Shown here piece by piece: positions 1 through 64,000 of a stretch of 64,000 nt of DNA. The notes under the pieces were generated by a model, which was given only the letters and a program-made list of their open reading frames with translations, was not told the origin of the DNA and did not search any database. The DNA is from Novipirellula artificiosorum (GTDB lineage: Bacteria; Planctomycetota; Planctomycetia; Pirellulales; Pirellulaceae), in the NCBI RefSeq assembly GCF_007860135.1, contig NZ_SJPV01000018.1, forward strand, positions 62,001 to 126,000, given 5' to 3'. A program made the translations under genes and the position numbers. The stretch's first letter is position 1. The number at the start of each line of letters is the position of its first letter.

Positions 1-41
1 TTACTGAGTCACTCAATACGGAATCCGTTCCAACTCCATAA

Positions 42-2204
<2,163 letters not shown>

Positions 2205-2319
2205 TCCATCGCTCACGCGATCCTTTGCACGACACCCTTACTCCATGTCCGAGTTCGCCTTGTTGAACACCAAGACAGACTGGCTTCCATAGGGCTGAAC
2301 GAAAGGGAACAACGTCCAC

Positions 2320-2791
2320 ATGAACCGTTATACGCAATTCATTTCGTTTTTCACGCTGACTGCATTGGCTGTTCATTTCTTTGCAGCCGAGGGTGGATTC
2401 AACCCGATCTTTCGCGATGCCTTCACGGCCGATCCAGCGACCATGGTTGTTGGCGATACCACCTATGTCTACGTTGGTCACGACGACGCAAAAGAGGGTC
2501 AGTTCTTCACCGTGCCTGACTGGATGTGCTACTCGTCGAAGGACATGAAAAACTGAACCTCGTATGGCCCTATCGGTCCTTTCAAGGACGCCGTCACCTA
2601 CTCGGGCGACGATGCCGTTCGAACCTTCGATATCCTGTTGGGCGATCAAGTTCGTCGCCACCCAATGGTTGGCCGGTGGGATCTATGATGTGCGTTTTGT
2701 GCATCCGGAAGTGAAGTAGAAGAGCGAGGTCACTCTCTTCGCAATGGCGGAAGGACTGGCTCGTGCTGCCAACACCATCCAACTCAGATAG
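2320..2791 (+). pseudogene. Broken GH43 gene with GH127-like C-terminal remnant
   Basis: A signal peptide and about 50 residues of a GH43 beta-xylosidase/arabinofuranosidase N-terminus are present (NPIFRDAFTADPA, then a CYSSKDMKN stretch). The frame stops at TGA 2554-2556, exactly where the family normally has Trp (DMxNW), so a TGG-to-TGA nonsense change is likely. Readable sequence continues in frame (TSYGPIGPFKDA), then from about 2613 resembles the beta-sandwich end of GH127/DUF1680-type proteins (RTFDILLGD, then in the next frame FVATQWLAGGIYDVRF). That part holds a frameshift near 2645 and an in-frame TAG near 2719. It therefore looks like two gene ends joined by deletion. The GH43 half is secure; the GH127-like assignment is tentative. 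Confidence 0.6.
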
Positions 2792-2823
2792 TTTCAGTCA
2801 TAATCAATCAAAGGAAAGCAATA

Positions 2824-3909
2824 ATGAAAAATCGTGTTTATTCATGGCCTGTCTTGCTAATGTTGTCCTGTGGCTTAGTCCTCGCATCCACGGCAACGCA
2901 AAGCGTACATGCACAGATAGCTGAAGCCGAAACAGTCGGCGCGGATGCGTCCAAACTGCCCATCGCCACACCTCTGAAGTGGCAATCTTCCGGCGCAATC
3001 GTCAGTCCGATCTCCGATGAATCGCACGCGATTGTATCGGTAAAAGATCCGACGGTCGTTCACTACGACGGACTGTGGCACATCTACGCAACCGCCTATT
3101 CGACGTCCGCCAGGACCTGGAGCATGGTGTATTTGAATTTCAAGGACTGGTCCGAAGCGGCCAACGCCAAGTTGACATACATTGACGTAAACCCGAGCTT
3201 GAAAGGGTACCATTGTGCCCCTCATCTCGTCTATTTCACTCCTCACAAGAAATGGTACTTGATCTTTCAGTCACAGCAGCCCCAGTACTGCACGACCAAC
3301 GACATCTCCAAGCCGGAGACTTGGACCGCACCACAAAACTTCTTTGACAAAATGCCTGAGAGCACACCGAGGCTTCCGATCGATTACCACGTGATCTGCG
3401 ACGACACGCACGCCTATCTGTTCTTCACCGGCGACGACGGTCGCTTCTATCGCAGCCGAACCAAAATTGACGACTTTCCCAAGGGCTTCAGCGATCCTGA
3501 GATTGCGATCAAGGAAAATCGAAACGACCTTTTCGAAGGTAGCATGACCTACAAGATCAAGGGAACCGATACCTATCTCACGATAATCGAGGCCATGAGT
3601 CCGGCACGGTACTACCGCGCCTGGGTCTCCGACGATCTCAACGGCCAGTGGACTCCGCTCGCAGACGCGGACTCATGGGAAACGCCTTTCGCAGGGATCA
3701 ACAACGTCACGTTCGAGGACGGTGCCGAGCCATGGACAAGGGACATTAGCCACGGAGAACTGCTTCGCGACAACTATGACCAGACGCCGACGATCGACCT
3801 CGAAAACCTGCGGTTCCTATATCAGGGACGCGATCCGCAAAGTGGCGGGCGTTACGAGCTCTTACCCTATCGGCTGGGGCTCTTGACGTTGGACCGAACG
3901 GACGAATAG
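2824..3909 (+). CDS. GH62 alpha-L-arabinofuranosidase, secreted
   Basis: Secreted 361-residue enzyme that removes arabinose side chains from arabinoxylan. A signal peptide ends near residue 30, and the five-bladed beta-propeller catalytic domain fills about 50-358. GH62 landmarks: the general base Asp75 in VKDPTVVHYDGLWH, the modulating Asp187 in PIDYHVICDD, and the general acid Glu238 in LFEGSMTYK. The family-typical ending ISHGELLRDNYDQ is at 308-320. A good ribosome site (AAGGAAAG) lies about 7 bases before the ATG. Together with the upstream esterase-xylanase it forms an arabinoxylan set. The stop codon is followed within 2 bases by an unrelated opposite-strand fragment, so any downstream partner appears to have been lost. 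Confidence 0.88.
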   Translation: MKNRVYSWPVLLMLSCGLVLASTATQSVHAQIAEAETVGADASKLPIATPLKWQSSGAIVSPISDESHAIVSVKDPTVVHYDGLWHIYATAYSTSARTWSMVYLNFKDWSEAANAKLTYIDVNPSLKGYHCAPHLVYFTPHKKWYLIFQSQQPQYCTTNDISKPETWTAPQNFFDKMPESTPRLPIDYHVICDDTHAYLFFTGDDGRFYRSRTKIDDFPKGFSDPEIAIKENRNDLFEGSMTYKIKGTDTYLTIIEAMSPARYYRAWVSDDLNGQWTPLADADSWETPFAGINNVTFEDGAEPWTRDISHGELLRDNYDQTPTIDLENLRFLYQGRDPQSGGRYELLPYRLGLLTLDRTDE

Positions 3910-3910
3910 A

Positions 3911-4309
3911 TACCCACACGCCTCGCAGCACTGGCGAAGTCGTCAATCCATTTGCAGTGACCTTTATCACGCTGGACTGAGGTAAGAGACCGCCGTTGGG
4001 TGAGTCTGTAGGCAACGCAACGCGGCGAATGTCCTGTCCTTTCACTCGCTCGATGTCATACAACTCGGCAAGTCGTTCGTTGACCATCACAAAGTCAGCA
4101 TCAACAATCGTTTTCGCGGGCAAGTTCTCGCGAAGCATTTCGGTGAATGTCGCGTTGGTTTCAGCCACGGACGAATCGACGACAAGGTTGTCCGAAGAAG
4201 ACTCGGGGAATAAGTCACGATCTGGTGACGTGTCGTGAATCTTGCGAAGGTCCATCCACTGGCCCGTGAAGCCGCTCACGAATCGCTTTGATCGGGGATC
4301 ACCGAGCAA
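3911..4309 (-). pseudogene. DUF1592/DUF1588 cytochrome-associated protein fragment
   Basis: About 130 residues of reverse-strand coding sequence match the middle of planctomycete proteins carrying DUF1592 and DUF1588 next to cytochrome-c-like domains. Readable motifs are SKRFVSGFTGQWMDLR, the NATFTEMLRENLP helix and the GGLLPQSSVIKVTANG/TSPVLRGVW block. The fragment has neither N-terminus nor C-terminal end. It is cut off abruptly at 3911, against the GH62 stop codon, and at about 4309 it abuts a formylglycine-enzyme fragment. It is a remnant, not a functional gene. Confidence 0.75.
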
Positions 4310-4595
4310 CTCGGAAGCCGATGTAGTCGCAGTCACCCGGGCCGACGCCGGCGCTGCTGGATGGTAGATACCACTGCCGATAGGAGCATTGGATGCTGGA
4401 ACCGGGACCGTCGTCCCAGCAGCCGCCGCGGACGAAGTGGAATCCCTTGTGTTCGAAGGGATTGGGGTTTCCGGGATACGACTTGGCATCGTCAGCCGTC
4501 CACTCATAGGCGTTGCCGACCATGTCCATGCATCCGTAGGGGCTGGCTCCCGCTGGATAACTACCCACCGGCCCGCGTCGTGTCCGACGCGGATT
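4299..4595 (-). pseudogene. Formylglycine-generating-enzyme-like C-terminal fragment
   Basis: About 98 residues corresponding to the C-terminal part of the FGE-sulfatase (SUMF1-like) fold. Motifs seen: PVGSYPAGASPYGCMDMVGN, YEWTADD, FHFVRGGCWDDGP and the final GDCDYIGFRVAR. FGE proteins oxidise the sulfatase active-site Cys to formylglycine, and related domains occur in many planctomycete proteins with other roles. The N-terminal two thirds is absent; upstream sequence in this frame is low-complexity and unrelated. The fragment sits between DUF1588 and FecR-type remnants on the same strand. Confidence 0.75.
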
Positions 4596-4629
4596 CGTAG
4601 TCAGAATGAAAGCTGAATGCAGTACAACG

Positions 4630-5010
4630 CTATTCCTTTGGACTCGGCGGTGCGGGTACCGGCAGCGCGTCGGGCACGCTGGGCGGCGTATCGGCTTCAC
4701 GGACCGAGAGATCGGCGTAAACGACCCGGTATGCCTTTGCATCCTTGGGGCGGTACCAGAAGATAGGCGTGTCGGCCGCGCCCAGCGCAACGCCATTGCC
4801 CGCGTAGTGCGCGTCGGCTTCCGGCGGCAACTGGACGCGAAACATCAAACCTGGCTGAAGCTTTGCCTGGGTTTCCGCGAGTTCCTGCTTCCCACCCGGC
4901 TTCTGCATCCTATCGGAAGTAAACTCCCTATAGATGAGCTGTGTAAGCGTCCATTGGTCCACGGACGTTGGAAAAAACCCGCCGCTCAATCTGCTGTATT
5001 CGCGAAACGT
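4630..5010 (-). pseudogene. C-terminal remnant of unrecognised exported planctomycete protein
   Basis: A coherent reverse-strand stretch of about 125 residues with natural codon flow (GGFFPTSVDQWTLTQLIYRE, FWYRPKDAKAYRVVYADLSV) ending in a Pro-rich tail. It looks like the complete C-terminal end of a protein I cannot assign to a named family. It is joined near 5015 to the FecR-like N-terminal remnant, with the reading frame changing at the junction. The two may be the ends of one gene that lost its middle, or ends of two neighbouring genes. Confidence 0.5.
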
Positions 5011-5045
5011 CTCGATCAAGTCCTGTTCTTTCGTGGTGGAGCCAT

Positions 5046-5204
5046 CAATCCCAGCAGTCGGTGCGTTCGATAACTATCTGCCGCCAATTGCACCAGACGA
5101 TCGTCTTGCGCAAGAAGTCGACGCAGCTCGGCGGCGTCCGCTTCTTCGAGTTCACCTTCCAGGTGGTAGTTCCACAATTCGATAAAGCGTTCGTCTGAAC
5201 TCAT
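5046..5204 (-). pseudogene. FecR/anti-sigma-like N-terminal fragment
   Basis: About 53 residues starting with MSSDERFIELWNYHLEGELE and running through EEADAAELRRLLAQDDRLVQ. This acidic helical pattern resembles the N-terminus of planctomycete FecR/LamG or anti-sigma-type membrane proteins that follow ECF sigma factor genes. A ribosome site (GGAGAA) precedes the ATG, so the gene start is intact. The frame breaks just after RTHRLLGL, before any membrane helix. Assignment rests on pattern resemblance only. Confidence 0.5.
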
Positions 5205-5229
5205 GACGATTCTCCTTCGATTGCCATTC

Positions 5230-5517
5230 GATTCTCGAGGGGGTGCAAACCGGCGACGCCGCGTAGAAACTGGTGCAAATCGCTCCGTCTCGTTCAATCG
5301 AGTCAATGTGTGGGGTGTCCACACGCACGCCTCGGCCCCAAACATGAGCTTGTTCGTAGCTCAATTGTTGCCGGTAACAACCAAGCGTCCGAAAGTTGTG
5401 CTCGTCCGTTTGTAGGATTGGCAGGTTGGGTGGTTTCACTTCCTCAGCCGCGAAGGTCCGGCCGGAAAGTGCGAGGCAAGTTAGACATGCCCACGTTAGA
5501 AAAATTTGTTTACTCAT
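5230..5517 (-). pseudogene. Sulfatase N-terminal fragment cut after active-site motif
   Basis: Intact start of a secreted sulfatase: signal peptide (about 1-23), the metal-binding-type block near ILQTDEHNFRTLGCYR and the CTPSR signature (Cys91), where Cys would be converted to formylglycine. Similarity ends immediately after CTPSR, where the leader of the FecR-like gene begins, so about 80 percent of the enzyme is missing. The start codon lies 1 base after the stop of a GH2-like remnant, so the original operon junction survives although both genes are truncated. Family assignment is secure; it cannot be active. Confidence 0.8.
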
Positions 5518-5518
5518 T

Positions 5519-5639
5519 TCAGCCTGTTTGTTGCTTCCAGTGTGATTTGTTGGCCCTGTAGGCCTTCCGATTCGGCGGTCAGCCTTATGTTACCGGGCTC
5601 TTCTTTTCTCGAACGAACAACCACAAGACAGCCTCGACA
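5519..5639 (-). pseudogene. GH2 beta-galactosidase-like C-terminal fragment
   Basis: About 39 residues in the reverse strand (GCLVVVRSRKEEPGNIRL then TAESEGLQGQQITLEA) match the last beta-sandwich domain of GH2-type glycosidases, which typically ends with VR(S/A)-gly-xIxLTAxSEGL. The stop codon at 5519-5521 precedes the truncated sulfatase by 1 base, consistent with a former GH2-sulfatase operon. Nothing of the catalytic region remains. Short length limits confidence. Confidence 0.55.
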
Positions 5640-5768
5640 AAGATCTCTTTCAGCTGTTCGTAAACGGCGAGGTGATTGCCGAAGATAAAGCGAACGGACC
5701 TATCGCAAAAGAAGCGTCGCATATGATTGGCTGCAACAATCACCGCACAAAAAACTTCTTCAGCGGCC
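5637..5768 (+). pseudogene. LamG/concanavalin-like domain fragment
   Basis: Forward-strand reading gives DKDLFQLFVNGEVIAEDKA, then MIGCNNHRTKNFFSGR. This is the typical end of a laminin-G-like jelly roll (LxVNGxxVAE, xIGxNNxxxxxFFxGR). The fragment lies opposite in orientation to the neighbouring remnants and overlaps the last bases of the M14 peptidase gene on the other strand. No start, stop or signal is associated with it. LamG domains commonly follow FecR-like N-termini in planctomycetes, so it may come from the same lost gene as the 5046-5204 fragment; that is inference. Confidence 0.45.
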
Positions 5769-6938
5769 GTCCAGCGCTTGCTGAAACATCACTTCATAGA
5801 GCGTCAACTGAATATCAAGGATTTGGTCGAATGTCACATCACACATTTTTTCTCCCACAATCCCATGCGGGCATTCGTGGGTAAACGCCATGGCCCCGCT
5901 GATGTGGTACAGAGCGCTAGTCAAATTGAATGGCGGCGGAACCTTGCCGCTCTCGGACTCGGGCTCAAACACGCCCCCGTGCGGCAGATCACGCAGTGAG
6001 AGTAAGGCGTTGTGTCGTTGGGCAAGTGATCGCACTCGCTCCTGCACCTCCATGGGAACATAGGCTGGACGCAACACGGTTGGCGCAGCACCGTGGCTAT
6101 GGAGCGAGACGGCGACGTCGGGGCCCTCTTTCATGGCGACTTTCAGGATGGCCGGCGCTTCAGGCCCCATGGGGGCGAAAAATTCGTCGTGCATGGGGTT
6201 GATGCCGTCGTTGTTGAAATAACAGCCCAGCCAACCGATCTCTGGACCGACTCGCGGATGCCGTCGTTTCGAAACGGGCCAGATTGCGATCGTGTCGTCG
6301 CTCGACGTACCCTGGCCCCAGAATTGGAACTCGTCCAACGTCATGCCCCGGCATGATCGCGGTTCAAAACGAGCGATCCCATCCGGGTTTCCGGCTGGCA
6401 CGATCAGCACCCGGCAGCGTTGGCCTAGCTGTTGAAGCGAAGTCTGGTCCTTCCCACGCAAATCCCGCCCGGTCTCCATTACCTGAATCAGGTTGACCAA
6501 TCCCGTCAGCCCCTCAACTTCGTGGCCGTGTACGGGTCCTACGAAGTACACGACCGGTTTCTCTCGTGCGTCCTTGTCCATGTAGGCTGCTGGCTCCTTG
6601 CCACCGATCGCCGAATTGAAGTTTGCCTGATGCGGAAGATCCTCTCGCTCGCCAAAAGCGATTAAGTGCAACGGATGTCCGCCGGGCGACGTGGCGATGG
6701 TCGTTGCCGTACCGTGTTGAAGCCGCTGCCAACGATCCGCCAAATCATCGACGGTGCTGATCCAGAAATCGGGTAGGTTCTGGTTGGGGATTTTTGCCTT
6801 CGCTTCCTCATAGGTGAGCGTCTGGGCCGAGACGGTTGAAGACAGAAGGAACAAGACAGAGGGTAGCAGGGCCGCCACCCATTGCATAACAGGTTTCTCA
6901 TCGGTGCCGCTGTAGAGCGTGCGAGTGGTGCATTTCAT
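5760..6938 (-). CDS. M14 family zinc carboxypeptidase-like protein, secreted
   Basis: Secreted metallopeptidase-like protein of 392 residues. Hydrophobic signal about 19-38, then an M14 carboxypeptidase fold. Zinc ligands are readable: the HxxE pair His137/Glu140 in GPVHGHEVEG and the third ligand His280 in DVAVSLHSHG. The catalytic Glu is probably Glu355 in FTHECPHG. GNPDGIARFEP at 183-193 is typical of M14 subfamilies that act on peptides or amide-linked conjugates. The start at 6938 gives an n-region of 18 residues; Met18 at 6887 is an alternative, and neither has a strong ribosome site. The downstream end is invaded by a LamG remnant on the other strand, yet this reading frame is intact. 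Substrate unknown. Confidence 0.82.
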   Translation of the reverse strand: MKCTTRTLYSGTDEKPVMQWVAALLPSVLFLLSSTVSAQTLTYEEAKAKIPNQNLPDFWISTVDDLADRWQRLQHGTATTIATSPGGHPLHLIAFGEREDLPHQANFNSAIGGKEPAAYMDKDAREKPVVYFVGPVHGHEVEGLTGLVNLIQVMETGRDLRGKDQTSLQQLGQRCRVLIVPAGNPDGIARFEPRSCRGMTLDEFQFWGQGTSSDDTIAIWPVSKRRHPRVGPEIGWLGCYFNNDGINPMHDEFFAPMGPEAPAILKVAMKEGPDVAVSLHSHGAAPTVLRPAYVPMEVQERVRSLAQRHNALLSLRDLPHGGVFEPESESGKVPPPFNLTSALYHISGAMAFTHECPHGIVGEKMCDVTFDQILDIQLTLYEVMFQQALDGR

Positions 6939-7010
6939 GTGATGTGTATCCTATTGGTTGTGTCATCATCGACTGCGATGCTTGACGTAACGAGTAACAC
7001 CCTCGGATTC

Positions 7011-7327
7011 TTAATACTTCGCGTCTTCGGTGTATTCATAGGGGCCCAATCCGACGTCTTTGGGGCCATCGTTTAGCGGCCAGCCCGATTCCGGTTCATC
7101 GCAAAGGTTGTCGCGAACGGCTTCGTACATGCCGAATCCGAATTCACGGCAGGGCTCGGCATAAGAACCCTCGCCCCATTCGTTCCGGTCCAACCCTGAT
7201 TGTCACCGTCCGTATTGAAAGTCCAATGCTTGACCGTCTCGGGATGTTGGGCCAATGCGATTCTGGCTGATCCGAAGTTCATCAGAAGGTCTATTACCAA
7301 CAGGCATACGACTGAAAACAATCTCAT
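7011..7327 (-). pseudogene. GH99-like (WbsX-type) secreted protein with lost middle
   Basis: The reverse strand keeps a signal peptide (MRLFSVVCLLVIDLL, start 7327) and the first domain residues (HWTFNTDGDNQGWTGTNG). After a junction near 7190 comes the C-terminal end of a GH99/GH71-like glycosidase in another frame: NEWGEGSYAEPCREFGFG, MYEAVRDNL, ending GPYEYTEDAKY. The NEWxEGSYxEP block is the hallmark of this family's catalytic barrel end. The remnant is about 100 residues, where such proteins usually exceed 400, so most of the catalytic domain is gone. Ends of a single gene with an internal deletion is the simplest reading. Confidence 0.6.
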
Positions 7328-7686
7328 GACAACTCCTACATTATCAGCTACGTGAATCACAGTTCCTGAGCTGGACAAGTGTAGCCGATTGGATTCGATT
7401 TCGGGCAACGTCTTCGGTGACCCCGCCATGTATTACGAAGGATGGGGCAGTGGCACGCCTGGTTACGATCGAGAGCAGCCCTACATCCCCGGTGGACGTT
7501 CTCAAGCAGGACTGGCAAGCGTCTCCGTCGAACGATTCCTCCGCTGGTGTGGACACCCTTGAAACTTCGGCTCTCTCACGGAATGGGTGGGTAGCTGTTT
7601 CTCCCGTGACCACAAGACGTCATCATTGCGCTGCACCGTGGCATTCAGCGGCCGGTACGGTTTCTCGTCCGGCATGAGGTAAGGAA

Positions 7687-7711
7687 AGAACCTATCCGAA
7701 AAGGGGTCTGA
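7687..7711. repeat. Single arm of 25-bp dispersed repeat (family D)
   Basis: The 25 bases containing GAAAAGGGGTCTGA match both arms of the inverted pair at 59585-59609 and 59679-59703, with one mismatch to each. Here the arm stands alone, without a partner, inside gene debris. Confidence 0.7.
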
Positions 7712-7975
7712 AATTCCAAACATAAAGGGCTCATCCGGCGGAAGCGTGCGCAGGAGGTTTTCGAGGCATCTCTCCGGTGTCCCATCATTGCTGGCAGGAG
7801 CTATTTTTCACTTGCTATCGTGCAGTTTCCGGGAGAAACGGAGTGGAGCTCTGCAGAGGTGCAACTTGACAAGGGATATCCCGGTCGACGGTGCGCCAAG
7901 GGTGCTACCGGTTCCCGGCGGACGACCGTCCGTCGGGGACTCTTTTCTAGAGCCTTTCAAAAATTGACATGGGAT

Positions 7976-8047
7976 GTAGGGCCGGTTCCTACCGGCCGAA
8001 TCGAGGCAGTCCGGTGGGAACCGGACCTACGTGTTTTATGGAAATGC
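7976..8047. repeat. 72-bp palindromic REP-like element, copy A1
   Basis: Two 19-base arms (7977-7995 and 8011-8029) are inverted copies with 17 of 19 bases paired. Each arm is itself a small hairpin of type CCGGT-N4-ACCGG. A trailer reads GTGTTTTATGGAAATGC. A second copy at 56968-57039 matches at 70 of 72 bases. Size, nested palindromes and intergenic position fit REP/BIME-like non-coding repeats. Confidence 0.85.
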
Positions 8048-8292
8048 TCTAACAGATCATTGGACACCGGAGCCATACCTCCAAAAAACCTCGAGTCTGG
8101 GTTCCGCGCGCTTCCGTCGGATGAGCCACATAAATGACCCTCTACCGCCTTTGATTTGTCCATGCCGATCAAGATCAAACAAGACGACCTCTCGTTGTCG
8201 TATATTGGAAGGACTTTCGACGGTTACAATACACGGCGGAACTTTTGACGAGTTCCGCGACGCTTTTAAACATTGCTACTCGGATGCATTTG

Positions 8293-9252
8293 ATGAAGAC
8301 TCTTTCTCAGGCCACGCGTTTGCTGCTGATCTGCTTCTTTCCCCTGGCTTTCACTGGCGTTCACGCTGGCGCGGACGATCAACCGCACGACGATGGAAAA
8401 CTGCGGATCATCGTGTTTGGGGCACATCCGGATGATGCGGAGTACCGGGCGGGAGGTTGCGGTGTAAAGTGGGCCAAGTTGGGACACCACGTCAAGTTAG
8501 TGTCCGTGACCAATGGTGACATCGGGCACTGGTCCATGTCCGGTGGGGCGCTCGCCCAACGACGGACCGCCGAAGTGAAAGCCGCCGCCAAGATCTTGGG
8601 GACCACGTCCGAAGTACTCGATATTCATGATGGCGAACTGATGCCGACACTGGAAAATCGCAAAACGATTACCCGGCTGATTCGCCAGTGGAAGGCGGAT
8701 ATCGTGATCGCCCATCGCCCTTGGGATTACCATCCCGACCATCGCTACGTTGGCGTGCTCGTTCAAGACGCCTCGTTCATGGTCGCTGTCCCCTACTTCT
8801 GCCCGGATGTTCCGGCACTTCCGAAGAATCCTGTCTTTCTTTACTCTAGCGACCGCTTCAAAAAACCGTACCCGTTCCAAGCCGATATTGCCGTCTCGAT
8901 CGACGATGTGTTCGAGACCAAGGTCAAGGCGATCACGCAACTGGAGTCGCAAGTGTTCGACGGTGGCGCGTTGGCCAATGCGGAAAGTGCGGCCAAAGCT
9001 CCACCAGCCAGCCGTCCTGAGCTGCGATTAGAAAAGATCCGTCAGGTATGGGACCGTCGAGCTGGTGCAGAGGCAAACAACTACCGCCAAGCATTGATCA
9101 AATGGTACGGCAAAGAAAAGGGCGCGGAAGTCAAATACGCGGAAGCATTCGAGATCTGCGAATACGGTACTCAACCAAGCGATGAGGATATCCGTCGATT
9201 GTTTCCGTTCTTCGATACCCAGGACTCCGATGACCAATCCGCTGATCAGTAG
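8293..9252 (+). CDS. PIG-L family deacetylase, secreted
   Basis: LmbE/PIG-L-type zinc hydrolase, 319 residues from the Met at 8293, which gives a standard signal peptide (MKTLSQATRLLLICFFPLAF); upstream in-frame starts would extend the n-region. The family signature GAHPDDAEYRAGG places the metal/catalytic HPDD near residue 45, and HRPWDYHPDHR gives the second histidine motif. PIG-L enzymes remove acetyl groups from N-acetylglucosamine-type or related amide substrates. Many planctomycete paralogues are exported, suggesting action on extracellular aminosugar material. It stands alone between two remnant zones. Family is secure; substrate unknown. Confidence 0.88.
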   Translation: MKTLSQATRLLLICFFPLAFTGVHAGADDQPHDDGKLRIIVFGAHPDDAEYRAGGCGVKWAKLGHHVKLVSVTNGDIGHWSMSGGALAQRRTAEVKAAAKILGTTSEVLDIHDGELMPTLENRKTITRLIRQWKADIVIAHRPWDYHPDHRYVGVLVQDASFMVAVPYFCPDVPALPKNPVFLYSSDRFKKPYPFQADIAVSIDDVFETKVKAITQLESQVFDGGALANAESAAKAPPASRPELRLEKIRQVWDRRAGAEANNYRQALIKWYGKEKGAEVKYAEAFEICEYGTQPSDEDIRRLFPFFDTQDSDDQSADQ

Positions 9253-9444
9253 GACGCATCCAGGAACCACTCCAATTGAAAAGGTGTCCGCTGTTGACAA
9301 GTTTAACTGATCGGTAACGGAAATCGTCAAGACTTTGGACCGACTTGACTTTGCCACGTAAGAACGACTTTCATCGTGAAGTTTTTGCGGCGGAAGCCAA
9401 GTTTGCCTGCGTCCCAAGGCCGCCCGCAGATTCCGTTCTTCATT

Positions 9445-9652
9445 TCAAAGAATCGGCAACCTTCCCAGAAAAACCATTCCTCGCATCGTCCTTCGCTTTG
9501 CCATCCAGGCCGAGCCGGACGATGACCATGTCCCACTCGGGGACCACAAAGCAATTATTGTTGTTGTGGCCGGAGCCGCCGTTGACGATCACGCCGTCCA
9601 CGGTGGCGTAGTCGCCCCAATCCCAGTTCTTGATGCCGATCGGGGCACCCGG
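9445..9652 (-). pseudogene. Serine hydrolase (beta-lactamase-like) C-terminal fragment
   Basis: Reverse-strand reading of about 68 residues: APIGIKNWDWGDYATVDG, NGGSGHNNNNCFVVPEWDMV, then IVRLGLDG and a stop at 9445-9447. The NNNxCFVVPExDMVIVRLG ending is characteristic of class-C beta-lactamase-like serine hydrolases. No SxxK or YxN motif remains. It is the last of three consecutive truncated genes in one orientation (9445-10260). Confidence 0.6.
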
Positions 9653-9730
9653 GCATCCCGTCTTCCAAGGGCTGACACAGAGCGATCTAAGATGGTGGAA
9701 TTCGCTCGATGGCCGCGTCTCCGATGATGC

Positions 9731-9926
9731 TTACGCCCGACCCGCAGCCAGGTACAGCCTTGGATGCATGCCGCGGACTTGCTCCAATTCCTTGCGGAAG
9801 GGCGTCAAGCGATACTGTTCGAAGGCACGCGATCCGAGCATCGTCGGCTGCCAACAATGAAGCCTGCGCGAGCACGGCGAGCAATAAGGCCAACCGCCAA
9901 GACAACATGAAGTGTTTTCGGTTCAT
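9731..9926 (-). pseudogene. N-terminal remnant of secreted lyase-like protein, frameshifted
   Basis: A signal peptide (MNRKHFMLSWRLALLLAVLA, start 9926) is followed by a short stretch that shifts frame near 9835. In the second frame it reads EQYRLTPFRKELEQVRGMHP then RLYLAAGRA and stops at 9731. The HPRLYL motif after a signal peptide is typical of heparinase II/III- or DUF4962-type polysaccharide lyases, but too little remains to be sure. It begins 30 bases after the preceding remnant ends, like genes in an operon. Confidence 0.45.
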
Positions 9927-9956
9927 GATTGCTTCTCCAAACACAAAACCCAATCT

Positions 9957-10260
9957 TCATCCGTTGGTCGTCTTGCTGCCCGCAGGACAGTAGATCAGGT
10001 ATTCGACGCCGGGATTGGCAAGGCAGTATTTAGACGAGGACAGTTCAGTGTGCGGAGTCATGGCGGCCAGATCCACGCGGCGGGACCAATCCAACGCGTG
10101 GCCCATCGCTTGCCGAATCGGATCACATTGCCGATTGTCATACCCGTGAGTCAATACGGCGCCGTCATACGGGTCCATGAAGATCGGGTTTAGGCCCCGC
10201 AAGAAGCCACAGGTGATCGGTGTCGCTAACGATCACCTTCCGGCCATCACCCACGGGCGG
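9957..10260 (-). pseudogene. DUF4038/GH140-like (apiosidase-type) C-terminal fragment
   Basis: Reverse strand keeps two blocks: VGDGRKVIVSDTDHLW (about 10210-10260) and, after a frame change with apparent deletion, GLNPIFMDPYDGAVLTHG, the LAAMTPHTELSSSKYCLANP block and a stop at 9957. These are the barrel-end and collagen-binding-like domain motifs of DUF4038-type glycosidases. The N-terminal barrel is missing. First of three collapsed genes in tandem. Confidence 0.6.
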
Positions 10261-10550
10261 GTCGTCGCGATAGCCCCCCTGATGTGAAGATCCGGGGCAC
10301 AGTCAACACAGCGGCCCAGTTGGTGAACATCGCCACATGGATACCCGCCTTGCCTGATCCCGGATAGAACCCGACAAGATACCATCCAATGACCAGCAGG
10401 CCGAACAGACCACCGCCAAGATAGAACCACAGATCATTCTTTATGTTCCGGCCAATCCCGTAAGCGATCAGCGAGATCACTGCATACGTCGCCAGCGCAA
10501 GAAAAAAGTTGACGATCTTGCCGCGGAAGCAACTTGACCTCGGAAGGCAT
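10247..10550 (-). pseudogene. Membrane protein fragment, family not recognised
   Basis: A hydrophobic reverse-strand reading with at least two transmembrane segments (IVNFFLALATYAVISLIAYG and DLWFYLGGGLFGLLVIGW) and a further apolar stretch (HVAMFTNWAAVLTVP). It is open on the upstream side without a convincing start and runs into the DUF4038-like remnant downstream. I do not recognise the family. Confidence 0.4.
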
Positions 10551-10891
10551 CAGTTCTGTTCCCGCATCCGCATTCTCATGGGATGCCTTTCTCGCTGTGT
10601 TATCGAAGCCCAGGAAGAGCAGGTAGGTGTTGCTGAGTCCAACTCCTCAGAGTGTAGCCGAATCCCTATCGTTTCAACATCCATGACATCGTATCATGAC
10701 CCAACCTGTGCCCGTGGTGAGACTTCATTAGAATGACCTCTTCCGCTCACTGACCTATCTGTATCCCCGAGCGGTACGCGATCCCACCCACCAGAAGTCC
10801 TCACACCATGAGGCATGCGACCATCCCAATCATTTGCTGCCACCGAGCAAGCAACGATTCTTGCCTGCCTCCCCCTGCCAAAGAGCCCCCA
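10551..10891. other. Intergenic stretch, no feature recognised
   Basis: About 340 bases before the large secreted protein gene. No convincing coding frame, hairpin or repeat noticed. It presumably holds the promoter of the downstream gene, but I could not pick out clear promoter hexamers. Confidence 0.4.
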
Positions 10892-13288
10892 ATGACGCCA
10901 TCCCGCCAACTGGTTCGTGTTTCGATTGTTTGCCTAGTGATTGCTATACTTGAGGCGACTGCATTTTCTGCACCGCCTCTGTCGGATTCTCGGCGGCAAG
11001 TGATTGTCCAGGCTGCAGCAGAACGATGCGACGTTTTTTGGGATCGGATTGCCCAGTTCGAACCCGACGACCGAGAAAGTTGCCGGAGACTGTTTAGTAC
11101 CGCGTTGGCATTTTGTGAAGCAAGGGTACATCCAGAGCGTCTTGATCGACTGTTCGATCTGGCAACACAAATGCAGGACCGGGATCCGGCAAGCCCGGGC
11201 TACGGGAATCTGCGTTGGTACTGGGGTGACGAAACGGTAACCGATCGAAATGCAGTCGAGTTCTGCATGGAGGATGCCTGTTTGATTTGGCGGCGACACC
11301 GCGATTGGATTCCTCAGCCAGCCCGGGAGAAACTACAGTTACTGATTGAGCTTGGGGCCCAGGGATGTCAACGGCATCGCGTGCCGACAAGCTATACGAA
11401 TATTGCATTGTTGAACGCATCGAATCTGATCCAACTAGGGGAACTACTGGCGACTGCTGCCGTGGCAGACGATGGCTACCGTCGACTTGAGGCAATGGTG
11501 ATGTGGACTTGGCAATTCGGTACACACGAGTACTGTAGCCCGACCTACTATGATCCCGACCTGAGCGGATTGATGTGGATTGAAACTTACGCGGAACGAT
11601 CATCGGGCCGACTTCAAGCAGCTGCGCTGACCGATTTGCTTTGGACCGACATTGCCGCGAATTGGTATGCCGCCGCCGCACGTATCGCCGGCCCTCAAAG
11701 CCGAAGCTATGACTACTTGCATGGACTAGGCGGACTGCAACGGACTCTATGGGTCAACGGTTGGATTGACGAGAAAATGCCTAGCCCGGATTCGTTGTTG
11801 CATTCCGTCTTGGCGCAGAGATCGCCCGCAGCCCGTCTGCTGCAAATGAGTCTCGACCGATACCCGAGAACGGTTAGGCAAAGTTGGGGCGAATCGTTGT
11901 CTCAGTCACGCACGCATCAAATGTATCGTGACATTACTCTGGGGACTTCCGGTGCCTGTTACGGGAAACAAGATCTGCCGATGACGATCGATTTACCTGG
12001 CTCGCCAGAGCAAACGCACTGCTACTTTATTGCAGATGGACGCGAAGATCCCTATGGAAAGAAAAAGTATTCGGCTGGTTCGGCGGGACACATGAAGGCC
12101 CTGCACTTGACGCCTCTGTGGGCTGGGGCACAACGCGGCAACGACGCGATTGGAGTGGCGGTTTATCGCAAGCAAGATTTGCCGGCCTCGTTGGTCACCA
12201 ATCTTCAAAGTCACTTTGTTTTGCGACGACAACCCGACGCGATCTACGTTGATGGCCAAACGGTGGACCTAACCCAAACGGAATCGGGTAAGTCCCCCAA
12301 CGTATCCATTCGGCCAGCACAGGGTGGTACGCCGCTGGTGTTGCGATATGGCACCGCGTGCCTTGGTATCCGGGTCGTCTACTGCCGAACCCAATCGAAT
12401 CGGCAATGCGAGATCAATCTTGTCGACGATGGCCGCCAATACGGCGCAATGCGATTGACGGTCGAACACCAAGACGATACGCAAAGCATCGAGCCAGCTG
12501 TCGCGTTTTGGGTGCGGATCGGTAGTGAACTCGACGAGCAGCAATTCCAGACATGGCGGAGGGCGTTTGAACAAGCTGAGCCGGTATCAGTCAATACATT
12601 GGGGAGTGACATCAACGTTGCCGTGCCAGGTTTGGATGGGCTTGTCTCGGTCAAGATTCGCTCGCCGCAAAACACTCCTGTGGTACGTTTGATTCCGCGG
12701 CCGTCCGTTGCCGTTCTCGAACTTGACGCTGAGGATGTGGGTGCTCCGCTGCTTGAAAAACTAGAGTGTGTCAAGCAGTTCCGCGCACGAATGGATGCAC
12801 TCGAGCCGATCGAAGTGCCAGAACACGCGGGTGTCTTGTGGGAAGCGGAATCAGGAATGCGGATGTCTGGGGCCTGCGAGCAATCCGATCCACTCGCGTC
12901 GGGGCAACGATTCCTTATCCAGCCGGAGCTAGGGTCAGGTGCCAATATATCGGGCACATCAACATGGCTGTTGAACGTCGCTCGAGAAGACGACTACCGT
13001 CTTTGGGGGCGAGTGCTTTCTCCGACCAAAGAAAATGATTCCTTCTTCCTCAGCATCTATGATGAAGCAGGGCAGGACATCGTCGCTACGGCAGCCTGGC
13101 ACACAGGGCAAGCAAGCGATTGGCAATGGCGTGTGGTGATGCTGGAGAAATCGAAAACGCCAGCGGTCCTTCATTTGAAACGTGGGATCTATCGCCTCGT
13201 GATTGCCTCACGCGAACCCGGAACGGGGCTGGATCAACTGTTTCTTTCCAGCAGCAAGGATGAAGATCCTTCACGATTGCCCAAGTGA
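10892..13288 (+). CDS. Large secreted protein, probable alpha-helical barrel plus C-terminal beta-domain
   Basis: Protein of 798 residues from the Met at 10892, which begins a normal signal peptide (MTPSRQLVRVSIVCLVIAIL). The ORF is open for 28 more codons upstream, but that extension lacks leader character. The first half (about 35-350) is Trp/Tyr-rich and helical (SYTNIALLNASNLIQLGELL, HEYCSPTYYDPDLSGLMWIE), as in (alpha/alpha)-barrel lyases and hydrolases acting on polysaccharides. The second half is beta-rich, and the last 150 residues (WEAESGMRMSG onward) resemble a CBM-like sandwich with the recurrent AESG start. I cannot name the family. Neighbouring lyase, sulfatase and glycosidase genes make a role in polysaccharide degradation likely. 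Confidence 0.65.
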   Translation: MTPSRQLVRVSIVCLVIAILEATAFSAPPLSDSRRQVIVQAAAERCDVFWDRIAQFEPDDRESCRRLFSTALAFCEARVHPERLDRLFDLATQMQDRDPASPGYGNLRWYWGDETVTDRNAVEFCMEDACLIWRRHRDWIPQPAREKLQLLIELGAQGCQRHRVPTSYTNIALLNASNLIQLGELLATAAVADDGYRRLEAMVMWTWQFGTHEYCSPTYYDPDLSGLMWIETYAERSSGRLQAAALTDLLWTDIAANWYAAAARIAGPQSRSYDYLHGLGGLQRTLWVNGWIDEKMPSPDSLLHSVLAQRSPAARLLQMSLDRYPRTVRQSWGESLSQSRTHQMYRDITLGTSGACYGKQDLPMTIDLPGSPEQTHCYFIADGREDPYGKKKYSAGSAGHMKALHLTPLWAGAQRGNDAIGVAVYRKQDLPASLVTNLQSHFVLRRQPDAIYVDGQTVDLTQTESGKSPNVSIRPAQGGTPLVLRYGTACLGIRVVYCRTQSNRQCEINLVDDGRQYGAMRLTVEHQDDTQSIEPAVAFWVRIGSELDEQQFQTWRRAFEQAEPVSVNTLGSDINVAVPGLDGLVSVKIRSPQNTPVVRLIPRPSVAVLELDAEDVGAPLLEKLECVKQFRARMDALEPIEVPEHAGVLWEAESGMRMSGACEQSDPLASGQRFLIQPELGSGANISGTSTWLLNVAREDDYRLWGRVLSPTKENDSFFLSIYDEAGQDIVATAAWHTGQASDWQWRVVMLEKSKTPAVLHLKRGIYRLVIASREPGTGLDQLFLSSSKDEDPSRLPK

Positions 13289-13373
13289 TAGCAGTCGACG
13301 TACTCCCCACCCACTGAATATTGCACCGATGACCGACCACGACAAACTCAATCAGACCACGAACCGCTTGATG

Positions 13374-13660
13374 GCAAAACAATATTTGATCGCAGCCGCC
13401 GCCGTGCTACTCTGCGCGACGACAGGCTGTGTCATCCTCGCCAAACGCGGCGAGTTCAAAGGTAAGAATGATTCGCTGTTCACAGCCAAGTTGAAACAAA
13501 ATGTCACACTCAACGGGAACGGGGCGACGTTTCGCATGTGGAAAGGCGACTATCACACCGACGCGTACGCCAAGGCTGAGTGGCGGCACTGTCTGAGCAT
13601 TCTCAGTTGCAACAATGTGAAAGTCACCGATCTCACACTCGCCGACACACCGGCTATGCC
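13374..13660 (+). pseudogene. Right-handed beta-helix (pectate-lyase-like) N-terminal fragment
   Basis: Starts at a Met before a lipoprotein-like leader (YLIAAAAVLLCATTGC), followed by FTAKLKQNVTLNGNGATFRM and SILSCNNVKVTDLTLADT. The NVTLNGNGATFRM / NVKVTDLTLAD repeats are typical coils of parallel beta-helix proteins such as pectate lyases. Similarity stops at LADTP near 13655, where another fragment in a different frame begins. Only one or two coils of an expected 8-10 remain. Confidence 0.55.
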
Positions 13661-13662
13661 TC

Positions 13663-14094
13663 GTCGGTGTGGGCCGTCCCATTTCCTTCATTCGAACCAG
13701 CGGCGACTTCTATTTTTGGGTGCCGGGCAGTGTGGCGGAATTCGGTGACAAGATCTTTGGTGCCGGCGGCGAACGCGTCAGCGCTGCTGTCTTCGATCCT
13801 TCGCCTCACTCTCAGGATGACACAGGCATCGTTCCGTCCTGGGGGTTCCGGATTTATTCCCTCATGAACAACCCTAATCCCCGTTCCAATGGCTATCTCA
13901 TGCTGTCGCTGCGGTGGAGCATGACGCAACAGCCTCTGCACGCTGATCCGGTGGATCTCCGCGCCGCTCCCGTCTATAACCTTCGACTGCTGACCGATGG
14001 CATCACGGTGCAGAAGGATGTGCCGCCGCAGGTGTCCCTGCCGCCGCTCAAGCAGCGGAACCAATCATCGCTCGCCACCGGAGACACCCCGTGA
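13663..14094 (+). pseudogene. Fused C-terminal remnants before acyltransferase-like gene
   Basis: Continues directly from the beta-helix fragment in another frame: SFIRTSGDFYFWVPGSVAEF and RVSAAVFDPS look like a beta-sandwich domain seen in exported planctomycete proteins. From about 13870 the text changes to RSNGYLMLSLRWSMTQQPLH and LLTDGITVQKDVPP, up to TGA at 14092-14094. The stop overlaps the GTG start of the next gene (GTGA), as expected of a real translationally coupled upstream gene. So this is probably the surviving 3' end of a former operon member. Family unknown. Confidence 0.4.
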
Positions 14095-15311
14095 GTTCTG
14101 ACGCCTCCAAATCGCATACGGTTCTGACGCCCGAACCGGCCGCAGCGCCGACACGACTCGCGTCGCTCGATGCCTACCGAGGCGCGATCATGCTGCTGAT
14201 GGCCAGTGGCGGTTTGGGGCTAGCTGAGATCGCAAAGGAGTTTCCCGACAGCTCCGTTTGGCAGCTTCTCGGACATCAAACCGACCACGTGCAGTGGGCA
14301 GGCTGTGTTCTCTGGGACCTGATTCAGCCGGCCTTTATGTTTATGGTTGGGATTGCCCTGCCTTGGTCGCTGTCCAGTCGAAGTGCCCGTGGCCAGAGCT
14401 ACAAAATCATGTTGGCACACGCCCTTTGGCGGTCGCTGCTCCTGGTCCTCTTGGCCGTGTTTCTCTCGTCCGCCTGGAGCAAACAGACCGATTGGGTCTT
14501 CACCAATGTCCTGGCTCAGATCGGACTGGGGTATCCGCTGCTGTTCCTACTGGCGTTCACCAAATCGCGTACCACCTGGATCGCTGCCTTTTCGATTTTG
14601 ATAGTCTACTGGCTAGTGTTTGCTCTTTATCCGCTGCCGCCGGCCGGCTTTGATTGGCAGGCTGTGGGGGTTCCTGCGGAGTGGTCGTGGCTCACCGGCT
14701 TCGCCGCCCATTGGGAGAAGAATGCCAACTTCGCTTCCAACTTTGACACTTGGTTCCTCAACCTCTTTCCACGCGACGAAGCTTTTACCTTTAATCGTGG
14801 CGGCTACACGACGCTTAATTTTGTCCCCTCGTTGGCTACGATGACCTTCGGCCTGCTCGCAGGTCGCCTACTGCGTAGCGACCTGCCCCTGACCGGCAAA
14901 CTAATGCGGCTCGTCCTCGCAGGCTTGCTCGGCATCGCCTTGGGGCTGGTGCTCGACCTGACCGGGATCTGTCCGATTGTCAAACGCATCTGGACCCCTG
15001 CGTGGACACTCTACAGCACGGGGTTCGTGGCGATGATGCTCGCGGTCTTTGTGGCCCTCGTCGATGGATTGGGATTCAAACGCCTCGCCTTCCCGCTGAT
15101 CATCGTTGGCCTCAACCCCATCACCCTCTACTGTTTGTTTCAACTGAGCACTTCCTTCATCCGCACTCAACTTCAGATTCACTTGGGCCAGGACATTTTC
15201 ACAATCTTCGGCGACTTGTGGATTCCCATGATGAAGCGAGCCAGCGTCCTATTAGTTCTCTGGCTGATCATCTTGTGGATGTATCGCCGCAAAGTCTTTC
15301 TGCGTCTTTGA
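14091..15311 (+). CDS. DUF5009/HGSNAT-like multi-pass membrane acyltransferase homologue
   Basis: Polytopic inner-membrane protein of 406 residues with about ten hydrophobic segments. The N-terminal RLASLDAYRGAIMLLMASGG followed by WDLIQPAFMFMVGIALPWSL matches the DUF5009/DUF1624 group related to heparan-alpha-glucosaminide N-acetyltransferase. In this group the (S/L)LDxxRG motif starts helix 1, and acetyl transfer from cytosolic acetyl-CoA to an extracytoplasmic sugar is the known lysosomal activity. Start is GTG at 14091, overlapping the stop of the upstream remnant by 3 bases. If functional it could re-acetylate or acetylate glucosamine-like sugars in the periplasm; this is inference from the family. 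Confidence 0.8.
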   Translation: MSSDASKSHTVLTPEPAAAPTRLASLDAYRGAIMLLMASGGLGLAEIAKEFPDSSVWQLLGHQTDHVQWAGCVLWDLIQPAFMFMVGIALPWSLSSRSARGQSYKIMLAHALWRSLLLVLLAVFLSSAWSKQTDWVFTNVLAQIGLGYPLLFLLAFTKSRTTWIAAFSILIVYWLVFALYPLPPAGFDWQAVGVPAEWSWLTGFAAHWEKNANFASNFDTWFLNLFPRDEAFTFNRGGYTTLNFVPSLATMTFGLLAGRLLRSDLPLTGKLMRLVLAGLLGIALGLVLDLTGICPIVKRIWTPAWTLYSTGFVAMMLAVFVALVDGLGFKRLAFPLIIVGLNPITLYCLFQLSTSFIRTQLQIHLGQDIFTIFGDLWIPMMKRASVLLVLWLIILWMYRRKVFLRL

Positions 15312-15376
15312 TGGAAGGACCTATCCTCGCAAGTTCCAAGCCGCCTTGAAATTTGGCTGAGCCAAGAACCGTCGCT

Positions 15377-16150
15377 CTACTGGGATACGCGTGTTAAAGC
15401 GACTTCCGCGACGTGGCGTCCGAGGTTTTGCGCTGTTTGTACACCGAACTCGTCTTCTGTGATGTCATCGCCTCCGTTGTTCCAAAGCGTTCCGCCAAAG
15501 TGGCCGGTGGGGCGTCCATCGCCGACAACCAACATTTCATGGGCCATCAATGACGCTTGGACGGATTGGATCACAAGCTCTTGACCGCCGTTGCGGTTGC
15601 CGCCAACGGCGATAACACCAGCAACCTTGCCCGACAATGCAAACGTTTTGCGGAACACACCGCAACGTTCGATGAAAACTTTGCACAACGATGACATGTT
15701 GGCATAATAAACCGGCGTACCGATGATGACTGCGGCAAGATTCGGGTCGGATAGTTTTTCCGCAATGGCGGGAAAATCGTCGCGTTCACCTTCCGAAAGC
15801 GGAATGCCCGCTGCGACTTCGGCTGGCAATTTTAATCCTGCCAACTCAATCAATTCGACTTCGATGCGATCAGGCGCAACGACCTTTGCCGCATCGAGGC
15901 AAAGTTGAAGAGATTGTGCGGTCGTCTTCCCCGCACGGAAACTACAAGCCACGCCGATGATCTTCAGCTTTGGTGCCGACTCGGTTGTGCCACCGGAGTC
16001 GCTGGAACTGTCAGCACTCGAGGTCGCTGCGACGGCTACCGCGTCGTCGGCTGAGGACGGCGAGACGTGTAGCAGCGATGCGGAAACGAAAACAAACGTC
16101 GCGAGAAGTAGATCGTTTGCGAAATGGCGTCGATTGAAATTGGTTTTCAT
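15377..16150 (-). CDS. Exported flavodoxin-fold NAD(P)H-dependent FMN reductase-like protein
   Basis: 257 residues. The leader NRRHFANDLLLATFVFVSAS has a twin-arginine-like pair before a hydrophobic core, then an Ala/Ser/Asp-rich linker (35-60). The domain from 61 is the FMN_red/flavodoxin-like fold: phosphate-binding loop VACSFRAGKTTAQS and FMN-contact loop IIGTPVYYANMSSLCKVFIE, followed by GGNRNGGQE. Members of this family are normally cytoplasmic and reduce flavins, quinones or metals, so the export signal is unusual. A cofactor-loaded protein would need Tat, which fits the RR pair. Divergently transcribed from the Tat FAD oxidoreductase, with 315 bases between them. Confidence 0.78.
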   Translation of the reverse strand: MKTNFNRRHFANDLLLATFVFVSASLLHVSPSSADDAVAVAATSSADSSSDSGGTTESAPKLKIIGVACSFRAGKTTAQSLQLCLDAAKVVAPDRIEVELIELAGLKLPAEVAAGIPLSEGERDDFPAIAEKLSDPNLAAVIIGTPVYYANMSSLCKVFIERCGVFRKTFALSGKVAGVIAVGGNRNGGQELVIQSVQASLMAHEMLVVGDGRPTGHFGGTLWNNGGDDITEDEFGVQTAQNLGRHVAEVALTRVSQ

Positions 16151-16465
16151 GGCGGGAATCCGGGGGAATGGGGAGAGTTTAATCGGTCTGGTTGCACGTT
16201 CCCTTTTCTACACGAGAGTGCTAGCAGCGGATTTTAGTTGAATGAATGCTACAATTGTAGGTAGCAGGAGTTGCTTTCTTGAGAACTGCCACTTCGGTTC
16301 TTACTTCAGCCGGATTAGCCCGATCCATGCTTTGGCAGCTTTGACTGCGTTAACGGAGAAGGAAACGAAAGTCCGGCGCCGGCCAGAGATGATATCATCA
16401 ACGCTCGAGGGAAACACCGTGTGCTGTCTCACCAAAGCTACGACCCACAGGCTAATAAATTGCAT
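16151..16465. other. Divergent intergenic region between two flavoprotein genes
   Basis: 315 bases separating the starts of the exported FMN reductase-like gene (reverse) and the Tat FAD oxidoreductase gene (forward). It should hold both promoters. No clear operator palindrome or coding frame noticed. Confidence 0.4.
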
Positions 16466-17896
16466 ATGAACCAAACTACGATTGATCGCCGAAGAATGCT
16501 GGCGGGTACTGCAGCACTCTTGGGTGCCGCGCATACCAAGATCGCGGCTGGCCAAAGCACTGTCGACACAAGCCCCGGTCACGTTGCGGAACCTGAACGC
16601 CAAACACCCGTCACACGAAAGTGCGATGTCTTGGTTTGTGGTGGCGGCCCTGCGGGCGTCAGCGCCGCAATCGCCGCTGCCCGAACCGGCGCGTCGGTTC
16701 AAATCCTAGAATGCCATGGGTGCCTGGGAGGCGTATGGACAAGCGGCATGCTTTCCAATGTTATTGATGCCGATAAACCAGGATTCAATGCGGAGTTAAT
16801 TCGACGACTCGACGAGGCAAATGCACAATACGGCCCGATCGGAATCCGTCCGGCGACTTGGCTTTCGTACATGTATGATGTGGAAACGATGAAATGGGTC
16901 TTGGAGTCTCTCGTCGCAGAGCTCAACATCGGAGTTCAGTTACATACTCGTGTGGTCTCGGTGAAACTTGACGAGTCAAAACGCATCCGCGGAGTTTTTA
17001 CGGAATCAAAGTCCGGGCGAGAAGCCTGGCTTGCTGACGTTGTCATCGATGCCACCGGTGATGGTGACGTGGGTGCGTTGGCAGGATGTCGGTTTCAGAT
17101 TGGCGATGGTGCTACGGACGACGACTGCCCATGTCAACCGATGTCGTTGATGGGAGTGATTTCAGCTGAGCCTGAATTGCTACACAAGTACACACGTGCA
17201 GGGAGCAGCGATGGGAAACACAAGGATCGCTTCCGAGCTGAAATCGAGCGAGGTGGTTACAAACCCAGCTACACCAAGCCAACGATCTTCCACATGGGTG
17301 GCTCGATAGCCAGCGTGATGATGAATCATGAGTATGGTGTGCGTCCCGATGATGCTGCCGCCATCACGCAAGCAACGCTGCGAGCCCGAAATGAACTCAA
17401 TAGGATCGTCCGGGGTCTGCAAACTCTTCCGGAATGGAAGAACCTCCGTTTGGTCGCGACTGGCGAACAGATCGGCGTGCGTGATGGACGACGGATCACT
17501 GGACGCGATCAGGTGACAGTAGACGATGTTATCACCGGGCATCAGCGCGCCGAAAGTGTCTGCACTTCTGGATTTTGCGTCGATATTCATGCGATCAAAA
17601 AGAGCGACGGCGGCTATGGGAATCGTGGTATCAAAGCAAAACCGTTTGATATTCCGATGGGCGCGTTAATCGCAGCCGATGTCGACAATCTGATGATGGC
17701 AGGCAGATGTATCAGCGGTGATTTCATCGCCCACTCAAGCTACCGCGTGACCGGCAATGCGGTCGCAATGGGCGAATATGCCGGTGTCGCAGCCGCGATC
17801 GCGAGCCGAGACAAAGTCGCTCCCCACAACGTTGCGTATGAGAAGGTGGACAACGAGCTTCAAGCGATTCGCGAGAAGAACAGGCCTTCAAGCTGA
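16466..17896 (+). CDS. Tat-exported FAD-dependent oxidoreductase (FAD_oxidored family)
   Basis: 476 residues from Met 16466, which gives a Tat leader (DRRRMLAGTAALLGAA). The ORF is open for 15 more codons upstream. The FAD-binding Rossmann motif GGGPAG at about 59-64 within CDVLVCGGGPAGVSAAIAAA is followed by LECHGCLGGVWTSGML, typical of the FAD-dependent oxidoreductase group PF12831. The C-terminal NLMMAGRCISGDFIAHSSYR and GNAVAMGEYAGVAAA are the conserved FAD-closing motifs (GRxIS... GxxAG). Family members are abundant in planctomycetes and their substrates are mostly unknown. The divergent exported FMN reductase-like protein is a candidate redox partner. Confidence 0.85.
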   Translation: MNQTTIDRRRMLAGTAALLGAAHTKIAAGQSTVDTSPGHVAEPERQTPVTRKCDVLVCGGGPAGVSAAIAAARTGASVQILECHGCLGGVWTSGMLSNVIDADKPGFNAELIRRLDEANAQYGPIGIRPATWLSYMYDVETMKWVLESLVAELNIGVQLHTRVVSVKLDESKRIRGVFTESKSGREAWLADVVIDATGDGDVGALAGCRFQIGDGATDDDCPCQPMSLMGVISAEPELLHKYTRAGSSDGKHKDRFRAEIERGGYKPSYTKPTIFHMGGSIASVMMNHEYGVRPDDAAAITQATLRARNELNRIVRGLQTLPEWKNLRLVATGEQIGVRDGRRITGRDQVTVDDVITGHQRAESVCTSGFCVDIHAIKKSDGGYGNRGIKAKPFDIPMGALIAADVDNLMMAGRCISGDFIAHSSYRVTGNAVAMGEYAGVAAAIASRDKVAPHNVAYEKVDNELQAIREKNRPSS

Positions 17897-18658
17897 GGAT
17901 GAGAATTCGAATGCATCAAAGTTGAGTCCGTTTTTCAGGGCTTGCGTTGGCTGGACCTGTCTTATGGGGTCCAGCCTTGGACTGATGGCGCTCCCTAACA
18001 CGGCCTGTCCAACGATTGGTTTGGGTACATTCCGCCGAAACGCATTTCGATTCCAGTTCCAACCGCCGTCGGTGCTATTAGCCAGATGCTGCCCATCGCC
18101 CCAGGCCGTAAACAGTGCGACGATTGGAGGAGGTTCGCCGTCCTGCAATCCCGACGTGTTATGCTTATCGATAACAGCGCCCCCCGAAAAGGCCTGAAAT
18201 CCATCGCGTGGTCTTAGGGCATCCCCTTGTTCGCTCCAATGCAACAGATTCTCACTGGTCGCATGTCCCCATGCCTTGCGCCCCATATCCCAATGCTGGA
18301 AGAACATGGGGTAGACGCCGTTGTAAAAGAACAAGCCATTCGGATCGTTGATGTAGCCTTCTTGCGCCGAAAAGTGAAACCGAGGGCGGTACGCGCCAAT
18401 CGGACTCGATTGGCGAATGGCCCAGCCGTGGTCTTCCCAATGCACTCCGTCCGTGGACGTTGCTACGCCAAAGCCTTCGCCGGGCCCATGCTCGGTGATC
18501 AGGTAATACAGATAAAACGTCCCCTCGTACTCGTAAGCCCACGTGTCCCATTGAGCCTGAACATGGTCGGACTTGAAGACCATGCCCTGAGCGGTAAATG
18601 AGTTCAAGCAGGCAAACGAACAGCACGCAACAAGAAGAGTGAGGATTCGGAAGTGCAT
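17888..18658 (-). pseudogene. In-frame chimera of two beta-propeller glycosidase N-termini (GH43-like + GH32-like)
   Basis: Signal peptide (1-24), then about 60 residues of a GH43/GH130-like propeller start (QAQWDTWAYEYEGTFYLYYL, TEHGPGEGFGVATSTDG). At residue about 85 (near 18405) it switches in frame to GH32: YRPRFHFSAQEGYINDPNGL with the nucleophile Asp105, FFQHWDMGRKAWGHATSENL and FSGGAVIDKHNTSG. GH32-like sequence ends near residue 201; the last 55 residues are unrelated. Neither propeller is complete, so a functional levanase/invertase is impossible. The in-frame joint could still give a secreted protein. Probably a deletion between two adjacent glycosidase genes. Confidence 0.7.
17949..17976. 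terminator. Hairpin after FAD oxidoreductase gene
   Basis: Perfect 9-base inverted repeat GGCTGGACC / GGTCCAGCC with a 10-base loop, 52 bases after the stop of the FAD oxidoreductase. No T-tract follows, so an intrinsic terminator is only possible, not certain. Confidence 0.4.
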
Positions 18659-18700
18659 GCGAGTTCGCTTTGATTGGGGTCGGTGTCTAGTTGAGAACCG

Positions 18701-18991
18701 TCAATGTACCAGCGGCGTCTCTTCGTACTCTGTGGCAATCGCCGCCGGAGACCTGGGAATGAAATCCACTTGCCCTGGATTATCGCCAATCCGCAACTCT
18801 GCGCGTGGGTGGACATCGTTAAGAGTATTCCCACAGCCTTCTATTTGGAGAGCGGAGGAACTCACATCGACTTGCACCGTTGGCATCTCGCTAGCACATG
18901 TTGACGCCACTGCGAGACCGACCAGAAGGGCCGCAACAAGGTGTCTTGGTATCTTTATTCCGACTCTTCCACCTTCTCGAACGCCGGCCAA
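18701..18991 (-). pseudogene. Small secreted hypothetical ORF, probably a remnant
   Basis: 96 codons overlapping the sulfatase 3' end by 37 bases, with a signal-like stretch (HLVAALLVGLAVASTCASE) and a short beta-rich body ending IPRSPAAIATEYEETPLVH. I recognise no family. There is no good start codon for the leader itself (the only ATG lies inside the sulfatase), which argues for a truncated gene start joined to another 3' end. Confidence 0.3.
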
Positions 18992-20433
18992 GCCAGCGAT
19001 TCATAGGTGGGGATGTTGATCTTCCGCTGCCAGCTTACCAGATCGTTCCTCAACTCCATCAGCTTGCCGGGATTGGATTCCGCAAGGTTCACGGATTCCG
19101 ACGGATCCTGAACCAGTTGATACAGTTCAAACTTTCGCTGGAGTCCTGCGGGCGTGGGATAACGCTCAACCATCTTCCAATCTCCCTTGCGAATCGCCGC
19201 GCTTGGTCCGAAGATCGGGTCGGTCCGATAGGAGGGGTAATGAAACGTCTCGCCATATCGCAGCCAATGGAGTGATCGGGAAGCCAACTTGGCGGATGGA
19301 TCGCGGAGCAATCCTGACAAATCCCGGCCGTCCATCTCGCGGTTCTGGCGAGGATCGCCTGCGGCGCCAGTCACGCTGAGCAAGGTCGGATACAGGTCAT
19401 GCCCCACCACGGGTTCCGCACAGGCTGCACCGGCGCGGGTAACGCCAGGCCACCGAATGAACAGCGGCACGCGAATGCCGCCCTCATAGAGCGAAGTCTT
19501 GCCGGACCGCAGGGGGTGATTCGATGTGATGCCCTGACGCACCTCGCCACCATTGTCACTGTAGAAAATCACGAGCGTCTTGTCAGCCAGGCCGTTGTCC
19601 TCGAGAGCCTGAAGCACGCTACCGACGCTGTCGTCGAGGTGCTCCACCAGCCCTGCGTAATGTGGATTCGTGTGATGGGCGCCGTCGTCGATAAGCTCGC
19701 GGTATTTTTCCACCTTGTCCTTCTGCGCTTGGATTGGTGTATGCACGGCATAGTACCAGAGATTCAGAAAAAACGGTCGGTCGGCATCTTTCTGTCGCTT
19801 CAGAAACTTCACAGCCTCCTCACCCAGGCAGCTCGTGAGATGATCACCGGGCTGGCGATCCTCCAGGTCAGGAACAGCGCTTCGTTCAGCCAGTCTTCCG
19901 CTCTTGTTTGGATCTCGAAACGGAAAGAAGAAACTGCCGGGACAGCAGAATTCGTTGGAGGCAATGACTTCCTCGAATCCCTGTTCGGCCGGACCGCTGG
20001 TTCCCTTGTTACCGACATGCCATTTGCCGATGTGACAGGTCGCATAGCCTGCATCACGCAGTGCCTCGGCCAATGTGTACTCTTCACTTGCAAGAAACTC
20101 GCCTCCGCCGTCCATGCGACGAATACCGCCGTGGCCAACAATGCCAAGGGTTGCGGGGTTCTTGCCACTCAGCAATGCCGCACGGGTTGGGGAACAGGTC
20201 GGTGCGTTATACGCCTGAGTAAAGGCGACGCTCTCCGACGCCAACCGATCGATGTGCGGCGTCTGGTGCAGATCGCTTCCGGTGACACCCAGGTCGTGGT
20301 ATCCCAGGTCGTCTGCCAGGATAAACAGGACGTTCGGTCGATCAACAGCATGAGAGTTGTGGTCGACAATCAAGAGGGCCGCGAACAGCCCAAGGCATAC
20401 GTTTTTCAATTGAAATTCTCTATTCTTCATCAT
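18955..20433 (-). CDS. Secreted sulfatase, type I (CSPTR signature)
   Basis: 492 residues from the ATG at 20433, preceded by GGAG about 11 bases upstream; a TTG two codons earlier is possible. Signal peptide (KNVCLGLFAALLIVDHNSHA), then the alkaline-phosphatase-fold sulfatase domain. NVLFILADDLGYHDLG supplies the metal-binding Asp41/Asp42. Signature CSPTR has Cys80, to be converted to formylglycine. HIGKWHVGNKG carries conserved Lys/His, VIFYSDNGGE the second Asp/Asn pair, and LYEGGIRVPLFIRWPG the fold core. Hydrolyses sulfate esters on polysaccharides or small molecules. Intact and of normal length, flanked by debris on both sides. The polysaccharide target cannot be read from sequence. Confidence 0.92.
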   Translation of the reverse strand: MMKNREFQLKNVCLGLFAALLIVDHNSHAVDRPNVLFILADDLGYHDLGVTGSDLHQTPHIDRLASESVAFTQAYNAPTCSPTRAALLSGKNPATLGIVGHGGIRRMDGGGEFLASEEYTLAEALRDAGYATCHIGKWHVGNKGTSGPAEQGFEEVIASNEFCCPGSFFFPFRDPNKSGRLAERSAVPDLEDRQPGDHLTSCLGEEAVKFLKRQKDADRPFFLNLWYYAVHTPIQAQKDKVEKYRELIDDGAHHTNPHYAGLVEHLDDSVGSVLQALEDNGLADKTLVIFYSDNGGEVRQGITSNHPLRSGKTSLYEGGIRVPLFIRWPGVTRAGAACAEPVVGHDLYPTLLSVTGAAGDPRQNREMDGRDLSGLLRDPSAKLASRSLHWLRYGETFHYPSYRTDPIFGPSAAIRKGDWKMVERYPTPAGLQRKFELYQLVQDPSESVNLAESNPGKLMELRNDLVSWQRKINIPTYESLAWPAFEKVEESE

Positions 20434-20648
20434 GTTCAATGTGGCTCCGATCGAGCCAGGTAGGCTTCCAGCTCATCAGTCTTCGGTCACGAGGTCTTCC
20501 GATCGTTCCCAATGGTTGTGAGCTGAACACGATCATACGCAACGGTCAACCATTGCATCTGTTTTCGACCGGAAACTTTCACGACCGAAAGATCATTCTC
20601 TTACAATTCTCTGGTCATGTCTCTGGTAAAAAAAATTTTCCGGTCGTC

Positions 20649-21196
20649 TCACATCCCTTCCAAGTCGACTTCCTTGCCGATGACGCCCCAGTGCTGCATG
20701 ATCCAGAGGCCGTTGCTGCCCCTGTAGCCATACTTCTTTTCTGTGTCGCGAGAGAATTCGCTCAGTGCTCTGATCGGCTTCTCTCGATCCGTCTTGTTGG
20801 CTTCCAGTATCGCAGCCGTCTTTTCGACCTGAGTCAGCCCGTCACGCAGGAATTGAATTCGCAGCCGAGTCCGTTCGTCGTTGGCCTTCGACTCGGCATC
20901 GTCCAGGATCGCTCGCCCGCCGCCGAATCTGGATTGAGCAAAATCCGCACCGTCGCCTCAGGCAGACTAGCCGCATCTTCGGCACTGACCAGCGCAATGT
21001 CCGCGCCGCTCGTTTGGCGGATCGTTTGGCGAAAATCATCAATCGCAATTCGCTGCAGATCGTTTAGCGAGGGAGGGCCTACGATGACGCAATTCGACAC
21101 GCCATCCTTTACCAGTATCAACTCGCTCGAAAAAGCGGTGGAGGACGAGAGCAGAAGTAGCCCAAGAACTTGTGTTCGTAACTCGCAGGCGTTCAT
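20649..21196 (-). pseudogene. DUF4838-type secreted protein, middle deleted
   Basis: Intact start with signal peptide (MNACELRTQVLGLLLLSSST, 21196) and first domain LNDLQRIAIDDFRQTIRQTS then GADIALVSAEDA, typical of the N-terminal carbohydrate-handling module of DUF4838 proteins. Near 20860 the frame changes and a proper C-terminal end follows: FLRDGLTQVEKTAAILEANK, EFSRDTEKKYGYRGSNGLW, ending EVDLEGM at TGA 20649-20651. The expected central domain of several hundred residues is absent. Start and end both fit one family, so a single internal deletion is likely. Confidence 0.6.
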
Positions 21197-21205
21197 CGCA
21201 ATATC

Positions 21206-21749
21206 TCCGAAGTTCTCGGTCACCGACGGCGGCGTTGTGCCGCCAAGCGGAGACCCACACGACTACATGAGCGTCGGCCCGTATTGGTGGCCTGATCCCA
21301 ACAAGGACGACGGTTTGCCCTACATCCGTCGCGACGCACGCGTGCTCCAAGAAGCCACTACAAAACGGATCGCTCGGCAGATCGAACCCGACGGCCGTCA
21401 GCCGCACGAGTTAGCCCGCACCAAATCGTTCAGCTACAGCGTGATGAATCTCCGTGGCATGTTCACCCTGGCCTCCCTGGCCGAGCGCATCGACGTGGAC
21501 CTTTGGAACTACGAGAGCGAAGAGGGGCGTTCCATCCGAAAGGCAATCGACTATCGTGCCCGTTTCGTCGGCAATCAGGGTGCCTGGCAACATGAACAGA
21601 TCGGCGGCGTTAAGCCTTCGAGCCTCTATCCTTTGCTCCGCTGGGCGTCACGTTCCTACAAGGAACCCCAGTACGAAGCGGCGATTCGCGAAATCGAGGG
21701 CTTTGACCCTGCAGACGCCCGAACCGAATTGCTCTTTCCGGCATCCTGA
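21206..21749 (+). pseudogene. Alginate lyase-family gene with large in-frame internal deletion
   Basis: Forward reading VVPPSGDPHDYMSVGPYWWP and DPNKDDGLPYIRRDARV joins directly to TKRIARQIEPDGRQPHELAR and TKSFSYSVMNL. The intact homologue at 58420-59496 has about 157 residues between these blocks (original residues 131-287), including its NNHGTW catalytic motif. The frame is kept across the joint near 21344. The 5' end (signal peptide) is also missing; it begins head-to-head against the DUF4838 remnant. The C-terminal region is otherwise well preserved and longer than in the intact copy. Inactive because the catalytic loop is lost. Confidence 0.8.
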
Positions 21750-21825
21750 ATCTTGGACGATGGGGAAGGCATCGATTCAGCAGACCTGAGACGGAGCATT
21801 GGTTGGATTGACGATGGTTAGACAA

Positions 21826-23148
21826 TCACGCACGATTCCTGGTAAGCAGATCATTGGCATCTTCCTGGGCGAAGGTCTGTTTTTTCGGATCCCAGTCGAG
21901 CGTTTGATCGCCATGCTGTGCGTGACGACGGATGGCGATGTTGCCGATATGGCATAGCGACGCCGTGCTATGTCCGACTTCAACATAGGCGCGAGGTTCA
22001 TCGCCTGTGCGAACACAGTCCAAGAAGTTTCGCATGTGACGCGTCAATACGTCATCGGTACCGCTGGGCTTTTCGGGTAAGCCATCGAGTAAATTTGGTG
22101 ACGATGCGGTCGTTCCGCGGTAACCAGTCTGCAGCCAACCGTCTTCGCCCTCAAAACGAGTTTGAACCTGCTCCGGCCCCGACTGGCATATCAACTCAAC
22201 ACCGTCCTCGTAGACGCATCGAAATTTGGTTTCGGTCGCGGTGTTGAAGAGGCTGCCTTCGGGCAGGAACTTGGCCTCCAACGCTTGAATGGAAACGGGG
22301 CCATCCAAATCACGCCCGAGTCCCCACTGGGCCATGTCGTTGCTATGGGCGCCAAAGTTGGTGATTTGACCACCAGAGTAATCGTAGTTGAATCGAAAAC
22401 GGTACAAACATCGGTCGTGGTGATAGGGGACCTTGGGAGCATTGCCGAGCCACGTTTGGTAGTCAAATCCGTCCGGCACCGGCTCGGCTTTCCAGCCCGG
22501 TCCGGGACCAACTTTGTTGTTATATCCGACCGTGGTAACGACACGACGGATCGGGCCGATCTTGCCGGCCTTCGCCGCCTCACAAATGAACTGGCTGACC
22601 GGGTTGGACCGTTCGTGGCTGCCGGTTTGAAGGACCACACCATGCTCACGAACCGCCGCCACCATGGCCTGACCGTCGGCGATGGTCAAAGATTGTGGTT
22701 TCTCGCAATAGATTGCTTTGCCGGCTGCCGCCGCAGTCACGGCCATCGGGCGGTGCCAGTGATCGGGAACGACCAGCCATACTGCGTCGATATCATCACG
22801 AGCGATGACCTCACGCCAATCCTCGGTGGCGGTACACGTGTTATAGTTTCCTTTGCCACGGTGTCGTGTGTAGTAGTCGTTGACAAAATCGCGGGCCGGT
22901 TCGCGTCCGTAGAAATGATCCTCTTCCTTGTAGCCGTAGCTGCCGCGATTGACGTCGCAAACCATCGCCACGTTGCCGAGATCGGCAGCGAGAAAACGTT
23001 TTAGCAAGCCCATTCCTTGGTTGCCGACTCCGATGAAAGCGACATTGAGACGATCGTTGACGGATCCGGCACGTGCTGCGGAAGAAGTTCCCAGAATCGT
23101 CAGTGCGGTTGCGGAGGCCATCATCTGGCGGCGAGAAATTTGATTCAT
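21826..23148 (-). CDS. Tat-exported Gfo/Idh/MocA oxidoreductase
   Basis: 440 residues with a Tat leader (NQISRRQMMASATALTILGT). NAD(P)-binding Rossmann fold starts LNVAFIGVGNQGMG (G40/G42/G45), the catalytic-lysine motif EKP is at 149-151 in AIYCEKPQSL, and the C-terminal alpha/beta domain has the conserved GGQITNFGAHSNDMAQWGLG block. Members oxidise or reduce sugar derivatives (inositols, glucose, aminosugars) or act by an oxidation-elimination mechanism with tightly bound NAD. Export by Tat fits a folded, cofactor-loaded enzyme. Immediately upstream on the same strand lies a sulfatase C-terminal remnant whose stop is only 3 bases from this start, so this was the second gene of a sulfatase operon. 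Confidence 0.9.
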   Translation of the reverse strand: MNQISRRQMMASATALTILGTSSAARAGSVNDRLNVAFIGVGNQGMGLLKRFLAADLGNVAMVCDVNRGSYGYKEEDHFYGREPARDFVNDYYTRHRGKGNYNTCTATEDWREVIARDDIDAVWLVVPDHWHRPMAVTAAAAGKAIYCEKPQSLTIADGQAMVAAVREHGVVLQTGSHERSNPVSQFICEAAKAGKIGPIRRVVTTVGYNNKVGPGPGWKAEPVPDGFDYQTWLGNAPKVPYHHDRCLYRFRFNYDYSGGQITNFGAHSNDMAQWGLGRDLDGPVSIQALEAKFLPEGSLFNTATETKFRCVYEDGVELICQSGPEQVQTRFEGEDGWLQTGYRGTTASSPNLLDGLPEKPSGTDDVLTRHMRNFLDCVRTGDEPRAYVEVGHSTASLCHIGNIAIRRHAQHGDQTLDWDPKKQTFAQEDANDLLTRNRA

Positions 23149-23151
23149 GAT

Positions 23152-23490
23152 CTAGCTTGAAATTAGAGTGATGGGGCGGTGAAGTGGGACATCGAACTCG
23201 TCAACCCACTTCTGATCTTCGGGAGGATTCACATTGCTGGCCCATTGCTCATGAAGCATCGTCAAACGCTTCACAAGATCGGGATGCTTCGCTGCAAGGT
23301 TGTGTTCTTCGGACGGGTCGGCATCTAAGTTAACCAGAAACGTTCGGGGTAAGCTGTTGTCCCACTTTTTTTTCCCGTGTCCGGTTAAACCGAGCGTACC
23401 GTTGTGGATCAACTTCCACGGGCCTTGTCGGACCGACCAACTCGATTGCCCAGTTTTTTTTGGCATTTCAGGGCAGAAAGAGTAGGTTCC
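23152..23490 (-). pseudogene. Sulfatase C-terminal fragment
   Basis: About 110 residues of a sulfatase C-terminal domain: SWSVRQGPWKLIHNG, DADPSEEHNLAAKHPDLVKR, LHEQWASNVNPPEDQKW. The (R/Q)xGxWKLI and DPxExxNLAxxxPDLVKRL motifs are typical of this subdomain. The catalytic N-terminal domain with the CxPxR site is absent; upstream the frame stops near 23492. The gene ended 3 bases before the MocA-type gene start. Confidence 0.75.
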
Positions 23491-24081
23491 GCGTCATTCT
23501 ATCTCGAAGTCCAAAAAAGAAACCCCGGAAAAACACGCTCGTTCGACCGGGGCCCAGCGAGAAACTCTTCCCGCCCTGCCCCAGTTATCCCTCGGCAGGT
23601 TGCTCCGCAGCAGAGCTGACTGGGCAATCCTAAGTATAACGGAGAACTGACATCCAATGCGCCCTATCCTCCATCGGCTGTGACCGCGAGGCCGACGTTG
23701 CCTGGGCCAGCTTTTCGCCCGACGGACGGATGACCGGTCGTACCACGATTTTTCGCCAATACGGACGTCGCAACGCATCGTGCGACGAGCCCAAAGACAT
23801 CATCATGGTTGGCGCTCAAAGCATCGCCTTCGATCAACCCGCAACCGTCCACTTCATGGCATGGGATCCCGACTGGAACTCCGATCGTATTCGGGTGATT
23901 TGTGATCAGATGGTCGACTCGCTTCAATCGAGACGTCCTAGCGATTTTTTCGTATCGAGTGAATGAATCGCGACGGCGCAAGGTTTTTTTCGCATCAGAA
24001 GACACGTTACATACTGCGAATGGTACGATTACCACATGAATCGACAACTTTGATTACCACCTTTTTTCTTGGAGTACGGCG
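23491..24081. other. Remnant zone with unassigned forward frame
   Basis: No intact gene. A forward frame from about 23657 to 23966 reads AWASFSPDGRMTGRTTIFRQ, AQSIAFDQPATVHFMAWDPD and IRVICDQMVDSLQSRRPSDF before a stop. It has coding-like composition but no start, and I cannot assign it. A copy of the family F repeat lies at 23584-23616. Confidence 0.4.
23584..23616. repeat. Family F hairpin repeat, copy 1
   Basis: Shares GTTATCCC plus the 19-base block GGTTGCTCCGCAGCAGAGC (23598-23616) with 52435-52467. The core GCTC...GAGC can form a short hairpin. Short but exact over 19 bases in two unrelated gaps. Confidence 0.55.
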
Positions 24082-24801
24082 ATGCGTAGCTGCTTCCGTT
24101 CCATGTCTGCGGGAATCATTTCGGCCGCATTACTCAGTTTCGGATTGCCTTTCGCAACGGCTATTGAACAAGATTTCTCGCCACAACCCTCCGAGCAGCA
24201 ATTGCCGTATTCCATGCGTTCTGCCATGGAAGAATTGCCGAAAAGTACCGTCGGCCAGCAGGATGCCGACTTGATCGGAACCGACAATCGCGTCTTGCAG
24301 GCTGCGAGATCACATCACCGCTCGTTATGCGTATTGGTTGAAGCTTGAACTGGAGAAAAATGGCCACACGACGGTTCGCGATCTCTCGGTGCACAACACC
24401 TTCGTGGTGTCGCCACTGTCGTTGCCCGGAAAATTGAAGCGGGGTGAGAACCCTATCACGTTCGTGGGCGGACAACCGACATGACACTTGCAATTGATGA
24501 CGCAGAGCCTCGCAAGTTTCGGACCTACGGCTTGATCGGATTCAACGACTGGACCAGTCCTCGGTACGCCTACACCAAGATGTTCGCTCACTACGGTGAG
24601 CAATTCGGACACTGGTCCTGGTATCGCGTCGCCGACGTTCAACTCAAGGCGGGTTCAAGTCGACTGACGCTCGGTGCGAAACAGGGGGCAAGCATTGATG
24701 CAGCGATGCTGCTACCCGTCGATGCGGCTGTCGATCGGTCAGCGATGAACCTGCTGCAAAACTGGAATTATGGTCCTTGGTACGATTCGCTGGATCGCTA
24801 A
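24082..24801 (+). pseudogene. Secreted protein remnant: leader, sandwich piece and C-terminal domain in shifted frames
   Basis: A signal peptide (RSMSAGIISAALLSFGLPFA, start 24082) and about 50 residues are followed by a frame change near 24300. The second frame reads RYAYWLKLELEKNGHTTVRD and FVVSPLSLPGKLKRGENPIT, stopping at TGA 24481-ish. A third frame gives FGHWSWYRVADVQLKAGSSR, LTLGAKQGASIDAAMLLP to the stop at 24799-24801, a CBM-like ending. It looks like one exported protein with several lesions or deletions. Family not identified. Confidence 0.5.
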
Positions 24802-24812
24802 ACGTGAGGCTT

Positions 24813-26063
24813 ATGAGTTTGATGTCGATTCCGTCTTTTTGTTCGATCCCTTTCTGCATTTGTATTGTCGCCGTCTCACTATTAATAGAGGCAACGCGAT
24901 GCGAGCACGAGGCACAAGCCGGCGGCACACATCCGCTGCACCACATCAACACCGCTTTTGAAAATGCATCTCCGTTGTGGTGGGAGGTGGATGCCGAAGG
25001 TGTTGTTCATGTTCATCTGGTCTACGATCAGGAGCGTCAATCGCCGAACCGTGCAAACGGACACTGGAATTTCCGTATCGATGCGGAACCGGGAGCGGAT
25101 CTGACGCTCATGCTGGGCCCGTTCGCCAATATCTATAACGGCAAGCTCGGCACAGCCGCTGGCGAACCGAAAACAACATTCGTTTCGGACGACGGACAAC
25201 AGTGGCGAGCAGTCAAAATGGAATACGTCGAGCCGGATCATCGTCGGTTGAAAATCCGTATGAACGGCCCGTCGCTCTATGTCGCTCGCCTGCAACCTTA
25301 CCGTATCTCTGACTTGGAAAAACTGAAAGCCGATCTTGACGGGAAGACGCTGGTCGAGATTTCCCCGATCGGTAACACGGTCCAGGGACGCGAGCTAGAA
25401 ATGATCCGTGTGGGATCGAGCGAGGCTCCGCACCGCGTGTTGATTCGAGCTCGCGCTCACCCCTGGGAACCCGGTGGAAACTGGGTGATCGAGGGGCTCG
25501 TTCGTCGCTTGTTACGTGATGACGACACAGCGAGGCAATACCTGGCGACCTTCTGTCTGTACGTGATGCCGATGGCCAATAAGGATGGCGTTGCCCATGG
25601 ACGCACACGCTTCAACATGAACGGCAAGGATCTCAATCGTGACTGGTTGCAACCGGCCGATCCAGAGCTTGTTCCGGAAAACGCGGCTCTCGAAAGATGG
25701 CTCGAGGCAATGATTGATCGGGGACAGCGGCCAGACCTGGCCATTGATTTCCACAATGATGCCTGGGGGAAGCTGCACTTTCCCCGGTCCGAGACAAACG
25801 ATGCTCGAACAGCCAATTTCCTGGATCGCCTGAGGCGTTTCGAAGAGGTTTTGCGAACGCACTCGTTTTTCACCGAGGGAAGTTCGACAGGCATCTCGCC
25901 GACCTTTGCTGGTGGGTTACAGCAACGATACGCAGTTCCCGCGTGCATTCACGAGCTCAATGCGGACTGGATAGCGGGGCTGGATGATGATCCAACGGCC
26001 GCCAATTGGAAGAAATATGGAGAGCAACTCGGTGCGGTGTTCTATCAGTACTTTCAGCAGTAG
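24813..26063 (+). CDS. M14 family carboxypeptidase (cytosolic-carboxypeptidase-like), secreted
   Basis: 416 residues from Met 24813 (GTGAGG just upstream); the frame is open for 12 more codons. Signal peptide MSLMSIPSFCSIPFCICIVA. A beta-sandwich N-domain (about 45-165: HWNFRIDAEPGADLTLMLG) precedes the M14 catalytic domain, the arrangement of M14B-type enzymes. Zinc ligands His216/Glu219 (RAHPWEPGGNW) and His314 (DFHND), substrate-binding Asn275/Arg276 (KDLNRDW) and catalytic Glu381 (CIHELNADW) are all present. Predicted to trim C-terminal residues from peptides or conjugates outside the cytoplasm. Starts 12 bases after a remnant and its stop overlaps the start region of a DUF4832 remnant. 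Confidence 0.85.
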   Translation: MSLMSIPSFCSIPFCICIVAVSLLIEATRCEHEAQAGGTHPLHHINTAFENASPLWWEVDAEGVVHVHLVYDQERQSPNRANGHWNFRIDAEPGADLTLMLGPFANIYNGKLGTAAGEPKTTFVSDDGQQWRAVKMEYVEPDHRRLKIRMNGPSLYVARLQPYRISDLEKLKADLDGKTLVEISPIGNTVQGRELEMIRVGSSEAPHRVLIRARAHPWEPGGNWVIEGLVRRLLRDDDTARQYLATFCLYVMPMANKDGVAHGRTRFNMNGKDLNRDWLQPADPELVPENAALERWLEAMIDRGQRPDLAIDFHNDAWGKLHFPRSETNDARTANFLDRLRRFEEVLRTHSFFTEGSSTGISPTFAGGLQQRYAVPACIHELNADWIAGLDDDPTAANWKKYGEQLGAVFYQYFQQ

Positions 26064-26064
26064 C

Positions 26065-26880
26065 CGGCATGGGGCTGTATCTCGCTGGCGGTGGAGGCCT
26101 GGATTATCAGCCATCGGTCGAGACATGGCCGCTGTCAGTGGCCGATATTGTCTACTTTCGTCCAACTTGGAATAAACTAGAAGAAGATGGCCACGGCAAA
26201 GGGTTTGAGGCCTACTTCGAACCGATATTTGATTTTTGGGTCCGCCGGCGAGGCAAACGTGTGGCCTTTCGCGTGATGTCAGCCAGTACCCATGCCCGTT
26301 CCGCTTATGCAACACCGAAATGGGTGTTCGACAAGGGGGCGGCGTCCGTTGAGCATCTGAATCTCTACGGCCAAACACAAACCGATCCTGTTTTCTGGGA
26401 CGAGAAATACCTCGATGAGTACTGCCAGTTCGTTCGGCGACTCGGCGGTTTCCTCGATGGACGAAAGGGATTGGAATACGTCGACATCGGCGGCATCGGC
26501 GAATGGGGAGAAATGCATCTAGGGCTGCACATGCCGGGGCGTTGGACGCAAGAGCAAATGGACAAAGCACAGTTCACTCGAGATCGGTACATTGCCGCCT
26601 ACCGACGCGCAATTGACGCTCATGCGAGTGCGTTTCCACAAACACGAATGTGATGAGTCCGACCGGTTGGGAATCAGCGCCCGCCGACGTGAAGGCATTG
26701 TTCGAGGATGCGGCTCGGCGGGTGGGATACCGTTTCGTTTTGACTCAGATTCGAGTTCCTGAGCAGATCAATCTACGTTCGGGCACGTGTTCTCGGCTGT
26801 TGTTGGAGCACACGTGGAAGAACACTGGCGTTGCTCCGTGTCACGACAGCTTCACGCTCGATCTACAGGAGGCTCCTTGA
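26065..26880 (+). pseudogene. DUF4832-type glycosidase-like gene with missing start and middle
   Basis: Forward reading from the M14 stop: YQPSVETWPLSVADIVYFRP, RRRGKRVAFRVMSASTHARS, EYVDIGGIGEWGEMHLG. These are barrel motifs of the DUF4832/beta-galactosidase-like group, where the Trp-Gly-Glu block lines the presumed active site. The frame stops at TGA 26651-26653. Immediately after, another frame gives the C-terminal domain: RRVGYRFVLTQIRVPEQINL and RLLLEHTWKNTGVAPCHD to 26880. The signal peptide and the central part are missing. Both blocks fit one family, so this is an internal deletion of one gene. Confidence 0.6.
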
Positions 26881-26971
26881 TTGTTTGGATTCGTCTACGC
26901 AACTACGGTTGGTGTCATCGTTGATGCGTGCCTATTCGGACCGGCCGCATTACGACCTCTTCAGCGCTGGC

Positions 26972-29113
26972 CTAGCGAAGGGGTGGGCCGGCCGGTTCGC
27001 CGGTTTCTTTCGCGATCGGATACTTGGGACGCCATGTCAAATGGTCCTGCATCAGCCACTGGTGCATGCTTTGGGCGAGGCGGGAGACAACTTCCGGTTG
27101 CTGGTCGGCAATGTTGCGAGATTCACGAATGTCTGTCGTTAGGTTGTACAGTTCCCAGCCGTCCGTCTCGTAAGAATAGATCAGCTTGAACTGAGATTTG
27201 CCGAGTTTTTCAATGGCCGTGACGCACGGTTGGGCGCGACGATCCAAGTAACCGGGGAACAAGTAGAAGATCGGTTTTCGTGGCGAGTCGTCGTTCGGAT
27301 TGACGAGCACATCGGCGAATGAGAATCCATCCAGCGGATGTACTTCCGGCGAGGGATGCCACGTTCCGCCCGCCAATTGGAGGTAGGTTGGGTAGTAATC
27401 GACGCTGTGCACAAGGTGATCCGTAACGGTATTGGCGGGAATCCTGCCAGGCCACCGAGCGATAAGCGGAACTCGAATGCCGCCTTCGGTGAACATGCCC
27501 TTGACTCCGCGGAGCGGCAGATTGTCTTTATGAGTTCCGCCATTATCGGACGTGAACAGGACGAGCGTGTGATCCACAATACTATCACTTTTGTCTCCGT
27601 CGCCATTGGGATCTTCAATCGCGCTGAGGAGACGCCCCAGAATCAAATCCACGCTCTTCACGAAACCGACGAACGGGTCTCCATCGGAACCCTCTTGAAG
27701 GTCGGGGCGTGATCGAACCGGGCCATGGACTGCGTAGGGATGCACTTGCAGGTAGAACGGTTTGTCGGCCGCGGCGAAGCTGGCGACCGTTTCTTCCATA
27801 GCATCGGCCAGCGCGTCGCTAACATGCTTCGGGGTTCCGGCGAGGGATAACGGGAAACCGTAGCGTTCCAGGTATTCGGTGGCGTAGGGCTCGGCAAATC
27901 GGTCGAAATCGCCTCGCCCCAACCCTCGAAATCCCCACAGGTTTTCGTCGGTCTGCGTCGCAAAACAAACTGGCTGATGACCTTGGGTAAAACCGCCAAC
28001 GTTCATGTCGAACCCCACGTTCTCCGGCAGTGTTTCTTCCCCACGATGACCGCCGACATGGTACTTGCCAATGTGCGCGGTGGCGTAGCCGTTTTCTCTC
28101 AGAGCTTCTGCAACCGTGACCGCTTCAGCAGCAACGTCTTCTGATTGTTCTGGACCAACAAAACGAGCCTTTTCCTTCGAAGGACCGCCTCCACCGAAGC
28201 GGTTCAGACTGCCGACGACATACACGTTGTTGTGGATTCGCGTCGGATACTGACCGGACAACATCGCGGCTCGTGTTGGCGCGCAATTCGGTTGTGCGTA
28301 AGCATTCGTGAAGCAAAGCCCCTCGTTTGCCAGTCGCGCGAGGTTCGGCGTGACGTACATGTCGGGATGCGTACCGAACGTGGCCTGCGGAACGCCAATC
28401 TGGTTCCAGCCTAGATCATCCACCATCACGGTGATGATGTTTGGCTTGCGCTCCAGATCATCGAGACTCCTCGGTTCGAACACCGGGTTTTCGTGCCTCA
28501 CCCATTCCAACGGAGCCTCGTTGGGTGGCAATCCTGCTGGTCCTTCGCTGGTAATTCCCTGCGAACCGATCAGCCGAAAAAGTAGATCGCTACCAACGCC
28601 ATTTCCAACAGCCCACTTGCCCTTCGTGCTGTCGTTTCGCCGAATCAGACAACCGCCCTCGTAGCCGCGACTCAGGTGAAATCGAAGATTCGACTTCACC
28701 GTGCTTAGCACCATCGCGTAGTTTCCGGCCGACAAGCTTAACGGAGGATCAAGATGTACAACGACTGAATCCCCTGCTTGCATTCCTTCCGAAAGATCTC
28801 CAGTCTGCGAATGCAACGCCTCGCCAAACGGTTCGCCCCCTTCGAGTGCGAACACCTGGACTGTCAGATCCGCAGCCGATGCCACGTCGGCTGCACCTAG
28901 GATCAGTCCGCCGACGGATCCTGGCTTGGTAAGTTCGAACGTCTGTCCCTTCGAATTCCCCTTTGCGACAAGCGTGTTGCCGTCACGCCCGTGCGAAACC
29001 GACAACGCTTCGGTATCGTCTGCAATCGCGAAATCTGCGGCGTGCGAGTTGCTCGCCACGAGTGCGAATCCAAGAGCAGAGAAAAAAATGGAACGCCAAT
29101 CAGTCTTTCTCAT
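26972..29113 (-). CDS. Secreted sulfatase with N-terminal beta-sandwich domain (CAPTR signature)
   Basis: 713 residues from ATG 29113, GAGG 7 bases upstream. Signal peptide (WRSIFFSALGFALVASNSHA), an extra domain at about 30-185 rich in beta-strands (GQTFELTKPGSVGGLILG, SAGNYAMVLSTVKSN) resembling carbohydrate- or matrix-binding sandwiches, then the sulfatase domain. NIITVMVDDLGWNQIG holds the metal Asp pair, and the formylglycine precursor is Cys277 in CAPTR. HIGKYHVGGHRG has a Lys/His pair and LFTSDNGGTH the second metal site. The extra domain distinguishes it from the other sulfatases here and may tether it to insoluble substrate. Followed on the same strand, upstream side, by another sulfatase. 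Confidence 0.9.
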   Translation of the reverse strand: MRKTDWRSIFFSALGFALVASNSHAADFAIADDTEALSVSHGRDGNTLVAKGNSKGQTFELTKPGSVGGLILGAADVASAADLTVQVFALEGGEPFGEALHSQTGDLSEGMQAGDSVVVHLDPPLSLSAGNYAMVLSTVKSNLRFHLSRGYEGGCLIRRNDSTKGKWAVGNGVGSDLLFRLIGSQGITSEGPAGLPPNEAPLEWVRHENPVFEPRSLDDLERKPNIITVMVDDLGWNQIGVPQATFGTHPDMYVTPNLARLANEGLCFTNAYAQPNCAPTRAAMLSGQYPTRIHNNVYVVGSLNRFGGGGPSKEKARFVGPEQSEDVAAEAVTVAEALRENGYATAHIGKYHVGGHRGEETLPENVGFDMNVGGFTQGHQPVCFATQTDENLWGFRGLGRGDFDRFAEPYATEYLERYGFPLSLAGTPKHVSDALADAMEETVASFAAADKPFYLQVHPYAVHGPVRSRPDLQEGSDGDPFVGFVKSVDLILGRLLSAIEDPNGDGDKSDSIVDHTLVLFTSDNGGTHKDNLPLRGVKGMFTEGGIRVPLIARWPGRIPANTVTDHLVHSVDYYPTYLQLAGGTWHPSPEVHPLDGFSFADVLVNPNDDSPRKPIFYLFPGYLDRRAQPCVTAIEKLGKSQFKLIYSYETDGWELYNLTTDIRESRNIADQQPEVVSRLAQSMHQWLMQDHLTWRPKYPIAKETGEPAGPPLR

Positions 29114-29165
29114 CAAGAGCCTCTACATCAGTTATCGACGAAATTGATTCTATTTAAAGGAGATT

Positions 29166-30539
29166 CTAACGACCGCCAAACGACCAGTCGGGTGACGGTG
29201 TGTAGGCGTCCTTTAGGAAGGTTTCGAGTTGGGTCACGACCTCGGGATGCTGGGCGGCGATGTTGCTTGTCTCGCCGATATCCTTTGTCAAATCATAGAG
29301 CTCCAGGGTCGAGTTCGGATTCTTGCCGACGTTGTTGCGAACGCCCTTCCATTTGCCCCAGCGAACGGCCAGTTTGCCGCCGCGCTCATAGAACGCCCAG
29401 TACAGATACTCGTGCTTCTTCTGACGGTCCATCTGGCCGAGCAGCGCCGGCAGGTAGCTGATTCCGTCGATACCGGCCGGTGCTTCGGTTCCAGCGATTT
29501 CCAGGCAGGTTGGCAAGACGTCCCACATCGCCACTGGCAGATCCGTCTTTGTGCCGGGCTTGATCGTACCGGGCCAGCGGGCGACGAACGGTACGCGGAT
29601 GCCGCCCTCATAAAGATCGCGTTTGTGCCCCTTCAACGGGCCATTGGAGTCGAAGAACTTCGGGTCGTGACCTCCTTCCATGTGCGGACCGTTATCACTA
29701 GTGAACGAGACGATGGTGTTGTTGTCGATGCCGAGTTCCTCGAGCAGCGCCAGCAACTGGCCCACATGCCGGTCCATGCGCGTCACCATGCCCGCAAACG
29801 CTGCGACGGGATTCGTCACATTCGGCCCACTGTATTTGCCAATCTTATCGTCGAACTGCGGCCACTTCTCACGCCAAGGCAAATGGTCGTCTTCTGGAAC
29901 GTGCATGGCCGCATGTGGAATGGTAAAGGGGACATAGGCGAAGAACGGTTTTTCCTTGTTGTCACGCACGAATTGCAACAGCTGGTCAGAGATCAGGTCA
30001 GCCGAATAGGTCTTGCTGTCAAGCGGAACTTTCTTGTCATTGTGCCATAGATGAGTCGGGTAGAACGTGTGCGCCTGGCGCTGACAGTTGTAACCGTAGA
30101 ACGTGTCGAAGTGCTCGACCGGATCGCTGGCGGAGCCGGGTGCGCCGAGGCCCCACTTACCGAACATCCCCGTGGTGTAGCCTGCCTTCTTGATCAGCCT
30201 CGGCAACGTCACAATGTCGATGGGCATCGGCGCCTGGCCTTCGGGCTGTACCTCGCGATTCCCGCGGACAAAGGCGTGACCGGTATGCAGTCCGGACATC
30301 AGCACGCAACGAGTCGGCGCGCAGACGGTGGAGCCAGCGTAGTAGTCTGTGAAGGTGATGCCCTCCGCCGCCAGCCGATCAATGTTCGGTGTCTTGAACT
30401 TCGTCTGGCCGAAGCACGACAGGTCACCATAGCCCAGGTCGTCAGCCATGATATAGATGATGTTCGGGCGATTGTCCGCGGCCCACGATGTGGTTCCCAG
30501 CATCGAGAACATCACTGCGAAAATGAACTTGTGCATCAT
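29166..30539 (-). CDS. Secreted arylsulfatase-type sulfatase (CAPTR signature)
   Basis: 457 residues from the ATG at 30539, chosen because AAAGGAAAG lies directly upstream and it begins a clean signal peptide (HKFIFAVMFSMLGTTSWA); the longer reading has a hydrophilic extension. NIIYIMADDLGYGDLSCFG gives Asp33/Asp34, CAPTR Cys73, MFGKWGLG the conserved Lys, VSFTSDNGPHMEGG the second Asp/Asn, and LYEGGIRVPFVARWPG the core. C-terminal GKWKGVRNN and LYDLTKDIGETSNIA motifs are intact. Close to arylsulfatase A-like planctomycete enzymes. Same strand and 53 bases upstream of the beta-sandwich sulfatase; they may be co-transcribed. Confidence 0.92.
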   Translation of the reverse strand: MMHKFIFAVMFSMLGTTSWAADNRPNIIYIMADDLGYGDLSCFGQTKFKTPNIDRLAAEGITFTDYYAGSTVCAPTRCVLMSGLHTGHAFVRGNREVQPEGQAPMPIDIVTLPRLIKKAGYTTGMFGKWGLGAPGSASDPVEHFDTFYGYNCQRQAHTFYPTHLWHNDKKVPLDSKTYSADLISDQLLQFVRDNKEKPFFAYVPFTIPHAAMHVPEDDHLPWREKWPQFDDKIGKYSGPNVTNPVAAFAGMVTRMDRHVGQLLALLEELGIDNNTIVSFTSDNGPHMEGGHDPKFFDSNGPLKGHKRDLYEGGIRVPFVARWPGTIKPGTKTDLPVAMWDVLPTCLEIAGTEAPAGIDGISYLPALLGQMDRQKKHEYLYWAFYERGGKLAVRWGKWKGVRNNVGKNPNSTLELYDLTKDIGETSNIAAQHPEVVTQLETFLKDAYTPSPDWSFGGR

Positions 30540-30719
30540 AGTCTTTCCTTTGCTCGCCTCATGTTGATTTGTGCGAGGCCCTTTCCCCACACCTGGAAAT
30601 CGATCGGCCATGCGACCACCGGAGAATCGCTAACGAGATTGTAGCGAATAGGCGTCTCGTTCGCCCGCGGCAAAACCTCCCAAAACCTGCAAGAGACACG
30701 AAGCCTTCGATTTCGGGCT

Positions 30720-30902
30720 TTACGCGGACTTGCCTTGCTCATGGTGCTGCTCGCAGTATTGGGAATAGCAGGACGGCCGTCGAATCGGTGTTTCGCAAAT
30801 TGGACACAGGCAAAGGCTGCAATCTAAAAATAAGTTGGAATAGGAGCCGCTGCATTGGCAACGGCAGGCATCCGCAACCGGTGTCGTAGTAGCGATGGGC
30901 AA
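30720..30902 (-). CDS. Possible small Cys-rich zinc-ribbon-like protein
   Basis: 60 codons from a TTG start. The body CRCQCSGSYSNLFLDCSLCL and CPICETPIRRPSCYSQYCEQ packs nine cysteines into about 45 residues with CxxC and CxC spacing, as in small zinc-binding proteins. No clear ribosome site and an unusual start; the reading lies in the gap between divergent sulfatase and DegT genes. Could be chance, but the cysteine pattern and absence of a better frame favour a real small gene. Confidence 0.35.
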   Translation of the reverse strand: MPIATTTPVADACRCQCSGSYSNLFLDCSLCLCPICETPIRRPSCYSQYCEQHHEQGKSA

Positions 30903-30928
30903 AGTGGCCGGCTACAATTTGGTGGTGG

Positions 30929-30962
30929 TTCTCATTCCCCTGTACTTCTCATTCCCCTGTAC
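30929..30962. repeat. Perfect 17-bp tandem duplication in the DegT gene leader
   Basis: TTCTCATTCCCCTGTAC occurs twice back to back (30929-30945 and 30946-30962), ending 1-2 bases before the ribosome site GAGGAGA of the DegT gene. Could be a duplicated regulator-binding or 5'-leader element, or a slippage product. Confidence 0.75.
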
Positions 30963-30974
30963 GAGGAGAGTTCG

Positions 30975-32351
30975 ATGGAAACGCCCATGAAGAAGCGCCG
31001 AGAGTTCATTAAGACCGTTGGTGTTCTGGGCGCTGCGTCGACCTTGCCAAGCACGACGCCGGCAGGCGTAGCGGCAGAGGGCGAAACCGTGGCAAGTTCG
31101 GCGAAGCTTGCCATCGATGGAGGATCACCCGTTCGCAAGACGGGACTTCGCCATCACCCCTACGGTCCACAGTTCTTCGACGACGTGGAAAAGCAAGAGC
31201 TTCTCGACGTGCTCGAATCGAAGTCTCCCTTTCGTTGGCAGGCGGAGGACTCGAAGGTTCTACAGTTTGAGAAGGCCTACGCGGCCCATGTCGGTATGAA
31301 GCACGCGCTCGGGGTCACCTCGGGAACGACGGCACTATATACCGCCATGGCGGCATTGGAGATCGGGCCCGGCGACGAGGTCATCCTGCCCGCGTGGACG
31401 TGGTACGCCGATTACGATGCCATCGTCCTTGCGGGCGCGCTGCCGGTGTTTGCCGAGATCGACGAATCGTTTAACATCGATCCTGCGGATATTGAATCGA
31501 AAATCACGAAGCGGACCAAGGCGATTATCGTGGTCCACCTGCAAGGTACTCCGGCGGACATGAGTCCGATTCTAGAGATCGCGGAAAAGCACAACCTTCG
31601 CATCTTGGAGGATTGCGCCCAATGCTTGGGAGGTCGCTTCAAAGGAAAGTATGTTGGGACGATGGGCAACATCGCGATCAACAGCTTCCAACTCAGCAAG
31701 AGCATCACCGCTGGTGAGGGCGGAGCGGTGCTCACCAACGACTCAACGCTTTTTGAGCGCGCGATCCGATTCCACGACGCCGGGTCGCTACGCGACGTCT
31801 ACGCGGATTCGATGGGAGGCGGCTTGCTGGTGGCTTTCGCTGCCTGCAACTTCCGCATGAGCGAGTTCACCGGCGCGGTCCTCAAGGGCCAATTGCAGAA
31901 GCTGGAAAAGATTTGCGGCGGCCTGCGCCGAAACGCCCGCAAGGTCCGCGAGGGCATCGCCGACCTGCCGGGCATCAAGCTGCGAAAGACGGCGGACCAG
32001 GCTGGAGATCTGGGGGTGACGGTCTTCCTGGATCATGGCACCGAAGCGCGGCGAGATTATTTCCTGAGAGCGTTGCGGGCCGAGGGAATCGCAGCTGCGG
32101 GACCAGGCGGCTCCGTCATCTTGCCGGTCGTCGAGCGGATTGCGAAGAAAACCACGGTCCATCCACTGTGGCCTTCGTTCAACAGCACCGAGGGCAAGGC
32201 GATTCGGTACGGAAGCGAGTGCTGTCCACGGACGATCGACATCTTGGGACGCCATGGCGGGGTGATCATGGATCCCAACTTCAGCGAGGATGACATCAAC
32301 GATATCGTTCGGGCGATTCGCAAAGTCTACATGGCGATGGGTGCAGCATGA
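30975..32351 (+). CDS. Tat-exported DegT/DnrJ/EryC1/StrS-type PLP enzyme
   Basis: 458 residues from Met 30975 (GAGGAGA 7-10 bases upstream); the longer reading frame has no leader character. The leader MKKRREFIKTVGVLGAAS is Tat-like. The DegT fold follows: PLP-phosphate loop GVTSGTTALYTAM, ring-stacking region LPAWTWYADYDAI, Asp213 in ILEDCAQCLGG pairing with the PLP nitrogen, and the Schiff-base Lys242 in SFQLSKSITAGEGG. Family members transaminate keto-sugars, and a few are dehydratases. Export is unexpected for a sugar-nucleotide enzyme and implies a substrate outside the cytoplasm. Its stop overlaps the next gene's start (ATGA), so the two are translationally coupled. Confidence 0.87.
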   Translation: METPMKKRREFIKTVGVLGAASTLPSTTPAGVAAEGETVASSAKLAIDGGSPVRKTGLRHHPYGPQFFDDVEKQELLDVLESKSPFRWQAEDSKVLQFEKAYAAHVGMKHALGVTSGTTALYTAMAALEIGPGDEVILPAWTWYADYDAIVLAGALPVFAEIDESFNIDPADIESKITKRTKAIIVVHLQGTPADMSPILEIAEKHNLRILEDCAQCLGGRFKGKYVGTMGNIAINSFQLSKSITAGEGGAVLTNDSTLFERAIRFHDAGSLRDVYADSMGGGLLVAFAACNFRMSEFTGAVLKGQLQKLEKICGGLRRNARKVREGIADLPGIKLRKTADQAGDLGVTVFLDHGTEARRDYFLRALRAEGIAAAGPGGSVILPVVERIAKKTTVHPLWPSFNSTEGKAIRYGSECCPRTIDILGRHGGVIMDPNFSEDDINDIVRAIRKVYMAMGAA

Positions 32352-33787
32352 CCAATCGAAAGATTTCGCGGCGGCGGTTGCTGGGGCACGGTCTGGGTGC
32401 TGCCACGGCAGGAATCACGCTGCCGGTGTTGACGTCATGCCGCGAGGAGCCAACGAACGTGACCGGCAGCGCGTTCCGTGTTGCCGCCAGAACGCAAAAT
32501 AGCGTCGCTCCGATGGACCAGATCGGCGTTGGGATCATCGGCTGCGGACGTCGCAGCGGGCAACTGGTCATCGGCAAAGGGGGGCAGGGCTCGCTGCCCG
32601 CTCATGCGAGGATCGTGGCCGTGGCCGACTTCAACCGCAAACGCGCCGAGGAGTGGGCCAGGAATTATCGCTGCAAGGCGTTTCACGACTACCGTGAACT
32701 GCTGGACCAAAAAGAGGTGGAGGTCGTTATCTACGCCACGCCAGAACACTGGCACTACTTGCCATGCATTCACGCCTGTCAGGCTGGCAAGGACATGTAC
32801 GGCGAACAGCCTTTGAGCCATACGATCCGCGAGGGTCGGATGATGGTCGAGGCGGTGCGCAAGTACCAACGAGTATTTCAAACCGGCGAACAGCAGCGGT
32901 CTCATCCCGCGACTCGCAAAGCGGTGGAACTCATTCGCAACGGCCGGATCGGTAAGATCCAATCGATCATCGGTTACAATTATCCCAGCGCCTACGAGTG
33001 CGACTTTCCCGCGCAGCCGATTCCCGAATGGCTCGACTGGGACCGATGGTGCGGGCCGAACGAAGTGGTGCCCTATCACACCGATCTTTATCTGTCGCGT
33101 GTCCCCTATGAACGTGAGCCTCCTTACTACACGTACCCTGCAGAAAAATACGCCGTCGGTCCAGGCTGGATGTCGTTCCGGCCCTATTCGGGCGGCGAGC
33201 TACCCAACTGGGGCTGTCACGGTTTGAGCATGGTCCATTGGGCATTGGACATGGACGATAGCGGTCCGGTCGAGATCTGGGTCGATCCCGCTGAGAAGTT
33301 GGAAACGATGGTCTACCACACGCCAGAGAAAGTCGATCGTGGCGATGCCGCCTGCTCCAGGACGAACCTCCATTACCGATATGCCAATGGTGTGGTGCTG
33401 TCGTTGACCAGCAGAGATCCGAGGCTTGGAGGAGGGGCAACGTTTATTGGCGATCAGGGAACGATCACGATCTTCCGTGAGGGCTACGAGTGTGACCCAG
33501 CGGGCCTTGACAAAGAACCGTTGCCGCCCGATGCAATCCGTGTCTACGAAAGCGACAACCACATGGAGAACTTTTTCGATTGCGTCGTCTCTCGCCAGGA
33601 CCCGATCATGAAGATCGAGAGCGGTCACAGTGTCGCTACCTTGTGCCATCTGGGAAACATTGCCCGCCGACTGGGCCGTCGACTGAAGTGGGATCCGGAA
33701 AAGGAAATGTTCCCCGGCGACGACGAGGCGAACCAGTTGACCGACGTTCCGAAACGCATAGGCTATGAACTGCCCAGCGAAGTTTAG
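32348..33787 (+). CDS. Gfo/Idh/MocA-like lipoprotein with EQP in place of EKP
   Basis: 479 residues, start overlapping the DegT stop by 4 bases. The leader has both a twin-arginine motif (SRRRLLGHGLGAATAG) and a lipobox LTSC (Cys31), suggesting a Tat-exported lipoprotein. Rossmann motif GVGIIGCGRRSG about 60-71. The family's catalytic-lysine motif reads Glu153-Gln154-Pro155 (DMYGEQPLSHTI), so the usual Lys is replaced. The rest is well kept (WGCHGLSMVHWALD, ENFFDCVVSRQDP, GHSVATLCHLGNIARRLGR). It may bind NAD and sugar yet lack classical hydride chemistry, or use another residue. Second gene of the four-gene operon. Confidence 0.88.
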   Translation: MTNRKISRRRLLGHGLGAATAGITLPVLTSCREEPTNVTGSAFRVAARTQNSVAPMDQIGVGIIGCGRRSGQLVIGKGGQGSLPAHARIVAVADFNRKRAEEWARNYRCKAFHDYRELLDQKEVEVVIYATPEHWHYLPCIHACQAGKDMYGEQPLSHTIREGRMMVEAVRKYQRVFQTGEQQRSHPATRKAVELIRNGRIGKIQSIIGYNYPSAYECDFPAQPIPEWLDWDRWCGPNEVVPYHTDLYLSRVPYEREPPYYTYPAEKYAVGPGWMSFRPYSGGELPNWGCHGLSMVHWALDMDDSGPVEIWVDPAEKLETMVYHTPEKVDRGDAACSRTNLHYRYANGVVLSLTSRDPRLGGGATFIGDQGTITIFREGYECDPAGLDKEPLPPDAIRVYESDNHMENFFDCVVSRQDPIMKIESGHSVATLCHLGNIARRLGRRLKWDPEKEMFPGDDEANQLTDVPKRIGYELPSEV

Positions 33788-33810
33788 GATTCAACGATGG
33801 GAAGTTGTTT

Positions 33811-35094
33811 ATGAAATGGCGAATGGTTGCTGCGGCCGCATGCATGGTCGTTCTGAATATCGATTCGGCTGAAGAGACGCTGGCTGCAAAGACAGCGACC
33901 AGCGATGTGACATTCGAAAGCAAGGAGTCGGTCGACACGCCGATCGAGTACGTTCCGTTGGATGCGCCGGCTGGCATGTCACAAGCCGTGATTGTTAAAC
34001 AGATTCCGCTGGTCCACACGCGGCAGCTCTTTCCGCTCGACCGCGCCGGAGAGCTGGTCGGTAAAGGCAAAGTCGACGAGCAAATTCAACAGGTTCTCGA
34101 CAACTTGGAGGCTGTATTAAAAGATTCCGCCTCCGGCATGGACCAACTGGTTCGCGTGAATGTATACGCTCTCTCTACGGCAATCCTCACCCGCTTTCAA
34201 CAACAATTGGGTAAGCGGCTCGATCCGTCCGTCCGCCCGGCAATCACCTCGATCCTGACGCCGCTTGCACCCACCGGAGCGTTGGTGGCCATCGATGTGG
34301 TCGCCGGATCCGCCGAGAATGGCAAAACGGTCAACCGGAAGCGCTGCCAGGCGGTGGCCGGCGAGGAGGGTCGCGCCGATGCGGCCGTATTGCCGGCGGG
34401 AAGCATCGCCTACCTTTCCGGCCAGCCGGACGCGGGCGGTTTGACCGAGTCGGCCACCACGAGGTCGATGTCCAAACTGATCGCGACTCTCGAACACTTG
34501 AAGCTCTCGCCCCAGCATGTGGTTCAGGTAAAAGTGTTTTTGAAACCGATGACCTCGGCCGAGGCGGTGCAAGCCGAATTGAGCACGTTCTTCCCCGATC
34601 AGATGACCCCGCCGGTGGTCTTCGTGGAATGGCTCGCTTCGATGCCGGTGGAGATCGAGATGATCGCCCAGTTGCCCTCGCCAAGCAAGTCAGCCCAAAG
34701 CGAGAGACCTTCCGCGTCTTCGGTCGAGTACTTTACTCCGCCTGAGGTTCGCCCCTCGCATACCTTTAGCAAAGTGGCCCTGATGCGGGCCGACAAGCAA
34801 ATCTATCTATCCGGTCTGTACGCGCACCAACCGAGCCGGGGTGAACCTCAGGCAGTCGATCTCTTCGATCGACTGCAGCTGGTTCTCGCTAAGACCGGTA
34901 GCGACATGCGCCATCTGGTCAAGGCTACATACTATGTCAGCGACGACGACGCGGCTCGCTGGATTGACAGGACGCGTCCTCGGCTGTTCGACCCCACTCG
35001 CCCGCCTGCTGCATCGAAGGTAATGATCCATGGAGTTGGCCTACCGCAGCGCACCATGGCGGTGGATATGATCGCAGTCGCCCAAGAGAAGTAA
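33811..35094 (+). CDS. Exported protein with three tandem RidA/YjgF-like domains
   Basis: 427 residues from ATG 33811 (a TTG two codons upstream is open), 23 bases after the MocA-like stop. Signal peptide MKWRMVAAAACMVVLNIDSA. Three RidA-like modules can be traced: about 45-165 (VDEQIQQVLDNLEAVLKDSA, DQLVRVNVYALS), 180-295 (PAGSIAYLSGQPDAGGLTES, VVQVKVFLKP) and 310-427 (ADKQIYLSGLYAHQPSRGEP, HLVKATYYVSDDDAARW). RidA proteins hydrolyse reactive enamine/imine intermediates released by PLP enzymes and are normally single-domain and cytosolic. I see no clear catalytic Arg-Asn arrangement in every module, so some may be degenerate. Co-occurrence with an exported PLP enzyme suggests detoxifying or completing its reaction. 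Confidence 0.85.
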   Translation: MKWRMVAAAACMVVLNIDSAEETLAAKTATSDVTFESKESVDTPIEYVPLDAPAGMSQAVIVKQIPLVHTRQLFPLDRAGELVGKGKVDEQIQQVLDNLEAVLKDSASGMDQLVRVNVYALSTAILTRFQQQLGKRLDPSVRPAITSILTPLAPTGALVAIDVVAGSAENGKTVNRKRCQAVAGEEGRADAAVLPAGSIAYLSGQPDAGGLTESATTRSMSKLIATLEHLKLSPQHVVQVKVFLKPMTSAEAVQAELSTFFPDQMTPPVVFVEWLASMPVEIEMIAQLPSPSKSAQSERPSASSVEYFTPPEVRPSHTFSKVALMRADKQIYLSGLYAHQPSRGEPQAVDLFDRLQLVLAKTGSDMRHLVKATYYVSDDDAARWIDRTRPRLFDPTRPPAASKVMIHGVGLPQRTMAVDMIAVAQEK

Positions 35095-35165
35095 CGTTAT
35101 GTCCTCGATCGCCGACTTGTTCGCCGACTTGTTCTGAGCAACTCAATACCCTGGAAGGAAGAGCG

Positions 35166-36542
35166 ATGCAACGAATCTCTCTATGCATGTTGGTGGTCGC
35201 GATTGGGGGGATGAACGCAAGGATCCAAGCCGATGATCTGTTGATTGGCGTGGCCGCCGTGGATGTCACCCCAACCGAGCCTGCGAGATTGAACGGGTAT
35301 GGCAATCGTCGCCAGCCGGCACAGGGCGTCGCTCAGCGGCTGTGGGTCAAGGCACTGGCAATCCGTGGCAAGGAAGGTCCGCCCGCCATCTTGATCACAG
35401 TGGACAACTTGGGCGTGCCCGCGACAATGACGGAAGAGGTCGCACGAAGGCTGGAGCAGAAGATCAAGCTGCCCAAAAAACGGCTCGTGATCGCCGCTTC
35501 GCACACTCACACTGCACCCTGCTTAACCGGGGTGGCGTCTTGTCTGTTTGGCGAGGCCATTCCGGATGACCACCAAGCAGTCATTGATCGTTACACCAAA
35601 CGTCTGACGGACCAGATCGAACAGGTGGCGATCGATGCCCACGCCAATCTGGAGCCAGGTACACTGGCCTGGGGGCAGGGATCCGTCGGTTTCGCGGCCA
35701 ACCGTCGTGTCTTAAAGGACGGCACGTGGGCTGGATTTGGGGTCAACCCAATGGGTCCCGTCCAGCATGTCTCGCCCGTAATGAAGGCGGCGACAACCGG
35801 CGGCGAAGTGAAGGCGGTTGTGGTCAACTACGCGTGCCATTGCACGACCCTCGGTGGCGATTCGAACCAAGTGTGCGGCGACTGGGCCGGTTATGCACAA
35901 GAGGCAATCGAGCGGGAGTTTCCCGGAGCGGTCGGAATGGTCACGATTGGATGCGGTGCTGATGCGAATCCCGAACCGCGCGGGGAACTGGCGATGGCGC
36001 GCGCTCACGGCGAAACGCTGGCAGCTGAGGTTAAGAGGGTGCTGCAAGCTGAACTGGTTCCATTGGAAACCGTTCCTGTGTGCCAGGCCACCTTGATCGA
36101 TCTGCCCTTCGCACCTCCACCGAGTCGACAAGAATTGTTGGAACGTGCCAGCCAGCTCGGAGCAACAGGCTATCACGCCCGCGTTCAACTCGAGCGGCTG
36201 GATGCCGGAGAGGACTTGCCCGCTTCAATTCCCTATCCAGTCCAGACCTGGCTATTCGGAGACGAATTGGCGATGGTCTTTCTGGCCGGGGAGGTGGTGG
36301 TGGACTACGACCTGCGTCTACGCTGGGAACTTGACGGCAAGAGGCTATGGATCACGGCTTATGCCAACGATGCACCGTGCTACATCGCTTCGCGCCGACT
36401 GCTTGATGAAGGTGGTTACGAGGTCGATCGTTCGATGCAATATTACAACCAGCCGGGCCGACTGGCACCCGAAGCTGAAGAGCGGATCCTTCGCGCCGTG
36501 CATGACCAGTTGCCTGAAGCGTACGACCCACCGGAGAGCTAA
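35166..36542 (+). CDS. Neutral/alkaline ceramidase-like hydrolase, secreted
   Basis: 458 residues, ribosome site GGAAGGAAGAG just upstream. Signal peptide (RISLCMLVVAIGGMNARIQA), then the neutral/alkaline non-lysosomal ceramidase N-domain: LIGVAAVDVTPTEPARLNGY, the zinc-ligand histidines in AASHTHTAPCLTG (about 111-122), NYACHCTTLGGD with His225, and GDWAGYAQEAIE. It is shorter than true ceramidases, as are many planctomycete members, whose substrates are unknown and are presumed to be amide-linked. Last gene of the operon, 71 bases after the RidA gene. With PIG-L and M14 genes elsewhere in the window, amide hydrolysis on exported aminosugar-like substrates is a recurring theme. Confidence 0.85.
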   Translation: MQRISLCMLVVAIGGMNARIQADDLLIGVAAVDVTPTEPARLNGYGNRRQPAQGVAQRLWVKALAIRGKEGPPAILITVDNLGVPATMTEEVARRLEQKIKLPKKRLVIAASHTHTAPCLTGVASCLFGEAIPDDHQAVIDRYTKRLTDQIEQVAIDAHANLEPGTLAWGQGSVGFAANRRVLKDGTWAGFGVNPMGPVQHVSPVMKAATTGGEVKAVVVNYACHCTTLGGDSNQVCGDWAGYAQEAIEREFPGAVGMVTIGCGADANPEPRGELAMARAHGETLAAEVKRVLQAELVPLETVPVCQATLIDLPFAPPPSRQELLERASQLGATGYHARVQLERLDAGEDLPASIPYPVQTWLFGDELAMVFLAGEVVVDYDLRLRWELDGKRLWITAYANDAPCYIASRRLLDEGGYEVDRSMQYYNQPGRLAPEAEERILRAVHDQLPEAYDPPES

Positions 36543-36600
36543 ATCCTCTGTGGCATCCTCGACGTGCTCCAATCGCTCGGCAAATTGCACGCCTCGAAAT

Positions 36601-37173
36601 TCACGGTTTGCAGATCATGGACCTTCGCCTGATGTTGTCGGTCACAGCAAGAACGATGTGGGCGGTCTGTTCCTCTCGCAGATCCCAGAGCGTCTGCGCC
36701 AAAGTATTGACACCTCCCCAGGCCAGCACCCAGACGGGCCGTTCATCCGCTTTCTTCAGCTCATCCGCAATCAGCCGAGAACCGTCTGTTGTGGCCCCTT
36801 GCCCCACGCCATCCATTCCAATGTGGCGATTCTGACCACTTCGGATGATGGACTTCAGGTAGGCCGGTTTCGGGTACCCTTCGGCATGCACCAGCAGATT
36901 GGGGCGGATTTGCGAATAGGCGTCAATCATCCGCTCGAATACGCGAGTGTCTCCGCGATGGATCCCAAACTGTGAATTTGCGCCGATCAACCCAACGAGA
37001 TCCAACTCATTCGAATAGAGCAGCAAACGAACAAACGATTCCTGGTCATCCGGCTCGGTCCCGCCAATGTCAGACATGACGACGACGCGGGGTTTGTCCT
37101 CGCCCGTCACTCGCCCAAAAAGTGCAGCCGTTAGCAACATCAGAACGGAAATGATTCTCAAGGTATTCGGCAT
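36601..37173 (-). pseudogene. DUF1593 nucleoside-hydrolase-like gene, truncated
   Basis: Intact start (AAGGAACG before ATG 37173; signal NTLRIISVLMLLTAALFG) and about 190 residues of the DUF1593 N-domain: RVVVMSDIGGTEPDDQESFV, LLVHAEGYPKPAYLKSIIRS, WVLAWGGVNTLAQTLWDLRE. The SDxxxEPDDxQS and WGGxNTLAQxL motifs are kept. Sequence departs near 36625 and stops at 36601; the intact homologue at 46293-47762 continues for about 300 more residues. The leader and start region resemble those of the intact gene. It lies convergent to the ceramidase-like gene. Not functional unless a single-domain form is tolerated. Confidence 0.75.
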
Positions 37174-37210
37174 CGCATTCGTTCCTTTCCGTGCTGGATC
37201 CTTGCTGAAT

Positions 37211-37238
37211 CGGCTAAAGCCTATGACTCCAACGTGCG
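37211..37238. repeat. Family E dispersed repeat, single copy
   Basis: Reverse complement reads CGTTGGAGTC then AGGCTTTAGCCG, matching the repeat pair at 46010-46119. Located in the upstream region of the truncated DUF1593 gene. Confidence 0.6.
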
Positions 37239-37409
37239 CAGTCTGTTGACTCAATCGATGTAAGCCGATTGCATACAAAGAGTTACGGGAATAGGTTGGG
37301 ACGGATGAATAATCCGGGCTAGCGTGGGAGCCACGTGTGTCACTCGTTTGCGCGTCGGGCTTGTACTACGTCAGTAGAATCAAAGCGATCAATCAATGGA
37401 ACCGTCGAA

Positions 37410-38507
37410 CTAGAAAACAAGCTCCCAAGCACCACTCTCCAAACCCAAGAACTTCGCCATCGCTTCCACTTCTGCCTCTGCTTGCAATCGAAACGCCTTC
37501 GCGCGAGGTCGCTTGCCCACGTATCCGAAATCTATTTCCAAACGCTTGTCTACCACATTCGCATTTGCCCAACCGATGACGTCCTCTCGCCAAAGAACCG
37601 GCATTGCATAATAGCCACGTTCGCGTTTCCCCGCTGGCACATACGCCTCGAAACGATAAGTCCAACCCCAAGTCTGCGCGAATCGCTCTCGATCACGCAC
37701 CAAAGGATCAAAGGGAGCCAAAATACGAACTCGCTCTGGAACCTCCGCCGACAGCCAATTCTCTCTAATCCAAAGGTAAGTGACACCCTCCACTTCGACC
37801 TCCGCCAGTTTCCCTGCCTCGACCAAGGATTCGATAGCCGCCAGTCGATCCGCCCGGCATGGCAACAGGTGATTTTGGCACCGCAACTCCGAAAGGAGGA
37901 AACCCTTTGTCGTCGGGCCAAACACAAAGGCAGTTGTCAGAACAAGAAGACAATATCGCTCCATTGGAGCTTCTGATTTCCCACTTGAATCCCCAGGAAC
38001 CTGATAGACACGAATTCCCTTTTCCCGACGACTCACCCGCAGGTATCCATGATGATGAAGGCTCTCTAGAACCCGCTTCGTTTGTTGAGACTTACCGCCC
38101 CAATAGTTCTTTACCGACTTCCGACCAAATCTCTCTATCAATCCACGTGGATGAACCTCGCCCAATTCAGCCACCGCGTCGAGCACCTCACGCTCGAGTT
38201 TTCTTAATTTGCGTTTTGGACGCCAACGAAGGTTTCGCCAAACCTTGGGCGTCATAAACCCATAAGCAAAAAGGTATCCTTCCTCCGCTTCTAGGTCTTG
38301 GAATGACTCCTCCAATTCGCCCGCGACGTACCCGGCAACACGTTGCCGCAGCATCAAATCCTGAGCCCTCGCTGGCGATCGGATTGGGTCAGCCTGCACG
38401 AACTGCATCCCTTGCAACGCATCGGATAAGCGTAAGAAATTGGGAAAGGAACCAGAAACGATGCGACGCTTGAATTCCCTTGGTTGCAGCTTCTCAACAG
38501 TCGCCAT
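37410..38507 (-). CDS. YcaQ/AlkZ-family winged-helix DNA glycosylase
   Basis: 365-residue cytoplasmic protein of the HTH_42 family (YcaQ/AlkZ), DNA glycosylases that unhook interstrand crosslinks. The catalytic QxD-type motif is at Gln38-Ala39-Asp40 in MQFVQADPIRSPA, and the family-typical beta-hairpin region (RGYYAMPVLWREDVIGWANA) is present near 300-320. Winged-helix segments appear at about 90-170 (KLRKLEREVLDAVAELGEVH, RVLESLHHHGYLRVSRREKG). No leader. Its neighbours are unrelated; it marks the switch from secreted catabolic genes to housekeeping-type genes. Assignment to family is firm, crosslink substrate inferred from characterised relatives. Confidence 0.85.
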   Translation of the reverse strand: MATVEKLQPREFKRRIVSGSFPNFLRLSDALQGMQFVQADPIRSPARAQDLMLRQRVAGYVAGELEESFQDLEAEEGYLFAYGFMTPKVWRNLRWRPKRKLRKLEREVLDAVAELGEVHPRGLIERFGRKSVKNYWGGKSQQTKRVLESLHHHGYLRVSRREKGIRVYQVPGDSSGKSEAPMERYCLLVLTTAFVFGPTTKGFLLSELRCQNHLLPCRADRLAAIESLVEAGKLAEVEVEGVTYLWIRENWLSAEVPERVRILAPFDPLVRDRERFAQTWGWTYRFEAYVPAGKRERGYYAMPVLWREDVIGWANANVVDKRLEIDFGYVGKRPRAKAFRLQAEAEVEAMAKFLGLESGAWELVF

Positions 38508-38858
38508 TTCCTACTCTTTCTGATCGGGCGTGTCTCGTCAACGAACTGTCGTGCGGCGGAGAACTGGGGTCAGGCTTTGGCGAGGAGTGACAAGAAGCTT
38601 GCCGAGATCGTCAGTAAGAATGAAGTGGTTACCGACCGGGAATTTGTTGCGATGTATTGCGAATGTGTCGTGGGGCTTGAGCGGTTTTGGGCGATCGTCC
38701 AGAATCATCCGCGGCTGGCGCCGTTGGCAAAAGGTGTATCGGCCTCTGGCCTATGTTCACGACAATCGCTTCCGTAGTCCGTGGTGGATGGCACAGCATG
38801 GCATCGCGTCGTTCCGACGGCAACGCGTCATGCTAACGGATGTAGTAAGCCTTGAGGA
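38508..38858. other. Remnant zone, unassigned forward coding debris
   Basis: Forward frames read WGQALARSDKKLAEIVSKNE and FVAMYCECVVGLERFWAIVQ (38560-38735), then in the next frame VYRPLAYVHDNRFRSPWWMA (38738-38800). They look like two adjoining pieces of coding sequence with a frame break near 38735. No start or family recognised. Confidence 0.4.
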
Positions 38859-39038
38859 TCAATTGCCGTCTCGGATCGCATCCATCCTTGCTTGTTCACT
38901 ATCCTGTTCCATCTCCAGATAATCGTTTGCGGTCACGTTTTCTGGACGTTCATTTACCGTGGGTTCATCACCGGAGCCACAGCCTTGCAGCGTTACTAAA
39001 CCAATAAATAACAATGAGGTGAACATGATCGTTTTCAT
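38859..39038 (-). CDS. Small lipoprotein
   Basis: 59-residue reading: MKTIMFTSLLFIGLVTLQGC gives a lipoprotein signal with lipobox LQGC (Cys20), followed by an acidic, disordered tail (GSGDEPTVNERPENVTANDY). Short acidic lipoproteins of this kind often sit next to DUF1559 pilin-like genes in planctomycetes, and a DUF1559 remnant lies 120 bases upstream on the same strand. Function unknown. Confidence rests on the textbook leader; no strong ribosome site. Confidence 0.6.
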   Translation of the reverse strand: MKTIMFTSLLFIGLVTLQGCGSGDEPTVNERPENVTANDYLEMEQDSEQARMDAIRDGN

Positions 39039-39157
39039 GATATCAACAAACCTGTTTCAAGGATCGGAAGCGGGCGTTCGTCGCAACGAACGAATAGAGT
39101 AATTGAGTTAATAACACGCTGCTGAGCGAACTCAGCAGCGTCATGATTGGACGAAAC

Positions 39158-39412
39158 CTACAGTTCTTCGATCGAACGAGTTTCCTTTGCGGAGACACTA
39201 CCGAGCGCGCCCCACAGTCCGTATGGGCTTTCGGAACCCGCCAGTGGCCCCCCCGTAACGCCGACGGGGCGTGAATTCAGGTTTCCGGTATCGATACTGT
39301 TGGTAACGAACTTCACCGCTCCGTCTCCCATCAGCACGTGGCATCCACCTTGATGACGACTGGCCATCGTGCGGCTCGGCGAGTGACCGGGCATTCCGAT
39401 GAAAAAAGCCCC
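39158..39412 (-). pseudogene. DUF1559 pilin-like protein, C-terminal fragment
   Basis: Reverse reading PGHSPSRTMASRHQGGCHVL, MGDGAVKFVTNSIDTGNL, ending YGLWGALGSVSAKETRSIEE. The H-x9-DG-type motif (HQGGCHVLMGDGAVKF) defines the C-terminus of planctomycete DUF1559 prepilin-like proteins. The N-terminal methylation helix and most of the body are missing; the fragment starts where the SNF2 gene ends (39467). A 3' end left by deletion. Confidence 0.7.
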
Positions 39413-39466
39413 CTGCGGCGACGGAACTCGATTTCGAAGACAGGGAAACGCTTTTGAACTCAGGTG

Positions 39467-42220
39467 TCACCCTAGCAAGCGTGCCAACGTGGTCGCCAAG
39501 CCTCTTAACGCCTCGTCGTTTTCAAGGCAAATGGTGAGTTGAGGTCGGCCTTGTTCGTCGCGATCGACACATTGGCCCAGCCGCTCCGTCAATTTGGTGA
39601 CCGTTTCTTCGGCAGGCGGCTTGGCATCGTTGCCGCTCATCAATTCGCCCGCCAAAGACAACGCGGCGGTCATCAATTGTCCGCTAGCCTGCGACACCGA
39701 TTGGCGTTTTTGTGACAATGCCAACGCCTCGGCTTCCGCTTCAACACGACGTTTTTGACTTTCGTCGACCGGTGCCGCGAGCGGTTTTGGCAGGATCACT
39801 TCCAACCGTCGCCTCAAATCTTCCATGCCGCTCTGCATCGCCACTTCGCTGACTTCACTATCAAAGTTGATCGAGGCGTCCGCTAAGTCCTGCTTCGACG
39901 CCAGCGTCGTCAGCAAACCTTCCTCGATCGTGTCGCCCGTCGTGACGAGCTTATAGACGTGCACGGGGTTCTTCTGCCCCATCCGGTAGGCTCGTGCGAT
40001 TCTCTGTTCAAGGATTGCCGGATTCCAAGGCAAGTCGACGTTGATGACCGTGTTGGCCGCTTGCAGGTTCAATCCCGTCGAACCCGCATTGGTCATATTG
40101 ATGATTCGGCAGGCTGGATCGTTTTGAAAACGCGACACCAACTCTGCTCGTTTCTTTTGCGGCACCTGACCATCGAGCCGAACGTAATCGCAGCCGATTG
40201 CATCAAGCTTTTGTTCAACGCGATTGAGCATTCGCCGCCATTCGCTAAACAGCACGATTTTACGTGAGGGGTCCTCCAATAGTCCTTCCAGGAGTTCGCC
40301 TAGTCGCTCCAATTTGCTGCTGTACTCGGCGGCATCTTGATCCAATAAATAGGTGCTATCGCAAGACATGCGAGCCATCAACAAACACTTCTGCATCCTC
40401 AGTCGATCCATCTCCGTCATGAATTTCTTCGCGGCAATCTGAGCGACGACGCGAACGTTTGCGTCGTGCACTTCCTTTTGCTCTGCCGTGATTTCGCAGC
40501 GAATGATCTCGTCGGTTCGCTCGGGCAATTGCTTGGCGACTTCCGTCCTCGTTCGCCGTAGCAGAATGGGCTGCATTTTTTCGCGCAAAACATCCAATTG
40601 CCGATACCCAAGCGTCTTGCCCCGATCGTCAACCACATGATGTGAGTTGAAAAACTGATACGCCGGGCCGAGCAATTCTTCATCCACAAATCGCGTTACG
40701 GTGAACAGCTCGCCAAGTCGATTTTCCAGCGGTGTGCCGGACAACACCAAACGAAAAGGGCTTTCGAGTTGGCGAATCACGTTGCTGGTCTTTGATTCCC
40801 AATTCTTGATCCGTTGTCCTTCGTCTAAGATGATCAAATCCCAAGGCACATTTTCGATCGCCGATAAGTCGCGTAGTACTTGTTCGTAGTTGCAGATCGT
40901 AAAGAAGTTGTCGCCTTGATATTGTTTGATCCGTTCTTCTCCGTTGCCCAATACGATTTTTGAGGACCGTCCGCTAAAGCGAGCAATTTCGCTTCGCCAT
41001 TGACTTTTCAGCGATGCGGGGCAAACGACCAGCACGCGTGAAATGTCGGCAAGCTCAGAGAGCAACTGCGCCACTCCGATACCCTGGATCGTTTTCCCCA
41101 ATCCCATGTCGTCCGCCAGGATCGCTCGACCCGCCCCTGTGGCAAACGCAATCCCATCAAGCTGATACGGTAACAACTCCGCGTTGAGCAATTCCGTTCG
41201 AAGTGGGTGATTGTCAACATCCTCACGAATTTTGTCACACTCTTGACGCACACGTGTTTGTGTCAACTGACGCTGGATGAACGCTTCGGCATCGGGAAAA
41301 ACCGTTACATCGTACCCCGACCCTTCAAGAGCCTGCAGCCGATTCATCGCGTCGACGGCGTCGGTGATCGAATGCTGCGCCGCATCGCCAACCAACTCTT
41401 CCATGTTGGCATCCGTCTTGAAGGGCAAATTGAATCGCAAGCCGCGCGGCGTCGCCCCATCGAATGACCCGTAGTCTAAACGCAACGACAATCGTTTGCG
41501 TCGATAGGGGGATCGAAGTTTCGCAGCCGAAAACCGCGTTTTGACTTTTGTTTGAACGTTCAAAATATGCTTGCACGTACCCAGCCGATTGGTGCGAAAA
41601 TCAGGACAACTGCAATACGATTCACCTTCGGCCAAGCTGCGCAGTGCCACGCGGTAACTGCGTCCCGATCGCTCGCTGGTCACGACGTAGTCCGTCCAGG
41701 GCCGATCGGTGTCCATCGAGCGCACCCGCATGGTTTCTTCGGCAGCACGTTTTTGCCGATCTGCCATCGCCCTTTGCCGCAGTTCCTCGATCGTTAAGTT
41801 TTCTAGCGGTACCGATTCATCCGGTGGCATCGCAAGTCCGAGCACGGACTTCGCTTCCAGCAAGTAGTCCAGGGCCGCCCCGAGGTGTTCGCAGGGCACC
41901 TCGCATTGGTTGCAGTTGAGGTGCAACTGCTTGTCTCGCCCCGAATTCAGCGTCATCGTCGCGACGGCTAGCCCCGATTCCAATTCCTCATCAAGAACGC
42001 GAACGCGGAACAGATCGCCGCCTAAATAAACGTCTCGATCCGACTGCACTTCAAAGGCCTGCGCACCGCCGCGAAGCAACGCTGGTCCTTGGTCGCCTAA
42101 CAGTCTGACCGCTTGGTGATAAGTCAGCGTCCCCAGCCGCTGGTGAAAAACATTGACTTTCGCCCCCTTCTTGGCACGAGATTGCTTTACATCACTCGAT
42201 TTCTTGGTGCCAGTCGCCAT
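39467..42220 (-). CDS. SWIM zinc-finger SNF2-family helicase
   Basis: 917 residues from ATG 42220 (GGAGAATGGAAG upstream). Lys-rich start, then two Cys/His clusters: CNQCEVPCEH (about 103-112) and a canonical SWIM CxC...CxH (Cys203, Cys205, Cys216, His218 in YCSCPDF...GTCKHI). The SNF2 ATPase follows: LADDMGLGKTIQ (Walker A about 373-377), ILDEGQRIKN (motif II with DEGQ rather than DEAH), LSGTPLENRLGELF, and the helicase C-domain with IINMTNAGSTGLNLQAANTV and RAYRMGQKNPVHVYKL. Swi2/Snf2 ATPases remodel protein-DNA complexes; bacterial SWIM/SNF2 proteins have DNA-repair or transcription-related roles such as RapA-like recycling. Solitary gene. Confidence 0.9.
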   Translation of the reverse strand: MATGTKKSSDVKQSRAKKGAKVNVFHQRLGTLTYHQAVRLLGDQGPALLRGGAQAFEVQSDRDVYLGGDLFRVRVLDEELESGLAVATMTLNSGRDKQLHLNCNQCEVPCEHLGAALDYLLEAKSVLGLAMPPDESVPLENLTIEELRQRAMADRQKRAAEETMRVRSMDTDRPWTDYVVTSERSGRSYRVALRSLAEGESYCSCPDFRTNRLGTCKHILNVQTKVKTRFSAAKLRSPYRRKRLSLRLDYGSFDGATPRGLRFNLPFKTDANMEELVGDAAQHSITDAVDAMNRLQALEGSGYDVTVFPDAEAFIQRQLTQTRVRQECDKIREDVDNHPLRTELLNAELLPYQLDGIAFATGAGRAILADDMGLGKTIQGIGVAQLLSELADISRVLVVCPASLKSQWRSEIARFSGRSSKIVLGNGEERIKQYQGDNFFTICNYEQVLRDLSAIENVPWDLIILDEGQRIKNWESKTSNVIRQLESPFRLVLSGTPLENRLGELFTVTRFVDEELLGPAYQFFNSHHVVDDRGKTLGYRQLDVLREKMQPILLRRTRTEVAKQLPERTDEIIRCEITAEQKEVHDANVRVVAQIAAKKFMTEMDRLRMQKCLLMARMSCDSTYLLDQDAAEYSSKLERLGELLEGLLEDPSRKIVLFSEWRRMLNRVEQKLDAIGCDYVRLDGQVPQKKRAELVSRFQNDPACRIINMTNAGSTGLNLQAANTVINVDLPWNPAILEQRIARAYRMGQKNPVHVYKLVTTGDTIEEGLLTTLASKQDLADASINFDSEVSEVAMQSGMEDLRRRLEVILPKPLAAPVDESQKRRVEAEAEALALSQKRQSVSQASGQLMTAALSLAGELMSGNDAKPPAEETVTKLTERLGQCVDRDEQGRPQLTICLENDEALRGLATTLARLLG

Positions 42221-42405
42221 GCTTCCATTCTCCGCGCGAGGTTTGTTGATGACCGAATTAGAACAAAAGACGGGGGGCGGGAAAAGCAGAGAATAGGCAT
42301 GAAGCGGCAGAAAGCACCTTCGAGACCCACTTTCCCGTACAATCAACCCAACCACACATTCTTGTTGAAGATCCAACGCAACAACACACTGCGGGACTGC
42401 TCACG

Positions 42406-42528
42406 ATGGGACTACCTGGACCAGCCGAACTACTCGTCATCGCCGGAATCCTGCTTGTTTTGGTCGGGATTCCCATTGCGATTCTTGTTGTCATCCTTCG
42501 ACTTTCAAAACGCAACGACGGTCGTTAA
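42406..42528 (+). CDS. Tiny single-span membrane protein (TatA-start-like)
   Basis: 40 residues: MGLPGPAELLVIAGILLVLV then GIPIAILVVILRLSKRNDGR. The GPxELLVI start followed by one hydrophobic helix and a basic end resembles the N-terminus of TatA/TatB-like proteins, but it lacks the amphipathic helix and tail, so a Tat role is unproven. GGGA lies 11 bases upstream. Transcribed divergently from the SNF2 gene, converging on pgm. Confidence 0.5.
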   Translation: MGLPGPAELLVIAGILLVLVGIPIAILVVILRLSKRNDGR

Positions 42529-42614
42529 ATCCGAAACCGCAAATGACAGCTGTCGCAGATCCCCAGCGTCCAGCCCGGGCTTCATAGCGGACAGCTAACA
42601 AGCGAGCGATCGCT

Positions 42615-42638
42615 AGCGTTTGCATCGATGCAAACGCT
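42615..42638. terminator. 24-bp perfect palindrome between convergent genes
   Basis: AGCGTTTGCATC / GATGCAAACGCT is a perfect 24-base palindrome with no loop, between the 3' ends of the tiny membrane protein gene (forward) and pgm (reverse). A second short palindrome AGCGATCGCT is at 42604-42613. Could act as a bidirectional terminator (no T-tracts seen) or as a protein-binding site. Confidence 0.45.
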
Positions 42639-42694
42639 CATCGATCCTCGTTCGTAAGAGGATAGCATCAGGGGCTCAAGGAATGGCTGCCAGG

Positions 42695-44338
42695 TCAGCT
42701 ACTCAACGCATCGGTCACCATCTGTTTCGCCTCGGTTTGTATCCGTACCAGATGCTCCACCCCCAGAAAACTCTCTGCATAGATTTTGTAGATGTCCTCG
42801 GTTCCAGACGGTCGCGCGGCAAACCAACCGTTCTGCGTGACAACTTTCAGCCCGCCGATGGCAGCCTTGTTACCAGGAGCTTCGGTAAGCCGCGCTTCGA
42901 TTGTATCACCCGCCAATTCTTTGGAACGAACCGATTCAGGATTCAATGCCTTCAAGGCATTTTTCTGTGCGGGGGTCGCTGGGGCATCGATGCGGGCGTA
43001 AACAGGATTGCCGAACTTTTCGACGAGCGTCTGATAATGCTGCCCCGGATCCTTGCCGGTTTTGGCCAGAATCTCAGCAGCCAGTAGATCCAAGATGATT
43101 CCATCCTTGTCGGTGGTCCAAGTGGTTCCATCCATTCGCAAAAAGGACGCCCCCGCGCTTTCTTCGCCTCCGAAGCCCAATGAGCCGTCCATCAGTCCGT
43201 CGACGAACCACTTGAATCCAACCGGCACTTCGCAGAGTGTTCGACCAAGATTCGCAGCAACACGATCGATCATAGAACTCGAAACCAGCGTCTTGCCAAC
43301 CGCCACATTGGCACTCCAGTGAGGACGGTTTTGAAACAGATACCCGATGGCGACGGCCAGGTAATGATTCGGATTCATCAACCCAACCGACGGCGTCACA
43401 ATGCCGTGACGGTCGTAGTCCGGGTCATTTCCAAAGGCGATATCAAAACGGTCTTTCAGGTCAATCAACCCGGCCATCGCAGAGGGCGATGAACAATCCA
43501 TCCGGATCTTTCCATCTTTGTCGACCCGCATGAAGGAGAACGTCGGATCAACACGCCGATTGACGATCTCAATGTTTAGCCCGTATCGCTCGGCGATCGG
43601 TTCCCAATAGGCGATACCGGCACCGCCCATGGGATCCACACCAATCCTGAGCTTTGCCGCTTGAATGGCATTCATATCGACGACGTATTGCAGGTCTTCG
43701 ACGTAGGGCGTGATGTAATCATATTCCTGTACAACATCAGACGCCAACGCATCCGCAAATCCCCAGCGTTTGACATCCGCCATGTGATTGCTGAGAATTT
43801 CGTTCGCGCGATTCTGGATTCCGGTGGTCGTTGCTGCGCCGGCAGGTCCGCCATGGGTTGCATTGTATTTGAATCCGCCATCCGATGGCGGATTGTGTGA
43901 CGGTGTAATCACAACACCGTCGGCCAAGCCATCGCTGCGACCTCGGTTATGCCTTAGGATCGCATGCGAAATAACGGGCGTGGGAGTAAAACCACGTCCC
44001 GCATCGATCATCGTGGTGACCCCGTTGGCGGAAAAGACTTCCAAAGCCGAAACGAATGCCGGTTCTGACAAAGCATGTGTATCCATACCGAGATAGAGCG
44101 GGCCGGTGATTCCCTGTGACACTCGATACTCACAAATTGCCTGAGCGATCGCGAGGATGTGATCTTCATTGAACCGCCCCGTTGTCGAAGTGCCACGGTG
44201 CCCCGAAGTGCCGAACTCGACGGCTTGAGCTGGATTCTTTGGATCGGGTTTCAGGGTGTAATAAGACGAAATCAGCCGTGGAATGTTCTCGAGTAGTTCG
44301 TCGGGAACCGGCTGTCCCGCGAGTTTGTGCAGTGTCAT
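42695..44338 (-). CDS. pgm: Phosphoglucomutase, alpha-D-glucose phosphate-specific
   Basis: 547-residue cytoplasmic enzyme interconverting glucose 1-phosphate and glucose 6-phosphate. Phosphoserine loop [14 protein letters not shown] (Ser147), Mg-binding [11 protein letters not shown] (Asp305/307/309), sugar-specificity loop [14 protein letters not shown] and phosphate-binding [15 protein letters not shown] near the C-terminus are all intact. Length equals that of the bacterial Pgm type found in E. coli (546). The N-terminal [12 protein letters not shown] is also diagnostic. Links glycogen/cell-envelope sugar nucleotide synthesis to glycolysis; not obviously connected to its neighbours. Confidence 0.95.
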
Positions 44339-44425
44339 GATCGGGTCTCGTTCATTGAAGTGGTTCGGAAAGATGCTCGGAAGGCTCTTGAGGGAAGACA
44401 GAGCAATTGCGGCGTTTCCTAGAGA

Positions 44426-45868
44426 TTATAGCAAGTGTCGCAGCAAGGGCACGACGGCTTGCAGCGTTCGCATCTGGAATCGACGCTGCAGTGATGCGTC
44501 ACCGATGACTTCGGGGAATAGAGACCCATCTTGTACGGAACGAGCATGCTCAAGCCGCTGGTTCATCAGTGGCTTGAGCATGCTCGCGACACGCGAATCC
44601 GAGACGAACACACATAGTTCATGATTGAACCGTTCACCACGAGAATCAAAGTTTGAACTACCAAATAGAACATCGCGTTGATCAACGACAACCGTTTTCA
44701 CATGCAGATGTCCCTGTCCGATGTACTCAAACAGATTGACTTTCATGTCCAACAGTTTCTTTTTGTCGCGTTGGTATCCTGCATACACCAACACTTGATC
44801 CGTAGACTGCAACGAGTTGGTGAGCAGCGTTACCTTCACGCCGCGATCGGTCGCACGTCGGATTGCGTCTAACGTCTCGGGTGTAAAGATTGGATAGGGA
44901 GATTCGATGTCGATCGATGAATCGGCCGAGTCGATCATGGCACACAGCAGCCGCTGAAGTTTCCGATTCGATGGTTGCCCTGTCGCGTCGCGAACCAAAC
45001 AGGCCGAAACCTCCGTGAGCGAAGTGGTTGGGCAGCCGCACGAATCACAGGCGGCGGAGGAACCATCGCAACCGATTCGGTTCATGGATACTTGCATCGC
45101 CTGTAGGTACGTCGCGCTGCGTTCCGCTTCCGAGGTGATCCAAGGGACAACTCCCATCTTTAGGTCCCTTTTTTGATCACTCCCAATGGTGTTGGCCTCG
45201 GTGGCACACCGCACTTCCGGTGATCTCCATAATTGGTCAAAGTAGTCCGTAGCCGAATTGCAAATCTCGCCTGCCATCATAAAGTCGCAGTCGATAAAGT
45301 TCGTTTCCTCACGTCCGAAATGAGTGTCACGCAGATTCCGGCTTCCAATCACCATCGCTTTTCGGTCGACGAGAAACAGCTTGTCATGCAATCGACGATT
45401 CCACCAAAGAGGATGTGCATGAAAAGGCGGGTGAAAGACGCGGATTTCTACACCGTCCTCCACTAAACGTTTGACAAATCCGGATGGCAAACGCAAGTTC
45501 AGCCCATCAATCAGCACGCGCACACGCACGCCTCGGGTCGAAGCTTGACGCAGTAAAGCGAGTAATCCGACGGGCACATCACTGCCGTCTACGGCAAATG
45601 AAATGACGTTAATTTCATGCTCGGCATTCTCGGCCAAGGTGACTCGGGCCCGCAGAGCGGCTTGGTCTTCACTGAGTATCGAAAAGTGGTTTGCGTGAGT
45701 GTCGTTGTGACTATTGAATGCAAGAACAACGAACCAACCTATCGCTGCCCAACTCACGAAGGGCACAGGTCGTTCGACGAAAGCTCGCAAACGTAATACA
45801 GTGAAAACGCTCCGCACCTGGTACAACCCTTCTTGCCAACGAACACAATCATCCCACGGAATGCTCAT
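44426..45868 (-). CDS. Phospholipase D-family protein (cardiolipin synthase-like) with Cys-rich insert
   Basis: 480 residues with two HKD motifs: RRLHDKLFLVD (His161, Lys163, Asp168) followed by IGSRNLRD, and GHLHVKTVVVD (His389, Lys391, Asp396) followed by GSSNFDSRG. One N-terminal hydrophobic segment (FVSWAAIGWFVVLAF, 37-51) probably anchors it in the membrane. Between the halves, residues 267-290 contain CDGSSAACDSCGC plus one more Cys, an unusual cysteine cluster for this family. It may make or remodel cardiolipin-type phospholipids or cleave phosphodiesters. Start at 45868 is the only ATG giving the anchor; no strong ribosome site. Confidence 0.85.
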   Translation of the reverse strand: MSIPWDDCVRWQEGLYQVRSVFTVLRLRAFVERPVPFVSWAAIGWFVVLAFNSHNDTHANHFSILSEDQAALRARVTLAENAEHEINVISFAVDGSDVPVGLLALLRQASTRGVRVRVLIDGLNLRLPSGFVKRLVEDGVEIRVFHPPFHAHPLWWNRRLHDKLFLVDRKAMVIGSRNLRDTHFGREETNFIDCDFMMAGEICNSATDYFDQLWRSPEVRCATEANTIGSDQKRDLKMGVVPWITSEAERSATYLQAMQVSMNRIGCDGSSAACDSCGCPTTSLTEVSACLVRDATGQPSNRKLQRLLCAMIDSADSSIDIESPYPIFTPETLDAIRRATDRGVKVTLLTNSLQSTDQVLVYAGYQRDKKKLLDMKVNLFEYIGQGHLHVKTVVVDQRDVLFGSSNFDSRGERFNHELCVFVSDSRVASMLKPLMNQRLEHARSVQDGSLFPEVIGDASLQRRFQMRTLQAVVPLLRHLL

Positions 45869-46292
45869 CGACCAGAATGCCGTATCAAGCGAACCAGGGC
45901 CGTATCCATTCGGGTTACGCAGGATCGGCGGATAATTTGGCTTCGTCTTTCAAGCCAGAGACTTTTGGCTCCAAAGGACTTCCCAGGATCGCCCCCCGGG
46001 CCTCAGCGTTGGAGTCCAGGCTTTAGCCGCACAAGCGCGCACGGAGCCCCAACCGCAGTCGCCTGAAGGCTACGACTCCAACGCAAGTTGGAGTTCAGGC
46101 TTCAGCCGCACAAGCGCACCAAACGAGCCATCGAAGATACAAGACTACGGCCGTTAATCGGGTAAAGCCCGCACCCTTCACCCCCAAGGCCCTTGCTGCG
46201 GGCCATCCATGGGTAGAGCGGTGCTGCAAAAAAAATCGGTGAGTCACGTAAACAAAGCAATCGAAAGAAGCATGCGATGTAAAACGAGCTTG
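45869..46292. other. Intergenic region holding family E repeats
   Basis: 424 bases between the PLD-family start and the DUF1593 stop. Contains the repeat pair at 46010-46119. No coding frame recognised. Confidence 0.6.
46010..46119. repeat. Family E repeat pair with inverted segment
   Basis: Two 31-base direct copies (46010-46040 and 46089-46119; 29 of 31 identical) share GCCGCACAAGCGC. Between them 46062-46085 is an inverted, related piece (reverse complement CGTTGGAGTCGTAGCC). A further copy is at 37211-37238. Looks like a dispersed palindromic repeat that has been duplicated in place. Confidence 0.75.
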
Positions 46293-47762
46293 TCACATCA
46301 CCTCCAGCACGACTCGGCGGTAATCGGACATGCCGATTTCTGGGTTCTTATCCAGTACTTCCAGAATGACATGAATCTCCTTACCACCCGCGTCGGTGGG
46401 TAGGGACAATTCCGTTTTCTCGTGGTTAGGATGCGTGATGAGGATGCTGCCATCGTAGGTACCAGCCTCTTTGTAAACCCACCATCGAAAAGTCAACGCA
46501 TCACCATCAGGGTCGGATGAGTCCGATGCGTCGAGGGAAAGTGTCTGCCCTGGCGATACTTGAAGATGGAGAATGTCGTCTGCCTTGTCGCCATTCACAG
46601 TGGCGATGGGATTGTGGTTTGCTTCGTCAAACGCTTTGACGCACCAGTCCATACGGCCACGAAAATCGTTAAACATTGCTCTTCGGAAACGCCATACCGG
46701 CACCATGGAGTTGTCAAATGTCTCGCTGTGGACGGGGTCAGTCCATTCTTCTTGCTCCGAGTCGGCCTCAAACATATAGAAATCACCGTAGCTTTGTTCG
46801 TCTGCTTTTTCCGGTGCATGCCGTGACCAGACGTTCTTGTGCTTGGACCGAGAGAAACGTCCGCTCCAACCGCCCCAGCAGAGGTGCTCTGGATCGGATA
46901 ACCCGTGGTTCGCTAGGCCGGTCCATGGAATCGTCCCTCCTCCTTCGATGAAATGCCAATCCTTGAAAATGCGATCGGGAAACAGCCTTCCCAGCTCTCC
47001 GTGGTTTGCTTGGATATGTTCGTGAGACCATTCTCCTTGACCCTCGGCTGTCCGTGGATACGGTTCCCATGTATAAGGACCTTCAACGTTCGTCCCAGTG
47101 CCGGGCCCGCCGTAGCAATAGGTCTGTCGATTGCTTCGATGCCAGGCAATCTCAGGATACTTGTTGGCGATCCAAGCACCCGAGTTGTCTTGAGCGCCGT
47201 TTTCGAACACGACCAGCTTCTTGCACAACACATCCATTTGCGTTGGCGAGCGGGTCTTATCCAGATCCACCAGAGCTTGAGCCAGCGTGTTGGTGCCGGC
47301 ATTTCCCACCAGATAAAGCTTGCGAGGATCGTTCTTGAGAATGGCCGCCTCGACCAATTTTGAAGCATCGGTTGATTTTCCTTCGGCCACGGCTGCAATG
47401 CCATATTCAGCGGTGCCGGCTTTGACAATGCTTCGCAGGTAAATCGGGTCGGGCCATCCCGCGGCGTGTTTCTCGAGATTTCCGACCACCTTTGCGTAGC
47501 CGTCAATCAGCTTATGAAACAATTCAGGATGGACATGGCCCTTGAAACCGTCCCTGCCGTCATGCAGGTACTTGCCCGAACAGGCGACAAGTCCTTCCAG
47601 GTCAAACATGTTGCTGTACATCAACATGTGCATCATCTGCTGCTCTTCGTCAGGCTCGTTTCCCATGTCTGCCATGATGATGAGCCGCGTCTTTTCCACA
47701 GCAAAGGTCAGCTGTACAGGCATGAGGATGCAGAAAACACAAAGGATCAGTTTTCGATTCAT
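46293..47762 (-). CDS. DUF1593 nucleoside-hydrolase-like secreted protein
   Basis: 489 residues from ATG 47762 (AAAGGGAACG upstream). Signal peptide [23 protein letters not shown]1593 domain: [20 protein letters not shown] with the Asp cluster typical of inosine-uridine hydrolase folds, [20 protein letters not shown], and a C-terminal immunoglobulin-like domain ([20 protein letters not shown]) seen in this family. Biochemically poorly characterised; glycosidic bond hydrolysis is likely. Starts 10 bases after the stop of the uronidase-like gene, so the two form an operon. A truncated relative lies at 36601-37173. Confidence 0.85.
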
Positions 47763-47772
47763 TCGTTCCCTT

Positions 47773-49998
47773 TCACTTGGATAGGCCCTTCGCACTCGGA
47801 ACCGTGTTTCGATTTGTTGAACGTTTCGGACTTGCTTCTTCAGCTTCAACCGACCGAGCTTCCTTCTTTACATCTTCCAAGATCTTCCACCAATCCAGGT
47901 AATGTGTGCGAGAGAACAACTGTGAGTTGTATTGGCCGGTAGCGGACCGCGCGTATGCCTCCCAGTCGCTGATTGCCTGGTTGAAATGCTTGACGGCGCG
48001 CTGATGATTGGCGCGTCGTTCTGGATCAGCACGATAGACGGCTAATTCAGCGGCTCCGCGGATTTTGCTTGCGTAATACCGTCCCAACAAAGCCATCGCT
48101 TCCAAATCACTGAGTGTCGATAAGAACTCCTTCTGACTCGGGACGCTCTGTTCGCGCAAGGCTGCCACACCCCGCAAAGTCCGAGTAGCAGATTGATCCA
48201 AACAGTCAGCTACCTCCAGTGGCGTAATTCCATCGAACGGTTTGCCGGCGAGCACAGCGTCGGCAAACTCATGAACGGACAGGATCCCGGAACCCTCCAA
48301 GGGGCCGAATCTGAAGAACGAATGATCGACGGTCAGGAAGCCTCCGCTTGAAATGCATCCCTCGGGGGAAAACATCGAATCGTTGATGCGGAAAAAGAAA
48401 CGGTTGACTTGCGGGATAATTTGCGAGGACGATTTCCAGGTGTCGTAGAGCAATCTCGAGTCCGCTTCTGGGAAGCGATCGCTCAGCCGTTGCTCGAAGA
48501 ACTCACGCGTCAGGGTCAGGTCGTAGCCCAGCCGACCGAACATCATGAATCGATACCAGTGCTTATCCACCTCCAATTGGCCAGAAAGATCCGCGTCTTT
48601 GTGGACGAACTCACGCCCCTGCACGAACCCGTCCGGCCCCAAAAAGTAGCCGGCTTCGGATCGCATCAGGTCGCGTGGCACATTGGCCATGAATTCACGC
48701 ACGTAATCCGGGTCGCCCCACCGCAACACGAACAGATCGTCATTGCGAAGATTCAACCAACAGGGCACCTTGATTGACTCAAGACCATCACGGTATTCGA
48801 AGTCCATGTAAGGTGACGTTGTTGTGGAATGCACACGAGCCCTGGCATACTTGTGGTCCGTGTGAAATGGCCCTGCGTCATAGTCTTTGAAAGCCTCCAG
48901 AATGCTGTCGGCGTTGGACAGCAGGCTACGAAAGATAAATCGGATTGAACGATCCGGATGTTTCTTGTGATAATCCATGATTCCCAGCCCAAAGGTTCGC
49001 CACAACCATTTCTCACGTTCACCCCCTCGAATATCGAAATGCTCTCCGGCAGCCACACCAATGCCGTCAACCTGAGGATACGTTTCTAGAAATCGGGTCG
49101 TGCAATAGCGAATGTAGTCAATGGTCTTCTCGTTCTTTCCGCTGTCCGTAATGCCGTATTTATTTTCGGCGCCGAACGTATAGATGTTCCAATGGAAGAC
49201 ATCGATTTCGATGCCATGATCTTCGGCGTAGGTGAACACCTTTTGCCAAAACGCGATTTTCTCGTCCAACGAAATTTGTTTGACGACCTTCGTATTGGCG
49301 GGATCGAAGAGATCCAGTTTATCCCAGTGGCGGTCGCCTTTTTCGTCAACAGGTTTTCTCAGAACATGCACATCGTCATAGTTCGCCTCGGGATACTCCG
49401 GCAGCTTGACGAGCCCCGGATAGGGATGGGTGGTCCAGAGTGTCAGCACGTTGTACCGGTTGCGGACCATGCTATTGAGAAACTCGTGCCAAAACTCCCA
49501 CTCCCACATCACGGGAATGTTTTCATGGGCGGAGGTTCCTGTGTCGTCGTAGCTTGGAGCTCGCGCGTCGAGCGGAATATTGAACTTCAATCCACGGCGC
49601 AGAATGTAGGGTTTGCGAGCCTTGTCCTGCACTGCGTCAAGTCCGCCGCCCAGGCTGATCTGCTCGGCCAGTTCCAACGCACCATACATCGCCCCGACCG
49701 AATCTCCCGCAACGATACGGATGCCTCGTGATCCCTCTCGTTGGATGCGAAAAGACTGGGGCCCCATTCCCGGTTCAAATTGTGAAATCACAATTCCTAG
49801 ATCCGCATTCTCGCCAACGACTTGGTTCCCCGTCGCCTCCAAAGAACGCTCAAGATCTCGAACTCCAAAGGCGTGCATGGGATTGGCAGCGTCATACGTG
49901 ATTGCCACCGTTTGACCTGCGTAAACGACGACATCGATGGACAAAAGCGGCACAAGAAACGCAAAGAGGATCCCTACCGTAATGTTTTTCATTTTCAT
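47773..49998 (-). CDS. Uronidase-like glycosidase with zincin-like N-domain, secreted
   Basis: 741 residues from ATG 49998 (GGAG 11 bases upstream). Signal peptide [20 protein letters not shown]. The N-domain (about 25-125) with [20 protein letters not shown] is the accessory fold placed before GH20, GH67 and GH84-type barrels. The barrel region has [48 protein letters not shown] and a Glu-containing active-site-like stretch. The C-terminus is helical. Overall pattern is closest to alpha-glucuronidase/galacturonidase-like planctomycete proteins; the GH number is uncertain. Pairs with the downstream DUF1593 gene. Confidence 0.65.
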
Positions 49999-50157
49999 AG
50001 CCCAGCCATCTCCAACCAAAACATTTGATCGGCAACGTGCCGATCAAAGTTAGCTCAAGTCATTTCGCTAGCGGGACATTCTATACGAAGCAGCCCCAGC
50101 GATTCACTCCCTGCCCAGTTTTTGTTTGACCGACGTGAATTGTTCGAGAGGTTTCGG

Positions 50158-52305
50158 TCACGGCGAACGAAACGGCACACCCAAGAAATGGAATAAAAAC
50201 GCGTTTGTATCGACGGCTTCTTCGATCCGCTGCGATAATCCTGTGTCGCCGCCATGCCCCGAATTTGCACTGGTCCTCAACAGCACGGGAGGACTGGAAG
50301 GTGATGCCGATTGAAGTCGCGCCGTCATTTTTCGCGACTGCATCGGGTCGACTCGAGGATCGTTCGCGCCGGTAAAGAAGATCGTGGCAGGGTACTTCGT
50401 GCCGTCGGTCACATTGTGATACGGCGAGTAAGCTCGCATCGCCATGAATTGATCTCTCTTTTTAACGGTGCCAAACTCAGGAATATTGAACGATCCGTTC
50501 GGGGACAATTCGACCCGAAGCATATCGTAGATGCCGACATGCGAGACCACACACTTCATCAACTCGGGATGCTGGGTCATCGTGGCCCCCATTAACAAAC
50601 CGCCGTTCGAGCCGCCCTTGATCGCCAACTGATCCGACGTCGTATACCCCTGATCAATCAGAAACCGCGCTGCAGCGTAGAAGTCATCAAATACGTTTTG
50701 CTTGTTGGTCAAGTTTCCCGCCAGATGCCAATCTTCTCCGTACTCACCACCACCACGAAGGTTGGCGACCGCATAGGTAACGCCTTGTTCCAAAAGTGAT
50801 TTATTTGCGGCACTGAAGCGAGGGGTCAGGTTGATGGCATACCCGCCATAACCGTACAGCACCAGCGGGCCAGCTTCGTTAACAGAATCGGGGCGTAGAA
50901 TGTTAATCGGAATTTGGGTTCCATCCTTGGAGGTTGCAAACTCGCGAGTCACATGAACGTCGCTAAAATCGACCGGTGAGCGACTCGAAAGCTTGGTTCT
51001 CTGGGTCTCGCCGCTCGCCGCTTGGTAGTGAAACCAGAGCGTCGGTTCGATGTAAGAATGGTTGTGGAACACGATGTCATCGTCGGTCAACGGTTCGATA
51101 CCACCTACGCTGGAAATCGGCAGCTGCTGAGGCTTTTCCAACGGTGTCCCGTCAAGGTCGAAGACTCGGATTTCCGAGGGACCGCCAAGCTGATAGGTCA
51201 CATAGATGCGATTGGCTGTTGCTACCAGACTAGGCGGTGAATGGTAGAAACTGGTGACGATGGTATCCTGAGCTTCTGGGATCAATTGCTGTGTGCTGCG
51301 TGTTGGCAGCGTCACGTCACGGAGGCGAACAATCTTCCCGCGTGGAGCTTCATCGCGAGTGATTGCCAGGATCGTTCCTGACGGCTCGAAGGTTGCCTGG
51401 ACCAGCTTGTCGCCGAAATGACTGAATGCAAACCATCGCCCATCGGTCATTCGAACGTGATGGGAAAACTCGCCGCCGTCACCATTCTGAACGTTACAGA
51501 GCACCATGCCCGAGGGGGCGTGCACTTCGACTTCGATCTCGGCAATCCGTGGAAAGTCTTTGCCGAGTTCAAATCGATCTTGGGCGCTGTCGGTGCCCAG
51601 TTGATGAAAATACAGCTGCTGGTAAAAATCCAAATCCGGCTCGGGCCTCTCACCCTGTCGCGGGTGACGTGTGTAATAGAATCCTTTGTTGTCGGGCGCC
51701 CAGGCGAGGTCACCACCCGCAGTACCGGTGTTCACACGTGGCACGCGTTCAAACACTTTCTTGGCGGTGGTTGTGTCATACACGGACACGTCACCCACTT
51801 CGCTGCCTCCCGCCGAGATCGAGATCGCGACGAGCCTCCCGTCTGGGGAGGGTTCGAACCAATCCATCGAAGTTGTCCCCTCCGTATCGACCCCATTTGG
51901 ATCAAATAGGACGCGGCAACTCTCAGGTGAGTCAAGCGAATCGAATGTGACCAGATAGGGTTGCTCTTTGGGAGGGTGGTTCTTCACGGCAAAGTACTTT
52001 CCGCCAACGTAGCGAACTTCACGGTAGGAAATCAGCTGGGCCGACATGATCTCGGTGACTCGTTTGCGAATCGCGTCGACATTCGGCAACCCATCAAGAA
52101 CCTTCCGAGTATATGCATTCTGGCTCTCACTCCAGCGTTTGACTTCCGCATCATCCCAATCTTCGAGCCAACGATAAGGATCTTGAACTTCGATGCCATG
52201 GTACGAGTCCACCGTTGGTGAAGTCCGCGTTGCCGGAGGCTGTGCCAACGTGGAGGAACTGGCCGCCACGACGATGGATAGCAAAAAGAGGTAACGCGTG
52301 ATCAT
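50158..52305 (-). CDS. Prolyl oligopeptidase, S9A family, secreted
   Basis: 715 residues from ATG 52305, which starts a clean signal peptide (ITRYLFLLSIVVAASSSTLA); the frame is open 100 codons further upstream without leader or coding character. N-terminal YHGIEVQDPYRWLEDWDD is diagnostic, followed by the seven-bladed propeller and the alpha/beta-hydrolase domain. Nucleophile Ser lies in IKGGSNGGLLMG, Asp in ANDPRVDP and His684 in NSGHGGDTG. Cleaves peptides after proline. Signal peptide predicts a periplasmic or extracellular role in peptide recycling. Solitary gene; its upstream region holds a family F repeat and an MFS remnant. Confidence 0.93.
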   Translation of the reverse strand: MITRYLFLLSIVVAASSSTLAQPPATRTSPTVDSYHGIEVQDPYRWLEDWDDAEVKRWSESQNAYTRKVLDGLPNVDAIRKRVTEIMSAQLISYREVRYVGGKYFAVKNHPPKEQPYLVTFDSLDSPESCRVLFDPNGVDTEGTTSMDWFEPSPDGRLVAISISAGGSEVGDVSVYDTTTAKKVFERVPRVNTGTAGGDLAWAPDNKGFYYTRHPRQGERPEPDLDFYQQLYFHQLGTDSAQDRFELGKDFPRIAEIEVEVHAPSGMVLCNVQNGDGGEFSHHVRMTDGRWFAFSHFGDKLVQATFEPSGTILAITRDEAPRGKIVRLRDVTLPTRSTQQLIPEAQDTIVTSFYHSPPSLVATANRIYVTYQLGGPSEIRVFDLDGTPLEKPQQLPISSVGGIEPLTDDDIVFHNHSYIEPTLWFHYQAASGETQRTKLSSRSPVDFSDVHVTREFATSKDGTQIPINILRPDSVNEAGPLVLYGYGGYAINLTPRFSAANKSLLEQGVTYAVANLRGGGEYGEDWHLAGNLTNKQNVFDDFYAAARFLIDQGYTTSDQLAIKGGSNGGLLMGATMTQHPELMKCVVSHVGIYDMLRVELSPNGSFNIPEFGTVKKRDQFMAMRAYSPYHNVTDGTKYPATIFFTGANDPRVDPMQSRKMTARLQSASPSSPPVLLRTSANSGHGGDTGLSQRIEEAVDTNAFLFHFLGVPFRSP

Positions 52306-52434
52306 GTTGGATTCCGTTTGATACGAAACAGGGCGTTTGACGCGGCCGAAGGTCGAAGTGGTCTTTGCACTGCTAAGCCTACCAATAAATCGCGTGATCG
52401 TGAATGAAAGGCAAAAGGATGTCGCACTGATACG

Positions 52435-52471
52435 GTTATCCCATTGCTGGTTGCTCCGCAGCAGAGCCAGC
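52435..52471. repeat. Family F hairpin repeat, copy 2
   Basis: Contains the 19-base block shared with 23598-23616 and, unlike that copy, full outer arms GCTGG (52446-52450) and CCAGC (52467-52471), giving a nested hairpin. Confidence 0.55.
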
Positions 52472-52519
52472 CTCCTTCTCGCTCGATGGTCTCTTCGTTT
52501 TTCGTGTTCCGGGGTTCTG

Positions 52520-52833
52520 TTAACGCGACCGTCGGCTAATCGCTGTTCCAACAACGACGATGGACGTCGACATCCCCGAAACCGCACCAAGGTGGCTTCG
52601 GCCAAAAAAACGTGGCCAAGTTACTGCAGATAAGATGCTGAACATGCCTTGCATGAACCCCATTCCCAATACGACAAAAACAACGGAGGTCTTCGTTCCC
52701 AAGAACGACAGACTCAGTGAGAACACCAAGACGCCAAGGCGAGTGACAACATCAAGGCGGAACCGGCGGAAACCCATCGCCCTCCGAAACGGTCGTACCA
52801 ACGACCCGCACGCGTAATCAGCATCGCACTGGC
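52520..52833 (-). pseudogene. Major facilitator transporter fragment, frameshifted
   Basis: Reverse frame 1 reads AGRWYDRFGGRWVSAGSALM (52734-52833) and then continues in another frame as VLVFSLSLSFLGTKTSVVFV, GMGFMQGMFSILSAVTWPRF and FGRSHLGAVSGMSTSIVVVG to about 52520. These are consecutive helices of one MFS protein (DRFGGRW motif between helices 2 and 3 type; GRxHLGxxxG later), so a frameshift near 52735 and truncation at both ends have destroyed the gene. Confidence 0.65.
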
Positions 52834-52935
52834 AATGGCTCTGAGTCGGCCACTACGAAAGGTGGGAAAAGCGAATATCCGCAAGTTATAAATCGAACGT
52901 CCCAAAGGATCGCAGACGGTAGCCGAATGACCCGT

Positions 52936-52971
52936 AAAAAAAGACAGGTTCAATTGGATTGAACCTGTCTT
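52936..52971 (-). terminator. Intrinsic terminator of the cold-shock operon
   Basis: Perfect 14-base stem (AAGACAGGTTCAAT / ATTGAACCTGTCTT), 3-base loop, followed on the reverse strand by a run of seven T. It lies 30 bases beyond the Lys-rich gene stop. The clearest rho-independent terminator in the window. Confidence 0.9.
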
Positions 52972-53001
52972 GGTGCTAATACATCGCCCGGTCCGGTCAA
53001 C

Positions 53002-53109
53002 TCAAGCCTTCTTTTCTTTGTTCGCTTTGCGTTTTTCCTTGGGACTTAGCTTTGCTTTTTTCTGCTTCTCTTTTTTGCCCTTGTCTTTGCTTCCGCCCTT
53101 GTCACCCAT
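53002..53109 (-). CDS. Lys-rich miniprotein downstream of cold-shock gene
   Basis: 35 residues: MGDKGGSKDKGKKEKQKKAK then LSPKEKRKANKEKKA. GGAG lies 11 bases before the ATG (GGAGAAGACAGG). Nearly half the residues are lysine, so it is strongly basic and probably disordered; nucleic-acid contact is plausible. Located 55 bases after the cold-shock gene and before a strong terminator, so both should share one transcript. Similar basic tails follow cold-shock genes in planctomycetes, but no function is established to my knowledge. Confidence 0.65.
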   Translation of the reverse strand: MGDKGGSKDKGKKEKQKKAKLSPKEKRKANKEKKA

Positions 53110-53164
53110 CCTGTCTTCTCCAAAATCGAGGGAGTTGAAATTTGAACGAATAGCTTCGGGGGTG

Positions 53165-53362
53165 TTACCCCACTTCAACGTTCTCGGCACACGGCCCTTT
53201 GGGGCCACGCGCTTCGGTGAATGTCACTCGCTGACCTTCCCGGAGTTGGTCGTAGCTGACGCCCTCAAGGCTGGACGAATGAAAGAACAAGTCCTTATCG
53301 CTGCCAACGTCAATGAATCCAAAACCTTTGTCAGTAAGTCGCTTAATCGTGCCTTCAGCCAT
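53165..53362 (-). CDS. Cold-shock protein, CspA family
   Basis: 65 residues from ATG 53362 (AGGA about 10 bases upstream; a TTG two codons earlier is possible). Single cold-shock domain: AEGTIKRLTDKGFGFIDVGS with RNP1 KGFGFI, DKDLFFHSSSLEG with RNP2, and VTFTEARGPKGPCAENVEV. Binds single-stranded RNA/DNA and melts RNA structure. Followed by a Lys-rich miniprotein gene and a terminator. Confidence 0.92.
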   Translation of the reverse strand: MAEGTIKRLTDKGFGFIDVGSDKDLFFHSSSLEGVSYDQLREGQRVTFTEARGPKGPCAENVEVG

Positions 53363-53907
53363 TCTCAAATCCTAAAAAGTGTTTCGCAGCATTCGTCTAA
53401 ATCGAATTATCCAACACGAATCGCTGCGCGCTCATTCTAACAGCAAAACCACAACGTTGATGGAGGCAGCGGCGATTTGCAGCACATTCTTGCCGCTTTC
53501 TCCCTATTGGGCCCTTCATTGCTTTGCCTCGAGAACCAAAATTCCGCGGCATGGAGGACGTTTCCAGCGTCTGAGATCGCCCGCAAATTTTTTTGCGAAG
53601 CAGTGATTTCAAGGTCCATGCGACTCGTGACCGCCCTGAGCATCGATCGGGGAGTGGAAGTGGGCATTTCAAGCAATCAACCTCGGACCTCCGCTGCCAC
53701 GGCTGGATCGCAGTTTGCCCGTCAAAAGGTTCATTTGAGTGTTTTGTATCCACGAAGCGATCCCTCAATCCGCCACGGAGGAACCAACAACGGGTAAACT
53801 GTTGCCAAGACCGTCACGCCCTCGGCCTGCGGATCCTGGGAACTGATCCTTTTAACCGACCTTCAACAAAATACCGTCACAATGAGATTTCGGATGTCTT
53901 TTCCTCT
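53363..53907. other. Gap with no recognised gene
   Basis: About 545 bases. Forward and reverse open frames at 53440-53800 overlap one another and show no recognisable motif or ribosome site. It includes the upstream region of the cold-shock gene, where a long leader typical of csp transcripts could lie. Confidence 0.4.
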
Positions 53908-55270
53908 GCCCGCATGCCGGGCCCATGGAAACACATCGGGCGGATGACGATGAATCCGAGAGGGTTGCGAACAATGGGCAGATTAGGGTCCAACTTGACA
54001 ACCGAGTTCCGACCGGACGGCAGCATCCTGCTGATGACCAAGGGTGGCGACATTGCCATTTCAAATCGTGGGATCCTCGGGCCTTACCAATTGGTGTCGA
54101 TCGATAACTACACTCGCAATAGCGGTGTATGCGGAAGATCCAGTGGTATGGAGAAGCAGGCACCAGTATCACTGCATTTACAATCATGCCCAGGATCGAA
54201 AGAGCGGGCACATGCGATCGCTCGACGGAGTTCATTGGAAGAATGAAGAGGGACTGCCCTACGATGCATCCTCCACCTATTACACCGACGGTACAAAGAA
54301 CGAGTGGTACAAGTTCGAGCGGCCCAAGGTGCTGCAGGACGAAATCGGACGGGCGACGCATCTGTCACTGGCGCTGCTTGATACCGCAAAGGGTAGCGAC
54401 AAGGGGAACGACCTTCACCGTTCCAAAAATATGATTCTGCCTCTTGTTGTCGAGCGATGTGTCACGATTCTCGATGAGCATCCGATCACCGCGAAGACCA
54501 AAACCATTGCGGTTAGGATCGAAGCCGAAGCCGATTTTCATCCTCAGAAGGAGATCGACTTGGCTTCGCTACGCTTCGGATCGGATTCCTTCGTAAACAA
54601 GGGTCGCGGCTGTCGCGCAATTCGTTCCCATCTGGATGGAGAGAATCTGATCGTGCATTTTGAAGGTCAGAACGGACTCAATCGTTTCGATTTTGATTTC
54701 AAACTGCTGGGTCAGACGAAAGAGGGTGATTTGGTCATCGGCTATGCTCTGCTTCCCGGAAAATCCCCAACCGCTGCTTCTCTGTTTGCCCTGCCAGTCC
54801 AAGTGAAGGAATTGGACGCAGTCAAGACGCTCGAAGGAGTGATCGAAAATATCGGGCTGGAAGATTCTGAACCTGCGCAGGCGGTCGTCATGGAACACAG
54901 CCAAGCGGGTTGGAAGACATTGAAGCGATTTCCGTTGCCGGCGATCAAGCCTTACGAAAACAACACCCTTTCCATGATACTCGATCATCCCGATGCGGAT
55001 GATTGTGAATATGAGATACGGATTGCGGGTCAGCAGACGTGTGAAGGGTTCTGGCGCAAGGTGGATGACACGGATCCGTCGGTTGAATTTACTGGAAACT
55101 GGGGCTCGTGCGCTGATCCCGGTCCGCAATACTACATGAACAACGAACGGATCACCGAGACGGTTGGGGACTCCGTCCAGTTTGCCTTTTTCGGCTCAAA
55201 GGCGAGAGCCTATGGAACGCTAGCGGATGCCTTCGCCTTTGAATCGATCACCCATCCGATCCAGGATTGA
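53908..55270 (+). pseudogene. GH43/GH117-like glycosidase with one-base frameshift and missing 5' end
   Basis: First frame: GPWKHIGRMTMNPRGLRTMG, SNLTTEFRPDGSILLMTKGG, NYTRNSG. Second frame continues YAEDPVVWRSRHQYHCIYNH, DRKSGHMRSLDGVHWKNEEG and GTKNEWYKFERPKVLQDEIG to a full C-terminal domain ending at 55270. Removing one base, apparently the G at 54127 in GGTGTATGCG, restores the expected NSGYAEDP reading. The 5' part of the propeller and signal peptide are missing before 53908. Similar propeller proteins act on anionic polysaccharides. The single-base lesion could be a sequencing error; the 5' truncation is separate. Confidence 0.7.
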
Positions 55271-55558
55271 CGAGCGAGCGTTGGAATACTCAACTGACCC
55301 ACGGTTCTTCACCCATGGCGACTTAGAACGGGGTTTCTTTCTTCATCGTGCGTCGGCCGGGGACAAAAGCGGTTGGCCCAATTTGCAGCAGCAGTGAACA
55401 GAATGTATAAACGATTGCCTGTTCGAGCTGATTTCTTCGAGCCATTGAGCCAACCCATGGGGTTATGCTGTTAGCGTTAACGCCCACAGTCCGGCCTGCT
55501 TCCTCTTCCAACGAACCAAGCGATCCACGCACCACCAACCCGCTTTTCGAGATTAACC

Positions 55559-56971
55559 ATGCGACGATCCCTACTCTCTTTTGCCGTTGCCCTTGCTGTT
55601 TTGACAACGACCGTCAGAGCCGATAACTGGGCTCATTGGCGTGGTCCAACGGGCAACAGCGTTTCACCCACCGCCCATCCACCGACCGAGTGGTCGGCAA
55701 CGAAAAACGTGAAGTGGAAGGTGCTAATCCCAGGCCGCGGCACGGGTTCGCCGGTGATTTGGGAAGATCAAGTGTTTGTCGTGAGTGCGGTGCGATCCGA
55801 TGGTCAGACAGAACCGCAGGGTGCGGCGCCGCCAAGTGGTCCAAACGCCGGGGGACGTGGGGGTCCAGGCGGCGGTAGACCTGGCGGTGGTAGACCTGGC
55901 GGTGGTAGACCAGGCGGTGGTAGAGGATTTGGAGGAGGAAGGCCTGGTGGAGAAGGTGGTGGCGAAACGCTCCCGAAGCTGCAATTCAAAATCTATTGCT
56001 TTGATCGCCAATCTGGTGCATTGCGTTGGGAGCAAACGGCGATCGAAGCCACGCCACACCAGCAAGTCCATCAAACCAACAGTTTCGCTTCCGCATCCCC
56101 CTGCACTGACGGTCAGCACGTCTATGCCCACTTCGGCTCACGTGGTTTGTACTGCTACACGATGACAGGCGACTTGGTTTGGAAACGCGACGACTTTGGA
56201 AAGATGGAGACACGAAGTGGATTTGGTGAAGGAAGCTCGCCGACGATCGCCGGCGACAAGATCTTGGTGCCATGGGATCATGAAGGCGAATCGTTCCTTT
56301 ATGGGCTCGACAAAGCGACCGGCAAGACGATTTGGAAGACACCGCGCGACGAGCCGACGTGTTGGGCCACTCCGCTCGTTGTCGACGTGGACGGCAAGCC
56401 GCAAGTTGTCATGAATGGACAAACGTGTGCTCGGGCTTACGACTTGGCAAGTGGGCAGGAATTATGGCGCTGCGGCGGACAAACCGCCCGGCCCTGTTCT
56501 TCCGCGGTCGCCGGTGGCGGACTTGTTTTCGTCGGCAGCGGTTTTCAAGGTAATTTCCTCGGCGCCTTTCGACTGACAGGATCAGGCGACATCGAAGACA
56601 CCGATGCGGTCGCTTGGACCACCGAGCGTGACTGTCCCGACGTGGCGTCTCCGATGCTGTCCGGCGGTCGACTGTATTATCATAAAGGCAAAGGGGGCCA
56701 GTTGACATGCGTGGATTCCGCGACCGGCAAACCTTTTTACAGTGCCGCCAGGATTGATGACATCCGTAGCACCTACGCGTCACCAGTTGCAGCCGGCGGA
56801 CATGTCTATTTGACCGGACGAAGTGGCACCACCGTGGTGATCAAGGATGCGGAAAGCCTTGAGATCGTCGCAACGAATTCGGTCGGTGAAGGGGTCGATG
56901 CGACACCGGCACCTGTGGACAACGAGTTGTTCATTCGCGGGGAACAGCATTTGTTCTGCATCACCGAGTAG
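55559..56971 (+). CDS. PQQ-type beta-propeller protein with Gly-Arg-Pro-rich insert, secreted
   Basis: 470 residues, signal peptide RRSLLSFAVALAVLTTTVRA. Typical planctomycete start WAHWRGPTGNSVSPTAHPPT, then an eight-bladed PQQ-like WD propeller with repeated blade ends (YCFDRQSGALRWEQ, GLDKATGKTIWKT, YDLASGQELWRCGG). Residues about 98-135 form a tandem GGGRPGGGRPGGGR insert, coded by near-perfect 15-base repeats (55868-55930), between the first blades. No dehydrogenase active-site residues are apparent, so it is probably a scaffold or ligand-binding protein. Its stop codon TAG is provided by the first bases of REP-like element A2. Confidence 0.85.
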   Translation: MRRSLLSFAVALAVLTTTVRADNWAHWRGPTGNSVSPTAHPPTEWSATKNVKWKVLIPGRGTGSPVIWEDQVFVVSAVRSDGQTEPQGAAPPSGPNAGGRGGPGGGRPGGGRPGGGRPGGGRGFGGGRPGGEGGGETLPKLQFKIYCFDRQSGALRWEQTAIEATPHQQVHQTNSFASASPCTDGQHVYAHFGSRGLYCYTMTGDLVWKRDDFGKMETRSGFGEGSSPTIAGDKILVPWDHEGESFLYGLDKATGKTIWKTPRDEPTCWATPLVVDVDGKPQVVMNGQTCARAYDLASGQELWRCGGQTARPCSSAVAGGGLVFVGSGFQGNFLGAFRLTGSGDIEDTDAVAWTTERDCPDVASPMLSGGRLYYHKGKGGQLTCVDSATGKPFYSAARIDDIRSTYASPVAAGGHVYLTGRSGTTVVIKDAESLEIVATNSVGEGVDATPAPVDNELFIRGEQHLFCITE

Positions 56972-57039
56972 GGCCGGTTCCTACCGGCCAAATCGAGGCA
57001 GTCCGGTGGGAACCGGACCTAAGTGTTTTATGGAAATGC
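56968..57039. repeat. 72-bp palindromic REP-like element, copy A2
   Basis: Differs from the copy at 7976-8047 at only 2 of 72 bases. The element starts at GTAGGG, so its first TAG is the stop codon of the PQQ propeller gene (56969-56971). Same orientation as copy A1. Confidence 0.85.
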
Positions 57040-57043
57040 ACGA

Positions 57044-57112
57044 GCCGCCGGTATTTCATGGTCCTAACCGGCGGCTAACGCCTTGCCGCTCATAGAGTGA
57101 CGCTGTCCAGCT
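57044..57112. repeat. Family C repeat, copy 1, with terminator-like hairpin
   Basis: A perfect inverted pair GCCGCCGGT / ACCGGCGGC (57044-57052, 57067-57075) with 14-base loop, then CTAACGCCTTGCCGCTCAT. Bases 57050-57110 match the reverse complement of 59891-59951 with a few differences. Directly follows element A2 and may also terminate the PQQ transcript. Confidence 0.7.
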
Positions 57113-57164
57113 AGGCCTTTTTTTTCCATGAATCTTATCCCGTTGTGACAAGCATCAAATAAAC

Positions 57165-58391
57165 ATGAAAGCTCCACTCCTCTTGCTTGCTGCGGTCGCC
57201 CTTGGGATACCGCTGAACTCCCTATGCCTTGGACAGAATCTTGCTGACACGAATCAGCTTCAGAAATGGCTGAAGCAATTCCCCGCCGCGGACACCAATG
57301 GCGACGGAAAGCTTTCAAGCGATGAAGCCATTGCCTATCGCAATGAGTTTCTTGCCAGCGGGCCCGCGAATCGTTGGGCCAAAACCGGGGCAGTCAAGCG
57401 AGAGTTCGGGGTCGATCCTGGCTGGGATTCAAGGACCTTTCCCGAACAAGCGGTCTGCCACAAGACTCCCGCAGAAATCAGACAGATCTTTGCAGAGGTC
57501 AGCTCGGGGAAACAGCCCGCGGTCGTCTCTTACGAGAAACCGGCCGACGGTGCTTTGCGGATCGTCGGGACCGGTCACAGCTTCATGATGCCGGGTTACA
57601 AGACGCTTCCCGTTATCTGCAAGGGAGCCGGAATGACTCAGCCACTTTACACGCATGTCGGCGGGGGCATGACGGGGAGTGCACGCTACAAGTGGGAGCA
57701 AGAGAACGGAATTTTTCAATTCGATGGCAAGCCCGTGCCGAAGTTGCTCGCCTCGATCGCCAATGCACCGTGGGATGCGATGATGTTTGGGCCCTACTTC
57801 AACGACCGTCCAGCCTATTACTCGTGCTGGTTCGACTTTTGTCTGAAGTACAACCCTGAGATGAAGTTCTATTTATCGGATGCCTGGCCTCAGCTCGAAC
57901 AGCTTGGAACGAAGCCAGCGTCCGAAGCATTTTTTACCGCAGAGGTCTTGGACCGCATGGGAGCCGAGAGAAGATCGATGTACCGTCAGACTCTCGATCC
58001 GCTGCTCAATGCGTACCCAGGTAAGGTTTTTGTGCTTCCAACGTCGGACGCGATGGTATTGGCTGCGAAGCATTTTCTTCGTGGTGAATTGCCTGGAATC
58101 GAGGGACTGCACCGCGCGATCGGGAAAAAGGAGCGTTCGCTTTGGAAGGACCAACTTGGTCACCTCGGTCCCGGCCTTGAACGCCTCGAAGGGTACGTGT
58201 TCTACGCCACCCTCTACGGGCAATCCCCTGAACGAATTGAAAAGGTGATTGAGTTTGGCGGCGACGCAAGCTTCCCAAATCAGGAACTCGACCGCATGTT
58301 CCGTAAGATCGCATGGCAGGCTGTCGCCGAGCATCCCTTTTCGGGCGTGAGCGACAAGGATGGCGACGGTGTCAAGGATTCATCCAGGTAG
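57165..58391 (+). CDS. Secreted EF-hand protein with SGNH-hydrolase-like domain
   Basis: 408 residues, signal peptide (KAPLLLLAAVALGIPLNSLC). A perfect EF-hand loop at 43-54 (DTNGDGKLSSDE) and a second calcium-type DKDGDGVKD motif at the very C-terminus. The body from about 130 (LRIVGTGHSFMMPGYKTLPV) has the GxxHSFM start and GLERLEGYVFYATLYGQSPE stretch of planctomycete proteins related to SGNH/GDSL-type folds, though a clear catalytic Ser-His pair cannot be assigned by eye. Calcium-dependent extracellular esterase or binding protein is a guess. Solitary, convergent with the alginate lyase gene. Confidence 0.7.
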   Translation: MKAPLLLLAAVALGIPLNSLCLGQNLADTNQLQKWLKQFPAADTNGDGKLSSDEAIAYRNEFLASGPANRWAKTGAVKREFGVDPGWDSRTFPEQAVCHKTPAEIRQIFAEVSSGKQPAVVSYEKPADGALRIVGTGHSFMMPGYKTLPVICKGAGMTQPLYTHVGGGMTGSARYKWEQENGIFQFDGKPVPKLLASIANAPWDAMMFGPYFNDRPAYYSCWFDFCLKYNPEMKFYLSDAWPQLEQLGTKPASEAFFTAEVLDRMGAERRSMYRQTLDPLLNAYPGKVFVLPTSDAMVLAAKHFLRGELPGIEGLHRAIGKKERSLWKDQLGHLGPGLERLEGYVFYATLYGQSPERIEKVIEFGGDASFPNQELDRMFRKIAWQAVAEHPFSGVSDKDGDGVKDSSR

Positions 58392-58419
58392 TCTTCGGTC
58401 ACGCCGTCGAGTTGTCCTC

Positions 58420-59496
58420 TCACAGTTGTGGGTATTCCCATTTCTTTTTTCCTTTGCCATAGGAATTCAGAAATGCTTCGGCCTTCCGGATGCTCCGGCC
58501 GTCGGGAGTCTCATAGCCCAAAAGGTCCACGCCGACCTTATCGCCCAATTTGGCGAGTCGCATGAAGGCACTCAGATTCATCTTGCTGTAAGTGAAGCTC
58601 TTCGTGCGAGCCAGTTCGTGCGGTTGACGTCCATCGGGTTCGATCTGTGTTGCAATGCGTTTTGTCTTGACGGATTCGAGCAGTTCACGGGCCTCATCGT
58701 TCTTACCCAGGAACAGTAGGATCGTTGCAACCTGGACATCATACCAAGTTCCGTGATTATTCAATCGAGTGCCTTCCTGTTTGCCCTTCTCGCTGAATTG
58801 CAACCAGTGCAGATAATCTTCCATCCATTTCACGACTTCTCGATAGGTGGGTTCAGGGATCATTTCGTTGGCCCACATCAGGTGAATCGGAATCAATAGC
58901 TGTTCGATTTTGAGCCATTCGATAATTCCGAAGCAACGCCCGTCATAAAGACCGGGAACGCCTTGACCATACTCCAGATGCGGATTCATTCGCGTGGTTG
59001 GATCAATGCACCAAGCCTTCAACAGCTCAATCGCAGCATCTGAATATTGGGTGTCGTCCGAATAGAAAGCCGCCATCCCAAGCGAGTTGACCCGATTGAA
59101 GAACTGTAGTGTGACATCATGATCACTATTCGCTCCTTGTGTGTCAGGATTCACACGACCGTCACGCCGTATCCAGGGCAGACCATCCTCCTTCTCGGGG
59201 TCAGGCCACCAATAAGGCGCAATGCTGTAGTAGTCTCGCTCATCCCCGCTGGGGGGCGTGATGGATTGATGGATCACCGACAATGGCTCGAGACCAAGAA
59301 CGCGGTCCGCTTTCTGCATCATCGCGTCATACTCGGGCCGATTCTTCGGGTCCTGTTGCTGCCATTGTTGTTTTCGTTCGAGCAATTGCGGATAGTCGAC
59401 GAGTACAAAATCCCCCGGTTCCTTGCTGCAGCTCTCGCCGGGCGGAACCATGCAAAGGCACAGCAATACGAGTAGAATCGGTGATTGCCGCGTCAT
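58420..59496 (-). CDS. Alginate lyase-family protein, secreted
   Basis: 358 residues from ATG 59496, which gives a signal peptide (TRQSPILLVLLCLCMVPPGE); the ORF is open 15 codons further. The alginate lyase (PL5-like, PF05426) fold is marked by GDERDYYSIAPYWWPDPEKE, LNNHGTWYDVQVATILLFLG (catalytic Asn/His, about 245-265 in this numbering) and IEPDGRQPHELARTKSFTYS. Cleaves mannuronate-type linkages by beta-elimination in characterised relatives. An internally deleted homologue is at 21206-21749. Convergent with the EF-hand gene. Confidence 0.88.
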   Translation of the reverse strand: MTRQSPILLVLLCLCMVPPGESCSKEPGDFVLVDYPQLLERKQQWQQQDPKNRPEYDAMMQKADRVLGLEPLSVIHQSITPPSGDERDYYSIAPYWWPDPEKEDGLPWIRRDGRVNPDTQGANSDHDVTLQFFNRVNSLGMAAFYSDDTQYSDAAIELLKAWCIDPTTRMNPHLEYGQGVPGLYDGRCFGIIEWLKIEQLLIPIHLMWANEMIPEPTYREVVKWMEDYLHWLQFSEKGKQEGTRLNNHGTWYDVQVATILLFLGKNDEARELLESVKTKRIATQIEPDGRQPHELARTKSFTYSKMNLSAFMRLAKLGDKVGVDLLGYETPDGRSIRKAEAFLNSYGKGKKKWEYPQL

Positions 59497-59584
59497 GGAC
59501 GGGAAACAATGGTTTACTTGTCTCCATCTCGTCATAATCATGATGGATTCCTTCGATCATCTTGATGTTGCAGGGGAAGGTTTG

Positions 59585-59703
59585 AGAACCGATCCGAAAA
59601 GGGGTCTGACCCTTTGTCGACCGACGTTTCGATTGCTCAAAAACTCGTTATTTTCCAATGGATTCGCTACCGATACGCTCAGACCCCTTTTCTGATAGGT
59701 TCT
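59585..59703. mobile_element. 119-bp MITE-like element with 25-bp inverted ends (family D)
   Basis: Ends 59585-59609 and 59679-59703 are inverted copies (23 of 25), both containing GAAAAGGGGTCTGA. The 69-base interior has no coding capacity. A lone arm occurs at 7687-7711. Size and structure suit a miniature non-autonomous or REP-type element; no flanking target duplication was evident. Confidence 0.6.
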
Positions 59704-59890
59704 AAGAATCAGCAGGTGTGAACTTGGCTAGCAGGTGCGCCGTGCTCTGGTGCCACAGCATTCTACACGATTCCTGCTTGCTGACCTCAACCACCGCGTC
59801 GAGAGCAAATCCAACCTTGTGCTCTGTTCCGATTCAACTTTAGGGTTGGAGCATAGCGAAAGCAATGGATCTGGAATCAAGCGGATCGAG

Positions 59891-59951
59891 CTGGACAGCG
59901 AGACTTTGTGAGCGGCAAGGCGCTAGCCGCCGGTTATGCTCATGAAATACC
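59891..59951. repeat. Family C repeat, copy 2 (inverted relative to copy 1)
   Basis: Reverse complement matches 57050-57110: GGTATTTCATG, TAACCGGCGGCTA, CGCCTTGCCGCTCA and CGCTGTCCAG blocks in the same order with small indels. Lacks the complete second arm that gives copy 1 its hairpin. Confidence 0.65.
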
Positions 59952-59996
59952 TGCAGCTAGCTATTTGCAAATACTGACAGACGCCACAAGGAACAA

Positions 59997-61247
59997 ATGA
60001 TGACACCTCCCAATGGATTGATGATCGGCACCGGTGAATACACCACTGGTTTTGTAGGCGGAGCCGCGAGCCGGTCCGACAAGAGTGCCGGCGTCGTGGC
60101 GCTTTCCTTGTTTGACTTGCGACGGCGAGGTCGAGTTGGGGACTTGGCCATGGTTGGCACCAACGGAACCAAGTTCCCTGGCCTGAGACAGCATTTGCAT
60201 GACGCGATCGAGACCACTTACCGAGACATGAATGTCGACGTTTTGACTTTTCCGGCCGATCATGTTGAGTGTGATCCCGCGGCCTATTTGGCGGCGATGG
60301 ATACGTTATCGCCTGGTGATTTTGTGACCCTCTTTACACCCGATGATTTGCATTTTCCGATTGCGATCGAAGCGGTCAACCGGGGACTGCACGTGTTGAT
60401 CGCCAAGCCGCTGGTCAAATTGCTTTCCGAACACCTGCAACTGATTGTCGCGGCGGAAGCCAACAACGTTGTGGTCGCGTTAGAGGTCCACAAGCGTTGG
60501 GATCCGATCTATCGTGATGCCCGTGACAGGATTCGATCGCTGGGAGAATTTAGCCATTTCATGTCGTACATGAGCCAACCCAAAACACAGTTGGGGACGT
60601 TTCGTTCGTGGGCTGGAAAGTCAAGTGACATCAGCTATTACTTGAACGCTCATCATATCGATTATCACGCCTGGTGTATCGTCCCCGATGCTTTGCCTCG
60701 TTCGGTTTACGCCACTGCGGCAACAGGAATCGCGAAGGGCTTGCAAATGGATACCGAAGACACCATTGCGCTCAACGTCGTTTGGGAGAATGTAGCGACG
60801 GGAAATCTTGGAACCGCCCATTACGTCGCGTCGTGGGTCGCCCCCCCAAGCGACGTGCATTCTCAACAACGTTTTTTTTACATGGGACACCAGGGTGAGG
60901 TCACCATTGATCAAGCTCATCGAGGATATACGCTGTCGACAGACAAGCGAGGCTACGCTTCGTCAAATCCGTTGTTCATGAAGTACACGCCCAATGCGGC
61001 AGGTGAGTTCGCGGGTCAGTCGGGCTATGGCTACTTGAGTATCGAAGCGTTTGTCGATGCGGTTTGTAACATGCGCAAAGCCGGCGCGGTGCCCAGCGAT
61101 TTTTCTCAATGCTTGGCGCTGGCACAGGATACCGTATGGGTGACGGCGATTTTGGAAGGCGGAAGGCGCAGTCTCGATTCCGGCACCGTCCAGAACATTC
61201 GCTACGAGGGCAAGCGTCCGATTGGCTTCGATCAAGCAGGGCCATGA
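59997..61247 (+). CDS. Cytosolic Gfo/Idh/MocA-type protein with atypical motifs
   Basis: 416 residues, AAGGA 7 bases before the ATG (a second ATG follows directly). No leader, unlike the other two MocA-type proteins here. The N-terminus LMIGTGEYTTGFVGG replaces the usual GxGxxG, and the catalytic motif reads AKP (HVLIAKPLVKLLSEH) rather than EKP, retaining Lys. VVALEVHKRWDPIYRDARDR and AHHIDYHAWCIVPDALP are the substrate-side motifs. Probably oxidises a sugar or cyclitol derived from degraded polysaccharide; exact substrate unknown. Convergent with the sulfatase gene. Confidence 0.8.
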   Translation: MMTPPNGLMIGTGEYTTGFVGGAASRSDKSAGVVALSLFDLRRRGRVGDLAMVGTNGTKFPGLRQHLHDAIETTYRDMNVDVLTFPADHVECDPAAYLAAMDTLSPGDFVTLFTPDDLHFPIAIEAVNRGLHVLIAKPLVKLLSEHLQLIVAAEANNVVVALEVHKRWDPIYRDARDRIRSLGEFSHFMSYMSQPKTQLGTFRSWAGKSSDISYYLNAHHIDYHAWCIVPDALPRSVYATAATGIAKGLQMDTEDTIALNVVWENVATGNLGTAHYVASWVAPPSDVHSQQRFFYMGHQGEVTIDQAHRGYTLSTDKRGYASSNPLFMKYTPNAAGEFAGQSGYGYLSIEAFVDAVCNMRKAGAVPSDFSQCLALAQDTVWVTAILEGGRRSLDSGTVQNIRYEGKRPIGFDQAGP

Positions 61248-61354
61248 ACTCAGACTCGGCGCAAAGCGACACTCGGCATCGGTGCGGTTCCTGTTAAACG
61301 CTTGACGGGAAATCGCCGAGCAGCAAGACGTGGACCGTGCTTCCGTTGGGCTTG

Positions 61355-62953
61355 TCAAAGCGCCGGCGTGCGCATGGTTTCTTGCCATGCTTTCGGTTTT
61401 TCCGCTACATCGCTGTCGTCCTCGTAATGCTCACGAATGCGATCCAGTTCAGCACGGACTTCGGCAATTTTATCGGCATAGGCCGGGTTGTTGTACTGAT
61501 TCGTCAGTTCATCTGGGTCGTTTTCCAGGTCGTAGAACTCCCACTCTTCGCCGAATTGGTAGAACTTCATCAGCTTATGTGTTTCGGTGCGGACTCCATA
61601 GTGTCGTGGCACCATGTGCACACTTGGGTATTCGTAATAATGGTAATAGATGCTCTTTCGCCAATCGGCAGGTTGCTCTCCCTTAAGGAGCGGGACCAGC
61701 GAACGGCCCTGCATGTCGTCAGGGATCTTGGCACCTGCCACGTCGAGAAAGGTTTCGCCATAGTCCAGGTTTTGGACCATTCGTTCTGACTTCGATCCCG
61801 CTTTTGTGACGCCGGGCCATTTGACGATTAACGGCATCTTGAGCGACTCTTCATACATCCAACGTTTGTCGAACCAACCGTGGTCGCCGACATAAAAACC
61901 TTGATCCGAAGAGTAGATCACGATCGTGTTGTTATCGACCCCAATGTCCTTCAAGGTGTCCATGAGGGTGCCGACGCTTTCGTCCACGCCCTTGATGCAA
62001 CGCAGGTAGTTCTTAGCGTAGCGTTGGAATTTCCAACGGACCAAATCGTCGCAGCTGAGATTCTGCGCATGGAAGTCCTTGTCTTTGGGAGCATAGGCGT
62101 CTCGCCAGACTTCAAGTTGTTCCGGTGACATGCGTTGCATGTTCATCCATGCTGATTTATCGACTCTTCCCTTGATCGATTTGCCGTCAAAATCCTTGAC
62201 CAGATCGACGAAGAGATCGAAGTTCAGGTGCATATGGCGATCGATTTCAAGTTCCTGATAGCGAGCCGGTTTTTCATTGTCCCACCAGCGGTCGAAGAGC
62301 GTATTCGGTTCTGGGATCTCGATGTCGTCGTACAGGTGCAAGTGACGCGGGGCTGGCATCCAGTTGCGATGGGGGGCTTTGTGCTGGACCATCAGCATGA
62401 ACGGTTTCTCTGCGTCGCGGCCTTCTTGCAGCCACTTGACGGCAAGGTCGGTGACGATGTCCGTGCAGTGGCCTTCAATCCGCATTTGACCTTCGGGCGT
62501 GATCATGTCGGGGTTGTAGTACAGCCCCTGCCCGGGTAGGACTTTCCAATCATCAAATCCCTGCGGCGTTCCCTTCAGGTGCGACTTACCATAGAGGGCC
62601 GTTGTGTAGCCGGCCTTCTGCAGAAGTTTTGGAAATGTTTGTTGGTTCCAGTCGAATGAATTGCCGTTGTTCATGAACCCGTTTTTGTGGCTGTGTTTGC
62701 CCGTCATGATGACGGCGCGGCTGGGGCCACAAATCGAATTCGTGCAAAAGCTGTTTTGGAACAGCATGCCTTGCGCTGCCAACTTGTCAATGTTCGGTGT
62801 TGGGTCAACCGATTTCAGCCATCCGTCGTACGCGCCAATGGCATGAGGCGCGTGATCATCGGAGAAAATGAACACGATGTTCGGGCGTTCGGCAGCCATG
62901 CCCGAACCGAGCAGACTGAACGTCACCAGTAGTGAAGCGAGGAATCGTTTCAT
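61355..62953 (-). CDS. Secreted sulfatase (CGPSR signature)
   Basis: 532 residues, signal peptide KRFLASLLVTFSLLGSGMA. PNIVFIFSDDHAPHAIGAYD gives Asp32/Asp33, the formylglycine precursor is Cys75 in CGPSR (SICGPSRAVIMTGKHSHKNG), ALYGKSHLKG the conserved Lys/His, and IYSSDQGFYVGDHGWFDKRW the second metal site typical of iduronate/mucin-type S1 sulfatases. The SDDH(A) start and GDHGWFDKRWMYEES block separate it from the arylsulfatase-like group at 29-30 kb. C-terminal EFYDLENDPDELTNQYNNP intact. Same strand as the HEAT-repeat sulfatase upstream and may be co-transcribed. Confidence 0.93.
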   Translation of the reverse strand: MKRFLASLLVTFSLLGSGMAAERPNIVFIFSDDHAPHAIGAYDGWLKSVDPTPNIDKLAAQGMLFQNSFCTNSICGPSRAVIMTGKHSHKNGFMNNGNSFDWNQQTFPKLLQKAGYTTALYGKSHLKGTPQGFDDWKVLPGQGLYYNPDMITPEGQMRIEGHCTDIVTDLAVKWLQEGRDAEKPFMLMVQHKAPHRNWMPAPRHLHLYDDIEIPEPNTLFDRWWDNEKPARYQELEIDRHMHLNFDLFVDLVKDFDGKSIKGRVDKSAWMNMQRMSPEQLEVWRDAYAPKDKDFHAQNLSCDDLVRWKFQRYAKNYLRCIKGVDESVGTLMDTLKDIGVDNNTIVIYSSDQGFYVGDHGWFDKRWMYEESLKMPLIVKWPGVTKAGSKSERMVQNLDYGETFLDVAGAKIPDDMQGRSLVPLLKGEQPADWRKSIYYHYYEYPSVHMVPRHYGVRTETHKLMKFYQFGEEWEFYDLENDPDELTNQYNNPAYADKIAEVRAELDRIREHYEDDSDVAEKPKAWQETMRTPAL

Positions 62954-63077
62954 GAAGAATCTCGTTGTTTCTAAATTTCTTGCGGACCAGGAGACATGCA
63001 GTTTACCTGGCTAAGGTCGAAGACCCGAGTGACTGAACGCATCAAAGTGTGGAGCGCCAATGGACGGGTCGCGTCGG

Positions 63078-64000
63078 TCAGTTGACCACGTTGTCGGTAC
63101 CCAACAAAACATTTAACGTTCGATTGGCGACTCGCGTGATGTACTTGTTGGGCTGGTCTTTCAAGCAGGCTTTCATCTCCGGAATCAACGGTCGGGCCAT
63201 TTCTCCTGCTTCGCCCAAGACAATTGCAGCTCGCAGTCGTCCCCATTCGTGCTCGCTTTGCAGCTCTTGTTGAAGGACTGGCAATGCCAACTCTGGCGAC
63301 TGCAACTTCAACAAGGCACGAGCTGCTGCGATCCGAACGCAGGGGGCTTCGTCTTGAATCGCCGATTCAAGTCTTGGCTTCGCTGACGAGGCGACGTTGG
63401 ATAAATTCCCGATTCCGATTGCTGCCCAATAACGGACCACGGAATCCTCATCGTCGAGAGCGGCGACGAGTTTGGGGAAGTTCTCTGTTCCACCGACCGC
63501 TAGGTTGGCGACGTTACGGATTCGCTCGATTAGTTCAGGATCGGCATTCAGGAGAATGTTGTAGCGGGCGCTGGTCGTCTTCTCGCGACGCTGGATTTCG
63601 GATTCGGGGATCAAGCCAATATCGCGGGTCTCAACCACCCAGTTCAAGTGCACCTCACGCATCCGATCAAGAACTTCCTTATAGGTTTCGTCTGCGGCCA
63701 GGTTGTGGATTTCGTGCGGGTCGGATTGGAGATCATACAGTTCCTCCGCTGGCTTGTTATTCGCCATGAACAGCGCGGCGGGCTCTGGAAGCTCACCCTC
63801 CGCATGAACACGACGCAGCTCTTTCATCGTCGCCCCTTTTTCGGGGGTGTTCATGTATTGGTAATACGGTTTGAACGGCTCGTAGTTTCGAATGTAGCGA
63901 AAACGATTGTCGCGAACGGCGCGAATGATATCGTAACGCTCGTCCATTCGATCTCGTGCGCCGTAGACGTAGTCGCGTGGTTTGGTGAGGTCTTGGCCCA
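63078..64000 (-). CDS. Sulfatase with C-terminal HEAT-like repeats (5' part beyond window)
   Basis: C-terminal 307 residues of a gene whose start is outside the window; the frame is open to the edge (LTKPRDYVYGARDRMDERYD). The first part is a sulfatase C-domain (RAVRDNRFRYIRNYEPFKPY, ELYDLQSDPHEIHNLAADE). From about 63700 downward it carries helical HEAT/armadillo-type repeats (PKLVAALDDEDSVVRYWAAI, KPRLESAIQDEAPCVRIAAA, LPVLQQELQSEHEWGRLRAA), a known planctomycete sulfatase arrangement. The repeats probably mediate protein contact. Whether its active site is intact cannot be judged here. Confidence 0.88.
   Translation of the reverse strand, partial: GQDLTKPRDYVYGARDRMDERYDIIRAVRDNRFRYIRNYEPFKPYYQYMNTPEKGATMKELRRVHAEGELPEPAALFMANNKPAEELYDLQSDPHEIHNLAADETYKEVLDRMREVHLNWVVETRDIGLIPESEIQRREKTTSARYNILLNADPELIERIRNVANLAVGGTENFPKLVAALDDEDSVVRYWAAIGIGNLSNVASSAKPRLESAIQDEAPCVRIAAARALLKLQSPELALPVLQQELQSEHEWGRLRAAIVLGEAGEMARPLIPEMKACLKDQPNKYITRVANRTLNVLLGTDNVVN

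Follow-up and report, generated by a model that had tools for sequence, protein, structure and literature searches.

The usual view of DegT aminotransferases places them in the cytosol, in the biosynthesis of nucleotide sugars or antibiotics; action on nucleotide sugars in the cytosol is common in the family but not universal. The GenD2/GenS2 and KanD2/KanS2 pairs are likewise cytoplasmic. Glucose-fructose oxidoreductase (GFOR), a relative of the Gfo/Idh/MocA-type protein described below, is Tat-exported. GenD2 and GenS2 replace a hydroxyl group by an amine on gentamicin A2, and act in the reverse, deaminating direction on kanamycin B and tobramycin (PMC4340712). In Pseudomonas aeruginosa, two Tat-exported proteins, PvdN and PA2531, are annotated as aminotransferases (PMC6085387), which indicates that Tat export of a folded PLP enzyme is possible. 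Among Rid (YjgF) proteins, imine deaminase activity is predicted by the presence of Arg105 (PMC4433059, PMC5619798). A search of a limited set of papers returned no relevant report of an exported DegT protein, nor of a DegT protein linked to a ceramidase.

Gene content and surroundings of the locus

The window (the whole stretch of 64,000 nucleotides of Novipirellula artificiosorum DNA that was analysed) contains four consecutive genes on the forward strand. They encode a DegT/DnrJ/EryC1/StrS-type PLP aminotransferase (positions 30975-32351), a Gfo/Idh/MocA-family protein (32348-33787), a single-chain triple Rid protein (33811-35094) and a zinc hydrolase of the ceramidase-N-terminal family (35166-36542), the last two exported by motif. 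The open reading frame coordinates bear out the compact layout described in an earlier note on this DNA, with a 4-base overlap between the DegT and MocA genes, 23 bases between the MocA and Rid genes and 71 bases between the Rid and ceramidase-like genes. The good ribosome sites that it reported for the set were recovered in part: GGAG/GGAAGG motifs precede the DegT and ceramidase-like genes, whereas the sites of the MocA and Rid genes are weaker. A promoter and terminator scan yielded signals no more than in shuffled sequence. The GC content of the operon (59.3%) is slightly higher than that of the window (55.1%).

The family named for each of the four products was confirmed by Pfam scores over the curated cut-offs. 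The DegT protein scores 269.7 bits against PF01041 (cut-off 19.8), the MocA-type protein 65.2 bits against PF01408 and 79.3 bits against PF19051, and the ceramidase-like protein 63.2 bits against PF04734 (cut-off 32.1), while PF01042 matches three stretches of the triple Rid protein. Two sulfatases with SGSH-type C-termini lie on the reverse strand at 26972-30611, divergent from the operon. A Sde182/nucleoside-hydrolase-like gene (PF07632; 36601-37179, reverse strand) abuts its 3' end. This short gene matches only positions 1-153 of the 268 in the profile and looks truncated, as other copies in the same genome and in congeners sit in longer frames.

Predicted export leaders, conservation and origin of the gene set

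Leaders were judged by motif and conservation. The DegT protein carries the Tat motif KRREFIK, the MocA-type protein the Tat motif SRRRLL followed by an LTSC lipobox, and the Rid and ceramidase-like proteins Sec-type leaders, so that the claim of a Tat, lipoprotein or Sec leader on every product holds at the level of motifs. The twin arginines are invariant in DegT (18/18 orthologues) and MocA (25/25), and the lipobox cysteine is present in about half of the MocA orthologues. A Tat-like motif was found in 55 of 58 DegT homologues from loci of the order; the three exceptions include at least one truncated at the edge of its contig and at least one whose 5' call is extended. A PF01041 search retrieved five further DegT proteins from the same genome, none of which, on inspection by eye, begins with a Tat motif at its predicted start. 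The conserved Tat motif argues against a cytosolic location of the DegT protein.

Each protein was used to search 397 genomes of the same order (Pirellulales). Orthologues of DegT turned up in 29 genomes and those of MocA in 32, while relatives of the triple Rid protein were present in 52. All three occur together in 24 of the 397 genomes, with pairwise Fisher values of 8e-32, 3e-21 and 2e-24 that overstate independence, since most of these genomes belong to one family (f17) and are not independent. In the window's own family, the three genes are held by two genomes of this sample (G000, G009); G011, in a smaller sample, also has all three. In 23 of 28 genomes the MocA and Rid genes are immediate neighbours on the same strand. 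The DegT and MocA genes are adjacent in 12 of 26, many of the remainder being broken by contig ends, and a Tat-signal DegT gene was seen by eye directly upstream of 20 of the 24 MocA genes with readable upstream sequence. At one locus (L014:4922-6514), a 530-residue Tat-signal protein with no Pfam match is encoded directly upstream of the MocA gene.

The four-gene neighbourhood anticipated in the earlier note is thus conserved in part: the DegT-MocA-Rid order recurs in many relatives, but the ceramidase-like gene does not belong to the core. Within the order, this gene was read near the cluster in the window and at about six other loci, on which count it was rejected as a core member. The four-gene order that ends in it occurs in the window only, other clusters placing it elsewhere or doing without it, and its position in the window is possibly due to chance. 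A wider association was seen among 80 DegT loci of other phyla that had been picked by DegT similarity alone. Among the matches listed, 15 of these loci hold a ceramidase-family gene, where the density of such genes in the genomes that have them predicts 1.2, and in 11 of the 15 the two genes share a strand with gaps below 250 bases. As the DegT proteins concerned are mostly only 33-39% identical to that of the window, the association holds at the level of families. The DegT and the ceramidase-family genes both appear leaderless in some Firmicutes and Spirochaetes.

That four abundant planctomycete families have become neighbours by chance is an extremely remote prospect. This reading draws on how common members of the MocA and ceramidase families are in these genomes, the present one having 92 MocA candidates and three ceramidase-like genes, and it runs counter to the orthologue-level co-occurrence, the conserved gene order and the DegT-ceramidase enrichment; for the three-gene core, co-occurrence and order rule it out. 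Two congeners were found without the DegT and triple-Rid genes, and in the tree the window DegT falls among the sequences of another family. Together with the higher GC content, these observations make horizontal acquisition of the operon likely, though not proven.

Residues and folds of the four proteins

The catalytic residues of the DegT protein are retained in an alignment of 59 homologues (K242 in 59/59, R294 in 59/59, D213 in 58/58 and Q216 in 58/59). With the PLP lysine K242 kept throughout and the other PLP residues looking intact, its predicted nature as a PLP-dependent enzyme, as proposed in the earlier note, is upheld. Its nearest solved relatives include KdnA and 2-deoxy-scyllo-inosose aminotransferases. 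Many clusters contain two or three DegT genes of about 35% mutual identity, often in tandem, whereas the window operon has a clade A DegT only. In a tree of 147 DegT proteins, the extra copies fall in four separate clades (A to D) with relatives in Bacteroidota, Verrucomicrobiota, Kiritimatiellota and Acidobacteriota. Tandem duplication as their source was rejected because the tree places the copies in distant clades, which implies that they were brought together rather than duplicated in place. Each of four clusters (L077, L078, L081, L083) has three DegT genes with Tat signals, drawn from different deep clades.

The MocA-type protein is, judged by its residues, not a normal dehydrogenase. 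The catalytic E-K-P motif reads E-Q-P (Q154) in all 28 orthologues of at least 60% identity, and the lysine is kept in all 24 other MocA-family proteins of these loci in which the column is filled, including the closest paralogues at 50-54% identity. In the G-x-H-x-x-D motif the aspartate is replaced by serine in the orthologues; the window protein has N287 and S294 in place of aspartate and keeps His291. An NAD-type Rossmann motif of the GxGxxG type is present, with G62, G65 and G67 invariant. The structural model is closest to glucoside-3-dehydrogenase 8tdf and GFOR, with KanD2 and GenD2 among the closest folds. Its confidence is moderate (pLDDT 74.8, and below 50 for residues 268-288), and the model was therefore left out of the judgement of active-site geometry.

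The equivalent of Arg105 of E. coli TdcF is missing from all three domains of the triple Rid protein, which have I145, V270 and A401 instead, and alignments of about 30 orthologues never show an arginine there. An imine deaminase was accordingly rejected on these residues. The protein also scores under the cut-off of the NCBIfam model TIGR00004 (75 bits against 106.25). The Rid fold itself is supported by the three PF01042 stretches and by YjgF matches of the model (pLDDT 90.7). The best Foldseek matches by E-value are a chorismatase and cyclic amide hydrolases, which have the same three-fold arrangement in one chain, followed by single YjgF proteins. Whole-chain TM-scores are low (0.24), which limits the claim to domain-level homology. 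The third domain has a conserved R-P-P-A-A-S-K stretch in which P-A-A-S is invariant and the following lysine almost always kept. In some relatives the triple-Rid part is joined to BNR (sialidase-like) or esterase-like domains (L016:272-2659, L017:6060-8459, L020:7604-10849), and these fusions point to glycans. At two loci (L098:4780-7607, L086:3631-6081), a tandem pair of triple-Rid genes adjoins a MocA gene.

In the ceramidase-like protein, H113, H225, E376 and Y406 align with H97, H204, E411 and Y448, the zinc ligands of neutral ceramidase 2zws, and are invariant in 12 sequences. The protein has 458 residues and scores 29.6 bits against the NF041649 equivalog, for which the cut-off is 1200 bits.

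A candidate exported sugar-amine module and its relation to known systems

The reading that we prefer, with belief and doubt in about equal measure, is that these genes may encode a PLP-based module that transfers amines on free sugars or cyclitols in the extracytoplasmic space, as a relocated GenS2/GenD2-like variant. The DegT protein would swap amine and ketone on a sugar or cyclitol in free form, with no nucleotide attached; an aminosugar or cyclitol is the substrate that we infer. The MocA-type protein would bind sugar and possibly NAD without acting as a classical dehydrogenase, and the triple Rid protein, as a single-chain pseudo-trimer, would bind or hydrolyse a product and perform no imine deamination. 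Where present, the ceramidase-like zinc enzyme would remove an N-acyl group and thereby expose the amine. What would donate or accept the amine outside the cytoplasm is hard to see, and this counts against the module.

The deaminating, catabolic direction appears somewhat more likely than the biosynthetic one, since the neighbours of such genes include sulfatases, GH95 proteins, amidohydrolases and xylose-isomerase-like proteins, a context that favours breakdown. These neighbours, typical of breakdown, tell against a biosynthetic module that would aminate a keto sugar of an exported polymer or glycolipid (a 3-amino sugar, for example), by analogy to NtdA/NtdC, KanS2/KanD2 and GenS2/GenD2 acting on free sugars in the cytoplasm. 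Although the DegT-Gfo pairing resembles that of GenD2/GenS2 (PMC4340712) and several DegT paralogues per cluster could serve several positions, the catalytic lysine of the MocA-type protein is lost and no glycosyltransferases were noticed beside the clusters of the order; we regard the biosynthetic version as unlikely. NAD-dependent glycoside cleavage, in which the MocA-type protein would be an exported, redox-neutral, glycosidase-like enzyme whose product is processed by the DegT and Rid proteins, seems rather improbable. In its favour, glucoside-3-dehydrogenases are the nearest solved relatives of the MocA-type protein, whose NAD motif is intact, and GH109 glycosidases also lack the EKP lysine; against it, both the aspartate and the lysine are replaced here.

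The earlier note had proposed a self-contained extracytoplasmic pathway with amide release by the ceramidase-like enzyme, PLP-dependent conversion by DegT and clearance of a reactive imine by RidA. The conserved, exported-by-motif set with its intact-looking PLP enzyme and the DegT-ceramidase-family link across phyla sustain the general outline, while the imine-clearing role fails on the absence of the Arg105 equivalent from all three domains in every orthologue examined (PMC4433059, PMC5619798). The TIGR00004 score (75 against a cut-off of 106) and the place of the ceramidase-like gene outside the conserved core weigh in the same direction, and that pathway as a whole is very unlikely, even with its four families present and exported by motif.

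Returning to the amine-transfer module, its fullest form would place an entire PLP-dependent pathway for sugar amines beyond the cytoplasm, with as many as three different exported DegT proteins, a MocA-type protein with new chemistry or a binding role and a triple Rid protein whose new activity is directed at glycan products; this we put forward tentatively, as something we are inclined to doubt. If true, PLP sugar chemistry would take place in the periplasm-like space of these bacteria, and family names used as annotation (RidA deaminase, dehydrogenase, ceramidase) would mislead here. The EQP-type MocA protein, the arginine-less triple Rid protein and the DegT-ceramidase-family gene pair of many phyla are the resulting targets.

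Known systems share parts of this organization. PvdN, which acts on pyoverdine, and PA2531 lack MocA and Rid partners, and to our knowledge neither has been reported as a DegT-family protein. The glucoside-3-dehydrogenase AL3 (8tdf) and GFOR are the closest solved relatives of the window MocA; in the alignment, AL3 retains the EKP lysine where the window protein has EQP. Neutral ceramidase 2zws has its zinc ligands conserved in the window protein but comprises 646 residues against 458, and the equivalog score is far below the cut-off. Three Rid domains per chain likewise occur in 3x-RidA proteins such as EF_0115 (PMC4433059), from which the window protein differs in being exported by motif, in missing Arg105 throughout, in its link to DegT and MocA and in having relatives with BNR or esterase fusions. 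GenD2/GenS2 and KanD2/KanS2 involve no Rid or ceramidase partner. GenD2 and KanD2 are active dehydrogenases, whereas the window MocA is without the catalytic lysine and aspartate, so that their oxidise-then-aminate pairing is not simply transferable and the step must differ. The likeness lies in the combination of a Gfo/Idh/MocA-type dehydrogenase with a PLP aminotransferase that acts on a free glycoside.
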